Part shown: in pieces, positions 1-41,935 of the stretch
Layout: every line of letters starts with the position of its first letter
How positions within the stretch are numbered: the first letter of the stretch is position 1
From: Deltaproteobacteria bacterium
GTDB taxonomy: Bacteria > Desulfobacterota > Desulfobulbia > Desulfobulbales > Desulfurivibrionaceae
Length of the DNA stretch: 41,935 nucleotides
Assembly: GCA_021847425.1 (NCBI GenBank)
Contig: JAJZRF010000025.1
Span: 1 to 41,935 of the forward strand
Direction of reading: 5' to 3'
Position numbers and translations under genes: made by a program
The notes under the pieces: model-generated
The model's input: the letters and a program-made list of their open reading frames with translations, nothing else
The model's database searches: none
What the model was told of the DNA's origin: nothing

Positions 1-1352
1 ATGCCTGTAAAGACCTGGGCCTTGATTATACCGTGATCTACACCGCGGCGGATGAGGAATCCGAACATGTCCGCCGCAACCTGGACAGCCGGAGCAATGT
101 CCGCCGGGCCTGGCGGGTATCGGCCTACACCGATCCCAACGATATCCTTTCCGTGGCGGATCACACCAATTGCACCGCCATCCATCCCGGCTACGGCTTT
201 TTTTCCGAGGATTTCCGTTTTGCCAGGCGGGTCACGATCCGCAACCGACCCCTGACCTTCATCGGCCCGAAATGGGAAGTGGTCAAGGATCTCGGCGACA
301 AGATCAATACCAAGCGGGTTGCCAACAGGCTTGGCATTCCCACCATCCCAGGCACCGACGGCCCCATCTATAACGAGATGGAAGCCGAGGATATCGCCCA
401 GCATCTTCTGGAAAGCCAGGACCGTCAGAAGATCAAGAACCCCTCCATTCTGGTTAAGGCGGCTGCGGGCGGCGGCGGCATGGGCATCGAAGAAGTTTAC
501 CAGATCGAGCAGTTCCGCCGCATCTACCGCCAGGTTCAGAACTATGCCAAGCGGCAGTTCGGCGATGGCGGGGTGCTCATCGAGCAGCGGATCCGCGACT
601 TCAACCACCTGGAGGTGCAGCTGGTGTGCAGCCGGCACGGCGAGCGGGTTCATTTCGGCACCCGGAACTGCACCATCCAGAGTACCGGCCGCCAGAAGCG
701 GCTTGAGGCCGCGCCCGGATTCGACAATACCTGTTTCACCTACGATTTTGACGGCAAAGAGGTGCTGGACAAGGTCGTTGAATACTCGCTCAAGCTTGCC
801 GCCCATGTTCGCTACGATAACGTCGGCACCTGGGAGTGGATCGTAACGAGGGACGGCCAGCCCTACCTTCTTGAGGTCAACACCAGAATTCAGGTGGAAA
901 ACGATGTCTCGGCCCGGGTGAGCTACATAAACAACAAACATCCCAATCTCATCCGCGAGCAGATCCGATTGGCTCTCGGCGACAAGATGGGGTACGGCCA
1001 GAATGATATCGCCTCCCGCGGGGCGAGCATCGAGTTCAGGATTGTCGCGGAAGACACGGCCCGCGGTTTTGCTCCCTGGATCGGGACGATCTCCCGGTTC
1101 TCCTACCCCCAGTATGATTGGTCCGCGGTATACAGCCATGTGCCCACCGACCGAACCTACGCGATCCCCAGCGAGTATGATCCCAACCTGGCCTTGGCCC
1201 TGGTCTGGGGCGACACCATGGAGGAAGCCAAGGAACGGGGCCGGAAATTTCTGGCGGAAGTGGCCATCGAAGGCAGCAACGCCGCGGGTGGCCAGATCAT
1301 GACCAACCTCCCTTATCTTCAGGAAAACATAGCCCGGCTGCTCACCTTTTGA
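1..1352 (+). CDS. accC: Acetyl-CoA carboxylase, biotin carboxylase subunit (5' partial)
   Basis: ATP-dependent carboxylation of biotin on the carrier protein, the first half-reaction of malonyl-CoA synthesis. The reading frame is open from base 3 to the TGA at 1350-1352, so the gene starts outside the window; the first visible residues (ACKDLG) match the end of the usual N-terminal RGEIAxRIxRACKxLG stretch, so only about 20 residues are missing. Seen: ATP-grasp glycine-rich loop VKAAAGGGGMGI, HLEVQLV (metal/bicarbonate region), QKRLEAAP, and LEVNTRIQVE with the conserved E, N and R. The usual VEHP after that motif is VEND here, a divergence. Followed after 51 bp by the fused carboxyltransferase, so it is the first visible gene of an acc operon. 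Pyruvate carboxylase subunit A is the main alternative family member, but the AccA/AccD neighbour favours acetyl-CoA carboxylase. Confidence 0.9.
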   Translation, partial: ACKDLGLDYTVIYTAADEESEHVRRNLDSRSNVRRAWRVSAYTDPNDILSVADHTNCTAIHPGYGFFSEDFRFARRVTIRNRPLTFIGPKWEVVKDLGDKINTKRVANRLGIPTIPGTDGPIYNEMEAEDIAQHLLESQDRQKIKNPSILVKAAAGGGGMGIEEVYQIEQFRRIYRQVQNYAKRQFGDGGVLIEQRIRDFNHLEVQLVCSRHGERVHFGTRNCTIQSTGRQKRLEAAPGFDNTCFTYDFDGKEVLDKVVEYSLKLAAHVRYDNVGTWEWIVTRDGQPYLLEVNTRIQVENDVSARVSYINNKHPNLIREQIRLALGDKMGYGQNDIASRGASIEFRIVAEDTARGFAPWIGTISRFSYPQYDWSAVYSHVPTDRTYAIPSEYDPNLALALVWGDTMEEAKERGRKFLAEVAIEGSNAAGGQIMTNLPYLQENIARLLTF

Positions 1353-1403
1353 TGAGCCGGCAGCACTGTTTGCGCTGCGGTCAACGGCACAGGTAATTAC
1401 TCT

Positions 1404-3659
1404 ATGGATGATTTACGAAAGCGGCTGCTCAAGACGGAAGAACGCACCAACTACCTGAGCCAGATCAAGGACGGTGTTGAGTGGGGGAATCTTTCCGGCC
1501 TGCGGGAGAAATTTGTCACCCTGCGGGACAGGTTTTATGAGTACACGGAAGAACAGTTGTCCGAGGAAATCGGGGCCTTTGAAGAGTCCCTGTCCTTTCT
1601 GGAAGGTCGTTGCGAAGAGACCCTGACCTCCATGGACCGGGTGCGCATTGTCCGCAATCCCCACCGGTTTTCCCTGAAAGACATCCTTGAGAATGTCTAT
1701 GAGGATTACACCGAACTTGGCGGCGCCGAGGAGGTCAGCATTGACCCTTCCATGGTCGCGGCCAGGGCGAGTATCGTGCGGAGGGTGAAAAACAAGTCGG
1801 TGATGCAGCAGGTCATGGTCATCGGTCATGAAAAAGGGCATGGCGAGGAGTACCGCAACGGCGGCTGCAGCAAGCCCTGGGGCAACGAGAAGGCTCTCCG
1901 TTACATGAAGGTCGCCGAAACCGAAGGCATTCCCATCCATTTCTATATCTTCACCCCCGGTTCTTTTCCGGTGGAGGATTATCCCGGCGCGGGCCAGCAG
2001 ATCGCGCGGAATCTCTACGCCATGGCCAAGCTGCGGGTGCCGATGATTTCCGTTACCTCGGAAGGCGGTTCCGGCGGGGCCGAGGCCGTGGGCATGGCCG
2101 ATGCCCGGTTGATGTTTTCCCACGGCTACTACTCGGTTATCTCCCCGGAAGGCGCGGCAGCCATCGAGGGCAAGATCCGCGAGGGCGAGAAGATGCCCAA
2201 GGAGCTGGTGGAGGCCTGCGCCGAGCGGCTGCACATCACGGCGGAAGAAAACCTCAAGCTCGGGACCATCGACCGGATTGTCTACGAGCCGGCCCTGGGC
2301 GCAAAACGGGATGACTTCGGCTTTTTCCGGCAGCTCAAGAGCGAGATCATCCGGGCCACCGACGAGGTGGTGCTGAAAACCAAGAGCCTCAGGGCTTTTC
2401 GCGCCTATGAGTTGACCATGAAGAAGAGGGAAGGACAGGTTGTTGAGGAACCGCACATCGAGATTTCCTGGGAGCTCAACGAGGATGAAGTCAAGCGGTT
2501 GCTCTGTTACCGTTCGAGAAAATACCGGGCCATGTCCTGTCAGGCTTACAGCGAAGAGGGCTCGACCTGTTCCGCCTTCTGCCGGAAGGCGAGAAGGAGC
2601 ATGGCCAAACTGTACTACAGCTTCCGCTATGATTTGCTGAAGAGTCAGCAGAAACAGGTGAAAAAGGTTTTTCAGGATGTGTCCGGCGAGGGCTCGGTGC
2701 TGCTCAAGCAGGTTTCTTCACCGATCACCGCAGCCTACGATTTTATTTCGCGAAAGCCTGGGGTTCGTCCGGGAAAACCTCCCGTCCCAGGCAGCGGTGG
2801 CGGGGAAGACCCCATCGAGTTCGGAGATATCTATACCAGCCCGCTGGCCAACGAGGACCGCACCGTCACCTGCCCCAATGCCGAGAAGCAGGGGTGCAAG
2901 GATCTCTGGGTGCCCGACCTGTACGGCGAATTCGGCGGGGTCTGCGAAAATTGCGGCCACCATTTCCCTCTGGAATATCAATGGTATCTCAAGCATCTTT
3001 TTGATCCGGATTCCATCCGGGAATTCAATGGAGGGGTCTGCGCGGGCAATCCCCTGACCTATCCGGGCTTTGAAAAGAAATTGCAATCCGCCATTGCCAA
3101 AACCGGCCGGAAAAGCGGCATCATCACCTTCGATGCCAGGGTCATGGGCGTTGATCTGGTGGTGGCCATGCTGTACAGCGATTTCAGAAACGGCACGGTC
3201 GGGGCCGCCGAGGGCGAAAAATTCGTGCGGGCCTGTGAATCGGCCAAGCTGAAACGGCGCCCCTTGCTTTCCTATGTGCACACCACCGGCGGCATCCGCA
3301 TCCACGAGGGCACCCTGGGCGTGGTGCAGATGCCCAAGTGCACCATGGCGGTGCGGGAATACATCGACTCCGGTGGCCTGTACATCGTGGTCTACGACAA
3401 CAATTCCTATGCCGGGCCGGTGGCGAGTTTCCTGGGCTGTTCGCCGTATCAGTTCGCCATCCGTTCCAGCCGGGTGGGTTTTGCCGGGCCTCGGGTTATC
3501 CGCGACACCACCGGCGAGGATATCCCGCCCGATTACCATAACGCCCGCAATGCCCTGCAACGTGGTCATATCCAGGGCATCTGGGACCGCCGCGAGTTTA
3601 GGCGGAATCTCCATAAGTCCCTGCTGACCATGGGCGGCGGCAATTTGTACTACCGCTAA
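1404..3659 (+). CDS. Fused acetyl-CoA carboxylase carboxyltransferase alpha/beta (AccA-AccD order)
   Basis: 751 aa. Transfers the carboxyl group from biotin to acetyl-CoA. The N-terminal part (about residues 60-330) is AccA-like: GHEKGHGEEYRNGG, KALRYMKVAE, EGGSGGAEAVGMADA and YSVISPEGAAAIEG are the family signatures. The C-terminal part (about 485-751) is AccD-like and begins with a zinc ribbon with Cys490, Cys498, Cys514 and Cys517 (CPNAEKQGC ... CENCGHH), followed by a crotonase-fold domain with GVVQMPKC and GFAGPRVI. The two halves are joined by a basic linker and a Pro/Gly-rich stretch (about 450-475). E. coli has two separate genes; here alpha comes first in one chain. ATG 1404 has AGGTAA eight bases upstream. 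The next acc gene is separated from it by the inserted four-helix-bundle gene. Confidence 0.9.
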   Translation: MDDLRKRLLKTEERTNYLSQIKDGVEWGNLSGLREKFVTLRDRFYEYTEEQLSEEIGAFEESLSFLEGRCEETLTSMDRVRIVRNPHRFSLKDILENVYEDYTELGGAEEVSIDPSMVAARASIVRRVKNKSVMQQVMVIGHEKGHGEEYRNGGCSKPWGNEKALRYMKVAETEGIPIHFYIFTPGSFPVEDYPGAGQQIARNLYAMAKLRVPMISVTSEGGSGGAEAVGMADARLMFSHGYYSVISPEGAAAIEGKIREGEKMPKELVEACAERLHITAEENLKLGTIDRIVYEPALGAKRDDFGFFRQLKSEIIRATDEVVLKTKSLRAFRAYELTMKKREGQVVEEPHIEISWELNEDEVKRLLCYRSRKYRAMSCQAYSEEGSTCSAFCRKARRSMAKLYYSFRYDLLKSQQKQVKKVFQDVSGEGSVLLKQVSSPITAAYDFISRKPGVRPGKPPVPGSGGGEDPIEFGDIYTSPLANEDRTVTCPNAEKQGCKDLWVPDLYGEFGGVCENCGHHFPLEYQWYLKHLFDPDSIREFNGGVCAGNPLTYPGFEKKLQSAIAKTGRKSGIITFDARVMGVDLVVAMLYSDFRNGTVGAAEGEKFVRACESAKLKRRPLLSYVHTTGGIRIHEGTLGVVQMPKCTMAVREYIDSGGLYIVVYDNNSYAGPVASFLGCSPYQFAIRSSRVGFAGPRVIRDTTGEDIPPDYHNARNALQRGHIQGIWDRREFRRNLHKSLLTMGGGNLYYR

Positions 3660-3705
3660 GGCCAAAGGCCAAAGGTTCAAGGCTATAAAGGTAGAGGCTT
3701 TGGGG
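3657..3705. repeat. Left (G-rich) heptamer-repeat arm upstream of the four-helix-bundle gene
   Basis: Begins at the stop codon of the fused carboxyltransferase and consists of about seven degenerate 7-nt units of AAAGGCC / AAAGGTT / CAAGGCT type. Read on the minus strand the unit order is CCTTTAT, CCTTGAA, CCTTTGG, CCTTTGG, CCTT, which matches unit for unit the right arm at 4089-4125 including the variant CCTTG unit. The two arms can pair across the gene between them. Confidence 0.75.
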
Positions 3706-3716
3706 GGGAAGGAAAG

Positions 3717-4088
3717 TTGTCGGTGCCGCAGGTTTTTGAGGACTTTGAGGTATGGAAGCGTTCAGCCCGCTTGAGTACTGAATTGTACAAGGTGTTACGG
3801 GAATTAAAGGACTTTGGCTTCCGGGATCAGATTACGCGGGCGGGGCTTTCTATCCCGAGCAACATTGCGGAAGGTTTTGAACGCGAATCGATAAAAGAGA
3901 GTATCAATTTTTTCTCATATGCAAAGGGTTCCTGCGGGGAACTTCGTACCCAGATATACATTGGTATGGGCATCGGTTATATAGAAAGCCAGAAAGGCAA
4001 GGAATGGCGGCAGGAAACCGTGGAAATTTCCTCGATGCTGGCCGGGCTTATAAAAGCACGGCGCAGTTTTCTGCGAGAAGATGAATGA
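3717..4088 (+). CDS. Four-helix-bundle protein, S23 / 23S rRNA intervening-sequence (IVP) family
   Basis: 123 aa, all-alpha. The start FEDFEVWKRSARLSTELYK, the central ITRAGLSIPSNIAEGFER and the following INFFSYAKGSCGELRTQI are the hallmark segments of the TIGR02436-type four-helix-bundle family, which includes proteins encoded inside 23S rRNA intervening sequences and is related to the Avd accessory protein of diversity-generating retroelements. The cellular role of stand-alone members is not known. TTG 3717 is chosen because GGGAAGGAAAG lies directly in front. The gene sits between two acc genes and is flanked on both sides by heptamer arms in inverted orientation, so it looks like cargo of an inserted element. 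Its stop overlaps an ATG (4081) in frame with the next acc gene. Family assignment is firm, function is not. Confidence 0.88.
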   Translation: MSVPQVFEDFEVWKRSARLSTELYKVLRELKDFGFRDQITRAGLSIPSNIAEGFERESIKESINFFSYAKGSCGELRTQIYIGMGIGYIESQKGKEWRQETVEISSMLAGLIKARRSFLREDE

Positions 4089-4125
4089 GACCTTTGACCT
4101 TGCACCTTTAACCTTTAACCTTCCC
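4089..4125. repeat. Right (C-rich) heptamer-repeat arm downstream of the four-helix-bundle gene
   Basis: Units CCTTTGA, CCTTGCA, CCTTTAA, CCTTTAA, CCTTCCC follow immediately after the stop codon. Together with 3657-3705 they form an inverted pair around the gene. If translation of the next gene begins at 4081 rather than 4135, this arm is translated into its N-terminus. Confidence 0.75.
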
Positions 4126-4134
4126 TCATATATC

Positions 4135-4782
4135 ATGACTGACGAAATAGATTTCGACGCAATAATTGGCAAGTATCGTTCTGATCCTTTTGATTATCTG
4201 GACGTGCGGACCGCCCATACCGGCCAGGTCAGGTTCCGGGTGAAGGAAGACGCCGAGGTGGAAGGGGTGTCCGGCGAGTGGCACCATGTCCGGGGCACTC
4301 TTCTCTATGAACTGTTGCGGGAGGGGAACCAGAAGAAGATTTTCTCCTCGACCAACGGGGTGGTTTCTTTCATTCGCAGCGACTTGGAAGGGAAGTTTGT
4401 CGAAGCGGGCGAGAAGATTCTCACCATCCGGCATCCGCTGAAAAAACGCGAAATCATCGAGAATATACTCCGTCAGGTCCTGGAGCCCTTCAACGCGCCC
4501 GAGCGGGCCAAGTATTTCTTTTCCCTCGATCTGCAGGCCAAGATCGACAAGCACGGCCAGCGGGGGGTTTCCATCAAGCCCGGCGACGAGATCCTCACCA
4601 TGTCCCTGATGAAGCGCGATACTCCGGTCTATTATGCGGGAGAGCCGGGAATCATCCATTCCGTGTATTTTCAGCCCGGAATCAGCATTCCCCAGGGCGA
4701 GCCGCTGCTGGGCATCTGTTCCCAGGAGAAGCTGCCCATGATCCAGAGGATCATTACTAGGGTCAAGGCGGAATGGGAGTAA
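4135..4782 (+). CDS. Biotin-attachment (biotin carboxyl carrier-like) protein of the acc operon
   Basis: 215 aa from ATG 4135; an in-frame ATG at 4081 would add 18 residues encoded by the repeat arm. Carries the biotin that shuttles between carboxylase and transferase. The C-terminal segment fits the biotinyl/lipoyl barrel: GDEIL, then MSLMKRD in the place of the usual EAMKM, then GEPGIIHSVYFQPGISIPQG and EPLLGI. The predicted biotin-accepting lysine is Lys160. An N-terminal segment (about 22-105) has another barrel-like pattern (SSTNGVVSFI ... GKFVEAGEKILTI) but no acceptor lysine motif. The domain is much longer and more divergent than E. coli AccB. ATG 4135 has no visible Shine-Dalgarno; coupling to the upstream gene through the overlapping ATG 4081 is possible. 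A biotin ligase gene follows, supporting the call. Confidence 0.72.
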   Translation: MTDEIDFDAIIGKYRSDPFDYLDVRTAHTGQVRFRVKEDAEVEGVSGEWHHVRGTLLYELLREGNQKKIFSSTNGVVSFIRSDLEGKFVEAGEKILTIRHPLKKREIIENILRQVLEPFNAPERAKYFFSLDLQAKIDKHGQRGVSIKPGDEILTMSLMKRDTPVYYAGEPGIIHSVYFQPGISIPQGEPLLGICSQEKLPMIQRIITRVKAEWE

Positions 4783-4912
4783 CGGTCCAGCAGCACCACA
4801 TCTGCTTCGCAGTCTCGCTCTGCGCTCGCTTAGCTGTCATCGGCCTGCTCGTGTGCACTAGCACACTTCACAGGCCTCTTTCGCGCATCTGCGGCACTGC
4901 TGGACCGTTACT
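4778..4912. repeat. Nested inverted-repeat element between carrier-protein gene and birA
   Basis: A perfect 16-bp inverted repeat (AGTAACGGTCCAGCAG at 4778-4793, its complement at 4897-4912) encloses about 103 bp. Inside lie a second pair GGCCTG (4842-4847) / CAGGCC (4871-4876) and a third GTGTGC (4851-4856) / GCACAC (4861-4866) with loop ACTA. The stop codon of the upstream gene lies in the left arm. No T-run follows the outer arm, so it is not a standard terminator; it resembles a REP/MITE-like folded intergenic element. Confidence 0.7.
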
Positions 4913-4952
4913 CTTTTGAATCTGTTTTTTTGATTTTGGTTAAATAAAACCA

Positions 4953-5879
4953 ATGGTTGAGCCTCTCTCTTTTTCTGCCATTCAGCAACTCATCGCCGCT
5001 GAGGAGATTCCTTCCCGTCTGCTCCATTATCCGTCTGAAGTTGTCCAGGCTGTATATCGCTACGGCGCTCCGGTGGGCAGTGTCATTCATCATCTGCCCC
5101 AGGCCGAAAGGCTGATGCCCCTTGCCCGGCAGCGGATCAACGAATGTGAGGCGCGTGGCCATTCCTGCCCCAGCGGCATGGTTTTTTCCGCCGATGAACT
5201 CACCGGCGGCCGGGGCCGGTTCCAGCGCTCCTGGCACGCTCCGGTCGGCGGTCTCTGGCTGACCCTGGTCATGGCCAACACCCTGCTGCCGGAAAGCATG
5301 CGCCTGTATCCGCTGGCGGCCGGCATGGCCTGCTGCGAGGCGGTGCGGAGTTATGGCCTCGATGCGCGGATCAAATGGGTTAATGACGTGCAGGTGGCTG
5401 GGCGAAAGATCTGCGGGGTGCTCTGCGAATCGTTTGCCAGCGCCGCCTTTGCCGAGGAATATGTGCTGACCGGGGTGGGGCTCAACATCAACAACCTGGC
5501 CTTCCCCGCCGAGTTGGGCGCAACGGCGGTGTCCATGAAGGAACTCCTCGGGCACGATACCGATCTGGCCGGTTTTGCCGCCCGGCTGCTGGCCAAGTTT
5601 TCCTGGTCCTTCGGCCTGCTCTGTTTTGACGAGGCCCAACGACTGGCCGCGGACGACGGCTCCGGCGCGCACCTGCCGGACAGCCTGCTGCTTGGTGCCT
5701 GGCGGGAGTTGAGCGACACCGTGGGCCGCCGGGTCTGGTTCGGTTTCGATGTCCAGCGAGAGCCCCAGTACCGGGCCGAGGTGTTGGGGTTGGCCCCGGA
5801 CGGAGGCATCGTGCTCCGGCATCTTGAAAGCGGGGCCGAGGTCGTCGAACATTCCGGGGAATTGCTGTATATTGATTGA
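4953..5879 (+). CDS. birA: Biotin--[acetyl-CoA carboxylase] ligase, divergent
   Basis: 308 aa. Activates biotin to biotinyl-AMP and attaches it to the carrier lysine. Visible motifs: GGRGRFQRSWHAPVGGLW (the family has GRGRRGRxWxSPxGGLY), KWVNDVQVAGRKICGVLCE (family KWPNDxxxxGxKxxGxLxE) and LTGVGLNINN. The C-terminal SH3-like domain is present (YRAEVLGLAPDGGIVLRH). The first ~60 residues do not show a clear helix-turn-helix, so repression of biotin genes is not supported. Substitutions at GRGRRG (Gly to Gln) and KWPND (Pro to Val) go with a carrier domain that also departs from the consensus. The start at ATG 4953 has only a weak ribosome site. It is separated from the acc genes by the nested inverted repeat. 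Confidence 0.88.
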   Translation: MVEPLSFSAIQQLIAAEEIPSRLLHYPSEVVQAVYRYGAPVGSVIHHLPQAERLMPLARQRINECEARGHSCPSGMVFSADELTGGRGRFQRSWHAPVGGLWLTLVMANTLLPESMRLYPLAAGMACCEAVRSYGLDARIKWVNDVQVAGRKICGVLCESFASAAFAEEYVLTGVGLNINNLAFPAELGATAVSMKELLGHDTDLAGFAARLLAKFSWSFGLLCFDEAQRLAADDGSGAHLPDSLLLGAWRELSDTVGRRVWFGFDVQREPQYRAEVLGLAPDGGIVLRHLESGAEVVEHSGELLYID

Positions 5880-5888
5880 TGTCTTTTT

Positions 5889-5976
5889 GCCACGAAACCC
5901 ACGAAAAACACGAAAAGAAAATCGTGTCCACCCTGGCTTGTCTGACTGTTCTTGTGGATTTCGTGGGTTTCGTGGC
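5889..5976. repeat. CACGAAA-type inverted repeat between birA and glycosyltransferase
   Basis: GCCACGAAACCCACGAAA (5889-5906) is perfectly complementary to 5959-5976. The left arm continues with further xACGAAAA units, and a small ACACGA/TCGTGT hairpin lies inside. The repeat unit is the same as in the glnS-gltX gap (28451-28528). It starts 10 bp after the birA stop and ends 14 bp before the next start codon. Confidence 0.75.
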
Positions 5977-5990
5977 GGAGTCTTTCCGCC
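5974..5990 (+). promoter_or_regulatory. Hairpin covering the ribosome site of the glycosyltransferase gene
   Basis: GGCGGA (5974-5979) pairs with TCCGCC (5985-5990) around a GTCTT loop, and the ATG follows at once at 5991. The GGAG that would serve as Shine-Dalgarno is inside the left arm. The left arm also overlaps the end of the CACGAAA inverted repeat, so the long and short hairpins compete for the same bases. Confidence 0.45.
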
Positions 5991-6827
5991 ATGTCATCAC
6001 CAGCCACCCCAGTCTCCGTCATCATCCCCACCTATAACCGGGCCGGATTCCTGGCCCAGGCCATTGATTCGGTCCTCTCTCAAGCCTACGCCAACTTCGA
6101 ACTCATCGTGGTGGACGACGGCTCCATCGACGAAACTCAATCGCTGCTCGCCTCCTACGGCACGGCGCTTACCAGCCTGCGCCAGGAAAATTGTGGCCCG
6201 GCTGCGGCCCGGAATGCCGGGATCAGCGCGGCCCGCCATTCCCTTCTTGCCTTCCTCGATTCCGACGACCAGTTTACCAAAAACAAGCTGGCTCTCCAGG
6301 TTGCCGCCATGGAGGCGCAGCCGGAGCTGCTCATCTCCCACACCCAGGAAACCTGGTTTCGCAACGGCCACCATCTCAACCAGAAGAGACGGCACGCCAA
6401 GGAAAGCGGCGATCTTTTTGCCCGCAGTCTGGAGCTGTGCGTGGTGGGCATGTCCACGGTCATGGCCCGGCGGGAGTTGTTCGACCTGGTCGGCCTGTTC
6501 GACGAAAGTTTTCCCTGCTGCGAGGATTACGAACTCTGGCTCAGGGTCAGCGCCCACCATCCCTTTCTTCTGGTTGACGCACCGTTGACCATCAAGCACG
6601 GCGGCAGGGAGGATCAGGTTTCCGTCCAGTTCAGGACCGGTATGGACCTTTTCCGTATCCGGGCCATGGAAAAGCTTCTGTCCTCTACCCCCCTCATACC
6701 GGAACAGTTTCGTCTGGCCAGTGCAGAGCTGGTCCGCAAGGCCGTGCTCTACGGGAACGGCTGCCTCAAGCATAATCGCTACGAGGAAGGCCAGCGCTGT
6801 CTGTCCCTTGCCGCCCGCTATTCCTAG
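5991..6827 (+). CDS. Glycosyltransferase family 2
   Basis: 278 aa. A GT-A fold sugar transferase: VSVIIPTYNRAGFLAQAIDS is the GT2 nucleotide-sugar start, ELIVVDDGSIDET the second acidic motif, NCGPAAARNAGI the ribose loop, and AFLDSDD the metal-binding DxD. CEDYELWLR downstream is the typical ED catalytic-base region. No membrane segment is visible, so it is probably cytoplasmic. Donor and acceptor cannot be told. ATG 5991 is preferred to upstream starts because the conserved domain begins 6 residues later and residues upstream would be encoded by the CACGAAA repeat. It stands alone between the acc operon and the chemosensory cluster; a link to motility (for example flagellin or cell-surface glycosylation) is only a guess. 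Confidence 0.85.
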   Translation: MSSPATPVSVIIPTYNRAGFLAQAIDSVLSQAYANFELIVVDDGSIDETQSLLASYGTALTSLRQENCGPAAARNAGISAARHSLLAFLDSDDQFTKNKLALQVAAMEAQPELLISHTQETWFRNGHHLNQKRRHAKESGDLFARSLELCVVGMSTVMARRELFDLVGLFDESFPCCEDYELWLRVSAHHPFLLVDAPLTIKHGGREDQVSVQFRTGMDLFRIRAMEKLLSSTPLIPEQFRLASAELVRKAVLYGNGCLKHNRYEEGQRCLSLAARYS

Positions 6828-7141
6828 CTTTCAGAGTAGCCTTCGCAGTATTATTCCGTATTTTTTGTGTTTGACTTTGGCTGCTGAATTTTCATAGCAT
6901 GGATATATTAGGTTTTGCCCCTATCTGGAGCTGCCCTTCCATTCGATGCAGATGCAGGAACCATTTTTTCCCCAAAGGGGGTATATGAGCGGAGGCCATC
7001 TCTATGTCCTCGGTCAGGGGGCAATGTTTGGCCTTGTGTTGGGAAGAAGAGAATTTTGAACGGTACGGAAAAACCGGCAACGGAGTGCAGGCGCGGGCAA
7101 GGGCCGAAATCATATCAAGATTAGAATGTGGTGGATGGAAA
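6828..7141. other. 314-bp intergenic leader in front of the first MCP gene
   Basis: No convincing gene. It holds a weak possible promoter (TTGACT near 6871 with TAGCAT 18 bp on), a small CCCC-AAA-GGGG hairpin near 6970, and a reading frame continuous with the MCP from 7004. I checked for a GEMM-type c-di-GMP riboswitch core and did not find one. In the MCP frame the sequence reads ENFERY near 7050, resembling the tails of the three MCPs, but without a following stop. Confidence 0.4.
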
Positions 7142-10100
7142 ATGAAAAAGAATATCAGAAACAAGATGCTGTTGGCCTTTGGCATGGTCTGTGTGGCCAT
7201 GCTGTTTCAGCTTGTCCTTTCACTCTATTTGCAGGCCCGGGTGGTCCGCTCCGTAACCTATGCCCGTGATGTCGGCTATGCAGGCAATGGCTTGGCCAAG
7301 GAACTCGAGCTTGATGTGGTGCAGGTCCAACAGTATCTCTCGGATATCAGTGCGACCAGGGGGGCAGAGGGATTTAACGACGGCTTTAAACAGGCGGAAA
7401 AATTTGCCGTACTTTTTGAAAAACATCTTGCGGAGCTGCGGGTAATTTATCCGGGACTTCACAAGGAATTTGATGATCTTGATAGCGCCTTTGCCCATTA
7501 TTATGAAAAGGGGAAATGGACTGCGGGGCAGTATATCAAAGGCGGACCTGATCTTGGCAATAAGGCGATGGGGGAGTTCGACGCCTCTGCGGATAAGTTG
7601 ACCAGGCAGTTGAACGCCATTGAAGATGAAATGTCCACCAATGCGCAAAACAGCATCAAGGGGGGCATGGATGCAATACGGTTGAATAATATCGTTGGCG
7701 GTATCCTTTCCGTTATCATCATTATCCTTACCCTCATTCTCGCCTGGATATTCTCCGGGCGAATCAGCTCGGCCCTTGGGAAAATGATCGGCGTTGCCCA
7801 GCTGATCGCTGCGGGCAACACCGATGTGCAGCTCGACACCAGCGCCAGTGATGAATTCGGGCTGCTTCAGAAAGCCATGGCGCAAATGGTGAAAGCGATC
7901 ACCGGAGTGGTCGATGAGGTGAACATGCTTTCAAATGCCGCCTGGCAGGGGAAGTTGACCACCCGTGCCGATGCCGCCAGGCATCAGGGTGATTTCAAAA
8001 AGCTCATCGCAGGGGTCAACAATGTCTTCAACCGTCTGGTTGGCATGCTCGACGCCATGCCTGCTCCGTCCATGCTCATCGATTCCGAGTTCAATATTCT
8101 CTATATGAACGAAATCGGCGCCAAAGTGGGCGGCAAAACTCCGGATCAGATGATTGGCACCAAGTGCTACGATCATTTCAGAACCAGCGACTGCAGAACC
8201 GACAAATGTGCCTGCGGCAGCGCCATGCGAAGCGGATCAGTGATTAACAGCGAAACCGACGCTCATCCGGGTGGACTTGACCTGGATATTGCTTATTTCG
8301 GCGCGCCGGTTCGTGACGAAACAGGCAAGATCATAGGAGCCTTCGAGGTGGTGAGCGACCAGACTGCGGTTAAGAAGGCTGCTCGACAGTCCCAGAAGAT
8401 TGCCGAGTATCAGAACCTTGAAACCGAAAAGGTCGTCTCCTGCATGAGCAAGCTCGCCAAGGGCGATACCTCCTGCTCCATTACTCCAGCCACAGGTGAT
8501 GCCGATACCGCCGAAGTGCGCAAGACCTTCCAGTCCATTGCCGAGGCCTTCAATGCCTGCACTGCGGTGGTCAATGCCCTGGTCGCTGATGTGGGCATGC
8601 TTTCCAGGGCAGCGGTGGAAGGCAAGCTGAATACCCGCGCCGACGCAGTCAAACACCAGGGGGAATTCAAAAATATCATCGAAGGAGTCAATAATACCAT
8701 GTCCAGGCTGGTGGGGTTGCTGGACACCATGCCCACCCCGGCCATGATCATCGACAATGATTTCAACGTGCAATACATGAACGAACTGGGCGCCAAGGTC
8801 GGCGGCAAGACCCCGGCCCAGTTGATCGGCGTCAGATGCTACGACCATTTCAAGACTTCGGACTGCAAGACCGAGCGGTGTGCCTGCGGTCAGGCCATGC
8901 GAAACGGGCAAAATGCCAACAGTGAAACCGATGCCCATCCGGCGGGGTTGGATCTGGATATCAGCTACATCGCCACGCCGCTCCGCGATGAGCAGGGCAA
9001 GATTATCGGCGCCTTTGAGGTGGTGAGTGACCAGACCGCGATCAAGCAGGCCGCCAGGGTTGCGGAAAAAATCGCGAAGTACCAGTCTGTCGAAACCCAT
9101 AAGTTGGTGGAATGCCTGGAAAAGATTGCCGAGGGCGATCTCTCCCTGGCCATCGAAACCGAACCGGCCGATGGGGATACCGATTCGGTGAAGCAGATCT
9201 TTGACGGCATTGGCTCGGCGTTGGGCGTCCTCATCAACGCATTGAACGAGATCACCGGCGCGGCCCGTGAAATTGCCGGCGGCAATCTTCTGGTCAAGAT
9301 GAAGAAGCGCAGTGAGCAGGATGAACTCATCCAGGCCCTGCAGGACATGGTTGAGAAGCTCAAGGAAATCATCACCGATGTGCGCGGCGCCGCGGATCAG
9401 GTGGCCAGCGGCAGTCAGGAGCTGAGCAGCAGCTCCCAGGAAGTTTCCCAGGGGGCCAGCGAGCAGGCCGCCTCGGTGGAGGAGATTTCTTCCTCCATGG
9501 AGGAACTGGCCAGCACCGTGGCTCAGACCGCCGATCACGCCCGGCAGACGGCGGCCATTTCCACCAAGGCCGCCGCCGATGCCGTGGATGGCGGCAAGGC
9601 GGTGGTGGAAACCGTGGCAGCCATGCAGCTTATCGCCACCAAGATCGAACTCATCGAGGAGATCGCCCGGCAGACCAACCTGTTGGCCCTAAACGCCGCC
9701 ATCGAAGCAGCCCGGGCAGGGGAGCACGGCAAGGGCTTTGCCGTGGTGGCCTCGGAGGTGCGTAAGCTCGCCGAACGCAGTCAGGTATCGGCTCAGGAGA
9801 TCAAGGGGGTTGCCGGAGCCAGCGTGGAAACCGCTTCCAACGCGGGCAAACTGATTAACGAGATTGTGCCGCAGATTCAGAAAACCGCGGAGCTGGTCCA
9901 TGAGATCGACGCAGCCAGTAACGAGCAGGCCCGTGGCATAGATGAAAATGCCAGGGCCATTCAGCAATTCGACCAGGTAATCCAGGCCAACAGCGCGGCT
10001 GCCGAGGAAATGGCCTCCACCAGCGAGGAGCTGACCGCCCAGGCCGCTCACCTGCAGGATGCCATCTCTTTTTTTAAGGTGGAAACGGAAAGCAGGCCAC

Positions 10101-10231
10101 GGCCCCAGGGACGGTCTTTGCCCCCGCCTGTCTTGGTAAGTCCGGCCAGAAAAAAAGCATCCTTAGGCAAGGGCAAAGGGGTGAAGCTCTCCCTGCCAGG
10201 AGCCGGTGAAGGGGATTTCGAGCGGTATTGA
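7142..10231 (+). CDS. Methyl-accepting chemotaxis protein with two Cys-rich PAS domains
   Basis: 1029 aa. TM1 about 9-31, a periplasmic sensor of about 150 aa, TM2 about 183-205, HAMP, then a 224-residue module present twice (from about 260 and about 484). Each copy has a HAMP-like linker (GKL-TRADA--HQG-FK) and a PAS domain with four cysteines in CYDHFxTSDCxTxxCACGxAM: Cys342, 351, 356, 358 and Cys566, 575, 580, 582. Then another HAMP-like segment and the standard signalling hairpin ([39 protein letters not shown]). The tail ends GDFERY. The PAS cysteines are intracellular and could bind metal, Fe-S or haem, or act as a redox switch; this is inference. ATG 7142 is chosen for GGTGGATGG just upstream and the membrane segment that follows. 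It heads the chemosensory cluster. Confidence 0.92.
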
Positions 10232-10277
10232 ATCTGGTGTCACGCCAACCTTGAAATATCGTAAATAGTGAGCTGCA

Positions 10278-10346
10278 ATTTCTTCATAATCAACCCAGGG
10301 AGGCTTGGCTATGAAGAAATACTATTGCGGACCGACGTTAATATAG
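10278..10346 (+). promoter_or_regulatory. Leader hairpin with a short ORF before the hybrid kinase gene
   Basis: ATTTCTTCATA (10278-10288) is perfectly complementary to 10310-10320. The 21-nt loop holds GGGAGG, a strong Shine-Dalgarno, and the right arm holds ATG 10311, which opens an 11-codon frame (MKKYYCGPTLI, stop TAG 10344-10346) out of frame with the kinase. The hairpin would hide the start codon while showing the ribosome site. No T-run follows the stem, so it is not a terminator. A translated leader peptide is inference. Confidence 0.4.
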
Positions 10347-10369
10347 TGCTGTCTTCCCATGGGGACGTT

Positions 10370-13300
10370 GTGAAAGCTACATCTGAGCAAGTTTCATTCA
10401 TTTGCCGCTATTTTCTCTTGGCGCTCTTATTTTTTATTCCGGTTTTCTTGCCCCTGTCCGCTGTTGGTTCAGAACTTACCACGGTCAAAATCGGGGTGCT
10501 GGCAAAAAGGGGGAGTGAGAATGTGGTGCAAAAATGGACCCCTACCGCAGAGTATCTGAGCAGAGCGATTCCTGCGCACTCTTTCGAGATCGTGCCCCTT
10601 GATTTTGCCCAGGTACGCCAAGCAGTAAAAGATCGAACCATCGATTTCTTGATTACCAACAGCGGCTACTATGTTGCCTTGGAATACGAGTTCGGGGTCA
10701 GCCGCATCGCCACGATGAAAAATCTGTTCAACCATGTTCCCAAGACCCTGTTCGGCGGCGTAATATTCACCCGGTCGGGCCGCACTGATATTAACGGGCT
10801 GCGCGATTTAACCGGCAAATCTTTTTGTGCCGTTGACCAGGAATCCCTTGGCGGCTGGCTGATGGCCTTGCGCGAGTTCCACGCTCAGGGAATAAACCCT
10901 GGGCGTGATTTTAAGGCGCTCAGATTTGCCGGCACCCATGATGCTGTGGTTTCGGCAGTGCTCAGCGGTAAAGCGGATGCCGGCACGGTAAGAACGGATA
11001 TCTTGGAGAAGATGGCGGAAGAAGGTAGGCTAAACCTTGCCTCGCTTAAAATACTCAATCCTCAAAGTACTCAGGATAATTTTTCTTATCTGCATAGTAC
11101 CAGGCTCTATCCGGAATGGCCCTTTGCCAAGCTCAAACATACAGCGGAGAAACTCTCCGAAGATGTTGCCATAGCCTTGTTGAGCATGTCCCCACAAAGT
11201 ATGGCCGCTCAAGCCCCACATATTGGCGGCTGGACCGTACCCCTTGATTATCAGCCAGTGCACGAACTCCTTCAGGAGTTGGAACTCCCACCCTATGCGC
11301 ATCCTTTTGGGCCTATTCACTTTGTCGATTTCGTCAAGCAATACTGGACCTGGCTCCTCATCATCTCCATTCTTTTTGTTTTCCTGCTTATTTTCACAAG
11401 CTATACCGTGCGACTCAATCGGAAACTTGTTTCCGCCCAGGCGGAACTCGCAGAACAGCTTGAAACAGTAAGGTTCGCGCAGAAGGCCTTGCAAGAATCG
11501 GAGAGGAACTATCGAGAAATTTTTCATTCCACCAACGATGCCTTTTTTGTGCATGATTTGGCCTCAGGCGCCATTCTCGACGTGAACAAGGCCATGTGTG
11601 AGATGTATGGGTATTCCCGGGACGAGGTTCTTCTCCTATCAGTGGGTGATTTGAGTGCTGGTGAGCCGCCTTTTACGAGCATGGATGCCGCTCAGTTTAT
11701 TGCTAAAACCCTGGCCGATGGACTACAAAACTTCGAATGGCTCGCCAAACGGAGAAGCGGCGACCTCTTCTGGGTTGAGGTCAACCTCAAGCTGGCAAAC
11801 ATCGGCGGGCAGGATAGGATCCTGGCGGTAGTGCATGATATTGAGGCCCGCAAGAAGGCCGAGGCGGAATTGAACCAATACAGCCTGCATTTGGAACAAT
11901 TTGTGAAAGAGCGCACGGCTGAACTCAAAAAAAGCGAATCATCCCTGGCCGAGGCGCAACGCATCGCGCATCTGGGGAACTGGGAATGGCTGATCCCGGA
12001 AAACGAAGTCCGGTGGTCTGTCGAAGCATATCGTATTTACGGTTTTGAGCCGGGGAAATCTCTTCCCTCCTATGAGTCATTCATCGCGGCGGTCCATCCT
12101 GATGACCGGGAGATGGTGAGCCGCGCTGTTGTTGATGCCTTGGAAAAGCGCGGCGTATACAGCGTGGAACATCGTCTTGTGCTTCCCGGCGGAACAGAGC
12201 GTCATGTGCATGAACAGGGCGAAGTTTTTTGGGCTGCCGATGGCAAACCGGCCAAAATGGTGGGCATTGTTCAGGATATCACCGAGCGCAAGATCCTTGA
12301 GCAGGAACGAACCCGCCTGGTCAAGGCCGTGGAATATGCGGCGGAATCCATCATCATTACGGACCAGGATGGCACTATCGAGTATGTGAATCCCGCCTTT
12401 ACAAAAGTCACCGGCTATAGCCGGGAAGAGGTTGTCGGTCAAAATCCGCGCATTTTGCAAGGCGGCCAACATGATCAATTATTTTATGGAAAAATGTGGG
12501 ACACCCTTCGCCGTGGTGAATCCTGGTCCGGTCATTTTATAAACAGAAAAAAGGATGGTGCATTTTTTGAGGAAGATGCTGCTATTTCTCCCATCCTGGA
12601 TGGCGCTGGATACATTATCAACTATGTGGCTGTAAAGCATGATGTTACCAAGAGGATTCAGCTTGAAAAACAACTGCTGCAAGCTCAAAAGCTTGAGTCC
12701 ATCGGTACCTTGGCGGGGGGGATTGCCCACGACTTTAACAACATTCTCACCGCTATCCTGGGTTATGGTGAAATGGTTATGCACGGACTTCCCGAAGACA
12801 GTCCGTTGCGGGAACAACAGAAGCACGTTGTAATGGCCGGCAGGCGCGCTTCTGATTTGGTCAAACAAATTCTAACTTTCAGCCGCAGAGGGGAACAGGA
12901 ACGGAGGCCGCTTCAGGTTCAGCAGATTGTTACGGAAGTCCTTAAGCTCCTGCGTGCCAGCATTCCAACCACCATTGAGTTTAAACTGAATATTGATGAA
13001 GGTTGCGGGGCAATTCTCGCCGATCCGACGCAGATCCATCAAGTTGTCATGAATCTTTGCACCAATGCCTATCATGCCATGCGTGAAAAAAAAGGGGGGG
13101 TGTTAGGGGTGGGCTTAACCTCTGTGGAGCTTGGTTGCGAGACCATGCAAAATAAAATAGATCTGCGGCCAGGACCATATGTGAGGCTTGAGGTGAGTGA
13201 TGCGGGGCAAGGCATGAGTAAGTCAGTGTTGGAGAGAATATTTGAGCCCTATTTCACCACCAAAGCATCAGGAGAAGGAACAGGCCTGGGTCTTGCTGTG

Positions 13301-13810
13301 GTGCATGGCATTGCCAGGAATATGGGCGGCGGGGTCACCGTTTACAGTGAGCTCGGTACGGGGACAACGTTCCATGTCTATTTTCCTCGGATAGTATCCT
13401 TTGCCAGCCAGGAATCCCTTCCTGTGCACTCGCTACAAGGGGGGAATGAACGCCTGCTGGTGGTCGATGATGAAGCGGTAATTACCCAGCTGGAGCAGCA
13501 ACTTTTGGAAAGCCTGGGCTACCAGGTGACCGCAACCACAAAGAGTGTTGAGGCCTGGCAAGTATTTGAGGCGCATCCTGACCGCTTTGATCTGATTATC
13601 ACGGATATGGCCATGCCGCACATGAGTGGCATTGAATTAGCAACCAAAATTATGAAGCTTCGGCAGGATATACCTGTGATCCTGTGTACGGGCTTCAGTG
13701 AAATAATCAACGAAGAAAAGGCCAAAGTCCTGGGGATACGTGAATACCTCATGAAACCGATAAGCAAAAATGATCTGGCAACCGCCATCAGGCGAGTCCT
13801 CAATACATAG
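10370..13810 (+). CDS. Hybrid sensor histidine kinase with PhnD-like periplasmic binding domain
   Basis: 1146 aa from GTG 10370, chosen for GGGGA upstream and because a signal anchor (ICRYFLLALLFFIPVFLPLS) follows; an earlier GTG at 10268 would add 34 residues over the leader hairpin. Order: PhnD-type solute-binding domain (about 36-310; TVKIGVLAKRG, DFLITNSGYYVALE, KADAGTVRTD), TM about 324-347, PAS about 380-495, PAS about 527-645, PAS about 652-760, HisKA with His787 (GGIAHDFNNILTAILGYGEM), HATPase (NLCTNAYHAM, VSDAGQGMS, GTGLGLAVVHG) and a C-terminal receiver with Asp1079 and Lys1129. Ligands of PhnD-like sensors include phosphonate and phosphite, but in fused kinases the ligand is usually unknown. 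Its place between two MCP genes suggests that it cross-talks with or regulates the chemosensory cluster. Confidence 0.88.
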   Translation: MKATSEQVSFICRYFLLALLFFIPVFLPLSAVGSELTTVKIGVLAKRGSENVVQKWTPTAEYLSRAIPAHSFEIVPLDFAQVRQAVKDRTIDFLITNSGYYVALEYEFGVSRIATMKNLFNHVPKTLFGGVIFTRSGRTDINGLRDLTGKSFCAVDQESLGGWLMALREFHAQGINPGRDFKALRFAGTHDAVVSAVLSGKADAGTVRTDILEKMAEEGRLNLASLKILNPQSTQDNFSYLHSTRLYPEWPFAKLKHTAEKLSEDVAIALLSMSPQSMAAQAPHIGGWTVPLDYQPVHELLQELELPPYAHPFGPIHFVDFVKQYWTWLLIISILFVFLLIFTSYTVRLNRKLVSAQAELAEQLETVRFAQKALQESERNYREIFHSTNDAFFVHDLASGAILDVNKAMCEMYGYSRDEVLLLSVGDLSAGEPPFTSMDAAQFIAKTLADGLQNFEWLAKRRSGDLFWVEVNLKLANIGGQDRILAVVHDIEARKKAEAELNQYSLHLEQFVKERTAELKKSESSLAEAQRIAHLGNWEWLIPENEVRWSVEAYRIYGFEPGKSLPSYESFIAAVHPDDREMVSRAVVDALEKRGVYSVEHRLVLPGGTERHVHEQGEVFWAADGKPAKMVGIVQDITERKILEQERTRLVKAVEYAAESIIITDQDGTIEYVNPAFTKVTGYSREEVVGQNPRILQGGQHDQLFYGKMWDTLRRGESWSGHFINRKKDGAFFEEDAAISPILDGAGYIINYVAVKHDVTKRIQLEKQLLQAQKLESIGTLAGGIAHDFNNILTAILGYGEMVMHGLPEDSPLREQQKHVVMAGRRASDLVKQILTFSRRGEQERRPLQVQQIVTEVLKLLRASIPTTIEFKLNIDEGCGAILADPTQIHQVVMNLCTNAYHAMREKKGGVLGVGLTSVELGCETMQNKIDLRPGPYVRLEVSDAGQGMSKSVLERIFEPYFTTKASGEGTGLGLAVVHGIARNMGGGVTVYSELGTGTTFHVYFPRIVSFASQESLPVHSLQGGNERLLVVDDEAVITQLEQQLLESLGYQVTATTKSVEAWQVFEAHPDRFDLIITDMAMPHMSGIELATKIMKLRQDIPVILCTGFSEIINEEKAKVLGIREYLMKPISKNDLATAIRRVLNT

Positions 13811-13830
13811 CCTGTTTTTCGCATCATTCT

Positions 13831-13874
13831 TTGGAGATACTGCATGTTAAAAAGGAGATACCGCATGTTTAAAA
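13831..13874 (+). repeat. Tandem duplication of a ribosome site and start codon
   Basis: GGAGATACTGCATGTT at 13833 is repeated 21 bp later as GGAGATACCGCATGTT. Each copy carries a Shine-Dalgarno and an ATG (13844 and 13865), and both ATGs are in frame with the MCP that follows. The two copies differ by a single T/C before each ATG. Confidence 0.7.
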
Positions 13875-16054
13875 ATCTCAGCATAAAAGCAAAAATTTTA
13901 GTTCTCGTCCTGAGCGGAATTTTGGTTATGACCCTGTTCAACATGGGAAAGCAATATGTCGATTTTGACAAAACATTGGCCTCGGCCAAAAAAACGCGGG
14001 CTGCCAGGGTAAGGGCTACCTTCAAGAGCTCTCTGGCGCAACAACTTCAAAATCTTTCCCTGGCAATGGAGACCTTGACGCAAGATAAAGAGGTTATCCG
14101 TTATTTTGCCGAGGGCAACCGGGACGGGCTGATTCAGGACTTGGGCAAGTATAATGAAAAACTAAAGAAAGAATACGACATCGACCAGTTTCAATTTCAC
14201 ACCCCGCCGGCCACCAGTTTTTTACGGCTTCATCAACCCGGGAAGTTTGGCGATGATCTTTCCGCCTTCCGCAACACGGTTGTCGAGGCCAACCAGAACA
14301 AGAAAAAGGTCGTCGGTCTCGAAGTCGGTGTCGCGGGGCCTGGACTGCGCGTGGTATTCCCTGTTTCCTATGAAAATAAACACATCGGCACCATCGAGTT
14401 CGGCGGTTCGATCAGCGGCCTGCTGAACAATCTTAAAGAGACGTTTGGGATAGAATATGCCATAGGCATCCGCCCGGAGGTGTTCAAAAAAGCGCAACGT
14501 GCGGACAAGGGGACGGATATCCTTGCGGATAATCTGGTTTTTTACGCAACATCCTCCGATCTTGCCAAGAGCATCATAAGCGCCTATGTGGCCGGAAAGG
14601 ATGAATACAAGATCAACGGCAAGTTTTTTATCACCTATCCCCTGGCGCTGACGGATTACCAGGGCCAGGAGATTGGTTCCATCCTCGTCATGGACAACGT
14701 GCAGGATATTGTGGATGATCTGCAAAATAAATTAATTGCCAATGTGGGCATCAACCTCGTTCTTGCGGGCATCATTCTTGCGGTTCTTTTTTTCTTTGTC
14801 CGGAAAGCGTTTCTCCCGATCAACGATGCCATTGTTACCTTCGACAGGATTGCCGATGGGGACTTGACTGTTGATATAAAGGTGGACAAAAAAGACGAGG
14901 TTTCGCAAATGCTGGCCGCCATGAAAAACATGGTGGCAAATCTCCAGAAAACCGCGCAGATGGCAGAGCAAATTGCCTTGGGCGATCTTGATGTGAATGT
15001 AACAATACTTTCCGGCAAGGACATTCTGGGCAAATCCCTTGCCAAAATGGTCGAGAACTTGAGGGGGACCGCTGGCAATGCGGAAATGATTGCCAACGGG
15101 GATCTCAGGGTTGAGGTTAAACTGCTTTCCGCCAAGGATGCCCTGGGTAAATCCTTGACCGCTATGATTGAAAAATTGCGGCAGGTTATCACTGACGTGC
15201 GGACTGCCGCCGACCAGGTAGCCTCCGGGAGTCAGGAGCTGAGCAGCAGCTCCGAGCAAGTCTCCCAAGGAGCAAGCGAACAGGCAGCCGCGGTGGAGGA
15301 GATTTCTTCCTCCATGGAGGAACTGGCCAGCACCGTGTCGCAGACCGCCGATCATGCCCGGCAGACCGCGGTTATCTCCAACAAGGCGGCCACCGATGCC
15401 GTGGATGGCGGGAAGGCTGTGGCGGAAACCGTTACCGCGATGCAGCATATTGCCGAAAAGATCGAACTCATTGAGGAGATCGCCCGGCAGACCAACCTGC
15501 TGGCCCTGAATGCGGCCATCGAGGCGGCGCGGGCAGGCGAGCACGGCAAAGGCTTCGCCGTGGTGGCCTCCGAGGTGCGCAAGCTCGCCGAACGCAGCCA
15601 GGTGTCGGCTCAGGAGATCAAGGGCGTGGCCACAACCAGCGTGGAAACAGCGGCAAGGGCCGGGCGGTTGATCAACGATATTGTGCCCCAGATCCAGAAA
15701 ACCGCCGAGCTGGTTCATGAAATCGATGCGGCCGCCAACGAGCAGGCCCGTGGCATTGATGAAAACGCCAGGGCCATCCAGCAGTTTGATCAGGTGATCC
15801 AGTCCAACAGCGCGGCCGCCGAGGAGATGGCTTCCACCAGCGAGGAACTGACTGCCCAGGCGGCGCAGATGCAGGAAACCATAGCTTTTTTCAAGACGGG
15901 GGCGACGGGCGCGGCAGCCACCCCCCGTCCGCAGGGACGGCCGCAGTCTCAGCCTGTTTCGACTAACCATTCGGCAGGGGGGAAAAAATCCAGCGGCAAG
16001 GGGGTTAAGCTCTCCCTGCCAGGGGCCGGAGAAGGGGATTTTGAACGGTATTAG
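13865..16054 (+). CDS. Methyl-accepting chemotaxis protein with double-Cache sensor and three HAMP domains
   Basis: 729 aa (736 from ATG 13844). TM1 about 9-27; periplasmic dCache-type sensor about 35-285 with [17 protein letters not shown] and [19 protein letters not shown], which resembles the dCache_3 group; TM2 about 292-314; then three HAMP-like segments in a row ([27 protein letters not shown]) before the signalling hairpin. The ligand is not predictable. The signalling domain is almost the same as in the first MCP at protein and DNA level, with identical runs of more than 40 bases. The tail [15 protein letters not shown] is the same as in that MCP. The second of two duplicated starts is preferred because the Lys-rich cytoplasmic N-terminus then begins as in other MCPs. 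Confidence 0.92.
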
Positions 16055-16373
16055 GGCTGCCCAACGGTTCCGGGGCGTAGAAATGGGGATGATGCGAGGG
16101 CGGCAGATGCTGCGACTGTCTCAGCGCAATCTTTTTTTGAGACGGAATTCACTGGTAATGCTCAATAAGCCCGAGACTAAATATTGTTGAATGTGGATTT
16201 TTTCTGTTATTGAAACGGTTATACAGAGGTAATATTAGTATTTTTTCAGTATTGACATAATATGTTAATGATTGCATGTTTGTTTCTGCGAAAATACAAA
16301 TATGATATTGTCAAATTTGTATTTTATGTCTCAGAACAACCAGTAGTTTAAATTAAGAAGAGAGGATTACTGT
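16055..16373. other. 319-bp intergenic region with AT-rich palindrome, probable promoter of the third MCP/cheA unit
   Basis: No gene. The right half (16170-16345) is much more AT-rich than its surroundings. AAAATACAAAT (16291-16301) is perfectly complementary to 16315-16325 with a 13-nt spacer, which could be an operator or a hairpin. A TTGACA lies at 16254 but without a good -10 at normal spacing. This is the largest gap inside the cluster and the likeliest place for transcription of the third MCP, cheA and downstream genes to begin. GAGAGGA precedes the ATG at 16374. Confidence 0.5.
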
Positions 16374-18071
16374 ATGCAATGGTTCAATGATCTGCCCATC
16401 GGGAAAAAAATTATCTCGGGTTTTATGGCTGTTGCTCTCATCGCAGGGATTATCGGTCTTATCGGGGTCAAGGAAATTCATGTGATTGAGGCAGCCGGCG
16501 TCAAACTGTACGAGAAAATGACGGTCCCGTTGGCGGACTTGGGCGATATGGGGATGGGGTTTGAACAGCTGAGAATCAGTGCCCGAGCCTATGCAGGGGC
16601 GGATACGGCCCAAGCGCGCCAGGCAGCCTTGGATGAGATTAAGCAGCTGCGCCAAAAGCTTGGAGTGGATTCTGATAATTTCGAAAAAACCATTCTCACC
16701 GATGAAGTGCGTACGTTGTTCCAGCAGTTCAAGGATGCCAATGCGGTTTACGGCAAGGGCGTTGATCAGCTGGTGGCTTTGATGCAGTCCGGCAAGCAGG
16801 CGGAAGCGGAAGCCTTGCTCAACGGTGAGATGAAAAAAGCGGCATTGGCTGAAAATGATCTCGTTAACAAGCTTCAGGATGCAAAGATCGCAAGCGCCAA
16901 ACAAACCTCCGAGCAAAATACGGCGATTGCCAACTCAGCCAGTTGGCTGATGATTGGATGTGCCATAGTCGGCATGTTGTTGGCTTTTGTCTTCGGACTC
17001 TTCATTGCCAAAGCCATCACCCGCCCCTTGTTCGAGGCTCTTGGTGTTGCCAATGAGTTGGCGGCAGGCAACCTGAACTGCACGCTCAATGTGGCCAGCA
17101 AGGACGAAACCGGTCAACTGTCGGATGCGCTGAAGCACATGGTGGCGAAACTCAGGGAGGTTATTCAGGATGTGCGCTCCGCGGCCGACCAGGTTGCGGC
17201 GGGCAGTCACGAGTTGAGCAGCAGCTCGGAGGAGGTTTCCCAAGGCGCCAGTGAACAGGCGGCCTCGGTGGAGGAGATTTCCTCATCCATGGAAGAGCTG
17301 GCCAGCACCGTGGCCCAGACCGCTGATAATGCCCGGCAAACCACGACCATTGCCAGCAAGACCGCAGCCGATGCCGGGGCCGGCGGCAAGGCGGTGGCGG
17401 AAACCGTTACCGCCATGCAGCATATCGCGGAAAAAATCGAGTTGATCGAGGAGATCGCCCGGCAGACCAACCTGCTGGCCTTGAACGCCGCCATCGAAGC
17501 GGCCCGGGCCGGGGAGCACGGCAAGGGCTTTGCCGTGGTCGCCTCCGAGGTGCGCAAGCTGGCTGAACGCAGCCAGGTGTCGGCCCAGGAGATCAAGGGG
17601 GTCGCTTCGGCCAGTGTGGCCACGGCAACCAATGCCGGCAGGCTGATCAACGATATTCTGCCCCAGATCCAGAGAACCGCCGAACTGGTGCAGGAGATCG
17701 ATGCCGCCACCAACGAGCAGGCCAGGGGGCTTGAAGAAAACGCCAAGGCCATCGAGCAGTTTGATCAGGTTATCCAGGCCAACAGCGCGGCTGCGGAGGA
17801 AATGGCCTCCACCAGCGAGGAACTGACCGCCCAGGCATCCCTGCTCCAGGAAACCATCGGCTTTTTCAAGGTCGATGATGCCGACTGGAAAAGGCGCCAG
17901 GCAAGCAACCCTGTTGTTGCCGGGCAGAGGTCGTCCCAAAAAACGCATCTCTCCTTGCCTCCGGGAAAGAAAGGGAAATTTGCCCACTCCGGGAATGGCG
18001 GCAAGCAGACATCGCCGGTTGGCGGGGCGAAGATTGCCCTGAATGACCAAGATAACTTTGAACGTTATTAA
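16374..18071 (+). CDS. Methyl-accepting chemotaxis protein with four-helix-bundle sensor
   Basis: 565 aa. TM1 about 13-32, an all-helical periplasmic domain of about 150 aa with the 4HB_MCP pattern ([17 protein letters not shown] near its start), TM2 about 189-212, one HAMP, then the signalling hairpin with [20 protein letters not shown]. The C-terminus ends NDQDNFERY, giving the same x-F-E-R-Y tail as the other two MCPs after an unrelated linker. The ligand is unknown. Only 42 bp separate it from cheA, so the two are almost certainly cotranscribed. The ATG has GAGAGGA 8 bases upstream. Confidence 0.92.
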
Positions 18072-18113
18072 CCGCGATGTCGGCAAGATATAGCAGAACA
18101 GAAAAGGTGACGC

Positions 18114-20204
18114 ATGGCTGATACGGAATACGCGGAGGTTTTTCGCGAGGAAGCTGGGGAGCTGCTTGAGGAGCTGGAAACGTCTCTTCTCGAATTGGAA
18201 AAAGACCCTGCCGACCTTAAGATAGTGAGCCGGGTCTTCAGGGCCATGCACACGATCAAGGGCTCCGGCGCGATGTTCGGCTTCGATGATATCGCCGGGT
18301 TCACCCATCATGTGGAAACCGCGTTGGACAAGGTGCGGGACGGCACGGTGCCGGTGAGCACGGAGTTGATTGATCTGACCCTGGCCTCCAGGGATTATAT
18401 CCGCGCTCTGCTCGATGCCGCCACCGGCGGCGGCCAGGCCGACCCAGCCGAGGGAGAGCGGATCATCGCCGCGTTGCAGGTTTTGGTGGGCGGTGGAGCG
18501 TTGGGCAAGGAGCAGGCGGCTTCCGCTCCGGCGGCCCCGGAGGAGGAAAAGGATCCTACTGCGGGCAGGCCTACCCATTACCGGATATCCATCAAGCCGT
18601 CCCCGGATTTTTTTGTCGGCGGGAACACCATGGAAGCCCTGCTTGCCGAGCTGAATAAGCTTGGTGAAAGCACGGTGTTTATGGATGCGGAGCAGGAAGA
18701 CGTAGGGGCGCTCATTCTGCTCACCACGGACAGGGGGGGCAACGCCATCGAGGATGTGCTGGTATTCGCCGAATCCAGCTGCCAGGTGGCGGTGACGGTC
18801 CTTGCCGTGGAAGGCGAGGAGGATCTGGTGGAGCACAAAAAGCTCGGCGAGATCCTGCTGGAGCGGGGGGAAATCTCCCCCGACGATCTGAAAACAGTGC
18901 TTGCCCGGCAAAAGCCCTTGGGTGAACTGCTGGTGGGGGAAAAGCTTGTCTCGCGAACCAGCGTTGACGCAGCTCTTGCCGAACAGAAATTGGTCCGGGA
19001 GGCCAAGGAAAAAGCGACGGTGGCCAAGGGCGCGGAAAGTATCCGGGTGGCCTCGGAAAAACTGGATCAGCTCATCAATCTGGTGGGCGAATTGGTTGTC
19101 ACCCAGGCCCGGCTGACCCAGGTTGCCTCCCACCATAAAGATTCCGATCTTGTCGAGCCGGTGGAGGAGGTGGAGCGCCTTACCGCTGAATTGCGGGATT
19201 GCGTGCTCAACATCCGGATGCTGCCCATCGGCACCACCTTTGCCAAATTCAAGCGGCTGGTGCGGGATCTTTCCGCCGAGCTGGGCAAGGAAGTGGCCAT
19301 GGTCACCGAAGGCGCCGAGACCGAGCTGGACAAGAATGTCATCGACCAGCTGGGCGACCCCATGGTCCACCTTATCCGCAACAGCATCGACCATGGGGTC
19401 GAGTCGCCGGAGGAGCGGCAGCAGGCTGGCAAGCCGCGCAAGGGCACCATTACCCTGGCAGCCCAGCATTCCGGGGCCAATGTCGTCATTACCGTCACCG
19501 ATGACGGCAAGGGGCTCGACACGGAGAGACTCCGGCAGAAAGGGTTGGAAAAAGGGCTGCTCCGCGCGGACATGGAACTGAGCGAGCAGGAGATCTGGAA
19601 TACTATCTTCGTGCCGGGGTTTTCCACGGCCAAGACCGTGACCAGCGTTTCCGGGCGCGGGGTGGGCATGGATGTGGTGAAAAGCACGGTGGACGCCCTC
19701 AAGGGCTCGGTGTCCGTGACCAGCAGCATCAAGGGCCAGGGCACCACCATCACCATCATGCTGCCCCTGACCCTGGCCATTATTGACGGCCTGCTGGTAA
19801 AGGTCGCGGACACGCATTTTGTCCTGCCCCTTTCCCAGGTGGAGGAGTGCGTGGAGCTGACCAGGGAGGATATCGCCAGGTTCCATGATCGGCGGATGCT
19901 GCCGGTGCGGGAGCAGCTTGTTCCCTATGTGCGTCTTCGGGATTTTTTTGCCATTTCCGGAGAAAGGCCCGCGCGGGAACAGATGGTGATCAGCCGAATC
20001 AACGGCGAACGTTTTGGCTTGGTGTTGGACGATGTGGTGGGCGAGCACCAGACGGTTTTGAAATCACTGGGCTGGATCTACCGGAACGCCACGGGTCTTT
20101 CCGGCTCGACAATTCTGGGCAACGGGCATGTCGCCCTGATCCTTGATGTGGCCAACGTGATGAAATGCGCCCGGCAGGAAGAGCATGACGCCTTGGCTAA
20201 TTGA
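18114..20204 (+). CDS. cheA: Chemotaxis histidine kinase CheA with MshEN-like insert
   Basis: 696 aa. HPt domain with phospho-acceptor His46 (MHTIKGSGAMFGF), a P2-like domain about 150-235, then about 242-294 two tandem motifs KLGEILLERGEISPDDLKTV and PLGELLVGEKLVSRTSVDAA, each ending LAxQ, which follow the MshEN pattern (LGxxL...G.I....L...L..Q) known to bind c-di-GMP in MshE/GspE ATPases. Then dimerisation domain (LVGELVVTQARL), HATPase (HLIRNSIDHGVE, TDDGKGLD, SGRGVGMDVV) and CheW-like regulatory domain. It receives input from the three MCPs through CheW and phosphorylates CheB and receiver proteins. AGGTGA lies upstream of ATG 18114. The MshEN reading is by pattern only; the usual leading Arg is Lys here, so ligand binding is uncertain. 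Confidence 0.95.
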   Translation: MADTEYAEVFREEAGELLEELETSLLELEKDPADLKIVSRVFRAMHTIKGSGAMFGFDDIAGFTHHVETALDKVRDGTVPVSTELIDLTLASRDYIRALLDAATGGGQADPAEGERIIAALQVLVGGGALGKEQAASAPAAPEEEKDPTAGRPTHYRISIKPSPDFFVGGNTMEALLAELNKLGESTVFMDAEQEDVGALILLTTDRGGNAIEDVLVFAESSCQVAVTVLAVEGEEDLVEHKKLGEILLERGEISPDDLKTVLARQKPLGELLVGEKLVSRTSVDAALAEQKLVREAKEKATVAKGAESIRVASEKLDQLINLVGELVVTQARLTQVASHHKDSDLVEPVEEVERLTAELRDCVLNIRMLPIGTTFAKFKRLVRDLSAELGKEVAMVTEGAETELDKNVIDQLGDPMVHLIRNSIDHGVESPEERQQAGKPRKGTITLAAQHSGANVVITVTDDGKGLDTERLRQKGLEKGLLRADMELSEQEIWNTIFVPGFSTAKTVTSVSGRGVGMDVVKSTVDALKGSVSVTSSIKGQGTTITIMLPLTLAIIDGLLVKVADTHFVLPLSQVEECVELTREDIARFHDRRMLPVREQLVPYVRLRDFFAISGERPAREQMVISRINGERFGLVLDDVVGEHQTVLKSLGWIYRNATGLSGSTILGNGHVALILDVANVMKCARQEEHDALAN

Positions 20205-20210
20205 AAAAAA

Positions 20211-20390
20211 GGAACAAGGTGAAAGGGTAACGGTGCAAGGATAAAGGGAAAAGGACTGATTTTTTCGCACCATGCACCTTGCACCTTTAGCCTTTAGCCT
20301 TTAGCCTTTAGCCTTGCCTTTAGCCTTTAGCCTTTAGCCTTTAGCCTTTGGCCTTTAGCCTTTGGCCTTCAGCCTTCAGCCTTCAGCCTT
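20211..20390. repeat. Heptamer array (CCTTTAG) with facing G-rich arm between cheA and cheW
   Basis: The right arm (20277-20390) holds about 15 units, mostly CCTTTAG, changing to CCTTTGG and CCTTCAG towards the end, with one 5-nt unit CCTTG. The left arm (20211-20253) is the G-rich complement type. GGTGCAAGG (20232-20240) pairs perfectly with CCTTGCACC (20277-20285). The array fills most of the 216-bp cheA-cheW gap. Unit number in such arrays usually varies between strains. Confidence 0.85.
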
Positions 20391-20420
20391 GTACTGAATA
20401 AAACATACGGGAGAGAAATC

Positions 20421-20975
20421 ATGAGTGCAAAAAATGAGGCGGTTCAGTCGCAGGCCACGCAATATCTCACCTTCATGCTTCGGGAGGAGGGATTTGCCAT
20501 AGAAATTTCCAAGGTCAGGGAGGTGCTGGATGTCACCACCATGACCAGGATTCCCCGGATGCCGGCCTACCTCAGCGGCGTCATCAATCTGCGCGGCAAC
20601 GTGGTTCCGGTTATGGATCTTGGTCTGAAACTGGGAATGGGGAGCATTGAGTACAGCAAGAACACCTGCATCATGATCGTGGAGCTGGAGGTGGACGCCA
20701 ATCTGGTGGAGATGGGCGTGCTGACCGACTCCGTGCAGATGGTTCTTGATCTGAGCCCGGAAGACATCGAGTCTGTCCCCAAGATGGGAACCAACTTGAA
20801 CACCGAATTCATCAAGGGCATGGGGCGGCAGACCGAGGATAAATTTTTGATCATTCTCGATATCGATAAGGTTTTGGCCAGCGAGGGCGAGGCAGCCTTG
20901 CGGGAAATGGACAGCGGTGGTTCGATTCAGTTGAGGGAGTCCAAGCCGGAAGAAACTGCCGGCGCGGAAGCGTAA
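20421..20975 (+). CDS. cheW: Chemotaxis coupling protein CheW
   Basis: 184 aa. Adaptor that links MCP tips to CheA in the receptor array. Family signatures: QYLTFMLREEGFAIEISKVR, then IPRMPAYLSGVINLRGNVVP and VMDLGLKLGM. A C-terminal tail of about 30 residues (SIQLRESKPEETAGAEA at its end) goes beyond the usual CheW length of about 160 and looks disordered. GGGAGAG lies seven bases before ATG 20421. The gene stands between two heptamer-repeat elements, so both its upstream and downstream RNA could fold into long hairpins. Confidence 0.95.
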   Translation: MSAKNEAVQSQATQYLTFMLREEGFAIEISKVREVLDVTTMTRIPRMPAYLSGVINLRGNVVPVMDLGLKLGMGSIEYSKNTCIMIVELEVDANLVEMGVLTDSVQMVLDLSPEDIESVPKMGTNLNTEFIKGMGRQTEDKFLIILDIDKVLASEGEAALREMDSGGSIQLRESKPEETAGAEA

Positions 20976-21139
20976 AAAGGCGAGGTGGAAGGCTAAAGGT
21001 GGAAGGCTAAAGGTAGAAGGCTAAAGGTAGAAGGCTAAAGGTAGAAGGCTAAAGGTGAAAGGCTAAAGGTGAAAGGTCAGGTACGGACTTCTCGGTTATC
21101 CTTTAGCCTTTCACCTTCTACCTTCTGCCTTCTACCTTG
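20976..21139. repeat. Heptamer array with facing arms between cheW and cheR
   Basis: The left arm (20976-21078) is a run of 14-nt double units of the type AAGGCTAAAGGTAG. The right arm (21099-21139) is the C-rich form. AAGGTGAAAGGCTAAAGG (21052-21069) is perfectly complementary to 21100-21117, giving an 18-bp stem with a 30-nt loop. The right arm ends 18 bp before the cheR start. It begins directly at the cheW stop. Confidence 0.85.
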
Positions 21140-21157
21140 CGGGTATTTGGGGGACGC

Positions 21158-22029
21158 ATGACTTTTTCCGAAAATAAAGGGACAGCAGGGGATTGGACTG
21201 TGCGTTCGCCGAGTTTGTCCGATCGGGATTTTAACCGGTTCAGCGCTTTTATTTACGATACCTGCGGCATCAAGCTGCCTCCCATTAAAAAGACCATGCT
21301 TTCCGCCCGGCTGCAGAAGCGGTTGCGGCAACTGCATCTGGAATCTTTTACCGCCTACCTGGATTATGTGCTGAGTCCCGATGGCCAGGCCAAGGAGCTG
21401 AGCCACATGATCGACGTGGTCAGCACCAACAAGACGGATTTTTTCCGGGAAGCGAAGCATTTTGATGTGATGACCAGCCTTGTTCTTCCCGACTATGTGC
21501 AGCGGATGACCCATTCGTCCCACAAGACGCTCCGGGTCTGGAGCGCGGGTTGTTCCAGCGGCGAAGAGCCGTACACCCTGGCCATGGTTCTTGATGATTT
21601 TTTTTCCCGCTATCCGGGGCTGGACTATGCCATTCTCGCCACGGATATCTGCACCGAGGTCCTTGCCAAGGCAGAAGAGGCGATTTATACCGACGAGGTG
21701 GTGGCGCCGGTTCCCCCGGTGTTGCGCAACAAATATCTGATGAAGGGAAAGGGATCGTACAAGGGCTTTCACCGGGTTGTCCCGGAGCTTCAGCGGAAGG
21801 TGACATTTCAGCGGCTCAATTTCGTGGATAGGGATTTCCGTATTGACCAGAAAATGGATCTTATCTTCTGCCGGAACGTCATTATCTACTTTGACCGGAA
21901 GACCCAGTGCACGCTCTTTGAAAAGTTTTATCGCCAGTTTTCTCCAAATGGCTATCTGTTCACCGGGCATTCAGAGACCCTGGAAGGCATAGGGGATCGG
22001 ATGGAGCGGGTTGCGGCGGCGGTGTATCG

Positions 22030-22042
<13 letters not shown>
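21158..22042 (+). CDS. cheR: Chemotaxis protein methyltransferase CheR
   Basis: 294 aa. Uses S-adenosylmethionine to methylate glutamates on the MCPs, driving adaptation. N-terminal helical domain (DRDFNRFSAFIYDTCGIKL), then VVSTNKTDFFREAKHF, the SAM-binding VWSAGCSSGEEPYTLAM, ATDICTEVLAKA and the catalytic-region FCRNVIIYFD, ending GHSETLEG as in the family. ATG 21158 is chosen over TTG 21137 for GGGGGA just upstream and because the earlier start lies inside the repeat arm. Its last 13 bases overlap cheD, indicating translational coupling. It could dock on the common F-E-R-Y tails of the three MCPs. Confidence 0.95.
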
Positions 22043-23617
<1,575 letters not shown>

Positions 23618-23618
23618 G

Positions 23619-23818
23619 CCGTTGGCACAAAACGGCATAATGGGCCGTATGGTTAAAAGAACAGCAGTGAAACGACGATGGTTATTCCGTAACGGCTTCT
23701 AAAAAAAGATTCTAAAATGGGAAGCGGTATAATACTATAATAACGTATCGGACAAACATTGGTTTTTGCCTGGGAAGGTCCGGCAAGGCGACAAGGATAA
23801 CGCGCAAGAAGGAGCATC
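23619..23818. other. 200-bp gap between cheB and the HEAT-receiver gene
   Basis: No gene. GCCGTT/AACGGC (about 23619-23636) forms a short hairpin after the cheB stop without a T-run. Two overlapping TATAAT hexamers (23728-23733 and 23736-23741) could be -10 boxes, but no good -35 is found at the right distance. The HEAT-receiver gene may have its own promoter here. Confidence 0.35.
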
Positions 23819-25405
23819 ATGGATCTTTTAAAGGATTTTGCTCAAAAAGATATGATCGAACAGATCGTTTGCCTGGATGAGATCAAGGAGTCCAGGTCGG
23901 TGGAGGCCATTCCGTCCCTGTTGAATCTGTATGCCAATCCGCTTGGCGATCAGGCGGTTGATGAAATGGTTTATCACACCCTTTTTGATTTGCTTGCCGG
24001 GCGGGAGCAGGAGATTATCGCCGGGTTGGCACATGAATCAGAGGCTGTCCGTCTCATCTGTATCCGGCGGGCCGCCGACGGCGGCTCCGCCGCCCTGAAA
24101 GACGCGCTGGTCAAGCTGCTTGCTGCCGCCTCCGGCAATGAACTTGTCTCCGAGATCATTCGGGCTCTGGGCAGCTATAAGGATACCGGCCTCACCGGGA
24201 TTCTCCTGCCCTATCTCAAGCATGAAGATTATTCCGTTGTTGCCTGGGCCATGCGCGGTCTTACCGGAATTCATGACCTCAAGTTCCGCGATGCCTTGAT
24301 GGCCATGGTCTCCGAGAGCCGGGAGGTGCACAATGTTGATGCCGGGTGCGATTTGCGCACCGCTCTGGCCGTGGAAAATATCGCCAATTTCCCCGATGAC
24401 ACAACAGCCGGGTTTCTCATCGGTTTTATCCACCATGCCAACCCCTCGTTCCGGAGGGTTGTTATCTCCACCCTTGCCGGCCTGGGGGAAGAGATTTTGC
24501 CCGCCCTGGAAAAATGTCTTGATGCCGGCGACAAGGACGAGAAGATCATGGCGGCCAACGTCATCGGCATGACCGGGAGGAAGCGGGGAGCCGATATCCT
24601 GGTTGCCCATCTGGAAAAGGGTGGGGATGCCAATCTGAAATTCGCCATCTATGAGGCCTTGGGGCGGATCAGCTCCATGCGCAGCGTGATCGGCCTGACC
24701 GACGGCCTGGCCGAAGGCGACGATCTCGTGCTCATTGCCGTGGTCACTGCCCTTGATCACCAGTGCAATCCCGGCGTGGTCAAGGTGCTGAATGAGACCA
24801 TTGCCAGGGGCGACGCCCAGAGCACGCGGGTGCTTTCGGCCATCATCACCTCCCACGCCCGGCGGGTCTTTGGTGCCCTGTATAAAGATGGCGGGCAGCG
24901 TGACACCTTGCTTGCGGCGGTGCGGAAATCGGGGGATCACGAGGCCGTTGGCGCTTTCCGGGCGGAACTTGCCAAGATCGGCGGTGAGCAAGCCGCCAAG
25001 GATCTCCAGCAATTGAGCCTGGGCGAGGGTGGGGCCAAGGAAAAACGCATTCTTGCCGCGGATGACTCCAAGGCTATGTTGTTCTTCTACAAGGGGATTG
25101 CCGCGGACCTCGGCATGGAGATGGTCACGGTGGAGGACGGGAAAAAAGCCTTCGATTACCTCCAGATGGACAGCGAATTTGATCTGATCATCACCGACAT
25201 GAACATGCCGAACATGGACGGCATTGAGTTGACCCGCGAGATCAGAAAAAAGCCGGAATGGGCTAAAATTCCCGTGCTGATGGCGACCACCGAGTCGGAG
25301 AAGACCCAGTCGGAATTGGCCCGGCAGGCCGGGGTGACGGATTTTATCACCAAGCCTTTTTCCAAGGATGATTTCAAGGCGAAGATCGGCCAGATGCTCG
25401 CCTGA
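23819..25405 (+). CDS. HEAT-repeat protein with C-terminal CheY-like receiver
   Basis: 528 aa. About residues 1-400 are helical pairs of HEAT/armadillo type (for example AVRLICIRRAADGGSAALKD, VVAWAMRGLTGIHDLKFRDA). About 408-528 is a complete receiver: RILAADDSKAML, phospho-acceptor Asp460 (LIITDMNMPNMDGIEL), MATTESEKTQ and Lys512 in FITKPFSKDDF. The receiver is CheY-like with no output domain behind it. As the last gene of a che cluster without its own cheY, it may be the CheA phosphorylation target, using the HEAT part to bind a partner; this is inference. AAGGAG lies before ATG 23819, and a clear terminator follows the stop. Confidence 0.85.
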   Translation: MDLLKDFAQKDMIEQIVCLDEIKESRSVEAIPSLLNLYANPLGDQAVDEMVYHTLFDLLAGREQEIIAGLAHESEAVRLICIRRAADGGSAALKDALVKLLAAASGNELVSEIIRALGSYKDTGLTGILLPYLKHEDYSVVAWAMRGLTGIHDLKFRDALMAMVSESREVHNVDAGCDLRTALAVENIANFPDDTTAGFLIGFIHHANPSFRRVVISTLAGLGEEILPALEKCLDAGDKDEKIMAANVIGMTGRKRGADILVAHLEKGGDANLKFAIYEALGRISSMRSVIGLTDGLAEGDDLVLIAVVTALDHQCNPGVVKVLNETIARGDAQSTRVLSAIITSHARRVFGALYKDGGQRDTLLAAVRKSGDHEAVGAFRAELAKIGGEQAAKDLQQLSLGEGGAKEKRILAADDSKAMLFFYKGIAADLGMEMVTVEDGKKAFDYLQMDSEFDLIITDMNMPNMDGIELTREIRKKPEWAKIPVLMATTESEKTQSELARQAGVTDFITKPFSKDDFKAKIGQMLA

Positions 25406-25429
25406 TTACCTGTGCCATGATTGCCTGGC

Positions 25430-25460
25430 AAAAGAGTCTGCCTCTGGGCAGGCTCTTTTT
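25430..25460 (+). terminator. Rho-independent terminator after the chemosensory cluster
   Basis: AAAAGAGTCTGCC (25430-25442), loop TCTG, and the complement ending CTCTTTTT form a 12-pair stem with one mismatch, followed by a T-run. It lies 25 bp after the HEAT-receiver stop codon and marks the end of the che transcription unit. Confidence 0.85.
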
Positions 25461-25562
25461 GTTTGACCCCAATGGTTTTCTTCCGTACTATTCCGCAGGG
25501 CATGCGCCCTGCCAACCCAGCCGTTGCGCTGAATTTTTTGTCTGATCCTCATGGGGAATGAA

Positions 25563-26588
25563 ATGACCAAACCGTTTGGAATTACCGTAAGCCGTCATAT
25601 CATGGACAGCCAGCGCCTGCATCCCGAGGCCACCGGCGACCTGTCCGGCCTGCTCAGTGAATTGATCGTGGCCGCCAAAACGATCAACGCCGAAGTCAAT
25701 ATGGCCGGTCTGGCCGACATCCTGGGAATGGCCGGAAAAACGAATATCCAGGGCGAACACGTGCAGAAGCTCGATGAGCTGGCCAATAACACCATCAAGC
25801 GCCGCATGGCCCGTTGCGGCTATGTCTGCGTGATGACCTCTGAGGAGGAGGCGGATATCATTCCCGTGGCCGAGGGCAGCGCGGGCAAATACACCCTGGC
25901 CTTTGATCCGTTGGATGGCTCCTCCAATATCGATGTCAATGTGAGTATAGGCACCATCTTTTCCATCCATAGGCGCAAATCCACCAACGATCTTACCCCC
26001 CAGGGCGATGAGGCCGATCTGCTGCAAAAGGGGCGGGAGCAGGTGGCTGCCGGATATATCATCTACGGCTCCAGCACCATGATGGTATTTACCACCGGCG
26101 AGGGGGTGCATGGTTTTACCCTTGATCCCAGCGTGGGCGAGTTCTACCTGTCGCATCCCGATATCAGGATGCCCGAACGAAGCAGATATTTCAGCGTCAA
26201 TGAAGGGAATTACAACTTCTGGAACAGCGAGGTTCGGCGGTTTGTCGATTATTTGAAGGAAAACGACAAGGAGACCGGGCGGCCTTACAGTGCCCGGTAT
26301 ATCGGCTCACTGGTGGCGGATTTCCACCGCAATCTCATTGCCGGCGGGATATTTCTCTATCCGTGTGATAACCGGAATCCGGCCAAGCCCCACGGCAAGC
26401 TGCGGTTGCTGTACGAGGCCGCGCCCCTGGCTTTTCTGGTGGAACAGGCCGGTGGCCGGGCCATTACCGATGAGGGCGTGAATATCATGGATATTCAGCC
26501 CAAATCCCTGCACCAGCGGGTGCCGCTGGTTATCGGCTCCCGACATGAAGTGGATATGTTCGAGGAGTTTGTGGCAGGGGCGAGGTGA
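25563..26588 (+). CDS. fbp: Fructose-1,6-bisphosphatase class I
   Basis: 341 aa. Hydrolyses fructose 1,6-bisphosphate to fructose 6-phosphate in gluconeogenesis. Motifs: MTSEEEADI (metal-binding glutamates), LAFDPLDGSSNIDVNVSIGT (the class I active site), YGSSTMMVFTTGEGVHGFTL, RYIGSLVADFHRNLIAGGIF and GKLRLLYEAAPLAFLVEQAG. ATG 25563 is chosen rather than 25551 because GGGGA sits seven bases in front of it; four more residues would come from the earlier start. It is read alone, between the che terminator and a heptamer/hairpin element. Confidence 0.95.
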   Translation: MTKPFGITVSRHIMDSQRLHPEATGDLSGLLSELIVAAKTINAEVNMAGLADILGMAGKTNIQGEHVQKLDELANNTIKRRMARCGYVCVMTSEEEADIIPVAEGSAGKYTLAFDPLDGSSNIDVNVSIGTIFSIHRRKSTNDLTPQGDEADLLQKGREQVAAGYIIYGSSTMMVFTTGEGVHGFTLDPSVGEFYLSHPDIRMPERSRYFSVNEGNYNFWNSEVRRFVDYLKENDKETGRPYSARYIGSLVADFHRNLIAGGIFLYPCDNRNPAKPHGKLRLLYEAAPLAFLVEQAGGRAITDEGVNIMDIQPKSLHQRVPLVIGSRHEVDMFEEFVAGAR

Positions 26589-26709
26589 AGGGTTAAGCAA
26601 GGTAAAAGGTTAAAGGCGAAAGGCGAAAGATCAGGATAAGCGGGAAAAATGAATGGCGCGGGGAATCCTTCCCGCGCCATTCATTTTTAAAACCTTTAAC
26701 CTTTAACTT
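26586..26709. repeat. Heptamer element with inverted arms between fbp and glnS
   Basis: G-rich left arm (26586-26632; AAAGGTTAAAGGCGAAAGGCG type) and C-rich right arm (26690-26709; CCTTTAACCTTTAAC) face each other around a perfect hairpin. AAAGGTTAAAGG in the left arm is complementary to CCTTTAACCTTT in the right. The fbp stop codon is at the left edge and the glnS stop codon (26703-26705) lies inside the right arm, so the element reaches into a coding end. Confidence 0.8.
26645..26688. terminator. Bidirectional terminator hairpin between convergent fbp and glnS
   Basis: AAAAATGAATGGCGCGGG (26645-26662) is perfectly complementary to 26671-26688, with an 8-nt loop. The A-run on one side and T-run on the other make it a working terminator for both strands, as expected between converging genes. 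Confidence 0.85.
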
Positions 26710-28388
26710 TTGGCCTTTTCTTTCTCCCAGGTGTCGCGCAAGGTGACAGTCCGGTTGAACACGGGTCTGCCATCCTTGGAATCCTTACTGTCCACGCAGA
26801 AATATCCCTGGCGCTCGAACTGGTAATGGCTGCCGGGCTCGGCATTGGCCAGGCTCGGTTCCACCAGGCAATCCTTGAGCACCAACAGGGATTCCGGGTT
26901 GACAAAGGTCTTGAAGTCCGCTTCGCCCGCGTCCGGGTTTTCTTCGGTAAAGAGCCGGTCGTAAAGGCGCACCTCCGCGGGCACTCCATGGGCGGCGGAG
27001 ACCCAGTGGATGGTGCCCTTGACCTTGCGGCCGTCCGGGGCGGAGCCTCCCAGGGTCTCCGGGTCATAGGTGCAATGCAGCTCGATGATCTCGCCGGTGG
27101 CCTGGTTCTTGATTACCTTTTCGCATTTGATGAAGTAGGCGTAGCGCAGCCGCACCTCGCGGCCTGGAGCGAGACGGAAGAATTTCTTCGCCGGTTCCTC
27201 CATGAAATCTTCCCGTTCGATATACACCTCCCGGCCAAAGGGGACATGGCGCTCGCCCATCTCCGGCTTTTGCGGGTGGTTCTGGGCCGTGAGGTTCTCG
27301 GTGCGGTCTTCGGGGTAGTTGGTGATCACCACCTTGAGCGGCGCGAGCACCCCCATGACCCGGATAGCGGTCTCGTTGAGATCGTCACGCACGCAGTGCT
27401 CCAGCAGAGCCACATCCACCATGCTGTCTTTCTTGGCAACGCCGATCTTGTCACAGAAGCTGCGCAGCGCCGCCGGGGTATAGCCGCGGCGGCGGATGCC
27501 GGAGAGAGTCGGCATCCGGGGGTCGTCCCAGCCGGAAACATGCCCCTCGTTGACCAGCTGCAGGAGCTTGCGCTTGCTGACCACGGTGTAGCTGAGGTTC
27601 AAGCGGGCGAATTCGATCTGCCGCGGGTGGCAGGGTACCGGCAGGTTATCGAGGGTCCAGTCGTACAGGGGCCGGTGGTCGGCAAACTCCAGGGTGCAGA
27701 GCGAGTGGGTGATCCCTTCCAGCGCATCGGAAATGGGGTGGGTATAGTCGTACATCGGATAGATGCACCAGGTGTCGCCGGTGCGGTGGTGGCTGGCGTG
27801 CAGGATGCGGTAGAGCACCGGATCGCGCATGTTTATGTTGCCGGAGGCCATGTCGATCTTTGCCCTTAAAACCCTGGCGCCATCGGGGAATTCCCCGGCC
27901 CGCATGCGCCGGAACAGATCGAGATTTTCCGCGACCGGCCGATCCCGGTACGGGCTGTTTTTGCCCGGCTCGGTGAGGGTGCCGCGGTAGCTACGGGTAT
28001 CCTCGGCGGAAAGATCGCAGACATAGGCCTTGCCGGTGGTGATCAGATGCTCGGCGTATTCGTAGAGCTGGCCGAAATAATCCGAGGCAAAGTAGAGATG
28101 CTTGCCCCAGTCAAAGCCGAGCCAGCGGACATTGTCCTTGATGGACTCGACATACTCCTGCTCTTCCTTGGTGGGATTGGTGTCGTCGAAGCGAAGATGG
28201 CAGCGGGACTTCTCGTTTTCCTTGGCAATGCCGAAGTTGAGGCAGATGGACTTGGCATGGCCGATATGGAGATAGCCGTTGGGCTCCGGCGGGAAGCGGG
28301 TGACGATATGGTCGTGCCTGCCGGTGGCGAGGTCGTCGGCGATGATGGTGCGAATGAAGTCCTGTGACTGGGTCTCGTCGCTGGTCAT
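26703..28388 (-). CDS. glnS: Glutaminyl-tRNA synthetase
   Basis: 561 aa. Charges tRNA-Gln directly with glutamine. [20 protein letters not shown] holds the HIGH signature, [11 protein letters not shown] the KMSKS equivalent, and [18 protein letters not shown] is typical of GlnRS over GluRS. The C-terminal beta-barrel anticodon-binding part is present (VIYE-like and [10 protein letters not shown]). GlnRS is not universal in bacteria; where it is present with GltX, GltX is expected to be discriminating. It lies downstream of gltX on the same strand with a 146-bp gap of hairpins and CACGAAA repeats. Its stop codon and last residues lie in a heptamer repeat arm. Confidence 0.95.
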
Positions 28389-28426
28389 ATGAGTATTTCC
28401 CGTATAGTTTTTTGGGCCACGTGTCA

Positions 28427-28528
28427 GTCATCGGCAACAGTGCCGATGACCCCACGAAAACTCACGAAAGAGATATTTATTATCCTGATTAATGCTAATC
28501 AGTTTTTTGTTTTCGTGGATTTCGTGGC
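28427..28528. repeat. CACGAAA-type inverted repeat and hairpin between gltX and glnS
   Basis: GTCATCGGC (28427-28435) pairs perfectly with 28442-28450 around AACAGT. Then CCACGAAAACTCACGAAA (28452-28469) faces its near complement at about 28510-28527, with CTGATTA/TAATCAG (28485-28491 / 28496-28502) as a smaller hairpin in the centre. The same units occur at 5889-5976. On the minus strand this is the leader of glnS and the trailer of gltX. Confidence 0.7.
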
Positions 28529-28534
28529 TGATTT

Positions 28535-30013
28535 TTAGCTGAAATATTTTGCCACATCACGCAATCGGCTGACAACCCGTTGTTTGCCGATCTGGGCAAA
28601 TACTTCGAACATGCTCGGCCCCTTGACCTGGCCGGTGATCACCGCCCGGGCGCCGTTGACCAGCACCCCGACCTTTACCCCGAGTTCCTCGGCAAACTCC
28701 CGGCAGACCCGTTCCGTCTCATCGTGGCTGAGTTCCGGCAGGGATTCGAAGCGGTCGGCCAGCCTGGGCAGCCATTCCTTGAGGTCCGGGTGTTTCAGCA
28801 CGTTCTTGGCAAGGGCGGCCTCGTCCATGACAAAATCATCGGCAAACCAGGCCCGGCCCAGGGAAGCAAAATCCTTCAAGGTGTGGAACCGTTCTCGGGT
28901 CATATCCAGGGTTTTCAGGAACCACTGCCTCTTCTCGCCATCGTAGGCAGCATCCCACAGCCCTTCTTTTCGGAATTCCACCTTGACCAGACCGCCGATT
29001 TCCTCGATGGGCAGGGTGCGCAGGTAATGGGCGTTGATGTTGATCGCCTTTGGGTCGGTGAAAAATTTCGGGTCGTCCTTGCGGTAGTTGAAGATGGAGT
29101 TGGAGCGGGTGATGCCGGAAAGATCGAAGGCCTCGATGAGTTCTTCCCGGGAGAAAATCTCGCGGTCATCCGAGGTGGACCAGCCCAGCAGGACAAGAAA
29201 ATTTGCCAGGGCCCAGGGGAGAAACCCCTGTTCCCGGTAAAATTGAACCGAGACGATCTCGCCGTGGCTGCGCTTGGAGATCTTGGCCTTGTTCAGGTCA
29301 AGGGTCAGCGGCATGTGGGCGAAGGTGGGCAGCTCCGCGCCCAGGGCCCGGTAGAGCAGGATCTGGCGTGGGGTGTTGCTCAGGCCGTCCTGGCCCCGGA
29401 TGACGTGGGTGATGCGGTCGCGGATGTCGTCCACCACGTTGCAGAGCAGATAGAGGGGCAGGCCGTTGGAGCGGACGATGACGAAATCCTCGATATCCTC
29501 GTAGGCGCGTTCAACCCGGCCATAGACCTGGTCGTCGAACCCGACCTTGCCCGGTTCCTGCGGCACCTTGAAACGGATGACATAGGGGAGGCCCTGGGCT
29601 TCTTTTTCCCGGACTTGTTCGGAAGTGAGCTTGCGGCAGGTGCCATCGTACCGGTAATCGCCCTTGGCCGCGGCGGCTGCTTCCCGTTTGGCTTCGAGTT
29701 CTTCCTTGCTGCAAAAGCACTTGTAGGCATTGCCGTCCGCCAGCAGCCTTTGGGCGGCGGCCACATGCTCCTTGGCATATTCCGACTGAAAATAGGGGCC
29801 CTCATCCCAAGTCACCCCAAGCCACTCCAAGCCGTCGAGGATACCTTGGATGGATTCCTGGGTGGAGCGTTCCGTGTCCGTATCCTCGATGCGCAGCACC
29901 AGCTTGCCCCCGTGCTTGCGGGCAAACAGCCAGTTGTAGATAGCGGTCCTGGCCCCGCCGATATGGAGATAGCCGGTCGGGCTGGGGGGGAAGCGGACGC
30001 GAACCTCGGTCAT
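28535..30013 (-). CDS. gltX: Glutamyl-tRNA synthetase
   Basis: 492 aa. Charges tRNA-Glu with glutamate. RFPPSPTGYLHIGGARTAIY holds the HIGH motif (HIGG) and LDLNKAKISKRSHG the KMSKS motif (KISKRS). LRIEDTDTERSTQES and GVTWDEGPYFQSE are class I GluRS signatures. CFC ... DGTC matches the zinc-binding region of many GltX enzymes. Because glnS lies next to it, this enzyme presumably does not need to misacylate tRNA-Gln; that is inferred from gene content. Upstream of the start is a 292-bp divergent gap. Confidence 0.95.
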   Translation of the reverse strand: MTEVRVRFPPSPTGYLHIGGARTAIYNWLFARKHGGKLVLRIEDTDTERSTQESIQGILDGLEWLGVTWDEGPYFQSEYAKEHVAAAQRLLADGNAYKCFCSKEELEAKREAAAAAKGDYRYDGTCRKLTSEQVREKEAQGLPYVIRFKVPQEPGKVGFDDQVYGRVERAYEDIEDFVIVRSNGLPLYLLCNVVDDIRDRITHVIRGQDGLSNTPRQILLYRALGAELPTFAHMPLTLDLNKAKISKRSHGEIVSVQFYREQGFLPWALANFLVLLGWSTSDDREIFSREELIEAFDLSGITRSNSIFNYRKDDPKFFTDPKAININAHYLRTLPIEEIGGLVKVEFRKEGLWDAAYDGEKRQWFLKTLDMTRERFHTLKDFASLGRAWFADDFVMDEAALAKNVLKHPDLKEWLPRLADRFESLPELSHDETERVCREFAEELGVKVGVLVNGARAVITGQVKGPSMFEVFAQIGKQRVVSRLRDVAKYFS

Positions 30014-30195
30014 GGTGTTCTCCTTGCAAAAAAAAATGAGCGATGCGGAGCCAAGCTGCGCATTGCGGACAGATCGTATTCAAGCTGTGTTTTATATATC
30101 GTTTTACCGGGTTATTCAAGAGGATGCTTGGGAAAAAGCAGGAGAAGGCGGGGGGGGGGAGGCCGGGATGGGGCCATATTTTTCCCTGCAAGGGA

Positions 30196-30223
30196 TTGCT
30201 TTATCTTTAATGAAAATTATAGT
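30196..30223 (+). promoter_or_regulatory. Probable sigma-70 promoter of the small low-complexity protein
   Basis: TTGCTT (30196-30201), 16 bp, TATAGT (30218-30223), in a strongly AT-rich stretch that stands out from the GC-rich gene ends. The predicted start of transcription is near 30230, about 75 bp before the start codon. Confidence 0.5.
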
Positions 30224-30244
30224 ATTATAAAATTGTAACTATCC

Positions 30245-30261
30245 GCTGACAGTCTGTCAGC
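30245..30261. promoter_or_regulatory. 17-bp perfect palindrome, possible operator
   Basis: GCTGACAG-T-CTGTCAGC, 8-bp arms with a single centre base, 15-20 bp after the predicted transcription start and 45 bp before the start codon. It could bind a dimeric repressor or form a short 5' hairpin in the mRNA. Confidence 0.5.
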
Positions 30262-30305
30262 ACTGTTCCGCAGAAACGGATGTTTACGCACAATGGAGGT
30301 GGAAT

Positions 30306-30641
30306 ATGCCTTTAGATCCCAGCGCCACTTCAGCACAAACCAATGTCAGGACAGAGCGTCCCGTTTCTCCTTATGCCGGGTCAGAAGGAGAAAAGAAGGC
30401 GAAAAACAACAGGGCGGAGTCAGGTCAGACCAGTCAGGCCTCCCCTGATGTCGTGACCAAAATCTCCGCCGCCGCTCTGGATGCCTCCAGGGCTCTTACC
30501 CAGGCGAGCCAGGCAGCCAACCAGAATCCCCCTGAAGAATCGGTGCGTGAGTCGGAGAAGCGGCTGCCGCCGTCACGACAGCCGCAGGAACAAAGGACTC
30601 AGACGCAACAGCGATCACGCGGGGTGAATGTGGTTGTCTGA
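30306..30641 (+). CDS. Small low-complexity hypothetical protein
   Basis: 111 aa; not recognised. It is rich in Ser, Gln, Glu, Ala and Pro with no hydrophobic stretch, so probably disordered and soluble; the middle (DVVTKISAAALDASRALTQA) could form one amphipathic helix, and the end GVNVVV is hydrophobic. Support for it being a real gene: a strong ribosome site GGAGGTGG before ATG 30306, a plausible promoter and palindrome upstream, and an ideal terminator 30 bp after the stop, which makes a complete one-gene unit. No function is proposed. Confidence 0.65.
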   Translation: MPLDPSATSAQTNVRTERPVSPYAGSEGEKKAKNNRAESGQTSQASPDVVTKISAAALDASRALTQASQAANQNPPEESVRESEKRLPPSRQPQEQRTQTQQRSRGVNVVV

Positions 30642-30670
30642 TCTGTAAAAAAAATAGAAAGATTGCAAAC

Positions 30671-30706
30671 GGGGGCGATTCTCTGGAGTCGGCCCCCTCT
30701 TTTTTT
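30671..30706. terminator. Rho-independent terminator after the small protein
   Basis: GGGGGCGA (30671-30678), loop of 10, then TC-G-GCCCCC and TCTTTTTTT. One bulged G. It also lies just after the end of era on the opposite strand, but its T-run faces the + strand. Confidence 0.85.
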
Positions 30707-30712
30707 GCTGTT

Positions 30713-31612
30713 TTAAAAGCCAAGTTTCCTCAGAAAGCGCGGGTCGCTGGTCCAATCCTTTTGTACCTTCACCCAAAGCTTGAGCAACACATGCTGGTCA
30801 AGGAGTTCTTCGATATCTTTCCGGGCCGCCTGCCCGAGTTGCTTGAGCTTGCTGCCGTTCTTGCCGATGATGATCCCCTTTTGCGAATCCTTTTCCACAT
30901 AGATGGTGGCGTGGATCGTGATCAGTTGTTTGGCTGCATTTTCCTTGAAGCTCTCAATCGTCACCGCAGTGGAATAGGGGATTTCCTGACCGGTTTGCAA
31001 AAAGATCTTTTCCCGGATGATCTCCGCGACAATGAACCGTTCGCTGGCATCGGTGGGAATATCCTCGGGGTAGAGTCGCGGCCCGGTGGGAAGCAGGGGG
31101 CAGAGTTCCCGGATGACCAGATCGGTGCCGTCGCTGGCCTTGGCCGACAGGGGCAGGATCGCTTGGAACGGGTACAGTCCTTGGTAGGTGGCGATAATGG
31201 GCAGCAGTTTTTCCTTGTCGATGAGATCCATCTTGTTCAACAGCAGCAGCACCGGTTTGTCGATGCCCTCAAGGCAGCGGGTCGGGGTATTGGCCGTGTT
31301 CGGCAGGGGCATGGTGACGTCAACCATGAAAACAATGGCGTCCACCTCGGCCAGGCTGCCGAGGGCGATCTTCACCATCTCCAGGTTCAAGGGGCTTCTC
31401 GCCTTGTGGATGCCCGGGGTGTCCAGCATGACGATCTGGTAGTCCGGGCCGTTGACGATGCCCAGGATCCGGTTGCGGGTGGTCTGGGGCTTGGGCGAGA
31501 CAATGGAGATCTTCTGGCCGAGCAGGCTGTTCAGTAGCGTGGACTTGCCCACGTTGGGCGGCCCGATGAGGGCGACAATGCCTGATTTTACCTGTTCCTG
31601 GGAGTTGGTCAT
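30713..31612 (-). CDS. era: GTPase Era
   Basis: 299 aa. Ribosome-associated GTPase needed for 16S rRNA maturation and 30S assembly. G1 LIGPPNVGKSTLLNSLLGQK, G3 DTPGIH, G4 LLNKMDLID, G5-region SAKASDGTD, and a C-terminal KH domain with GIIIGKNGSKLKQLGQAARK. The preferred start is the ATG at 31612 because AGGGC lies upstream; an in-frame ATG at 31627 would add five residues without a ribosome site. It ends 6 bp from the terminator of the convergent small gene. Confidence 0.94.
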   Translation of the reverse strand: MTNSQEQVKSGIVALIGPPNVGKSTLLNSLLGQKISIVSPKPQTTRNRILGIVNGPDYQIVMLDTPGIHKARSPLNLEMVKIALGSLAEVDAIVFMVDVTMPLPNTANTPTRCLEGIDKPVLLLLNKMDLIDKEKLLPIIATYQGLYPFQAILPLSAKASDGTDLVIRELCPLLPTGPRLYPEDIPTDASERFIVAEIIREKIFLQTGQEIPYSTAVTIESFKENAAKQLITIHATIYVEKDSQKGIIIGKNGSKLKQLGQAARKDIEELLDQHVLLKLWVKVQKDWTSDPRFLRKLGF

Positions 31613-31627
31613 GGGGTTGCCCTGCAT

Positions 31628-31853
31628 TCGTGGGTGTTGATAGGTGAAGTCACGCTGTTACATACCAGTATTCCTGGTTTTTCGCATCACCAGTCTTTGC
31701 CGCGGTCACGGAAAGAGATGACAACCACTGGAATAGCTGGTAGACAAAGGCCAGTTTTTCCTCGAGATCAGCCAACCGCGCAGCCTGGATTTCTCCCAAT
31801 TAATAACGGACAGAGTTTCCGGCGCGCTTTCTTGCATCACAAAGGAACATTAC
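31628..31853. other. Divergent intergenic region between era and RNase II family gene
   Basis: 226 bp with no gene. Only a short ACCAG/CTGGT stem with TTTTT (31664-31682) is visible, too weak to call a terminator. AAAGGAAC before 31854 is the ribosome site of the next gene. Promoters for both directions are expected here but not distinct. Confidence 0.35.
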
Positions 31854-33848
31854 ATGGGTTTGCAGGGCGCAATTATTGAATACATGGAACAGGGCAGGTT
31901 TATCTGTGCCATGGTTCTCGACGAGGACAGCAAGCGGCTGCGCCTGGTCAACCAGAACGGCAGGGAGGTGAATCTTCCGCTGTCGCGCCTGCTGCATCAA
32001 TCCGCAAAGCGCCATGCTCTTACTCTCAGCCGGGATGAGCAGCTCCGGTTGCTCAAGGGGGCAGACCAGGTCCGGCAGGCCATGATGTCCCAGATTGACC
32101 TGGCCGGGATCTGGCAATTGGCCAGCGAGGAGGACGGGGTAAGCTTCACTCCGGATTTCCTTGCCGAGCTGGCCTTTGGCGAAGACGCCACGGATAATCA
32201 TGTCGCCGCCTTCCTTCGCTCCATCTTTGTGGATCGGCTCTATTTCAAATACAAGGAAGGCATGGTGCTGGCCCACACCCCGGAAGCGGTTGCAGGGTTA
32301 CGTCTGAAGCAGGCAAGGGAAAAGGAGCAAGAGGCCCTGATGAGCACCGGGGCCATGGGGCTTAAGCGCCTGTGGGAGGGGGAGCCCACGGCGGAGTGGC
32401 CGGAACGCGACCGCTGCCTCGCTCTGTTGGGCGACTACTATGTCTTTGGCAGCGAATCAGAAGAGAGCGAGCTGGCCAGGGAGCTTCTTAAAAAAGCAGG
32501 ACTCACCGGCACCCACGATATTTTCCATCTCCTGATCAAGGCCGGGGTCTGGCAACCCCATGAGAATGTGGCCTTGCTGCGCTATTGCATCCCGGCGGCT
32601 TTTTCCGAGGAAATCACCACCGTCGCGGCCCGGATGACAGAGCCCGTGGCCGAGGAACTTGTCGGCAGGAACAGGCGGGATTTTCGGGCGCTGCCCCTGC
32701 TCACCATTGATGGCGAATCAACCCGCGATTATGATGACGCCCTGCATGTGGAACGGAGGGATGATAATTTTCTGGTGGGTATTCATATCTCCGACGTGGC
32801 CCATTATGTTGTCCCTGGGACGCCCATTTATGAAGAGGCTGCCCGGCGGATGACCTCCCTCTATTTTCCCGAGACCCAGATTCCCATGCTGCCGAGGGCG
32901 CTCTCCGAGGGAGTTTGCAGCCTTGTTGCCGGGAAAACGAGGGCGGCCCTGAGTGCCATGGTTCTTCTCTCTCCACAGGGCGAGGTGCTGGAGTTTGATC
33001 TTGTCCCGAGCCTGGTTACGGTGAAGCGGCAGTTGAGCTACCCGGAGGCGGAAAGGCTGGTGGCAAGCGGCGATTGGGAGCTGCAGGCGCTTGCCCGGCT
33101 CAGCGAGCAGCTCAAGCAGCACCGTATTGAAAAAGGGGCGCTGCTCCTGCCGGTGCCGGATGTGAATATCAGTGTCGATCCGGCAGGCAGGGTTGCGGTG
33201 GCTCTGTCCCCGGTGGATACCATCTCCCGCAGTCTGGTGGCGGAGTTCATGGTGCTGGCCAATTCTCTTTCCGCGCAGTTTGTGGCGGATCGTCAGGCGC
33301 CGGGGTTGTTCCGGGCTCAGGACGAGCCCCATCAGCGATTGATCGCCGGGGGGGAGAAGGACCTCTTTTCGGTGCTGCGCCAGCGCAAGCAGTTGAAGCC
33401 GGGCGAGCTCCTGGTTTATCCCAAACCCCACAGCGGGGTTGGCGTCATGCAGTACACCACGGTTACTTCCCCAATCCGGAGGTTCCTCGACCTGGTCATG
33501 CAGCATCAGCTCAAGCAGCTGCTCCTTGGCCGGGGCGCAATGTTCTCTGCCGATGAACTCGCAGGGGTTGCCGGGGATATCAATATGGTGCAGGCCAAGG
33601 TCAATCAGGTGCGTCGCCTCAGGCACCGCTACTGGCTGCTCAGGTATCTGGAGCAGAAGGTCGGGTCCAGGATGGAAGCGCTGCTGGTCAACAAGGGGCC
33701 GAAGCGGATAAATCTGATTCTGCTTGATTGCCTTCTGGATGCCGATATGCCGCCGAGCCAGGCGGTGTCCGCAAAACCGGGTGATGTCGTTTCGGTGCGG
33801 GTGGCCAAGGTGGATGCGCTGGACAATGTTCTGCGGCTGGAGTGGTGA
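31854..33848 (+). CDS. RNase II family (RNB domain) exoribonuclease
   Basis: 664 aa. A 3'-to-5' exoribonuclease of the RNase II/R superfamily. The RNB catalytic block is LTIDGESTRDYDDALHVE with the conserved acidic residues that bind Mg, followed by VGIHISDVAHYV, LYFPETQIPMLPRALSEGVC and YTTVTSPIRRFLDLVMQHQL. About the first 270 residues are a helical and beta region not clearly like the cold-shock domains of E. coli RNase R. The C-terminus has an S1-like end (KPGDVVSVRVAKVD). Length is near RNase II (644 aa) rather than RNase R (about 810). Without a full match I leave the symbol empty. Confidence 0.88.
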   Translation: MGLQGAIIEYMEQGRFICAMVLDEDSKRLRLVNQNGREVNLPLSRLLHQSAKRHALTLSRDEQLRLLKGADQVRQAMMSQIDLAGIWQLASEEDGVSFTPDFLAELAFGEDATDNHVAAFLRSIFVDRLYFKYKEGMVLAHTPEAVAGLRLKQAREKEQEALMSTGAMGLKRLWEGEPTAEWPERDRCLALLGDYYVFGSESEESELARELLKKAGLTGTHDIFHLLIKAGVWQPHENVALLRYCIPAAFSEEITTVAARMTEPVAEELVGRNRRDFRALPLLTIDGESTRDYDDALHVERRDDNFLVGIHISDVAHYVVPGTPIYEEAARRMTSLYFPETQIPMLPRALSEGVCSLVAGKTRAALSAMVLLSPQGEVLEFDLVPSLVTVKRQLSYPEAERLVASGDWELQALARLSEQLKQHRIEKGALLLPVPDVNISVDPAGRVAVALSPVDTISRSLVAEFMVLANSLSAQFVADRQAPGLFRAQDEPHQRLIAGGEKDLFSVLRQRKQLKPGELLVYPKPHSGVGVMQYTTVTSPIRRFLDLVMQHQLKQLLLGRGAMFSADELAGVAGDINMVQAKVNQVRRLRHRYWLLRYLEQKVGSRMEALLVNKGPKRINLILLDCLLDADMPPSQAVSAKPGDVVSVRVAKVDALDNVLRLEW

Positions 33849-33855
33849 CGGGAGG

Positions 33856-33886
33856 AGAGGCAAAAGGTGAAAGGCTCAAGGTAAGA
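33856..33886. repeat. Single heptamer-repeat arm after the RNase gene
   Basis: About four G-rich units (AGGCAAAAGGTGAAAGGCTC type) directly after the stop codon. No facing C-rich arm is found within 150 bp, so this is a solo arm or a remnant. It lies between the convergent RNase and small zinc-protein genes. Confidence 0.6.
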
Positions 33887-33894
33887 AGCGTCTA

Positions 33895-34065
33895 TTAATC
33901 GTAGATGATGCAGGTCCAGCGGGAGAGAATTTCTTCTGTTTCCGCATCCAGCTGGTCAGCCACCTCATGGATTTGGTATTCGTGCCCGCATGTGCCGCAC
34001 CGCATGCGGACCCGGCGGCAGGACCGGGAAACCTCCAGCCTGCCCTTGCATTTCTTGCACTGCAT
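33895..34065 (-). CDS. Small double-CxxC (zinc-ribbon-like) protein
   Basis: 56 aa, read from the ATG at 34065 to the TAA at 33895. MQCKKCKGRLEV has the first CxxC and MRCGTCGHEYQIHEV the second, with a highly basic stretch (SRSCRRVR) between; a fifth Cys is in RWTCIIYD near the end. Two CxxC pairs suggest a zinc ribbon. GGAAGGGAC six bases before the ATG is a good ribosome site, and the gene starts 20 bp after pyrE on the same strand, so it is the last gene of that operon. I recall a family called dual CXXC motif small (seleno)protein with this layout, in which one Cys may be selenocysteine; I cannot verify it here. Function unknown. Confidence 0.75.
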   Translation of the reverse strand: MQCKKCKGRLEVSRSCRRVRMRCGTCGHEYQIHEVADQLDAETEEILSRWTCIIYD

Positions 34066-34085
34066 TGCGTTGTCCCTTCCGTATC

Positions 34086-34637
34086 CTACTGCAACAAGGT
34101 GTGCCGGGTGAAGATGGCTTCCAGTCGGTAGCCTTTCGCGGCCAGGGCCTCGGCCCCGCCCTCCAGCCTGTCAACCACGGTAATCACCAACCCTACTTTG
34201 AAGCCAGCCGCCTCAACCCGTTCGATCACGGTGAGCAGGGTGCCGCCGGTGGTGACCACGTCTTCCAGCAGGGCAACAGTGCAGCCCGGAGGCATGTTGC
34301 TCAAGCCTTCGATGTATTGGCCGGTGCCGTGGCCCTTGGATTCCTTCCTTACGATAAAGGCGGGGATGGGGTTCTGTTCCAGATGGCTCACCACCGAAAC
34401 CGCAGTGACCAGAGGATCGGCTCCCAGGGTCATGCCGCCCACCGCGTCGATCTTTTCCGGGTTGTTCTTGATGATTTCGAAGATCAGCTTGCCGCAGAGG
34501 TACGCGCCTTCCGCGGACAGGGTGGTCTGTTTGCCGTCGATGTAGAAATCCGATTCCCGGCCTGAGGAGAGTTTGAACTTCCCGTGGCGGTATGATTTGG
34601 TCAGCAGCAGTTGTTTGAGTTGTTCCCTGTGGTTCAC
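34086..34637 (-). CDS. pyrE: Orotate phosphoribosyltransferase
   Basis: 183 aa. Adds phosphoribose from PRPP to orotate in de novo pyrimidine synthesis. LSSGRESDFYIDGKQTTL is the N-terminal substrate region, RKESKGHGTGQYIEG the flexible loop, and VALLEDVVTTGGTLLTVIE the PRPP-binding motif. The start is the GTG at 34637, with AAGGAA six bases upstream; an earlier in-frame start at 34697 would overlap the previous gene's end and add unlike residues. It follows the DUF4438 gene after 37 bp. Confidence 0.93.
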   Translation of the reverse strand: MNHREQLKQLLLTKSYRHGKFKLSSGRESDFYIDGKQTTLSAEGAYLCGKLIFEIIKNNPEKIDAVGGMTLGADPLVTAVSVVSHLEQNPIPAFIVRKESKGHGTGQYIEGLSNMPPGCTVALLEDVVTTGGTLLTVIERVEAAGFKVGLVITVVDRLEGGAEALAAKGYRLEAIFTRHTLLQ

Positions 34638-34674
34638 GGAGTATTCCTTTGTGGTGTGTGGTTTGCGGGGCCTG

Positions 34675-35565
34675 TTATATCTTGGGCATCTTTGCAAAAT
34701 AGGTGGTCAAGTTTGCCTTGGCGCTGATCTTTGGCGCCAGCAGGCCGTCTTTCGAGGTCATGGCGATCATCACCCCGGGGCCGTGTCCGGCCAGCACGCA
34801 ACTGGCGTGGACGACAATGCCGATCACCACGCCGCCGGTCTTGTAGATCCGGCCATAGGTGGCATCCGCATCCAGGATGGCGATGAAATCTCCCAGCCGC
34901 AGGTCTCCCAGGCCGTATTCCTTGACAATCCCCTGGTCGAACATCTGGATGTCGTAGTCGCCGCTGTGGCTGTGGGAGGCGCCGATGCCCGAGCCCATGA
35001 TCTTGGCGGGCACGGTGTGGGTCACCGGAACCTGCAGTCTGCCATCCTTGAGTTTTTTCAAGGGAATTGCGGCAAGCAGAGCCGGGTCCAGGTTCATCAC
35101 CTTGATCCCTGGGAAATCCGGGAGGTTCAGGCCGCAGCCGCACGCCTTGATCTGGATCTTGTCGCCGATGGTGAGGCGTTCCAGCACCTTTGGGGAAAAA
35201 TCCACCAGCACATGCTCGATGCCGCCATGCTTGCCGGTCACCCGGCCGGTCTCGCCCTTGGCGTCGCCGGAAACCACCTTGGCGAGGTTGCCCACGCAGG
35301 AAAACTGGTTCAAGGCCCGGTTGGGGCCGGGCTGTCCCTGAACTTGCGTGAAGTTGCTGATGGAAACCGCAGGCTCCACATGGTCGCCGAATTTCTCCCC
35401 GGCCAGATCCCCGATCCGCAGGTTGTAGGTGATGCCGCCCACGCCGGGGTAGACGTCCGAATAGCCATCCGGGTTGATCCGGTAGGGATTGATCCCGCCC
35501 TGGGGCGAGGTGATCTCGCCGATCACCGATTGGCAGACCAGCTGTTCCGTGTTGGTTGTGATCAT
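34675..35565 (-). CDS. DUF4438 domain-containing protein
   Basis: 296 aa. I recognise the DUF4438 family by INPYRINPDG, YPGVGGITYNLRIGDLAGEK, GNLAKVVSGDAKGETGRVTG, THTVPAKIMGSGIGASHSHSG and DADATYGRIYKTGGVVIGIV. The family is widespread in anaerobes and has no known function; Gly- and His-rich loops (SGIGASHSHSGDYDIQ) suggest metal or ligand binding but that is guesswork. No membrane segment or signal peptide. It is placed 19 bp after ychF and 37 bp before pyrE on the same strand, so it belongs to that transcription unit. AAGGGG precedes the start. Confidence 0.85.
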   Translation of the reverse strand: MITTNTEQLVCQSVIGEITSPQGGINPYRINPDGYSDVYPGVGGITYNLRIGDLAGEKFGDHVEPAVSISNFTQVQGQPGPNRALNQFSCVGNLAKVVSGDAKGETGRVTGKHGGIEHVLVDFSPKVLERLTIGDKIQIKACGCGLNLPDFPGIKVMNLDPALLAAIPLKKLKDGRLQVPVTHTVPAKIMGSGIGASHSHSGDYDIQMFDQGIVKEYGLGDLRLGDFIAILDADATYGRIYKTGGVVIGIVVHASCVLAGHGPGVMIAMTSKDGLLAPKISAKANLTTYFAKMPKI

Positions 35566-35584
35566 CGTTGTGCGCCCCTTGCTG

Positions 35585-36679
35585 CTAGACGTTGAAGCGG
35601 AAATTCATGCAGTCGCCGTCCTGCACCACGTATTCCTTGCCTTCCAGCCGCAACAACCCTTTTTCTCTGGCCTTGGCCTCGCCGCCGCAGGCGACGAAAT
35701 CCGCGTAGGAGATGACCTCGGCCCGGATAAAGCCGCGTTCGAAGTCGGTGTGGATGACCGCAGCGGCCTGCGGGGCCTTGGTGCCGCGCTTGATGGTCCA
35801 GGCCCTGGTTTCCTTTTCGCCCACGGTGAAGTAGTTGATCAGCCCCAGCAGTTCGTATCCGGCCTTGATCAACCGGTTCAGCCCAGGTTCCTCAAGGCCG
35901 AGATCGGCCAGGAAATCCTGGCGTTCGGCCACGCTCAGGGCGCTCAATTCCTCTTCGATCGCCCCGGAGATCATGACCACGGAGGCATTTTCTTCCGCTG
36001 CCGCCTTGCGGAGTGCATCCACCCATTGGTTGCCGGTGTTGATCTCCGCCTCGCTGACATTGGCCACATAGAGTACGGGCTTGGCAGTGAGCAGGCAGAG
36101 TTCTTTCATTAGTTTCTGGCCCGTATCGTCAAGTTCGATAGTCCGCGCCGGTTTGCCGTCATTGAGCAGGCCGTAGAGCTTTTCCAGGACAACCAGCTGC
36201 GCCTTGTAAACCGCATCCCCGGATTTCGCCTGGGAAGCGGTCTTGGCCATGCGTCGAGTCACTGTGTCGAGATCGCAGAGGATGAGTTCGGTGTTGATTA
36301 CCTCCCGGTCGCGCAGGGGGTCGATGCTGCCCTCCACATGCACGATGTTCTCGTCTTCAAAGCAGCGGACCACATGGGCGATGGCATCCACCTGGCGGAT
36401 ATGGCCCAGGAACTGGTTGCCCAGACCTTCGCCCTTGCTGGCCCCGCTCACCAGGCCGGCGATATCGACGAACTCCATCTGGGCGTTGACCTTGACCTTG
36501 GTCTTGGCCATCTCGGCAAGGGTGTCGAGCCGGGAATCCGGAACCGGCACCATGCCCACATTGGGTTCGATGGTGCAGAACGGGTAATTGGCCGACTCGA
36601 TGCCTGCGGAGGTGAGGGCGTTGAAGATGGTTGATTTGCCGACATTGGGCAGGCCGACGATGCCACAGCGAAAGCCCAT
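35585..36679 (-). CDS. ychF: Redox-regulated ATPase YchF
   Basis: 364 aa, the usual length. An Obg-family P-loop NTPase that prefers ATP and binds ribosomes. G1 CGIVGLPNVGKSTIFNALTS, G3-region FVDIAGLVSGASKGEGLGNQ, and VLYVANVSEAE in place of the NKxD that gives guanine specificity. The C-terminal TGS domain is complete (YFTVGEKETRAWTIKRG, HTDFERGFIRAEVI), ending in the common CMNFRFNV. First gene of a minus-strand unit with DUF4438, pyrE and the small zinc protein; a divergent DciA-like gene lies on the other side. Confidence 0.96.
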   Translation of the reverse strand: MGFRCGIVGLPNVGKSTIFNALTSAGIESANYPFCTIEPNVGMVPVPDSRLDTLAEMAKTKVKVNAQMEFVDIAGLVSGASKGEGLGNQFLGHIRQVDAIAHVVRCFEDENIVHVEGSIDPLRDREVINTELILCDLDTVTRRMAKTASQAKSGDAVYKAQLVVLEKLYGLLNDGKPARTIELDDTGQKLMKELCLLTAKPVLYVANVSEAEINTGNQWVDALRKAAAEENASVVMISGAIEEELSALSVAERQDFLADLGLEEPGLNRLIKAGYELLGLINYFTVGEKETRAWTIKRGTKAPQAAAVIHTDFERGFIRAEVISYADFVACGGEAKAREKGLLRLEGKEYVVQDGDCMNFRFNV

Positions 36680-36826
36680 GGGGAAAAGTCCTTGTTGTAC
36701 GGTTCGATAATAAGGTAGTCAGGAGATGACCGAAAATTGTGACCAGTATATAATGATTTCTTTGCAATGCGGCAAGGGTTGTTTACAATCCAAGCACTAA
36801 ATTCCACTCAATCAGGCACATTTACC

Positions 36827-37306
36827 ATGGGCGCTCCCGAAAAAATTATCCGGATGGATTCGCTTCTTGCCGAACTTTTCAAAAAAAGGCAATGGGACAA
36901 ACGGTTGGCCCTGCACGCTGTTTTCCGGAATTGGCTGCAGGTTGTCGGCCCGGAGATCGCGGAACGGACCGAACCGCAGGTGATTCGGGGTACGGTGCTC
37001 TGGATCGCGGTTTCCGACTCGGTCTGGATGCAGCAGCTTCATCTGCAAAAGCAGGCCCTGCTGGAACACATCAATGCGAATGTGCATGGTTTAGAGAAGA
37101 TAAGTGATATCCGTTTCCAGATAGATGCCACCCTCGGCGAAGGAAAAATGGTTGCAATCCTCCCGAAGCAGGATGCTGCCCCGCAGCCGATTGATCCGGA
37201 GGAGCAGAGGGGGTTTGAACGGCTGATCGGTGCCATCGGCGATGCGGAGTTGCGAACCCGCCTGCTCGCCCTGTGGCGAAAATCCCATGGCGGTAAGCCA
37301 CGATAG
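36827..37306 (+). CDS. DUF721 / DciA-like protein
   Basis: 159 aa. DUF721 core: WLQVVGPEIAERTEPQVIRG, then TVLWIAVSDSVWMQQLHLQK, and HINANVHGLEKISDIRFQI. Family members called DciA load the replicative helicase DnaB, and the KH-like fold is shared; whether this one does so is inferred from the family. ATG 36827 is chosen as the start because the upstream codons of the open frame lie in AT-rich leader; ATG 36854 is a second option. It is divergent from ychF and followed by a 104-bp gap. Confidence 0.75.
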   Translation: MGAPEKIIRMDSLLAELFKKRQWDKRLALHAVFRNWLQVVGPEIAERTEPQVIRGTVLWIAVSDSVWMQQLHLQKQALLEHINANVHGLEKISDIRFQIDATLGEGKMVAILPKQDAAPQPIDPEEQRGFERLIGAIGDAELRTRLLALWRKSHGGKPR

Positions 37307-37409
37307 GGCGTTAATCAAGCCCCGGCTATACCGGTGGTTCCCCAGGGGTGTCCCCCGGAGGTTATCTTGCTGCGAGGAGGGGCCCGAAATAAAATTGAAT
37401 TCAGAACCT

Positions 37410-38096
37410 TCAGCTTGCGTTTGGCGGAGAATCTTCGATGGAGCAAATGGTAAGGTAGCGTTCGAGGGTTTCCAGGTCCGTACCCTTTAGGGTGAATTGA
37501 ATGCCGAATTCCCTGGTTTCCAGGTCACGTTCGATAACGCGGCGAACAATGGCTTCTGGTACGGTAATGTTTTCCTCAAAATCGCCGAATCGTAAACGGA
37601 GGGTCATGCTCAGCGGGCTGATTTTGTTCCCTTTTTGGATATGCTGGGAAAATTTCCCCACCAACTTTGCTCCTTCGAGGGAGATATTTTCTATGGTGCC
37701 ATGATTCAGGTATTGGCTTGCCTTGCGGGTGAAGGTCGCAACGGAGCGGGAACTCGTCACATAACGGGGATATCTTCTTCGTTGGATTAAAATAATTGCC
37801 GCAGGGAAGAGCACTCCCAGTTCGGTGCTGGTTTCAAGTGCAGGGGTGGCGTGGAAGCCTCGCATGGGCTGATCTCGGTGTTGGTACAGAAACAGGCATG
37901 GGTTTTTGGGGGCCTGGAAAGGGGTCTCCTTGGCAAAAAGGATAAGGGGCTCCGTCTCTTTGGTGAATATCTCGGAAGGCGTGAGCTTTTGCGGATTCAT
38001 CCCTTTTTGAAAAAGGGTTACAGGGATTCGCTGGCCGACAATCCTGATGATTTCTTCTCCAACGATCTTCGGGGCATCGGACCAAAGCTCTTGCAT
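37410..38096 (-). CDS. PilZ-domain protein, probable c-di-GMP receptor
   Basis: 228 aa. The C-terminal half is PilZ: RxxxR with Arg107 and Arg111 (QRRRYPRY) and N137-x-S-x-x-G142 (ENISLEGAKL), the two c-di-GMP binding motifs, then a beta-rich body ending in an amphipathic helix. The N-terminal ~100 residues look like the YcgR-type PilZN partner domain (beta-rich, GEEIIRIVGQRIPVTLF). Such two-domain proteins act on flagellar motors or other outputs. GGAGGGGG before the start is a strong ribosome site. It lies 144 bp after dtd on the same strand, perhaps with its own promoter. No flagellar gene is in the window. Confidence 0.8.
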   Translation of the reverse strand: MQELWSDAPKIVGEEIIRIVGQRIPVTLFQKGMNPQKLTPSEIFTKETEPLILFAKETPFQAPKNPCLFLYQHRDQPMRGFHATPALETSTELGVLFPAAIILIQRRRYPRYVTSSRSVATFTRKASQYLNHGTIENISLEGAKLVGKFSQHIQKGNKISPLSMTLRLRFGDFEENITVPEAIVRRVIERDLETREFGIQFTLKGTDLETLERYLTICSIEDSPPNAS

Positions 38097-38240
38097 GCAA
38101 AGCCCCCTCCGGGCAAGAATGATGAATGGTTTTTTGGGCGTGAATTGCGCCGTCTGTAATGTGCAGCAATATATAGCTGTATTTGCAACACTTGTAAAGC
38201 CGGGGCTGAAAAAAACAGGGGGAAGAGATTCGCGCGGGGG

Positions 38241-38690
38241 CTAAAATTGTTTTTCCGTGTCAAGCAGCAGCGTTACCGGGCCGCTGTTTACCAGGGTTAC
38301 GTCCATCATGGTCTGGAATTTGCCGGTGGCCACGGTGATCTGTCTCGCGCGGATTTCGCGGATGAATTGTTCGTAGAGTTGCGCTGCTTCTGCCGGTGGC
38401 GCGGCCGTGGAGTAGGATGGCCGTCTTCCCTTGCGGCAGTCGCCGAACAGGGTGAACTGGGAAACAACCAGCATCTCTCCTTGTACGTCGAGCAGGGAAA
38501 GATTCATCAGCCCATGCTCGTCTTCAAAAATTCGTAGATTGGTAATCTTATCGGCAAGGAGCACGGCGTCCTGCGCAGAATCGTTTTTCCCTACGCCGAG
38601 AAGGACCAGAAGCCCAGAGCCAATGGCGCCGCAAATCTCGCCATCTACGCAAACAGAGGCCTGGCTCACCCTTTGGACAACGGCGCGCAT
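38241..38690 (-). CDS. dtd: D-aminoacyl-tRNA deacylase
   Basis: 149 aa. Frees tRNAs wrongly charged with D-amino acids or glycine. [37 protein letters not shown] and the NSGPVT loop that gives chiral selection are all present. AGGAAG lies five bases before the start. The first 25 bp overlap the end of rsmE, showing coupling in a prmA-rsmE-dtd unit. Confidence 0.95.
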
Positions 38691-39454
38691 GGGACTTCCT
38701 GATTTTCCGGGCGGGGTGGGTTGAGATTGCCAAGGGTGAATTGGAGGATGGCTGTTGCCGTAAGGGTTGCCGTCTCGGCGCGCAGAATGCGCGGGCCAAG
38801 GGAGACGGGGATAAAGCCTTCTTGTTGGGCAGAGGCAACCTCGGTTTCGCTGAACCCGCCCTCAGGGCCGAGGAGGAACAGGACGGATCGGCAATCCTTT
38901 TTCTGAACGGCAAGAACCTCATCCAGCCTTTGCCTGGCTTCATGTTCCCAGAAGATCAGCCTCAGGTCGCAAGGCGGAGGATGGGCCAGGAGATCGGTTA
39001 TTCCTCGGGTATCATGGATTTCCGGCGGCGTGGCCCGGTCGCATTGTTTGCAGGACTCAAGGACGATGCGTTGCCAACGCTCCATCTGCGCATCTTTCAG
39101 TGGTTTGTGGATACCGTGTTCCGAGTAAAAAGGCCAGATTGCATCGACTCCCAGCTCGGTGGCCTTTTGCAGGATGAGGTCCATTTTCTGGCCCTTGAGC
39201 AGGGCTTGTCCCAGGTGGAGACGAATCGTTGCCGGGAGATCCCGGGTTTGGCCGGTGATGATTGCTGTCACTCGGTTCTTGAGAATCTGTTCGATGCGGG
39301 CCTGGTACCGTGCGCCGGTTCCGTCAAAAAAAGTAATGGAATCGCCGGGGCAAAGCCTGAGAACGGTTCGGAGGTGATGGGCCTCCGGGCCTGTCAGGGT
39401 CGCGGTTTCCCCCACGATATCTGTCGGGTTTATAAAAAAGCGTCGGAGGCTCAT
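38666..39454 (-). CDS. rsmE: 16S rRNA (uracil-1498-N3)-methyltransferase
   Basis: 262 aa. Methylates U1498 of 16S rRNA; SPOUT-type knot fold. [50 protein letters not shown] and [15 protein letters not shown] are family signatures, the last two making the SAM-binding knot. The C-terminus runs on about 20 residues past the usual end and overlaps dtd. It begins 6 bp after prmA stops. Confidence 0.94.
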
Positions 39455-39460
39455 GGCCGT

Positions 39461-40381
39461 TTATGTCCGTGCGAAGAGAAGAGCGCTCCATTCCCCTTCG
39501 TACCGGGTTTCCTGATGTTTCAGGCCAAGAACGGTATAGGCTGCGCGGATACTGTCTGTCTGAGCTCCGGTCAGGATTCCGGCCATGATGAGTTTGCCGT
39601 TTGGGGCCAGGTGTGCGGCGAGGCTGCCGGCAAGTTCAATGAGTGTATCATGGATGATGTTGGCGATGACAAGATCAAATTGGTGCGGGATTTCTTTCAG
39701 GGCGATGCCATTTGCTTTTATTGTTGGAAGCAGGCCATTACGCAGGATATTTTCCTCCGCCACCACCACGGCCTCCGGGTCATTGTCAATGGCCAGCACC
39801 TCCTGGGCGCCGAAAAGGGCGGTGGCCATGGCCAGGATGCCCGTGCCGGTGCCGACATCGAGAACGGTTTTGGGAGGGGTTCCCGTGCCATGAAAAAGCG
39901 TTTCGATGAACTCAAGGGCCAGCTTGGTGCTGGCGTGGTGGCCAGTGCCAAAGGCCATCCCCGGATCCATCTCGATAACTTTTTCGCCGGGGCCTGGCTG
40001 GTATGCTTCCCAGGTGGGCTTGATGACAAGGTGGGCGGTGATGGGCAGGGGTTTGAATCGTTCTTTCCAGGCTTTGTTCCAATCTTCATCAGGGATGATT
40101 TCTGTTTCGACCCGTGTTTTTTTCTCCCCGGGGGTGAGGTCGGCAAGTTCTGCGAGATACTCAGTGATTTTCCCCAGTTTTTCTTGTGCGAGGGGGCCAT
40201 GTTCCAGGTAGCCGACAATCTGTTCCTGGGCCGCGCCGGGTGCCGAGACGGGAATCTGTTCGACCCCGCCGGTCTGTTCACAGATGAAATCGGCAATGGG
40301 GTCGGAGATGGTCCCGCTGGCGGTGATCGTGATTTTCAGCCACGATTTGGCTGGCGGATGTGCTGAAGTTTTTGCTGGCAT
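39461..40381 (-). CDS. prmA: Ribosomal protein L11 methyltransferase
   Basis: 306 aa. Methylates ribosomal protein L11. N-terminal substrate-recognition domain, then IIPDEDWNKAWKERFKPLPI, MDPGMAFGTGHHASTKLAL and SAM-binding VLDVGTGTGILAMATALFG, ending with VIANIIHDTLIEL. The start is the ATG at 40381, with ACAGGAA upstream; an in-frame ATG at 40405 would add eight residues without a ribosome site. First gene of the prmA-rsmE-dtd unit, divergent from larB. Confidence 0.94.
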   Translation of the reverse strand: MPAKTSAHPPAKSWLKITITASGTISDPIADFICEQTGGVEQIPVSAPGAAQEQIVGYLEHGPLAQEKLGKITEYLAELADLTPGEKKTRVETEIIPDEDWNKAWKERFKPLPITAHLVIKPTWEAYQPGPGEKVIEMDPGMAFGTGHHASTKLALEFIETLFHGTGTPPKTVLDVGTGTGILAMATALFGAQEVLAIDNDPEAVVVAEENILRNGLLPTIKANGIALKEIPHQFDLVIANIIHDTLIELAGSLAAHLAPNGKLIMAGILTGAQTDSIRAAYTVLGLKHQETRYEGEWSALLFART

Positions 40382-40556
40382 CGGGATTCCTGTGGGAAAA
40401 AACATGGTTGCAAAGAAATAAGCTGGAAACAGTCTCAGGGTACAGTAGTGTACTGGATGCTGTATTCTCCGGCAAGAGCGAGTTGAGGTGACGGCGCGGA
40501 TTGTGGTCGTTTCTTGTCTGTATTCTTATCCATATAATGATATCGGACTTGGCGGA

Positions 40557-41339
40557 ATGGATGAAAAAAAGATGCGGGAGCTCCTTGTAAAGGTGAGTTG
40601 CGGTGCATGCACTGTTGCCGATGCTTTGGCGGAGTTGAAGAATTTTCCTGCCGAAATGCTGTTATGGGCGCATCTCGACCATCACCGGAGCTTGCGAACC
40701 GGGGTGCCGGAAGTGGTTTACGGAGAGAATAAGACCGCAGGTCAGATTGCGGATATTTTTAAAAGACTTCTCCGGTTTTCTTCAGCGGTAATGGCCACCC
40801 GGGTGAGTCAGGAAAAGGGGGCTGCGGTTTGTCTGGAAATTCCAGGCATTGTCTACCATGAGGCTGCCCGCATGTTGACTGCCCCGCTCAAAGAGAAACA
40901 GCACGGTGCCGATGGCGGAACAGGTCTGGTTCTGGTGCTCACCGCCGGAACTTCTGACATCCCTGTGGCGGAGGAAGCTTTTGTTACCTTGTGTTGCCTG
41001 GGGAATGAGGTTGAACGGTTGTATGATGTCGGGGTGGCCGGGATCCATCGGTTGCTGTCACGGCGGGATCTTCTCGACAAGGCAGGCATATTGATTGTTG
41101 TCGCCGGGATGGAGGGAGCCCTTCCCAGTGTAGTCGCTGGTCTGGTGGATAAGCCCATTATCGCGGTGCCCACCAGTGTTGGCTATGGGACGGGATTGGG
41201 GGGCATCGCCGCGCTCCTGGGCATGCTCAATAGCTGTGCCCCGGGGATTGCCGTTGTTAATATTGACAACGGCTTTGGTGCCGCGTGTATGGCGGCAAGT
41301 ATCAGCAGGCAAATTGGTGGCCGATCAGGTGGATCGTGA
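40557..41339 (+). CDS. larB: Nickel-pincer cofactor biosynthesis protein LarB
   Basis: 260 aa. LarB carboxylates the pyridine ring of nicotinic acid adenine dinucleotide and hydrolyses the phosphoanhydride in making the nickel-pincer nucleotide cofactor of lactate racemase-like enzymes. DHHRSLRTGVPEVVYGENKT, LTAGTSDIPVAEEAF, PTSVGYGTGLGGIAALLGML and NSCAPGIAVVNIDNGFGAA match the AIR-carboxylase-like family; the resemblance to PurE is why it is sometimes misnamed. ATG 40557 is chosen because the family begins M-D-x-x-K-x-x-E-LL; the open frame goes back to 40488 without a ribosome site. No larC, larE or larA is in the window, so the target enzyme is unknown. Confidence 0.9.
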   Translation: MDEKKMRELLVKVSCGACTVADALAELKNFPAEMLLWAHLDHHRSLRTGVPEVVYGENKTAGQIADIFKRLLRFSSAVMATRVSQEKGAAVCLEIPGIVYHEAARMLTAPLKEKQHGADGGTGLVLVLTAGTSDIPVAEEAFVTLCCLGNEVERLYDVGVAGIHRLLSRRDLLDKAGILIVVAGMEGALPSVVAGLVDKPIIAVPTSVGYGTGLGGIAALLGMLNSCAPGIAVVNIDNGFGAACMAASISRQIGGRSGGS

Positions 41340-41507
41340 TGTCTTTTTTCTGGGATCGGATGTTTTTCCCCAGAGGAGACGACTGAAACGGCAGGAGTTT
41401 CGGCTGGGGCAGGGAGGTTATTTTTTTGGGGTGCTGCAGAAAATCAATGAGTTACGGCGCTTGGCTTTTGGGGGTGGGTGCTTTTTAAAATTTCTGCATT
41501 ATTGCTG
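41340..41507. other. Gap between larB and the rRNA promoter
   Basis: No recognised gene. A 60-codon + frame starting at GTG 41329 stays open up to 41511, but it has no ribosome site, is Arg/Gly-rich and ends inside the rRNA promoter. The last 25 bases (41481-41507) are AT-rich, as in an UP element. Confidence 0.4.
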
Positions 41508-41536
41508 TTGACAAGGGTGGGCGCTTCGGCTATTTT
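41508..41536 (+). promoter_or_regulatory. Ribosomal RNA promoter P1
   Basis: Consensus TTGACA (41508-41513), 17 bp, TATTTT (41531-41536). An AT-rich UP-like stretch lies just upstream and a GC-rich discriminator (GGCCCCC) follows the -10, as expected for stringently controlled rrn promoters. Confidence 0.75.
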
Positions 41537-41547
41537 GGCCCCCGAAC

Positions 41548-41623
41548 GATAACCCAACACCATGACGAGAGCCTTTGAAAAACGTCATAAAACATCTTGA
41601 CTGGCTCTGGTGTTTCGGTTATC
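41548..41623 (+). promoter_or_regulatory. Long imperfect hairpin spanning rrn promoter P2
   Basis: The segment 41548-41573 (GATAACC ... AACACCA ... AGAGCC) is complementary in the same block order to 41603-41623. RNA from P1 would fold it, and the right arm contains the spacer and part of the -10 of P2. Confidence 0.5.
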
Positions 41624-41625
41624 TT
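41597..41625 (+). promoter_or_regulatory. Ribosomal RNA promoter P2
   Basis: TTGACT (41597-41602), 17 bp, TATCTT (41620-41625), about 190 bp before the 16S 5' end. Its spacer is part of the hairpin described above. Confidence 0.6.
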
Positions 41626-41815
41626 CTTTTTTTCGTCCAATAAGTGGGCGGCCTTGGTTTTCCAAGGCGCAGCGATCATTGAAAACTGAATAGTGAGCAA
41701 AGTAGAAGATGGGCCCCAAGAAACCGGAGCTATGGCTTCGGGAGTTTTTATTGCATTAAAGAGATCAGAATCTCTGTTGAAGAAGAGTGAGACCTTAGGG
41801 TCTTGTTCAGATATT

Positions 41816-41935
41816 TAACTGGAGAGTTTGATCCTGGCTCAGATTGAACGCTGGCGGCGTGCTTAACACATGCAAGTCGAACGAGAAAGGGACTTCGGTC
41901 CTGAGTAGAGTGGCGCACGGGTGAGTAACGCGTAG
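41816..41935 (+). rRNA. rrs: 16S ribosomal RNA, 5' portion (3' truncated by window)
   Basis: AGAGTTTGATCCTGGCTCAG begins at 41823, which corresponds to E. coli position 8, so the mature 5' end is near 41816. ACGCTGGCGGCGTGCTTAAC, CATGCAAGTCGAACGAGAAA and GGCGCACGGGTGAGTAACGC follow in order. The V1 region is short (GAGAAAGGGACTTCGGTCC), which I associate with Desulfobulbales-type 16S, but only about 120 nt are visible. The 190-nt leader before it carries the usual TCATTGAAAACTG-type leader motif at about 41677. Confidence 0.95.

Follow-up and report, generated by a model that had tools for sequence, protein, structure and literature searches.

REP sequences and REPINs, which are associated with TnpA-REP (RAYT) proteins, pair a small gene with many short palindromic copies that lack the gene, and the STRR repeats of cyanobacteria are intergenic arrays of heptamers.

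The excerpted text of PMC4990558 describes intervening sequences (IVSs) in rRNA that are cleaved by RNase III, GACAGAT heptamers in the IVS of Coxiella and a solved pentameric relative of the S23 protein from Xanthomonas, and it still terms the function and origin of the rRNA IVS and its S23 protein unclear more than 25 years after their discovery. In Beggiatoaceae, TAACTGA repeats form direct intergenic heptamers with a single indirect one, and only tentative explanations have been offered for intergenic heptamer arrays in bacteria (PMC4679880). The small S23 gene has hitherto been known mainly from insertions that split rRNA; here it lies between protein genes. We describe this locus in a window (the whole stretch of DNA analysed) of 41,935 nt from a Deltaproteobacteria bacterium (contig JAJZRF010000025.1). 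From comparisons at the sequence level we interpret the locus as a mobile element at the DNA level, akin to rRNA IVSs; it is probably a compact (~0.45 kb) selfish DNA element composed of a G-rich heptamer array, the S23 gene and a complementary C-rich array.

An S23 gene between complementary heptamer arrays

The focal gene, for which a TTG start was called mechanically, encodes a product that matches TIGR02436 ('four helix bundle protein') as well as PF05635 (Table 1) and is homologous to 2GSC (E 1.6e-14). Its profile matches are confined to PF05635-type families, and no transposase was recognised among them. Among the four intact copies at the acc site, dN/dS is 0.09–0.16, estimated from few changes, and the protein was under purifying selection. 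The left arm meets the accAD stop codon (3657–3659); in relatives, the accAD orthologue lies directly 5′ of the biotin carboxyl carrier-like gene (BCCP). The BCCP start that agrees with relatives is at 4135, and a possible alternative at 4081 overlaps the S23 stop and would add an 18-codon N-terminal extension through the right arm, which is in the BCCP frame in all five carriers of S23 at the acc site. Translational coupling as a general rule was rejected, an overlapping start that opens a 400-nt open reading frame (ORF) being present at only 11 of 147 S23 loci.

The ends of the element are 79–83% complementary over 18–19 nt: 3658–3676 pairs with 4090–4108 (79%) and 3665–3682 with 4105–4122 (83%). 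A period of 7 runs through 3658–3675 and 4090–4122, and by eye degenerate left-arm units continue to about 3697. The profile match, inverted pairs and period bear out the earlier note, which had placed an S23/IVP-type gene inside opposite-facing 7-nt arrays, and the outward unit order that it gave (CCTTT, CCTTG, CCTTT, CCTTT, CCTT) can be read directly from the sequence on both sides. Chance repeats were ruled out by two counts: CCTTTNACCTTTNA, with 2 mismatches, has 41 matches in the window versus 2.85 (sd 1.74) in shuffles, and CCTTTAACCTTTAACCTT, with 3 mismatches, has 126 matches in the genome versus 2 for the reversed pattern. A known Rfam element was likewise rejected, the window yielding only a partial 16S at 41816–41935.

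Table 1 Features of the S23 locus and of related heptamer arrays in the window
Feature	Coordinates	Strand	Basis or remark
accAD, fused acetyl-CoA carboxylase carboxyltransferase (accA/accD), upstream host gene	1404..3659	+	PF03255 + PF01039
Left arm, G-rich heptamer array (AAGGNNN), begins at accAD stop	3658..3682	.	Inverted pairs, period 7
S23 / 23S_rRNA_IVP four-helix-bundle gene, 123 aa	3717..4088	+	PF05635 E 3.2e-32
BCCP, biotin carboxyl carrier-like, downstream host gene	4081..4782	+	PF00364 E 2e-4, just below its cut-off
Right arm, C-rich heptamer array (CCTTNNN), pairs with left arm	4090..4123	.	Inverted pairs, period 7
Cargo-less inverted heptamer hairpin, same CCTT family	20213..20394	.	
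Cargo-less inverted heptamer hairpin	20983..21139	.	Loop reversed in G006 and G015
Cargo-less arms around terminator-like hairpin (by eye), convergent genes	26596..26717	.	
Lone left-type heptamer array, half element	33861..33881	.	

Arms and protein across S23 loci

The S23 search returned 121 rows above cut-off, of which 109, together with one just below it (G014:C36), gave 110 loci; left out were the acc copies of G006, G011, G016 and G015 (read apart), the second piece of L180, G051:C208, G029:C41 and five rows of 33.5–35.3 bits. These 110 loci fell into 75 clusters, 71 of them usable, with the window's own S23 represented by L087 (the order set). A second set, from named genomes, comprises the best 80 of 584 loci and therefore leans to the window's S23 subfamily; 3 of the 80 lacked 150 nt of flank. 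An apparent duplicate of the G011 locus (L192, on a contig likewise 12,778 nt long) was excluded from the set of 147 used for complementarity and G.U pairing, and retained in the named-genome flank, orientation and dN/dS, strict-array, 23S-flank and tree sets. Flank pairs were scored with a cut of 18, in windows of 200 and 200 nt for S23 tests and of 180 and 200 nt for a control of 229 genes from the genus's syntenic region; far flanks served as the control in other phyla.

The link to inverted heptamer arrays that the earlier note expected of S23 genes outside rRNA was found in several phyla, with complementary flanks (score ≥18) at 107 of 147 loci and lower scores at the other 40. A period of 7 (z ≥ 3) marks 96 of 141 near flanks versus 3 of 138 far flanks, which tells against S23 genes elsewhere being unlinked to such arrays. 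Repeat units mostly measure 7 nt, in some cases 8; their sequence varies from locus to locus, but within a locus the arms match each other. In the order set (71 dereplicated loci), the inverted score of a locus's own flanks has a median of 23 versus 10 for mismatched and 10 for far flanks (far maximum 18), and the own right flank is within the top 3 partners at 56 of 71 loci. These comparisons show that arm sequence varies between lineages and that both arms of a locus stay complementary.

Two simpler accounts were rejected. A feature of the focal genome alone does not fit the same architecture at 53 of 77 loci in named genomes (best 80 of 584), versus 0 of 73 far flanks, and a general property of gene flanks does not fit the control, in which only 3 of 229 genes reach 18: one S23 gene and, in two cases, the gene between two cargo-less arrays. 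The focal pair itself, with its short arms, scores 17, just below the cut and among the five highest of those 229 genes (median 9); the second S23 of the focal genome scores 10. Strict left arrays are richer in G than in C in 66 of 72 cases and strict right arrays richer in C than in G in 75 of 91, and strict arrays of period 7 to 9 stand on both sides at only 56 of 151 loci. Between codirectional neighbours, S23 is sense at 66 loci versus antisense at 3.

Arms also follow the protein. With 175 pairs that have homologous flanking ORFs set aside, arms are held in common in 29 of 47 pairs of proteins at least 70% identical versus 25 of 2619 pairs below 30%, counting only pairs at different sites in different genomes. 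In such pairs the median arm similarity rises from 11–12 below 60% protein identity to 25 at 70–80% (n = 37) and 38 at ≥80% (n = 10), and a Mantel test of arms against protein gave 0 of 500. Among different-site pairs chosen from this comparison, DNA homology is limited to the gene and its heptamer arrays in 9 of 11. Taken together, these scores and alignments show that arm sequence tracks the protein in close relatives and that S23 gene and arms form, as judged by homology, one unit that recurs at unrelated sites and in unrelated genomes. That many S23 relatives in several phyla are boxed by other repeats suggests one large and little-noticed family of tiny mobile elements.

The flanks of 187 of 190 S23 loci are free of 23S rRNA, the only rRNA checked for. 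The remaining three loci, of which two are identical copies from a single genome, are 23S rRNA insertions whose 7-nt inverted arms are built to the same plan, which supports the earlier note's view that the focal locus and the protein-coding 23S rRNA IVS are elements of one kind. The two distinct proteins that these loci encode group as a single branch within a clade whose other S23 proteins come from outside rRNA.

The acc site, cargo-less hairpins and competing explanations

Within the genus, S23 occupies the acc site in 5 of 17 genomes (the focal genome, G006, G011, G016 and G015, which look like one clade), and its frame is disrupted in G015; the outcome that the earlier note had named as fatal, presence of the gene here in all relatives, thus did not occur. 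None of the 11 (of 12) non-carrier genomes read offers a clean empty site in which 3656 abuts 4126; their spacers of 14–235 nt look unlike those of carriers by eye. No transposition was seen, and there was neither a firm target duplication nor, within any genome, a second copy of recent date: the acc spacer is not alignable for a target-site duplication, and a possible 3-nt duplication, GCG, was noted by eye at one site, 20983–21139. Among the features expected of MITE/REPIN-like elements, recurrence of one unit at unrelated sites, with homology that stops at the arms, is seen in the 9 of 11 pairs and in arms that follow protein, and presence or absence between close relatives is seen at acc and at 20983–21139, which is array-free in 9 of 13 genomes read.

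Cargo-less hairpins built from the focal heptamer are scattered through the genome. Summed over two heptamers, arrays have a median of 25.5 in 46 genomes with S23 versus 4.5 in 32 without, counts that ignore kinship. The arm type of S23 agrees with the array type of its genome (medians 68 versus 3 and 31 versus 5, four acc carriers having been assigned CCTTTAA arms manually), with exceptions such as G023 (3). The earlier note's three cargo-less relatives (Table 1) are partly supported: heptamer and polarity are shared and such hairpins are more frequent in S23 genomes, but arrays also occur in genomes without an S23 match (47 in G030, 29 in G031 and 49 in G002). Two predictions about them fared unevenly: that for CTCAGCACT partly held, G008 ranking first as predicted and G006 only fourth of 17, and a prewritten one for ACTCCTC satellites in G011 failed, 7 of 10 matches lying at or within ~0.8 kb of its S23. 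At 26596–26717 the arms flank an apparently older terminator, which simple insertion leaves unexplained.

A selfish DNA element of this kind would owe its expression to host-operon read-through. Its S23 oligomer would bind the arms of the element itself in the form of a DNA hairpin and help to copy and insert them; slippage would alter the heptamers, templating between arms would preserve their complementarity, and cargo-less hairpins of the same heptamer would be non-autonomous relatives. A wider proposal is put forward only tentatively: S23/IVP proteins may be the recognition and mobilisation factors of phylum-spanning DNA elements whose self-complementary heptamer-array ends are rewritten in each lineage, each S23 recognising the arms that travel with it, the scattered heptamer hairpins of bacteria being its non-autonomous copies and the 23S rRNA IVS a minor offshoot that ended up in rRNA.

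A rather unlikely alternative, though the strongest, is that inverted heptamer hairpins are independent, grown by slippage around hairpins or terminators, and that S23 genes merely settle inside them. Besides the arrays in genomes without S23, it could draw on the terminator-like hairpin at 26596–26717, flanked by arms of a different heptamer in another species (GTTGAAA-type at the equivalent site in G008), on G013, G001 and G003, in which the acc spacer holds the sole period-7 array in the 20–39 kb compared, with other heptamers and no S23, and on the silence about S23 in the published account of intergenic heptamer arrays (PMC4679880). Arms and protein nevertheless travel together across genomes and sites, homology is limited to gene and arrays in most different-site pairs, and arm type matches array type.

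That the arms fold as RNA and are cut by RNase III, as the earlier note proposed, and that the element is kept for this excision from the acc mRNA as in rRNA, appears improbable. RNase III does cut rRNA IVSs (excerpted text of PMC4990558), the sense orientation would suit it, and the RNA duplex of own arms has a median of −73.7 kcal/mol (n = 144) versus −51.7 kcal/mol for mismatched arms (n = 1152). The reading is not supported, however, because arm mismatches in the sense RNA show no G.U excess over A.C; the balance is slightly reversed (196 versus 251, p 0.011), and RNA-level maintenance was rejected. In addition, the whole-element fold has a z of −1.66, with 6 of 100 shuffles equally good, and arm cleavage would break the BCCP frame, with its possible extension through the right arm, in 5 of 5 carriers if the start at 4081 is used. 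Domestication of S23 as an acc-operon regulator with the arms as its regulatory sites, for which the low dN/dS and the overlap of S23 stop and BCCP start might speak, is very improbable given its absence from the acc site in 12 of 17 genus genomes, its broken frame in G015 and the many different sequences that S23 relatives adjoin.

Comparison with known systems

By these rerunnable statistics, rRNA IVSs with S23 and intergenic heptamer arrays are tied together: in several phyla, S23 genes have self-complementary heptamer arms that vary in sequence, not in plan, and pass on together with the protein. Should S23 read the arms around it, this would be a mobile-element system whose ends can be rewritten and in which no nuclease or transposase domain is known; even otherwise, it is a ready family for testing how two distant DNA arms remain complementary as both change.

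A close likeness is to the S23-coding 23S rRNA IVSs of Leptospira and Coxiella, which share the protein family, complementary ends, sense gene and decaying ORFs; the Coxiella IVS is also of similar size (428 nt) and carries its heptamers in the 5′ region (excerpted text of PMC4990558). The focal element differs in lying between accAD and BCCP, outside rRNA helix 9, 25 or 45, in arms that vary between loci yet are self-complementary, and in showing no sign of RNA-level selection on them. The Avd protein of diversity-generating retroelements (DGRs) belongs to a related four-helix-bundle family, and S23–Avd kinship is also stated in PMC10053308. The second S23 of the focal genome matches DivGenRetAVD (NCBIfam) at E 3e-6, below cut-off, and PHROG 3206 at E 1.7e-7, whereas the focal protein had no Avd match among NCBIfam and PHROG profiles, and profile comparison with solved structures recovered 2GSC and 2RLD, not Avd. 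Like the TAACTGA (PMC4679880) and STRR arrays, the S23 arms are tandem 7-nt repeats, mostly intergenic, abundant and patchy across phyla; the TAACTGA repeats are direct, and S23 is nowhere mentioned in that text (0 matches). Like REPIN/RAYT systems, S23 elements combine a small gene with numerous gene-free short palindromic copies, but S23 matches no transposase family and its arms are tandem heptamers of non-fixed sequence.

Focal element and its place in the acc operon

The element lies in the spacer between a fused accA/accD gene (accAD) and a BCCP-like gene, its right neighbour. The best interpretation is a mobile DNA element of the intervening-sequence (IVS)/S23 kind that resides in an mRNA operon and has variable, self-complementary heptamer ends. 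The inverted heptamer arms described in the earlier note, with their shared unit order, can be read directly on both sides of the S23 gene, whose product is a homologue of 2GSC (E 1.6e-14). Chance arrays are excluded because the heptamer pattern matches 41 times in the window versus 2.85 in shuffles, and 126 times in the genome, where the reversed pattern matches only twice. At the focal locus the arms are short; their flank score (left flank against the reverse-complemented right flank) is 17, just below the cut of 18.

Features of the focal locus (window positions)
Feature	Position	Evidence or sequence
Fused accA/accD gene, left neighbour of S23	1404-3659	
Left arm, G-rich heptamer array	3658-3682	AAGGNNN, from the accAD stop on
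S23 / 23S_rRNA_IVP gene, 123 aa	3717-4088	PF05635, E 3.2e-32; TIGR02436
Right arm, C-rich heptamer array	4090-4123	CCTTNNN, complementary to left arm

S23 occupies the acc site in 5 of 17 genus genomes, our own included (G000, G006, G011, G016 and G015), with a broken frame in G015. In all five, an ATG in frame with BCCP overlaps the S23 stop, giving BCCP a possible 18-codon N-terminal extension through the right arm (4081-4137 in the window). In 11 of the 12 non-carriers the acc spacer was read: counted from the accAD stop up to the point where BCCP first aligns, it spans 14-235 nt, and by eye it is unlike that of carriers; several of these spacers contain other heptamers (AACAGCT, GCTGATA). 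Each pair of the four intact carriers differs by 2-17 synonymous and 1-8 other changes, which gives dN/dS values of 0.09-0.16 (the entry MAG22309 is apparently G011 a second time); the S23 protein at acc was therefore under purifying selection. Another, longer hairpin element (AACGGTCCAGCAGCACC ... GGCACTGCTGGACCGTTA) stands right behind BCCP at 4782-4915, and by eye a similar hairpin also stands between accAD and BCCP in other species (G014, G008, G024; L047, L048, L057). At its far end the window runs into a 16S rRNA gene, of which the contig contains only the first part (41816-41935).

Complementary flanks and joint inheritance of gene and arms

S23 genes above the cut-off occur in 46 of 78 genomes of the order; 110 loci taken for analysis form 75 clusters, 71 of which were used. 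The median flank score was 23, against 10 for mismatched left and right flanks and 10 (maximum 18) for far flanks 450-650 nt away; the own right flank ranked first as partner in 39 of the 71 loci and within the first three in 56. A period-7 signal (z ≥ 3) was present in 96/141 near and 3/138 far flanks, and the best period in the 99 strong near flanks was 7 in 62, 14 in 17, 8 in 11 and another in 9. The design is spread across phyla. In one scan of named genomes (the best 80 of 584 S23 loci; by record title from Proteobacteria, Bacteroidota, Verrucomicrobiota, Clostridia, Acidobacteriota, Planctomycetes and others), scores of at least 18 were reached by 53/77 loci, 194/5,852 mismatched pairs and 0/73 far pairs, with period 7 in 110/152 near versus 6/150 far flanks. 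Pooling both sets gives 107/147 loci at or above the cut (L192 left out). A stricter array finder called arrays on both sides in only 56/151 loci; of the strict arrays, 66/72 left ones are G-rich and 75/91 right ones C-rich. As a control, all genes of the syntenic region were scored in eight genus genomes, and 3/229 reached 18: the S23 gene of G006 and, twice, the gene between two arrays that lack S23. The second S23 gene of our own genome (G000:C2:15499-15813; L002, L092) has, by eye, AGCCTTC-type arrays in several upstream pieces, and its protein weakly matches Avd families; divergent S23 genes lie directly upstream of an apparent uvrA, judged by eye, in four genomes (L157, L160, L170, L173).

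Arm sequence varies by locus (AGGAGTC, AGTGAAT, AGGCACA, AGTGCTG, AGCCTTC and more), and S23 genes whose proteins share 70% identity or more tend to resemble each other in their arms even when both site and genome differ. The median arm score was 38 above 80% protein identity (8/10 pairs at least 22), 25 at 70-80% (21/37 pairs at least 22) and 11-12 below 60%; a Mantel test of arm against protein similarity gave 0 of 500. In 9 of 11 aligned different-site pairs with similar proteins, DNA homology comprised the gene and heptamer arrays alone; the exceptions were L179/L183, with a further 48 nt shared beyond them, and L182/L185, for which no DNA match was obtained. Because arms follow protein and homology is confined in this way, gene and arms behave as one unit of inheritance. 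We infer that the element moves and that S23 mobilises it.

Upkeep of the arms and cargo-less hairpins

Both neighbours were called at 77/151 loci; where they are codirectional, 66 S23 genes lie in sense and 3 in antisense, which fits expression by read-through. The earlier proposal that the RNA arms could be folded and cut by RNase III is not supported: no G·U excess was found among arm mismatches of pooled S23 loci (196 G·U versus 251 A·C in sense RNA, p 0.011 in the opposite direction), and the RNA fold of the focal element is ordinary (z -1.66). These results favour a DNA-level process that keeps the arms complementary, such as templating between hairpin arms, whereby the arms of one hairpin would template each other and so stay complementary.

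In 20 stretches of our own genome, 15 of 20 array groups are complete hairpins, all with AAGG left, CCTT right and mostly short loops; two stretches had none. That such cargo-less hairpins are relatives of the S23 element is supported in part. With two heptamers summed, the median was 25.5 arrays in 46 genomes with S23 and 4.5 in 32 without, and genomes whose S23 has matching arms had the most arrays (68 vs 3; 31 vs 5); all these counts include the S23 locus itself and are uncorrected for kinship. Against a strict satellite model count the arrays in genomes without an S23 match (G030, G031, G002), one of two predictions set beforehand, which held in part (G008 ranked first and G006 fourth of 17), and the other, of satellites for the ACTCCTC arms of G011, which failed. 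Besides being gained, hairpins are also reshaped where they stand. At 26596-26717, the hairpin enclosed by the heptamer arms is terminator-like; in other species its arms are absent or weak (G005, G007, G004 and G013) or of GTTGAAA type (G008, L305). At 20983-21139, G006 and G015 (L274, L279) have the loop turned round between unchanged arms, which suggests that it flips between the inverted arms.

Relation to 23S rRNA intervening sequences

Our literature search, with scant coverage of subscription journals, found no paper tying non-rRNA S23 genes to heptamer arms, and the searched text of a paper on TAACTGA arrays (PMC4679880) does not mention S23. Only 3/190 S23 loci lie inside 23S rRNA: two identical copies in one genome (L089, L131) and L134, all with the same heptamer-arm design. 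The two different proteins that they encode group as a single branch (support 0.99), nested in a clade of 117 whose other members lie outside 23S rRNA (support 0.80, midpoint root). Published work reports an S23 domain in CPR rRNA insertions (PMC11270868) and its kinship to Avd (PMC10053308) and, for the Coxiella IVS, GACAGAT heptamers upstream of the S23p gene and excision by RNase III (PMC4990558). Arm design, tree placement and the Coxiella features thus support the suggestion that the focal element is of the same kind as rRNA IVSs: it and the known IVSs appear to belong together, and within this sample only a minority of that kind sits in rRNA.
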